A stretch of 16,198 nucleotides of DNA from a bacterium (GTDB taxonomy: Bacteria; T1Sed10-126): NCBI GenBank assembly GCA_003554945.1, contig PWHN01000118.1:1-16198 (forward strand), given 5' to 3'. The notes under the pieces were generated by a model. That model was not told the DNA's origin. It made no database searches and was given only the letters and a program-made list of their open reading frames with translations. Below, piece after piece: positions 1 to 16,198 of this stretch (the stretch's first letter is position 1; each line of letters starts with the position of its first letter). The position numbers and the translations under genes are program-made.

Positions 1-811
1 CGTGGGCGCCGGCCTCGCGGCGGAAACAGGGTGTCCACCCGGTTTTCTTGAGAGGCAAGTCTTCGGGGCTCAATATTTCTTCCCGATACAGGTTTATCAA
101 ACTGACTTCCGCCGTCGGGATCAAATATTGTTCGTCTTTAACAGTCTTATACATGTCATCTTCAAATTTTGGCAACTGGCCCGTGCCTTCCATGACTTCC
201 GGGCGCACCAGGACGGGTGTCATTATCTCTTCGTAACCGTTTTCTTCACGTTGAATATCTAACATAAAATTAATCAGAGCACGTTCCAGCCGGGCACCGT
301 CCTCCTTCAAAACGGCAAACCGGCTGCCTGAAATTTTTTGCGCCGCTTCCAGGTCAAGCAGGCCTTGTTTTTCTCCTATCTCCCAGTGAGGCAGCGGTTC
401 AAAGTCAAATTGTCCCGGTTCTCCTGTTTTCTCCTCCAGCCGGTTGTCGGTCTCGTCGTCTCCCCGGGGCACCGTGTCGTGAAGCAGGTTCGGGAGTCGA
501 AGCAGTAGGTCGTTAAGCTCCTCGTCAAGCTTGTCACGTTTTTCGTTAAGCTCCTGGATCTCCTCCTTGAGCCTGCTCATCTCAGCAATAAGCTCTTCAG
601 CTTCCTCGTCCTTTTCCTTCGCCTTGAGTTTACCAATACGCTCGGATTCTTCATTTCTACGGTGCTGTTTCTCCTCAACTTCGGTGATGATTGAGCGCCG
701 GCGTTCGTCAATTTCTAAAGCCCGGTCTACAACCTCCGAGTCTTCTCCTCTTTTTTTAAGGCTCTCTCTAATTGCCTTCGCTTCGTTTCGAAGATTTTTA
801 GGTAGAAACAT
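1..811 (-). CDS. serS: Seryl-tRNA synthetase, N-terminal 270 residues (cut by window start)
   Basis: Charges tRNA-Ser (and tRNA-Sec) with serine in the cytoplasm; class II aminoacyl-tRNA synthetase. The visible part holds the N-terminal tRNA-binding helical arm (about residues 1-105, Glu/Lys/Arg-rich, coiled-coil-like, ending in the typical LPNLLHDTVPRG turn). The start of the class II core follows: EGTGQLPKF (208-216), the serine-binding TAE (233-235) and motif 2 FRREAGAH (263-270), at which the window ends. The start ATG at 811 gives MFLPKNLRNEAKAIRESL, which aligns with the usual SerS N-terminus. It overlaps the 3' end of the upstream mutase gene by 14 bases, so the two are probably translated from one mRNA; the nearest Shine-Dalgarno-like sequence (AAGGCG) is weak, which fits coupling. 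Identity is secure; the C-terminal catalytic part and motif 3 lie outside the window. Confidence 0.96.
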   Translation of the reverse strand, partial: MFLPKNLRNEAKAIRESLKKRGEDSEVVDRALEIDERRRSIITEVEEKQHRRNEESERIGKLKAKEKDEEAEELIAEMSRLKEEIQELNEKRDKLDEELNDLLLRLPNLLHDTVPRGDDETDNRLEEKTGEPGQFDFEPLPHWEIGEKQGLLDLEAAQKISGSRFAVLKEDGARLERALINFMLDIQREENGYEEIMTPVLVRPEVMEGTGQLPKFEDDMYKTVKDEQYLIPTAEVSLINLYREEILSPEDLPLKKTGWTPCFRREAGAH

Positions 812-2132
812 AGTCACTCAACGCCTTTTTTACGAGTTGCAGTTTTTCTTCCATTAACTCTTCGGTGTCCCCCTCCAGGTTGAGTCGCAAAAAGGGTTCT
901 GTATTCGACGGACGGACGTTAAACCACCAGTCGCGATATTGGACGCTGATTCCATCTAACCAGTCTACTTCCCCGTCAGAAAATTCTTTTTCCAGAGCCT
1001 TCATCGCTTTCTCCTTCTCTTCAACCTTGAAGTTTATCTCACCTGATTGGGAGTAACGTTTTAATGGCTCGATGAGCTCGGAAAGTGACTCTGAGCGGTT
1101 GGAGAGGAGATTAAGCAGGTAGAGAGTTGCAATCATCCCGCAGTCGGTGTAGTAGTTTTCCCGGAAGTAATAGTGGCCGGAAAGTTCGCCTCCGAAAATA
1201 CCGTTAACCTCACGCATTTTTGCTTTCATGTAAGCGTGCCCGACTCGATATCTCACCGGCTCGCCGCCATGTTTTTCTATCTCCTCCGGAACCACCCGAC
1301 TTGAACGCAGGTCATAGACAACTTTTTCGGCCTGACTACCGGCCAGAAGTGGTTCAACCAGTAAAGCAGTTATCATGTCGGAGGAGATAATTTGACCCTT
1401 TTCATCGACGAAGGCGGCGCGGTCAGCGTCGCCGTCGAAGGCAATCCCGAGGTCGTAGTCGCCGGACCGGACTTCAGCCTGCAAATCTTCCATGTTTTCA
1501 GCTTCCAGGGGGTTGGGAATGTGGTTGGGAAAGCTGCCGTCCAGTTCAAAATACATGTCGGTAACTTCTACCGGCAGTTCTGAAAAAATAGGTGGCACGG
1601 TAAGTCCGCCCATGCCGTTGCCGGTGTCAATAGCCACCTTCAGCGGCTTAATTCCTTCAGCAAAGTTCAGAATTGTATCTTTATATTGTTCAAGAAAATC
1701 TTCCTGGCGATAACCCCCCTGTTCAGCAGTGGGTAGATTGTCGTCTTCAATCGCCTGCTCAATTTTATTTATTCCGGTTTCGTAAGCTACTGGTTTGGCC
1801 TCGTCCCGGGAGATTTTGAAACCAATATATTCGGGCGGATTGTGAGAGGCGGTAACCATTACTCCCCCCTGGGCGTCATAGAAGCCGATGGCATTGTAGT
1901 TCATCGGTGTCGAGCAGAGACCGATGTCAATAACGTTTTGTCCGGTCTCCCGCAGTCCCTTTACCAACGCTTCCGAAATTGGTTCCGCCACTTCCCGCAT
2001 GTCGTTGCCCACGACTATTGATCCTTTCTCAAAGAAATTACCCAGTGCAATCCCGATCTTTTCTGCTAGCTCTTCATCAATTTGATCGGGATAAGTCCCT
2101 CTAATGTCGTATGCTTTAAAAACTCCAGCCAT
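798..2132 (-). CDS. manB: Phosphomannomutase/phosphoglucomutase
   Basis: Interconverts hexose 6-phosphate and hexose 1-phosphate, feeding GDP-mannose or UDP/dTDP-glucose synthesis for glycans. All four domains of the alpha-D-phosphohexomutase family are recognisable in 444 residues, a normal length. They contain the catalytic phosphoserine loop TASHNP (94-99), the Mg-binding loop DGDADR (233-238), the sugar-binding GELSGH (315-320) and the phosphate-binding RPSNTEP (407-413). The frame could open at GTG 2141, but that GTG lies inside the Shine-Dalgarno GGAGGTG. ATG 2132 sits 7 bases behind GGAGGT and gives MAGVFKAYDIRG, the typical family start, so I use it. It precedes and overlaps serS. Mannose versus glucose preference cannot be read from the sequence. 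The reductase-type gene at 13858 makes a mannose route plausible. Confidence 0.93.
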   Translation of the reverse strand: MAGVFKAYDIRGTYPDQIDEELAEKIGIALGNFFEKGSIVVGNDMREVAEPISEALVKGLRETGQNVIDIGLCSTPMNYNAIGFYDAQGGVMVTASHNPPEYIGFKISRDEAKPVAYETGINKIEQAIEDDNLPTAEQGGYRQEDFLEQYKDTILNFAEGIKPLKVAIDTGNGMGGLTVPPIFSELPVEVTDMYFELDGSFPNHIPNPLEAENMEDLQAEVRSGDYDLGIAFDGDADRAAFVDEKGQIISSDMITALLVEPLLAGSQAEKVVYDLRSSRVVPEEIEKHGGEPVRYRVGHAYMKAKMREVNGIFGGELSGHYYFRENYYTDCGMIATLYLLNLLSNRSESLSELIEPLKRYSQSGEINFKVEEKEKAMKALEKEFSDGEVDWLDGISVQYRDWWFNVRPSNTEPFLRLNLEGDTEELMEEKLQLVKKALSDYVST

Positions 2133-2186
2133 TTCGGCCACCTCCAGGTGATATGTAATCTATTATTCTTCAATCTCTGAGCCTTT

Positions 2187-2215
2187 ATTTTAACCCTTCA
2201 GGCGTTACACGGCAA
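2187..2215 (-). promoter_or_regulatory. Candidate sigma70 promoter for the mutase-serS pair
   Basis: Read on the minus strand: -35 TTGCCG (2215-2210), 17-base spacer, -10 TAAAAT (2192-2187), ending about 55 bases before the mutase ATG. Four of six and five of six positions match the consensus and the spacing is ideal. Assigned by eye; no other good pair was seen upstream of this gene. Confidence 0.45.
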
Positions 2216-2257
2216 GTGCTGTGTTTTAACCCCGCCGTCCCCAATCAACCGACGATC

Positions 2258-2280
2258 CCCTCTCCCCTGGAGGGAGAGGG
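2258..2280. repeat. REP-type palindrome (CCCTCTCCC/GGGAGAGGG)
   Basis: Perfect 9-base inverted arms CCCTCTCCC (2258-2266) and GGGAGAGGG (2272-2280) around a 5-base loop, followed by TTAGGCTGAGG. This resembles the palindrome common between genes in many bacterial genomes, where the arm is followed by TTAGGGTGAGG. Its minus-strand translation includes NPLPPGERG, a phrase often seen in spurious proteins called across such repeats. Family assignment is from recognition, not a search. Confidence 0.6.
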
Positions 2281-2479
2281 TTAGGCTGAGGAGGAAAGAT
2301 AAGGTGAGTAGTTACGATTTGGGCTTCGGTAGGTTCTGCTGTTTCCACCGTGAAAGTTGACATTTGAACGATAAAATGGATAATTAATAGGCTTGCAAAA
2401 AACTTTAAACGTAACTGTTTAGCGACCTCGCGTAATTTTGGGAACGTATGATGTTTCAGGTCTTGAACCAATGGTCGTC

Positions 2480-2500
2480 ATTGCGGACTTGATCCGCAAT
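2480..2500. repeat. Short palindrome ATTGCGGA/TCCGCAAT
   Basis: Perfect 8-base arms, ATTGCGGA (2480-2487) and TCCGCAAT (2493-2500), around loop CTTGA, preceded by GTCGTC. The form GTCATTGCGGACTTGATCCG is a familiar dispersed intergenic repeat in several bacterial groups. It is a second repeat type, distinct from the CCGGAATGACG type further along in the same spacer. Confidence 0.55.
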
Positions 2501-2506
2501 CCATTC

Positions 2507-2552
2507 CCCCCCTTTGTCTTTCCCCCTTTCAAGGGGGAAAAAGAAAGGGGGG
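2507..2552. repeat. Long C/G-run hairpin
   Basis: Outer arms CCCCCCTTT (2507-2515) and AAAGGGGGG (2544-2552), a 3-by-3 internal mismatch, then inner arms TTTCCCCCTT (2519-2528) and AAGGGGGAAA (2531-2540) with an almost zero-length loop. The total is 19 base pairs in 46 bases, so it would form a very stable hairpin in RNA or a cruciform. There is no U-run after it, so it is not an obvious intrinsic terminator. It probably belongs to the dispersed repeats. Confidence 0.6.
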
Positions 2553-2589
2553 ATGGTCTTGAACGATAACCGCGTCAAATTCAACATGG

Positions 2590-2746
2590 ATTCCGGCTCG
2601 GGGGCCGGAATGACGTCAAGTTCAAGAACATGAACATTAACAAGATTATGCGTAATTAATGAATTTGAATTAGCTTTCAGCTTTTAGCTTTGAGCTTTAA
2701 ACTGGTGTTTTCCGGCTCGGGGGCCGGAATGACGTCAAAGTCAAGA
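2590..2746 (+). repeat. Composite dispersed repeat, copy A (two CCGGAATGACGTCA hairpins flanking an 81-bp core)
   Basis: Two hairpins bound this element: ATTCCGGC/GCCGGAAT (2590-2611, loop TCGGGG) and TTCCGGC/GCCGGAA (2710-2729, same loop). Each is followed by TGACGTCAA plus a TTCAAG- or GTCAAG-like tail. Between them lie four tandem heptamers of form AGCTTTN (AGCTTTC, AGCTTTT, AGCTTTG, AGCTTTA, starting near 2672). The stretch 2656-2736 recurs inverted at 10689-10769 with only three differences. The pattern fits a non-coding dispersed element that no gene needs. I see no transposase, terminal inverted repeats of an IS, or clear target duplication. Confidence 0.75.
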
Positions 2747-2891
2747 TAAATTCCGGGTTGAATGAACACGGAATATTTTGTCCGAACCACGCTAAACAAG
2801 TAAATTCAAACTTTTTTAATATTGTTATGTGTTAGCTTAAATTGATCTGTTTTTCCCTCGCGGCAGAAAAATAAGAAGGTAAGTGAATGGG

Positions 2892-3581
2892 ATGATTGTT
2901 TTTCGTGAAGTTAGTAAAAAGTTCCGCTGCGGCAGTAGTTTTGAGCAGCTTTTCAGTCCGCTTGAGGTTGAGGTTATTAGCGGCTTAAGTTTTGAACACC
3001 CGGTGGGCGAACCACTTTTGATAACCGGACCTTCAGGTTCCGGCAAATCAGTAATTATTGATTTGCTTGCCGGGCTTTATAGGCCGGATAAGGGTGTGGT
3101 TGAAGTTTTTGGGAAATCCCCGGCAACCAGTCGCGAAGTGCGGGCTGATATTGGAATAGTATGTTCACAGCGAACGGAGCTTGACCAGTTCTTATCCCCA
3201 CGCCGTAATCTACGACTTTTAACCGCCTGGTATAATATCGTCGGTGAAGAAGCTGAAAACCGCGTTGAAGAGACTCTGGATTATGTAGATATTGAGCCGG
3301 GGGCTCGCGATGTTCCATTGGGCGAGCTTTCACCGGGTGTTATAAATCTGGTGAATATTGCCGCCGGCCTGATCTCCTCGCCGCAGCTATTGTTGCTTGA
3401 CGAGCCCGCAACCCATCTTGGACCGACAGCACGGGATAAACTAAAACAACTGTTGAAGGGGCTGAACAAGCAGGGGATGACGCTGGTGGTTGCTTCTAAG
3501 GATGATAGTCTGGTTGCAGATTTATCGCCCCGGAGTATTCATCTCGCCGCAGGAGAACAGGTGAATGTCAATGCCAACTGA
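2892..3581 (+). CDS. ABC transporter ATP-binding protein with altered signature, D- and H-loops
   Basis: Cytoplasmic ATPase partner of the permease encoded immediately downstream (17-base gene overlap). The 229-residue protein has a good Walker A, GPSGSGKS (46-53), a Q-loop Gln (93) and Walker B LLLLDEP (166-172) with the catalytic Glu. Layout and the RNLRLLTAWYNI stretch resemble the DrrA/CcmA-type exporter ATPases. Oddly, the signature LSGGQ is LSPGV (146-150), the D-loop Asp is Gly (177, in HLGP), and the H-loop His is Lys (203, in ASKD). These three motifs act across the dimer, so ATP turnover may be slow or regulatory. The start is ATG 2892 (MIVFREVSKKF, with AAGGT 11 bases upstream); GTG 2883 is too close to that site. 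Substrate unknown. Confidence 0.88.
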   Translation: MIVFREVSKKFRCGSSFEQLFSPLEVEVISGLSFEHPVGEPLLITGPSGSGKSVIIDLLAGLYRPDKGVVEVFGKSPATSREVRADIGIVCSQRTELDQFLSPRRNLRLLTAWYNIVGEEAENRVEETLDYVDIEPGARDVPLGELSPGVINLVNIAAGLISSPQLLLLDEPATHLGPTARDKLKQLLKGLNKQGMTLVVASKDDSLVADLSPRSIHLAAGEQVNVNAN

Positions 3582-4335
3582 GCTTCCGACTTCCTCAGAA
3601 CTAAAGGGTTGGCTGGACTGGGAACTGCAGCGACTACTGAATCGAAGCTGGCGCGAGCTTTTTCGCCTGGTTGGACTTTTGAGCATTACTCTTGTTTTTA
3701 TAACAATTGCCGGTCGCGGTTACGAAAAAATCATAGAGGAGCTGGCGATTGGATTTGTAGGATTACTTTTACTGCATCCTTTCATGCGGGCCGGAGAGTC
3801 TTATGTTCGCAGTAATATTCCCCGGCGCTGGCTCTCTTCTCCCGTCTCTCTGGAGATGCTTGCTTTTTCTGCTGTTTTAGGCCGCTGGTTTTTAAACTTA
3901 ATCGGCCTGCTGGTTTTTGTGATAATCCTCTCCCTTGCCGGCTTCAACTTTGCTTTTTTGTTCTCGCCACTTTACTGGCTGCTCTTTTTGCTGCTTGTTC
4001 CCGGGGCTCTTGGTCTTGGGCTCTTCTTTAACGGCCTTGGTCTCTGGGTTGGTGAGCTTCCCATTCGCCGCGGCGTTGACAGAGTTGTGGAACTCCTCGG
4101 CGCCGTCTTCTTTCGGCCCATTCATCTGCCTGTTTGGTTGTATGGGCTCTCCTGGTTAATTCCTCATACCTACCTCAATGAGCTTGGACGGGACCTTAGT
4201 CTTGAAGCTCATTGGTCGCCTGCCTTCTTTTTTGTCGGAATTCTGGTTAGTTTGGCCCTTTTTATCGGGGGAACGGTAATATTTTTCCGTAATCTTGACG
4301 ATTATATACAGAGTGGGCAAATTTTTCGCAGTTAA
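3565..4335 (+). CDS. ABC-2-type transporter permease (multi-pass membrane protein)
   Basis: A 256-residue hydrophobic protein, the membrane partner of the preceding ATPase. After a charged amphipathic N-terminus (1-33, with LNRSWRELFRL just before the first helix) I see about six membrane segments: near 34-50, 60-74, 98-125, 134-160, 177-199 and 218-241. That count and size fit one ABC-2/DrrB-type half-permease. ATG 3565 is preceded 9 bases upstream by GGAG. A second ATG six bases on is also possible. The overlap with the ATPase gene implies translational coupling and equal amounts. Residue similarity to named families is low by eye. The ABC-2 assignment rests on topology and gene order, and the substrate is unknown. 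Confidence 0.8.
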   Translation: MSMPTELPTSSELKGWLDWELQRLLNRSWRELFRLVGLLSITLVFITIAGRGYEKIIEELAIGFVGLLLLHPFMRAGESYVRSNIPRRWLSSPVSLEMLAFSAVLGRWFLNLIGLLVFVIILSLAGFNFAFLFSPLYWLLFLLLVPGALGLGLFFNGLGLWVGELPIRRGVDRVVELLGAVFFRPIHLPVWLYGLSWLIPHTYLNELGRDLSLEAHWSPAFFFVGILVSLALFIGGTVIFFRNLDDYIQSGQIFRS

Positions 4336-4373
4336 TTGAAATATGACTATTATTTTTGAGGGATGGAAGATCG

Positions 4374-7300
4374 GTGTATTTAAGTAAAATAGTACTTGAT
4401 GGATTTAAATCCTTTTATACGCGCACAGAGATAAATTTGGACGGCGGTATGACAAATATCGTCGGTCCAAATGGCTGTGGTAAAAGTAATATACTGGACG
4501 CTGTCCGCTGGGTGCTTGGTGAGCAGAGTGCCAAGCAATTGCGGGGAGAGCTTATCAGTGACGTTATCTCTAACGGAAATGCTCGCCGCGCCGCCAAACA
4601 ACGCGCTGTCGCTTACCTTACTTTCTCCGATTGTGGAAGCCGATTTGAAAAAGATGAGATTGAAGTTGGCCGGGAGGTCGACCGGACCGGGCAGGGAACT
4701 TATTATCTAAACGGGGAGGAGGTAAGATTAAAAGATATCAAAAACCTTTTCCGTGACACCGGAATTGGCAAAGATCTTTACTCGGTTATTGGTCAGGGAG
4801 AAATTCAGAAATTAATACAGAGTAAGCCGGAAGGGCGTCGGGAGATAGTTGAGGAAGCGGCCGGAGTTGCCACCTTTCATCACCGTCGCCGCTTAACCCG
4901 GCGGAGGTTAAAACAGACCCGTAAGGATCTCGAACAAATTACGACAGACCTGCGGGAAGACCAGGGGAGACTCTCCCGGCTCGAAGGCCAGGCCAAAAAG
5001 GCCCGTCGGGTGCGTAAAATTCAGGGCCAGCTTCGTCACCAGCGACTTGAATATACTCTCCGACGTCTGAAAAATTTACGTGGTGAATTGTCGGAAGTAA
5101 GCGAATTGGAACAACAGGCCGCCGAAAATTTGAAAAATTTCACAAACCGGCGTGATCGCATAAAAGAGCGTCGCCAAAAGATTAAACATCGATTGAATGA
5201 GCTGGAGGATGACCTGAGACTGTTGGAACAAAAGACTGAGTTTTGCCAGTCTCGACTTGCCTCAGAACGAGGGGAAAGCACCCGACTGGAGACGCTTTCG
5301 AAAGAGCTTTACGACCAGAATCGAAGCGATCGCAAGCGGCGACGTGGTTATTTGAAGCGGCTCCAGGATAATATTGAAAAATTGATTGACTCCCACCAAA
5401 AAATGTACCAAAGCCGTCTCTCCGAAACAATCAACTCCTCTAAGTCAGATGTCTTAACTGAGCGGGAACAGCAGTTGCGAGAAAACAAAAGAGCCGTCGC
5501 TCGTGATTTAGAGGATCTACGCAGTGATTCTCTTTTCCAGGTTAGTGAAGAAAGCGAACACCAGCACCTGGTTAAAGCTCTTTCCGAAGAGAAAGAGGAA
5601 CTTTTGATTAAAAAACGCCAGGCTGAGGAAACTGCTGCACAAATTTCCGAGCAGAGCCGGAATCATCGCAAAAAATTACGCACAGCTTATCAGAATTATG
5701 TTGACTCAGAAGTGAACCGGATCGAGTTAAAAATCAAGGGGCAAATATTTGCCGAACAACAGCAGGCGGTCAATGAGCTAAACAACCGGGTGAGTAGTAA
5801 GCTCGACGAACTGGAGAGAAAAAAAGAAATTTCCCTCAGCCGGGACAGGACCCTGAGTCGTCTGCAGTCTAATTACGAGGGTTATTATGACGGCGTTAAA
5901 GAAGTTATGCAGTATGTCGATTCCAATAACCTCGAGGGTGTGATTGGAGTATTGGCCAATCTGATTGAGGTTGAACCAGACTACCGGCAGGCAATACAGG
6001 CAGCTCTGGGTAGCTATCGGCAAGCAATTGTAGTGGATGATTTTTCGGTTGCTCGCCGGCTGCTGGAAGTTGCCCTGAAAGAAGAGGCTGGAAGACTCAC
6101 AATTCTCCCCCGTAAGCTGCCCCTAACTGTAGAAAATCCCCTATTGTCTCAACAGGTGCTGAATGCACCTGATGTTCTAAAACCGGCCCGGGATGTAGTG
6201 GAGGCCGACCGGCGTTTTAATTCCCTGCTCAGTTTTTTACTCGGGGACACGGTGGTTGTTAAAGACTACCAGGCCGGGCTGAAGTTAATGGGACAAAACG
6301 GGACCGCCGAAGGGATTAAACTGGTCAGTCTGGAAGGCGTAATCCTTGAACCTCGCGGTACCATTAAAGGCGGTAGTTTTGAAGGGAATGGCACTGATAT
6401 TCTTGGTCGTACGGAAGAGCTTCGGCGATTGCGTGAACGCCGTTCTGAGTTGACCGAACAAATAAAAAATCTGCAAAAAATTGAGCGTCGTTTTTCTCGT
6501 TGGGCGGAGCAGGTGGACGAACGGAAAGAACGTGTTGCCGGTGCGCTGCGCGGCGTTCGTGAGGAATCACGTGAAAATTATGAAAAGATCGGTGGCGTGA
6601 GACATCAGCTTTTGAATGAGCGGCGGCAGTATGGTGGGGTTCTGCAAAAAATAGCTGAGCTGGAAGAAAAACGGCTGCAGAACAATTACGCCCGTCTCTC
6701 GGCAAAAAAAATAGCCTCAACAATTGCCGACCGTGATCGCCGGCGGCGCCGACAACGCGATTCTCTGCGGCAACAGCTTGAAAAAGAAGAAAAATTATTG
6801 GAAAGAGTACAGACCGGCTGGCGTTCGCTTGAAAAAAATCTGCAGAATGTTCGCGCCGAACGTCGCCGTGCGGAAGATCGCGTGGAACAGTTTGAAGCTC
6901 GTCGGCATGAGTTGATTGAAGAAATTGTTCAAATTGATCTGGGTCAGCGCGAGCGGGGGAACAGGTGGTTGGAAGCAGAAGAAAAACGGAGTTTTTCTCG
7001 ATTGCGTCTCAACCGGCTTGTGACTGAGCGGCAAACTTGGGAAAAATTACGTTCTGCTCTTCAGTCTCTTAGGTCAGGCCGCCAGCAACGACTGGAAGAT
7101 GTGAACGAGAGTTTACGCCATAAAGAACGTGAACTAGAACGGGGTAAAAATGAGCTGAACCGCCTCAGTAATCGGCGTGCTAATCTTGAGGAACGCCGCG
7201 CCCGTCAGGAGGAAATTTTATCGGATGAGTTTGAAATTGATCCGGAAGCAAATCTTTCGAGTCACGACACCGGTGATGCGGCTGACCTCACCGACGAGCA

Positions 7301-7967
7301 GTTGCAGAAAAATATCCGTAAACTCAAGGACAAACTTCGTTCGCTGCAGCCGGTCAATATGCTCGCTGATAAAGAGGTTGAAAAACTGCGCGAGCAGGTG
7401 GCGGACGTGCGCGCTCAAAAAGAAGATCTCGAACAGACCTGTGAAAAACTGGAAAAAGTAATTGATAGCCTGAACAGAAAAGCGCGCGTTCAGTTTCGGG
7501 AGGCTTTCGCTGAAATAAAAGACTATTTTGCTGATTTTGTTGAGGAGCTGTTTGGTGGCGGCCGCGGTAAAATGGAGTTGACGGCCGATCCTATTCTGGA
7601 GGCCGGAGTTAAGATTGAAGTTCAACCACCGGGCGAAAAAATAAAAACTATGTCTGCTCTCTCCGGCGGCGAAAAATCTCTCGCTTCCATAGCTTTTCTC
7701 TTTGCACTTTTTGAATATAGTCCCACTCCCTTCTGTTTTCTTGACGAGGTGGACGCTCCACTGGACCCCGACAACGTCTCCCAGATGATTAATTTACTGC
7801 ATCGCTACAGCACTGAAACTCAGTTCGTAATAATCACCCATAACAAGATTACAATGCAGGCCGCCTCGCAGCTTTTTGGTATCACTATGGAAGAGTCCGG
7901 TGTTTCTACGGTGGTTGGGTTGGATTTGCCGGAAGCTGAGGAGTGGCGCGAGGAGGCTGTAAGCTAA
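4374..7967 (+). CDS. smc: Chromosome segregation/condensation ATPase SMC
   Basis: Long-range DNA organiser that loads on chromosomes, extrudes loops and aids segregation, normally with ScpA/ScpB (not in this window). 1197 residues, typical for bacterial SMC. An N-terminal ATPase half has Walker A GPNGCGKS (31-38) and YSVIGQGEIQKLI. Then come a coiled-coil arm (about 165-500), a hinge (about 500-675, with conserved glycines near IKGGSFEGNG), a returning coil (to about 1010), and a C-terminal half with signature LSGGEK (1096-1101) and Walker B LDEVDAPLD (1123-1131). GTG 4374 gives MYLSKIVLDGFKSF, matching the family's MYLKKIELQGFKSF-type start, and is chosen over the TTG at 4356. GGAAG/GAGGG lie just upstream. 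It follows the permease by 38 bases, and the next gene starts 2 bases after its stop. Its usual rnc/ftsY neighbours are absent here. Confidence 0.97.
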   Translation: MYLSKIVLDGFKSFYTRTEINLDGGMTNIVGPNGCGKSNILDAVRWVLGEQSAKQLRGELISDVISNGNARRAAKQRAVAYLTFSDCGSRFEKDEIEVGREVDRTGQGTYYLNGEEVRLKDIKNLFRDTGIGKDLYSVIGQGEIQKLIQSKPEGRREIVEEAAGVATFHHRRRLTRRRLKQTRKDLEQITTDLREDQGRLSRLEGQAKKARRVRKIQGQLRHQRLEYTLRRLKNLRGELSEVSELEQQAAENLKNFTNRRDRIKERRQKIKHRLNELEDDLRLLEQKTEFCQSRLASERGESTRLETLSKELYDQNRSDRKRRRGYLKRLQDNIEKLIDSHQKMYQSRLSETINSSKSDVLTEREQQLRENKRAVARDLEDLRSDSLFQVSEESEHQHLVKALSEEKEELLIKKRQAEETAAQISEQSRNHRKKLRTAYQNYVDSEVNRIELKIKGQIFAEQQQAVNELNNRVSSKLDELERKKEISLSRDRTLSRLQSNYEGYYDGVKEVMQYVDSNNLEGVIGVLANLIEVEPDYRQAIQAALGSYRQAIVVDDFSVARRLLEVALKEEAGRLTILPRKLPLTVENPLLSQQVLNAPDVLKPARDVVEADRRFNSLLSFLLGDTVVVKDYQAGLKLMGQNGTAEGIKLVSLEGVILEPRGTIKGGSFEGNGTDILGRTEELRRLRERRSELTEQIKNLQKIERRFSRWAEQVDERKERVAGALRGVREESRENYEKIGGVRHQLLNERRQYGGVLQKIAELEEKRLQNNYARLSAKKIASTIADRDRRRRRQRDSLRQQLEKEEKLLERVQTGWRSLEKNLQNVRAERRRAEDRVEQFEARRHELIEEIVQIDLGQRERGNRWLEAEEKRSFSRLRLNRLVTERQTWEKLRSALQSLRSGRQQRLEDVNESLRHKERELERGKNELNRLSNRRANLEERRARQEEILSDEFEIDPEANLSSHDTGDAADLTDEQLQKNIRKLKDKLRSLQPVNMLADKEVEKLREQVADVRAQKEDLEQTCEKLEKVIDSLNRKARVQFREAFAEIKDYFADFVEELFGGGRGKMELTADPILEAGVKIEVQPPGEKIKTMSALSGGEKSLASIAFLFALFEYSPTPFCFLDEVDAPLDPDNVSQMINLLHRYSTETQFVIITHNKITMQAASQLFGITMEESGVSTVVGLDLPEAEEWREEAVS

Positions 7968-7969
7968 CA

Positions 7970-8338
7970 ATGATTCCTGATTGGATAAAGGTCTGGTTTT
8001 GGGAAAATTGGCGCAAAATTCTGGCGGGGACAGCTGCTTTTTTGTTGCTCGGCTACGGCCTCTATTTCATCAGGGCTGAGCTTGCTCAACGCCAGGAGCG
8101 CATTGAGGCCATGCGTGCCGTCAAAGTTCATGAATGGCGTCCGGACCCGGAAACTGTGGCCGACGTTTTTGATACGGAGTCACCCCTTCTTCCGCCACGT
8201 ATTCGTGTCCAAACCCCTCTGGAACGTGAACTTGAGCCCATTGAGCACCCGGGCCCCGACGTTAGAAAAGATGAGTATAAATTACCCGAATATGAGTTGC
8301 AGGAGTCTCCTTCGCTGCTTGGGGTTTCTGTTCAGTAA
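7970..8338 (+). CDS. Small single-pass membrane protein, unknown function
   Basis: 122 residues. A Trp-rich N-terminus (WIKVWFWENW) leads into one membrane segment (about 17-34, ILAGTAAFLLLGYGLYFI), then a charged stretch (35-60) and a Pro/Glu-rich tail (76-118) that is probably disordered. ATG 7970 is used; AGGAGG (7951-7956) lies 13 bases upstream inside the end of smc. GTG 7943 would precede that site. The gene is 2 bases from smc and 2 bases from the next gene, so it is co-transcribed with both. No known domain recognised. The position between SMC and a membrane sensor makes a membrane-linked accessory role possible but unproven. The short stop-to-start gaps and the clear helix argue that it is real. 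Confidence 0.75.
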   Translation: MIPDWIKVWFWENWRKILAGTAAFLLLGYGLYFIRAELAQRQERIEAMRAVKVHEWRPDPETVADVFDTESPLLPPRIRVQTPLERELEPIEHPGPDVRKDEYKLPEYELQESPSLLGVSVQ

Positions 8339-8340
8339 AT

Positions 8341-10623
8341 ATGAATATAAAGAGTATAGCAGAGTATCTGTTTACACTTGTCCTGATCGCTGCCTGCTTT
8401 GCTCTCGGTTATTTTCTTCCCGGTGACTTGTGGCTCTACTGGCGCCGCGCCGTAATTCTCGTTCTGCTGCTTCTCGCCGGATATTTGCTTCCCTCGCTTA
8501 ACATTCTTGTAATTGCCTTTTTCGCTCTGGTTTCCGATGCATTCTTCATCGAGGGTCCTATAAATGCGCTTGATTTGCTTGTCTGGGCCGCCTTCGTTTT
8601 GGTTCCGCTTTTTGGAGAACGTCTGGGTCGCTCGCGCGAGGAGAGTCAGAATAAAAAAAACAAAAATTCAGAGCTGCGAAAATCCGAAATAAAAAAATCT
8701 ATGGACAGCTCTTTTTTGCCCGGTCGTTCGGCTGGAAATCTGGATGAGGTGGTAGACAAGACCCGCAACCTGCTGCTTGATCGTTTCAAAAGGGCGGCTG
8801 GTGAGCTTAATCTGGCCAATTTAATTTATTATCACGTTCGTTCTAAAAAAGCCACTCTTGGTTATACTCTTAATCGACACGGAGATATTAACCGTGACTG
8901 CAGCTTTACCCCTGATATCGGTCAGAGCGTTGGTTGGGTGCTCAGACATGAAAAATCGCTCAGTCTCCAGGGACAGAGCCTGGACTGGCGTAACCTCCAG
9001 TATCACACTAAGCCGGTCTCCCTTCAGCAGGTGGAGTTTTACCCGGTTTCATTTCAGGACGAGTTAATCGGTGTACTTGTTCTTGAATGGATTGATCCCC
9101 AACTCCCTGATGAGGGTCAGGTTAAAGAATTTGTGGGCGAAGTTAAAAAAATGTTCGGCCTCGATTATTCAGTGCGCGACCTGGTTCGCAGTCAGCAGAA
9201 GTTGAAGTTGCTGGAAAAACTTTATACTGTAAATCCGCTTGCTGCGGAAGATTTCTCTCAGACTGTGAACCGTGCCCTGGAATATGTCCGCAATCATTTG
9301 CCCGCGGATAATGTAACTTTTTTTCGACCGGACGATGAACTGGCTGAAATTTCACCGCCGGCTCGCCGCAAGATATACGAAAGCTGCCGCCAGTGGATAT
9401 TAAACAGTGGAGAAATTTTAAGAATTGATGATGTCCGACGCGAGAGTCTCTCCGGCGGACGGCTCGATAAATTTGGTCAGGCTGAATTGATTTCATTTTT
9501 AGGGGGCGCGATTGAGCCGCCGGGAGAAGATTGCTACGGCTTAATTTTTCTTGATGCCTCTGAACCTGATTATTTTAGCCGTAGTGATGAAAAAATCTTC
9601 AAACTCCTGCTCAATTATCTTGAAGATCTGCTTGAAGTTGCAAACGAGGTCCGCCTGGCCCGGGAGGATCGTTCACGTTTGTTGCGCTGGGTAGAGGAAA
9701 TCGGAGGGCTTCGTTTTAAGCCGGAACTGCAAAATCCCGCCTGCGACGTAATTGACTTGATACAGGAGTACTTCTCACCCGGCGCCTCCGCCCTCTATCA
9801 CCGGAATAAGTCCTATTTTAAACTTGTTTATGCTAAAGGAACCGAAAATCTTGCCCAAAAAACTGATGTTGATGCCTCAATAGTTAATAGGGTCGCTGGA
9901 ACTAAAAAAGATATTCTGACAATTCCTGATGCAACTAAATTCAAAGGTTTTGAGCCGCCCATGGACAGCCGTTCTATGGCTGTCTTACCTATTTTTGGTG
10001 AAAAAAATCGGCTGGAGATGTTTCTTTGCCTCTTTTTTTCAGATAAAAAGTATCTCGATTCATCTGATTTTGATGTTTTTAAACGAACTGCCGGTTTGAT
10101 CAATCGCTGGCTCCGCTTGAGCTGGTATGCTGCTAATCAGCAGTTGGCGGCCGAAAAGGATACTCTGACTAATTATTTGAATTACAAAGCCTGGCGCCGC
10201 CGGGTTGCCGAAAAATTGCAGAAGGGGCCTGAAAAGGTTGTGTTCTGGGAGCTAGAGGTTCCCGGACTTGAAATGGTAGGGAGGGAGTGCGGGCGTAAAA
10301 AAGCGGTTAACTGGCTCCGCAGTATTGCTCGTCTATTAGAAGATGAGTTGCCTCGCTCTCTGGTCTGTAGACCTTATGGGGGGGCCTTTTATGGTTTCCA
10401 GGTGGAACCGGGGGATGAAATATCTGAGCGGCTGCATGAGGCTAAAAATATTATCAACGATTGGTCTTTCCCGACCGGTCGCTGGCCCCACGAGATTTTC
10501 TGTCAGCTTGAATCTCTTTCTCCCCCGTTTCCCAAAGTTGAGAAAATCATCGATTCTTTGCATTATTCACGGATGAAAAAAGAAAAACGAAAATCTACCG
10601 GCGATTCTGACGAAAAGGCCTGA
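8341..10623 (+). CDS. Membrane receptor with three GAF-like domains and a degenerate GGDEF domain
   Basis: 760 residues. Four membrane segments (about 9-26, 36-51, 53-70, 76-92), a Lys-rich linker (about 95-125), three GAF-like alpha/beta sensor domains (about 130-275, 290-440, 450-595), then a GGDEF-fold domain (about 600-750). The latter is recognised from its entry motif DTLTNYLN (607-614; family D-x-LT-x-L-x-N), the ELE strand (637-639; normally DLD) and RPYGGAF (677-683). The active-site GGDEF is therefore reduced to GGAF, the metal Asp is Glu, and the RxxD inhibitory site is absent (RSLV). Cyclic di-GMP synthesis is not expected. The architecture recalls receptors such as PelD (membrane, GAF, degenerate GGDEF), but the I-site that PelD uses for binding is missing. 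The start is ATG 8341, 2 bases after the previous stop, with only a weak Shine-Dalgarno. GAF ligands unknown; GAF boundaries are approximate. Confidence 0.82.
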   Translation: MNIKSIAEYLFTLVLIAACFALGYFLPGDLWLYWRRAVILVLLLLAGYLLPSLNILVIAFFALVSDAFFIEGPINALDLLVWAAFVLVPLFGERLGRSREESQNKKNKNSELRKSEIKKSMDSSFLPGRSAGNLDEVVDKTRNLLLDRFKRAAGELNLANLIYYHVRSKKATLGYTLNRHGDINRDCSFTPDIGQSVGWVLRHEKSLSLQGQSLDWRNLQYHTKPVSLQQVEFYPVSFQDELIGVLVLEWIDPQLPDEGQVKEFVGEVKKMFGLDYSVRDLVRSQQKLKLLEKLYTVNPLAAEDFSQTVNRALEYVRNHLPADNVTFFRPDDELAEISPPARRKIYESCRQWILNSGEILRIDDVRRESLSGGRLDKFGQAELISFLGGAIEPPGEDCYGLIFLDASEPDYFSRSDEKIFKLLLNYLEDLLEVANEVRLAREDRSRLLRWVEEIGGLRFKPELQNPACDVIDLIQEYFSPGASALYHRNKSYFKLVYAKGTENLAQKTDVDASIVNRVAGTKKDILTIPDATKFKGFEPPMDSRSMAVLPIFGEKNRLEMFLCLFFSDKKYLDSSDFDVFKRTAGLINRWLRLSWYAANQQLAAEKDTLTNYLNYKAWRRRVAEKLQKGPEKVVFWELEVPGLEMVGRECGRKKAVNWLRSIARLLEDELPRSLVCRPYGGAFYGFQVEPGDEISERLHEAKNIINDWSFPTGRWPHEIFCQLESLSPPFPKVEKIIDSLHYSRMKKEKRKSTGDSDEKA

Positions 10624-10939
10624 TGCTCAAACTAAATGTTGTCACCTGGTTTGACAAATTGGCTTCTGTTTAAACCATGCTCGAACTGGACGTCATTCCG
10701 GCCTCCGAGCCGGAAAACACCAGCTTAAAGCTCAAAGCCAAAAGCTGAAAGCTAATTCAAATTCATTAAGTGCGTATAAGCTTGTTCATGTTCTTGAACT
10801 TGATCTTGAATTTGACGTCATCCCGGTTGCCGCACCGCGGTAATTTTTTTGATTGTAGGAAGTAATACGATGTATGCCGGAAGAACGAATATGAACAATA
10901 GCATGCGTGCATATCGTTTTTTTATCAGGGGGTTTTATC
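10624..10939. other. Spacer between the SMC run and the envelope cluster
   Basis: 316 bases without a gene. It contains repeat copy B (10689-10769) and a further TGACGTCATCCCGG half-hairpin near 10813-10826. Repeated TTCAAG/CTTGAA phrases (about 10786-10811) match the flank of copy A. The last 80 bases are unique and end in AGGGGG, the ribosome site of the next gene. I could not find a convincing promoter: TTGACA at 10651 has no matching -10, and TACGAT at 10866 lacks a properly spaced -35. No terminator hairpin with a U-run is visible after the GAF/GGDEF gene. Confidence 0.65.
10689..10769 (-). repeat. Composite dispersed repeat, copy B (inverted relative to copy A)
   Basis: The reverse complement of this 81-base stretch matches 2656-2736 at 78 of 81 positions by direct comparison. 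It contains the hairpin ATTCCGGC/GCCGGAA (10695-10715, loop CTCCGA) and the four AGCTTTN-type heptamers (one reads GGCTTTG). Similarity continues more loosely to about 10826, with a 12-base insertion and a 6-base deletion relative to copy A, ending in a second TGACGTCA-type half-site. Both copies lie between genes. Confidence 0.8.
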
Positions 10940-11914
10940 ATGAAGAGTCTTAAGTATGGTCTTATGTTGATACTAATTGGAATTTTGTTGACCTTTTCCG
11001 CTACTTACGTGCGGGCGCAGTATGATGAAGTGTTAATTAATCGGCGAGTTAATGAAGTTTTTTTTGACTCACTTAATGAGGAACAGCGGATAAAAGTGGT
11101 AAAGGATCGCGAGTATGTCGAGGATTACAGCCCTCGTGAACTGGGGGCTAAGTATCGCTGGGGCTATATACCGGCCGATCGTGAGCCCCCGGCCGCCCTG
11201 GCAGAATGGTGGGAGGGGCTTGGTGACCGGCAGCGTGACCGCCTTCGCCTCTCCTGGTTTCGTCAAAACAGCAACCGTATTGATGTCGACCAGGCCGCCC
11301 GTCTGCTGAATTTGACTGGAAGGTTAAACCAGATACACCGCGAGGTTCTTCGCCAGTGGGAACAACGTCCCGCTGAACTGGAGGAAGTTAAGTTTGATTT
11401 TGAGCCTGAACCGGAAGAAGATCCACCCCCACCAGCGGAAACTGAAGTTCTGGAGGAAGAAGAGCCTGAAGAACCAGAAGAGCCTGAAAAACCCGAGGGA
11501 CCTGAAGAGCCTGAAGAACCCGAAAAACCTGAAGAACCCGAAAAACCTGAAGAACCCGAAGAGCCTGAAGAACCCGAAGAACCAGAAGAACCCGAGGAAC
11601 CTGAAGTGGATGTCCCCGCGGACCCGGATCCCCTTGATGAACCAGTTGTCGATGAACCGCCCGAAGACCGGCGTTTTTACTGGAGTGCCGACGGTGAAAT
11701 CCGGATTATTGAGACCCTGCGGCCGGAAGAGCCGGAGGAAGACCCCCGGGTTCCTGATCTTGATGACCCGCCGCCGGCTGTAGAAGATGTTCCGGCGGAT
11801 CCTGCCCATCGCGACCCTCTTTATGTTGATCCGGAGTGGGACCTGGAAGAACGGCCGGTTGAACCCGAACGGGAAATTGAAATCCCGCCGCCCCCGATTC
11901 GTCGTCCGGAATAA
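10940..11914 (+). CDS. Secreted acidic Pro/Glu-rich protein
   Basis: 324 residues. A clear Sec signal peptide (MKSLKYG, hydrophobic 8-20, likely cut after the VRA-Q region near 25-27). Then a helical domain (about 30-145) with two related copies of a 28-residue motif (FFDSLNEEQR at 41-50 and WWEGLGDRQR at 90-99). An acidic/proline tail follows, containing 15 PEx tripeptides (176-220; mostly PEE, three PEK, one PEG), and the protein ends with PPPP and RRPE. No Cys lipobox, so soluble or envelope-associated. ATG 10940 is preceded by AGGGGG with a 7-base gap. The longer reading from GTG 10907 would place residues ahead of the signal and lacks a ribosome site. Family not recognised. The shared PEE tract links it to the anchored protein at 12656. 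Confidence 0.85.
   Translation: MKSLKYGLMLILIGILLTFSATYVRAQYDEVLINRRVNEVFFDSLNEEQRIKVVKDREYVEDYSPRELGAKYRWGYIPADREPPAALAEWWEGLGDRQRDRLRLSWFRQNSNRIDVDQAARLLNLTGRLNQIHREVLRQWEQRPAELEEVKFDFEPEPEEDPPPPAETEVLEEEEPEEPEEPEKPEGPEEPEEPEKPEEPEKPEEPEEPEEPEEPEEPEEPEVDVPADPDPLDEPVVDEPPEDRRFYWSADGEIRIIETLRPEEPEEDPRVPDLDDPPPAVEDVPADPAHRDPLYVDPEWDLEERPVEPEREIEIPPPPIRRPE
11465..11599 (+). repeat. PEx tripeptide-coding tract (15 units)
   Basis: Nine-base units coding Pro-Glu-X, mostly Pro-Glu-Glu, inside the secreted protein gene at 10940. Codons vary (CCT, CCA, CCC; GAA, GAG), with a local 18-base tandem near 11519-11554 coding PEKPEE twice. Fifteen full units, then PEV ends the run. Confidence 0.85.
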
Positions 11915-11971
11915 GTTTGCTAAAATTGGTGTGATGCATTATCATTTATACTGAGCTGCTTCCTCGAGAAG

Positions 11972-11993
11972 CTCTTCCTGCTTAACGGAAGAG
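11972..11993. other. Stem-loop in the 143-base gap before the TPR gene
   Basis: Perfect 7-base arms CTCTTCC (11972-11978) and GGAAGAG (11987-11993) with an 8-base loop. A second weaker pairing (GAAG/CTTC) overlaps it just upstream. No U-run follows, so it is not a classical terminator; it may protect mRNA ends or adjust expression between the flanking genes. A TATACT hexamer at 11947-11952 could be a -10 box, but the nearest -35-like TTGGTG is only 15 bases away, so I do not call a promoter. Confidence 0.3.
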
Positions 11994-12014
11994 AATTTGG
12001 GGAAGAGGGGATAG

Positions 12015-12071
12015 ATGAGTAATTATATGCATTCTTCTGCTAGTCGGGTGAAAAATCGTGAAAACAATTGA
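12015..12071 (+). CDS. Possible 18-codon leader ORF overlapping the TPR gene start
   Basis: ATG 12015 follows AGGGG (12006-12010) by 4 bases, a better ribosome site than the downstream gene has. The 18-residue frame (MSNYMHSSASRVKNRENN) ends at TGA 12069-12071, inside the first codons of the TPR gene that starts at GTG 12058. A ribosome finishing here could restart at the nearby GTG. No attenuator-type codon run is visible. It may be chance. Confidence 0.25.
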   Translation: MSNYMHSSASRVKNRENN

Positions 12072-12663
12072 GGCAGTTGAGTGGCTTTATCACAAGGGAA
12101 GTCAGTTTCTTGAAAAAAACGATACCGAATCAGCACGTACCCGTTTTCAGCGAATGTTGGAAATGACCCGTGACTCCACCTGGGTGGAAAGGGCTAATGC
12201 TGGTCTGGCTCGAGTTTATCTTGCCGAACAAAATTACTTCTGGGCTTATGATCACGTTCGTCGTGCTTTGAAGCGCAGTCCCAATAATCCCGAGTATCAC
12301 TACCTTAAAGGACGGATTCATCTTGCCCGTCAGGAGTGGGACGAGGCGGCCAGCGAAGCTCTTAAAGCTGTTGAGGAGGATCTTGAAAACAGTCGCTACT
12401 ACCATTTGCTTGGCGCCGCCACCTATCATTGTGAAAGTTATCGCTCCGCCCAACGATTTCTAAAGTGGGCAATTGAATGTGATCCTGAAAACCCTGAACC
12501 ACGCTTTGAACTGGCTCAAATTGAAATTAACGAGGGTAATTATCAAAGCGCCCTCTCGCTTCTAAAAGATTCGCTTGAACTGACCGAAAACAAACAGAAA
12601 GTTCGTGATGCAATCCGTTCCATTCAAGAAAACTGGAAATTAAAGGGTGTAAACCATGGATAA
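12058..12663 (+). CDS. Cytoplasmic TPR-repeat protein
   Basis: 201 residues made almost wholly of about five tetratricopeptide repeats (roughly 8-41, 45-78, 79-112, 113-146, 147-180). Typical TPR positions are visible, such as GLARVYLAEQNYFWAYDHV, YLKGRIHLARQEWDEAA, ALKAVE and FELAQIEINEGNYQSAL. TPRs are protein-protein docking surfaces and carry no enzymatic function. No signal peptide or membrane helix, so cytoplasmic. Start is GTG 12058 with GGGTG 7 bases upstream; no earlier in-frame start looks better. Its 3' end overlaps the next gene by 8 bases, so the two products are made together and may interact, since both carry TPRs. Partner unknown. Confidence 0.85.
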   Translation: MKTIEAVEWLYHKGSQFLEKNDTESARTRFQRMLEMTRDSTWVERANAGLARVYLAEQNYFWAYDHVRRALKRSPNNPEYHYLKGRIHLARQEWDEAASEALKAVEEDLENSRYYHLLGAATYHCESYRSAQRFLKWAIECDPENPEPRFELAQIEINEGNYQSALSLLKDSLELTENKQKVRDAIRSIQENWKLKGVNHG

Positions 12664-13846
12664 TCGCTCTAAGTTGCTATTTCTTTTTTTAATAATTGCC
12701 CTGCTGGCTGGTGGCTATTATCATCGCGAGACTGTCCTCGATCTGGTTGGCCTGGGCGAAGAGGAACCGGAACCGACAGAAGAGGTCGTCGATATGGAAG
12801 AACCCGATGAACCCGATGAACCAGAACCGGACGATCCCTCCGACGCAGTTGATACTATACTTGTTGCCCCCGAAGGGGGACCCGTTTTTGAACCTGAGGA
12901 ACTGACCGTTGAAATCGGTGATACTATCGCCTTTGAGTGGCTCGGCGGCGGTCACAATATCACGGTTCTCAACCAGCCCGCCGATGCCGACTGGCCAGGT
13001 GTTTCGCAGACACATGACACCGGCTATATCCATGTTTACACTTTTAATATAGCCGGCTACTATGAATTTCAGTCGGATCCCTACGCAGCTGAGGACATGA
13101 GTGGGTTAATAACAGTTGAAGACCCCGGTGATCCAGAAGAACCCGATGAACCGGAGGAACCAGAAGAGCCTGAGGAGCCGGAAGAACCTGAGGAGCCGGA
13201 AGAGCCTGAGGAACCAGAAGAACCGGAGGAACCAGAAGAGCCTGAAGAACCGGAGGAACCAGAAGAGCCTGAAGAACCCGAGGAACCAGAGGAACCTGAG
13301 GAGCCGGAAGAACCGGAGGAACCTGAAGAGCCTGAGGAGCCGGAAGAACCAGATGAACCGGAAGAACCGGAGGAACCAGAGGAGCCGGAAGAACCGGAAG
13401 AGCCTGAGGAGCCTGAAGACCCTGAGGAACCCGAAGAGCCCGAGGAACCCGAAGAACCAGAAGAACCAGAAAAACCCGATGAAGTGGATGAGGAGCTGTT
13501 GCCCGAAGATTCTGGCGAAAGACGCGGTTATACTGAGCCGGGGAGGTTTCCGATAGCTCATCCCCCAAAAGAATTCAAGCAGGCGCGTGATCATTTTCAG
13601 GCGGGAGATTATGAACAGGCGCGTGAAAAACTGGAGGAACTGGTTGAGTTATATCCGCGTTCGGCCAACGTTAATTTTATGCTTGGTGTGATTCATTTTG
13701 ATAGTGGTGATTTTGACCAGGCACGTCCTTTCTTTGAGGCCGGAGCCGAGCAGGATCATGACCCGCAGATCCGGGCCTGGAGCCGCCAGTATTATCAGCG
13801 AATTGACCGGGTAGAAGAAGAAATGGAAGAAGAGGCTGAAGAGTAG
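12656..13846 (+). CDS. Membrane-anchored cupredoxin-fold protein lacking copper ligands, with PEE(39) spacer and C-terminal TPRs
   Basis: 396 residues: N-terminal anchor (about 6-22, LLFLFLIIALLAGGYY; no lipobox Cys), acidic linker, a plastocyanin/halocyanin-like domain (about 68-155), a 117-residue run of 39 Pro-Glu-Glu-type tripeptides (160-276), and two TPR units (about 305-385). The cupredoxin aligns without gaps to the usual pattern: GGGHNI keeps one ligand (His100) and Met148 is kept. The Cys position is Ser140 and the second His is Tyr143 (SDPYAAEDM for the family's C-x-P-H-x4-M). A type 1 copper site is therefore unlikely. Most of the protein should face outside. ATG 12656 has AAAGGGTG 6 bases upstream. 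It overlaps the TPR gene before and sits 11 bases ahead of the reductase gene. Probably a scaffold or binding protein, not an electron carrier. Confidence 0.87.
   Translation: MDNRSKLLFLFLIIALLAGGYYHRETVLDLVGLGEEEPEPTEEVVDMEEPDEPDEPEPDDPSDAVDTILVAPEGGPVFEPEELTVEIGDTIAFEWLGGGHNITVLNQPADADWPGVSQTHDTGYIHVYTFNIAGYYEFQSDPYAAEDMSGLITVEDPGDPEEPDEPEEPEEPEEPEEPEEPEEPEEPEEPEEPEEPEEPEEPEEPEEPEEPEEPEEPEEPEEPEEPEEPEEPDEPEEPEEPEEPEEPEEPEEPEDPEEPEEPEEPEEPEEPEKPDEVDEELLPEDSGERRGYTEPGRFPIAHPPKEFKQARDHFQAGDYEQAREKLEELVELYPRSANVNFMLGVIHFDSGDFDQARPFFEAGAEQDHDPQIRAWSRQYYQRIDRVEEEMEEEAEE
13133..13483 (+). repeat. 39-unit Pro-Glu-Glu coding repeat
   Basis: 39 in-register nine-base units: 34 encode PEE, three PDE (units 2, 25, 39), one PED (32), one PEK (38). 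All four Pro codons and both Glu codons are used, so DNA identity is mixed while the peptide is nearly invariant. Units 11-13 and 14-16 (13223-13249 and 13250-13276) are an exact 27-base tandem duplication, showing recent slippage or unequal exchange. Confidence 0.92.
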
Positions 13847-13857
13847 TTTCGACCGGT

Positions 13858-14811
13858 ATGTCCACCTCTTTTATTACCGGCATAAACGGTTTTGCCGGTA
13901 GTTTTCTGGCCCGCCATCTTCTCGAAGAAGGGAAACGGGTTAGTGGGCTGGTAAAACCCGGCTCAAGTTTGAAATCTTTGGTAGACATCCAGGACCGGCT
14001 TCAACTTCGTGAGGCTGATATTCGTGATACTCAGTCAATTCAGAAGGTTATTGAAGAGTTAAAACCGTCCCGAGTCTATCATCTTGCTGCTTTTAGCAAT
14101 CCCGCCGCCTCAACGGAAAATTTCCGTTTAACTCTGGAAACCAACATCTTCGGCCAGCAAAATATTCTCTCTGCCTTGCGGGACTGTCGCTGCTCGACAA
14201 AAATCCTTGTGGTTGGTTCGGCTCTGGAATATTCTCTTGAAAACGCCGACCTGCCACTTACCGAAGAGTCCGCTTTGGCTCCGGTGAATACTTATGAGCT
14301 TAGTAAAATCGCTCAGGACCTGATGGGTTACCAGTTTTATCGTCAACATGAGCTGCCCGTTGTTCGTGTCCGTCCCTTTAACCACAGCGGACCCGGCCGT
14401 CCCGCGGCTTATGTGCTCTCTTCTTTTGCCCGCCAGCTTGCAGAAATTGAAGCGTCCAAACAGGAGCCGATTCTGCGCACCGGAGACCTTGACCTCCACC
14501 GTGATTTTACCGACGTCCGTGACGTTGTCCGGGGCTACCGGCTCCTTATTGAAAAGGGCCGGCCCGGCGAAGTTTACAACCTCTGCAGCGGTCAGGACTA
14601 CTTGCTGCGCGACCTGCTTGACCATCTGCTTGATCTAACTGAAGTAGAAGTAGAAGTTTTATCGCCGGCGGAGAACGATCCTGAACTGAAAAGCATTTTC
14701 GGCGATAATAAAAAAATCAAATCAATCACCGGCTGGACCCCTTCAATACCAATTGAAAAAACCCTCGAGGATCTCCTCAACTACTGGCGCCACCAGATAA
14801 ATAAAAATTAA
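13858..14811 (+). CDS. rmd: NAD(P)-dependent sugar-nucleotide reductase, GDP-6-deoxy-D-mannose reductase type
   Basis: Extended short-chain dehydrogenase of nucleotide-sugar metabolism. Family enzymes reduce GDP-4-keto-6-deoxy-D-mannose (made by Gmd from GDP-mannose) to GDP-D-rhamnose. 317 residues: Rossmann motif GINGFAG (8-14), Ser at VVGS (121), catalytic Tyr146-x3-Lys150 in YELSK, and RPFNHSGPGR (172-181) with the RDFTDVRDVVRGY stretch that is typical of Rmd and its GDP-mannose dehydratase relatives. No Gmd gene is in the window. ATG 13858 is 11 bases after the preceding stop with a weak ribosome site, so translation is probably coupled. A related 4,6-dehydratase or 4-epimerase is possible; the FNH-x-GPG form favours Rmd. 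It follows envelope-protein genes, which suits surface glycan synthesis. Confidence 0.82.
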   Translation: MSTSFITGINGFAGSFLARHLLEEGKRVSGLVKPGSSLKSLVDIQDRLQLREADIRDTQSIQKVIEELKPSRVYHLAAFSNPAASTENFRLTLETNIFGQQNILSALRDCRCSTKILVVGSALEYSLENADLPLTEESALAPVNTYELSKIAQDLMGYQFYRQHELPVVRVRPFNHSGPGRPAAYVLSSFARQLAEIEASKQEPILRTGDLDLHRDFTDVRDVVRGYRLLIEKGRPGEVYNLCSGQDYLLRDLLDHLLDLTEVEVEVLSPAENDPELKSIFGDNKKIKSITGWTPSIPIEKTLEDLLNYWRHQINKN

Positions 14812-14814
14812 AAC

Positions 14815-14843
14815 TTGACTCAGCTTCTGATCCCTGTTATATT
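14815..14843 (+). promoter_or_regulatory. Strong sigma70-type promoter with extended -10
   Basis: -35 TTGACT (14815-14820), exact 17-base spacer, -10 TATATT (14838-14843), with TG at 14835-14836 forming an extended -10. Match is five of six and four to five of six. It starts 4 bases after the rmd stop and directs transcription toward the secreted-protein gene at 14943, leaving a leader of roughly 90 bases. The best promoter in the window. Confidence 0.75.
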
Positions 14844-14894
14844 GTAACTAGTAACGCTCTTACGGGAGTCAATATAATATTTCAATTACGTGAT

Positions 14895-14934
14895 GGGGTG
14901 CAGCCATTTTTGCCAATTCAAGTTAGCAGCCCCC
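14895..14934 (+). other. Leader stem-loop beside the ribosome site of the secreted-protein gene
   Basis: GGGGTGC (14895-14901) can pair with GCA-G-CCCC (14926-14933) with a one-base bulge, immediately before GGAAG (14935-14939) and ATG 14943. A second small hairpin (CTC/GAG around TTACGG) may lie upstream near 14857-14867. The leader matches no riboswitch class I know. It could influence mRNA stability or ribosome access. Confidence 0.3.
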
Positions 14935-14942
14935 GGAAGTTT

Positions 14943-15758
14943 ATGACTCTGATTTTCAAATCGGTTTGTTTCCTCTCCTGTTTACTCTTCCTCACCACTC
15001 CACTACACGCCTTTGAGTTGACCTTTCAGGTTGAAAATTTAGAAGGTGCTCCTGTTCAGGGAGCGGAAATTGATCTTGAAGATCATGAGGTTGTGACCAC
15101 CGATTTTGAGGGGGAAGCTGACTACAGCGAACTTGACGAGGGCAATTACTCATACAAAGTGGCTGTTAACGGGTATGAATATTGGGATGAAGTTTACATT
15201 GAGGACTCCATGACCGAATCGGTGGTTCTTAACCTTGTTGAGTTTGATATTGAGCTTACCGAGCACTGGCAGCTTATTAGCTTTCCCGCCGAGGCGGCGG
15301 ACATGACCGCTGGAGCCGTTTTTGGCGATCATTTTGACGAGATTGAGCTTTTAAAATATGATGGTGGCGAAGATGTCCCGGTGGGAGAAGATGAAGAGCT
15401 TGTCCCGGGAGAGGGATACATGCTGCGGGCTGAAGAAACATCCGAAGAACTATCGGGAATGGGCACTTTAAGCGACCCGATGGAGCCGGAAACCCAGACT
15501 GTTACTATTTCCGGTGAACCTTTTGAAGAGATAGAGCTTGATTTTGACGAGGGCTGGAATTGGAAGGGTATCCCCGATGGTATTGCTCCGGTTGAGGCCG
15601 GCGAAATTTTTGCTAATTTTGAGGATTTACCCACTATAAATAAACGTGCGGGCGATGGCTCTCGTTCTCCCATCCGCGAGGATGATGAGCTTGAAGCCGG
15701 GGAAGCCTACCTGATTAATGTTGATGAGCCGGTGACCATCGAGGTGACGTCCGATTGA
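14943..15758 (+). CDS. Secreted, highly acidic beta-rich protein with CnaB-like domain and duplicated module
   Basis: 271 residues. Signal peptide (MTLIFK, hydrophobic core, LHA at 21-23 then FEL). Next a CnaB/carboxypeptidase-regulatory-like beta domain (24-98): VENLEGAPVQGAEIDL, a later TDFEGEADYSEL turn, and GNYSYKVAVNGY. Then two copies of a module (about 103-165 and 196-258) of pattern W-x-LISFP ... ELVPGEGYMLRAE and WNWKGIP ... ELEAGEAYLINVD. The mature part has 69 Asp/Glu against 8 Lys/Arg by my count. ATG 14943 is preferred because it gives a normal-length signal. GTG 14898 would add 15 residues, and GGAAG lies only 3 bases before the ATG. It has its own promoter. Likely surface or matrix protein; function unknown. 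Confidence 0.83.
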   Translation: MTLIFKSVCFLSCLLFLTTPLHAFELTFQVENLEGAPVQGAEIDLEDHEVVTTDFEGEADYSELDEGNYSYKVAVNGYEYWDEVYIEDSMTESVVLNLVEFDIELTEHWQLISFPAEAADMTAGAVFGDHFDEIELLKYDGGEDVPVGEDEELVPGEGYMLRAEETSEELSGMGTLSDPMEPETQTVTISGEPFEEIELDFDEGWNWKGIPDGIAPVEAGEIFANFEDLPTINKRAGDGSRSPIREDDELEAGEAYLINVDEPVTIEVTSD

Positions 15759-15779
15759 TGGCGTCTGGAGCTGTAATGT

Positions 15780-16198
15780 TTGAAAAGTAGACACCTATCG
15801 TTAAAGCTTACCCTGGTATTTGCGTTAGTTCTCACCTTTGTTGCCTTCCCCCTGGAAGATGCTTTCGCCGGTGAATTTTGGGAAGAAAAACTACACGTTT
15901 ACGAAGAAGAATTTGAAAACGAAAAACCAGCCGCTGATTTTTACTTTGGGATGGATGATGACTCAGAAAAACACGAGCCCGGCGTGGATGCTGCAGAGGA
16001 TCAGGTGTGGTGGATGGATGGAGAAGGGAATTATGTCCATATAACCGAGCATACCTCAAACTATACTTGGAATACTGAAATTGAGCTTATAACACCGGAC
16101 GAAGGCGAACACGGAGATATTGGCCCGGAAATCAGTTGGGGACAATCTGGGAATGAGGATATGGGGAATATCCCGGCCGGGTATGAAGTGACCATGGA
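15780..16198 (+). CDS. Secreted acidic protein, N-terminal part (cut by window end)
   Basis: Open from TTG 15780 to the window end (139 codons plus 2 bases). TTG is the only reasonable start: an in-frame TAA lies six bases before it, GGAG (15767-15770) is 9 bases upstream, and the first residues form a good signal peptide (MKSRHLSLKL, hydrophobic 11-24, AFA at 28-30 then GEFWEE). The mature part is rich in Asp/Glu, Trp and Tyr (e.g. YEEEFENEKP, DQVWWMDGEGNY). It lies 21 bases after the preceding secreted-protein gene and probably shares its transcript. Domain not recognised; the rest of the gene is beyond the window. Confidence 0.78.
   Translation, partial: MKSRHLSLKLTLVFALVLTFVAFPLEDAFAGEFWEEKLHVYEEEFENEKPAADFYFGMDDDSEKHEPGVDAAEDQVWWMDGEGNYVHITEHTSNYTWNTEIELITPDEGEHGDIGPEISWGQSGNEDMGNIPAGYEVTM

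Follow-up and report, generated by a model that had tools for sequence, protein, structure and literature searches.

The protein encoded at positions 12656–13846 on the forward strand of the window, which is the whole stretch of 16,198 nucleotides analyzed and comes from a little-known salt-lake bacterium, carries a plastocyanin-type cupredoxin domain in which two of the copper ligands have been replaced, joined to a long acidic-proline (PEE) spacer and TPRs. From its sequence the protein is almost certainly not a type 1 copper protein, and it is likely to be metal-free. More probably than not it is a copper-free periplasmic scaffold or adaptor, anchored in the inner membrane and comparable to SufI/FtsP.

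In the ORF list of the window the gene is an ORF of 396 amino acids with an ATG start, in the position given by the initial annotation, and a Shine-Dalgarno-like GGGTG lies 5' of the ATG. The protein begins with a hydrophobic helix (residues 3–21; 12656–12718), found in the AlphaFold2 model and having its hydropathy peak at residue 5, which reads as a signal anchor without a lipobox Cys. This is followed by a short acidic stalk with a net charge of -19 (residues 23–66; 12722–12853), recognized from its composition and with low pLDDT in the full-length model. The plastocyanin/halocyanin-like cupredoxin domain occupies residues about 67–158 (12854–13129), the spacer residues 161–274 (13136–13477), and helices within residues 305–395 (13544–13843) form two TPRs and a C-terminal capping helix. 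All of these features are on the forward strand, and the full-length AlphaFold2 model places helix, cupredoxin, coil and TPR helices in series, with the spacer as coil and the TPRs as helical hairpins with a pLDDT of about 80–96. The TPRs score above the cut-offs of both TPR_16 (49 bits against 32.7; E-value 7.9e-13) and TPR_19 (46.5 bits against 25). The net charge of the whole protein is -128.

The neighboring genes are on the same strand. A TPR protein of 201 amino acids is encoded upstream (12058–12663; ORF list and Pfam) and has an orthologue, 64% identical, in the sister genome G001. The end of this gene, with its stop, overlaps the start of the cupredoxin ORF by 8 nucleotides, and a gene for an NAD-dependent nucleotide-sugar epimerase/dehydratase (13858–14811; GDP_Man_Dehyd, E-value 1.4e-56) begins 11 nucleotides downstream of the cupredoxin ORF stop. 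Because of this overlap and short gap the three genes are probably co-transcribed. Promoter and terminator scans gave counts near the shuffled expectation. A recent origin of the TPR region of the cupredoxin protein by copying of the TPR gene upstream is not supported, the two sharing 21% identity over 47 residues (E-value 0.025). Further upstream, an acidic, secreted protein (10907–11914) was found from the ORF list and the EEP-run count of the genome to have a tract of its own with 16 EEP-like triplets.

The plastocyanin fold of the domain is indicated by both sequence and model. The Pfam model PF00127 (Copper-bind) matched the domain, in a search with the first 169 residues of the protein, with 31.6 bits against a curated cut-off of 21.2 (E-value 2.3e-7). 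The NCBIfam models for halocyanin, pseudoazurin and plastocyanin all matched as well, each well under its own cut-off; the halocyanin model TIGR03102 reached 37 bits (E-value 3e-9) against a cut-off of 93.8. A match to the plastocyanin family was also found in PHROGs. The initial annotation had aligned the domain without gaps to the C-terminal loop of halocyanin and plastocyanin, and the phmmer match to plastocyanin 1b3i (E-value 1.5e-6), in which the ligand loop is free of gaps, agrees with this. An AlphaFold2 model of the domain, made from an alignment of 25 rows, had a mean pLDDT of 91. The solved structures nearest to it were plastocyanins (Foldseek, 1iuz, E-value 1.1e-8), and plastocyanin 2plt superimposed with a Z-score of 16.0 and an rmsd of 1.3 Å over 91 residues, as for a cupredoxin beta-sandwich. 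Since the rows of its alignment are plastocyanin relatives, the model cannot count as evidence separate from the sequence homology. The structure prediction that had been proposed as a check thus returned a cupredoxin fold, and the matches in Pfam and the PDB together with the predicted fold rule out a chance resemblance or a different beta-sandwich.

A type 1 copper site requires His, Cys, His and usually Met. In the window domain, His, Ser, Tyr and Met stand at the corresponding positions 100, 140, 143 and 148, just as first read, so that the axial Met (Met148) is present while the Cys thiolate is replaced by Ser140 and only one of the two His (His100) is left, Tyr143 taking the place of the second. 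There is no Cys in any of the 396 residues. A rearranged type 1 site is therefore impossible, and an alternative arrangement of Cys and His, which would have spoken against the first reading, was rejected on the same ground. Ser140 is encoded by TCG, which lies two base changes away from any Cys codon, and Tyr143 (TAC) represents a further, separate change; a single sequencing error is thus insufficient and unlikely as the source of the ligand loss. Since the fold is that of plastocyanin but the protein nowhere has the required Cys, the earlier statement that it is not an electron carrier is supported with respect to type 1 copper. Annotation by PF00127 would call the protein copper-binding, which is almost surely wrong in the sense of type 1 copper.

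We surveyed cupredoxin domains in 386 genomes, reading the ligand states from the domains in the fetched loci. In most of these domains the Cys is retained; it is missing from the window domain, the domain of locus L049 (His-Ser-Tyr-Met), two domains of L035 and one of L051. In L035, which belongs to a third lineage, three tandem cupredoxin domains are encoded at 1429–3273, the first intact and the second and third near-identical and lacking both the Cys and the second His; these two have Ser at the Cys position and, depending on the alignment, Glu or Asp in place of the second His. In L051 a Cys-less and an intact cupredoxin gene adjoin (10–456 and 1417–1800) and are likely a duplicate pair. 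In a second phylum, that of G066 and of L049, a small secreted orthologous cupredoxin was found in four of five genomes, representing four genera. In all four members (L049, L058, L059, and L060) Ser replaces the Cys, the sequences being YEYFSVPHEYEGM, YEYFSVLHEFENM, YEYFSVPHEFAGM, and YEFFSPPYEFEGM. Three of them read His-Ser-His-Met, and L049 has Tyr at the second His. The family is kept over the genera at 49–60% identity, and in two of its genomes (G207 and G338) a relative with an intact His-Cys-His-Met set is encoded as well; L033 is an intact relative from the same genome as L058. A search of the G051 phylum turned up no additional Cys-less proteins. That the change from Cys to Ser is kept across four genera means that such domains can be stable.

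On these sequences, replacement of Cys by Ser is recurrent among plastocyanin-type domains. In a tree for which the two ligand columns had been masked out, the Cys state had to change four times, the window domain did not group with L049, and the end branch of the window domain was long (1.53 changes per column). An independent origin of the Ser state in the window and in the second-phylum family is favored, and only favored, because neither a constraint placing the Ser rows together (AU test, p = 0.14) nor one joining the window to L049 alone (p = 0.19) was rejected. Judging by the second-phylum family, plastocyanin-type domains without copper may be a class that has been overlooked in bacteria. 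A recurrent and conserved class of this kind is the strongest extension beyond the initial annotation and merits a survey of its own. It is conceivable, though we put it forward tentatively, that the change from Cys to Ser has, repeatedly and independently, made conserved binding modules of the envelope, free of copper, out of bacterial plastocyanin-family domains; the window protein would then be an elaborate case, with the module on a long strut with TPRs, serving as an adaptor that spans the envelope.

Only a single genome was found to have the fusion itself. The window makes up one entire contig of a 121-contig assembly of 2.2 Mb, and its host phylum is represented in the collection by two genomes, to which the search of the phylum was confined. 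An orthologue search of the genome contig collection gave no match to the window protein. For the sister genome the matching record is that of isolate CSSed10_354m (PWOD01000036.1), and CSSed10 is a dataset from soda-lake sediment of moderate salinity (PMC6146748). On the syntenic contig of the sister genome the order of the SMC, GAF and TPR genes agrees with that in the window. The cupredoxin gene is absent from the syntenic place, and the TPR gene is directly followed by a gene reading as UDP-glucose dehydrogenase. The same genome has a Ppx/GppA-like gene, as judged by reading, between a small membrane-protein gene and the GAF gene (L022, 13656–14612), which is absent there in the window. 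The sister genome encodes one PF00127 protein, which differs from that of the window and keeps Cys, His and Met. The genome of the window has no second PF00127 domain over the cut-off, and COX2 is absent from both genomes of the phylum; no partner for copper electron transfer is therefore evident. Among other cupredoxin proteins, no TPR was found in 10 longer sampled ones or in 4 others scanned with Pfam, the fusion partners in the sample being GSDH, PKD-dockerin, FlgD_ig and ASH-type domains, and literature searches for cupredoxin together with TPR and for copper-free plastocyanin-like divisome proteins returned nothing relevant. The order of cupredoxin, acidic spacer and TPR, unfamiliar to the initial annotation, was thus not met again in the sampled proteins or in these literature searches.

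The spacer consists of 38 consecutive [ED][EDK]P triplets, as determined by regular expression, codon analysis and tandem repeats; the long acidic-proline tract described earlier as PEE(39) is confirmed with one triplet less. Of the triplets, 34 are exactly EEP and are written with 11 different nonamers, so that the amino acid sequence has been preserved despite variation among the DNA units. Only four genes of the genome contain EEP runs of at least three units, i.e., the cupredoxin ORF, its neighbor at 10907, one gene on contig C102 and one on C112, and none was found in the sister genome. The C102 protein (L073, 2006–2737) resembles the window protein in having an N-terminal hydrophobic helix, an acidic PEE spacer and a folded binding domain, which is a SPOR domain where the window protein has cupredoxin and TPR. 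In the C112 protein the EEP run lies N-terminal of a hydrophobic segment, and TPRs are present as well. Because the runs occur in four genes including that of a SPOR protein, the tract looks like a portable, generic spacer in this genome.

The initial annotation placed the protein at the cell surface. Both genomes encode a BamA-type Omp85 (E-value 6.0e-45 in the genome of the window), and the cell is thus diderm with an outer membrane, so that the location should rather read as probably the periplasm. In our proposal the N-terminal helix would be embedded in the cytoplasmic membrane and hold the remainder on the outer side, and the cupredoxin domain would be a rigid beta-sandwich near the membrane, in which Ser, Tyr, His and Met now occupy the former copper end and leave it usable as a protein-contact face. 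The PEE tract may form a charged, extended strut across the periplasm, about 35 nm long if the whole of it were polyproline-II-like, and the TPRs at the far end could capture an envelope partner, perhaps for peptidoglycan, division or polysaccharide work. We infer, as did the initial annotation, that the domain is reused for binding or structure, which fits the TPRs, the anchor helix, the PEE spacer in common with the SPOR protein, and the precedent of SufI/FtsP.

SufI/FtsP of E. coli is a cupredoxin-like, metal-free envelope protein with a proposed scaffold role (PMC2661564), and indicates that a protein of this kind can be an envelope scaffold. The likeness lies in the cupredoxin-like fold and the loss of copper ligands, and would extend to a periplasmic location and the binding of envelope machinery; SufI is a soluble three-domain relative of multicopper oxidases, whereas in the window protein only one plastocyanin-type domain is combined with an anchor, a spacer and TPRs. 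The early nodulin-like phytocyanins (ENODL) are blue-copper relatives which are unable to bind copper and persist in plants (PMC4499708). They are plant phytocyanins and share with the window domain the loss of copper binding within a blue-copper family. To our knowledge none of them has a TPR or a PEE spacer. With plastocyanin, halocyanin and pseudoazurin (PF00127, TIGR03102) the window domain has in common the fold, homologous sequence, the first His and the axial Met; it differs from them by its Ser and Tyr, its anchoring and fusion to spacer and TPRs, and its scores under the NCBIfam cut-offs. The second-phylum proteins share the Ser, and L049 also the Tyr, but are small (about 160 amino acids), have neither spacer nor TPR, and stand apart from the window domain on a tree that does not reject one origin.

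Three other explanations were weighed against a copper-free scaffold or adaptor. His100 could, together with Met148, Ser140, Tyr143 or Asp141, form a weak or type 2-like site in a sensor or buffer of copper or another metal. The retention of His100 and Met148 is in line with this, as is the His-Ser-His-Met pattern in three of the four second-phylum members, but two of the three equatorial type 1 ligands, Cys among them, are lost and no metal-related gene adjoins in the window, and we regard such a site as unlikely. We give about the same low weight to a decaying remnant, i.e., a cupredoxin domain drifting without selection while the TPRs alone do the work of the protein. The long end branch and the absence of the gene from the sister genome would agree with decay; however, the frame is open, the positions that determine the fold are kept, as seen from the Pfam score and the pLDDT of 91, and the PEE tract is maintained at the protein level over its 11 nonamers.

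It is less likely still that the protein is an enlarged haloadaptive surface protein, in which the acidic tract is merely a salt-adapted linker and the envelope role is general and without a specific partner. Its net charge stands out against the pI of 9.0 of the cytoplasmic SMC and 6.8 of the GAF protein, and the record of the sister genome comes from soda-lake sediment. However, TPRs are usually partner-binding modules, and the confinement of EEP runs to four genes argues against general haloadaptation as the reason for the tract.

Elsewhere in the window we observed a 26-bp palindromic element, TTCCGGCTCGGGGGCCGGAATGACGT, in three copies at 2591–2616 (+), 2710–2735 (+), and 10690–10715 (-), one of them with one mismatch. 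The number of copies expected by chance is 0, and the element is probably a REP-like or MITE-like dispersed repeat.
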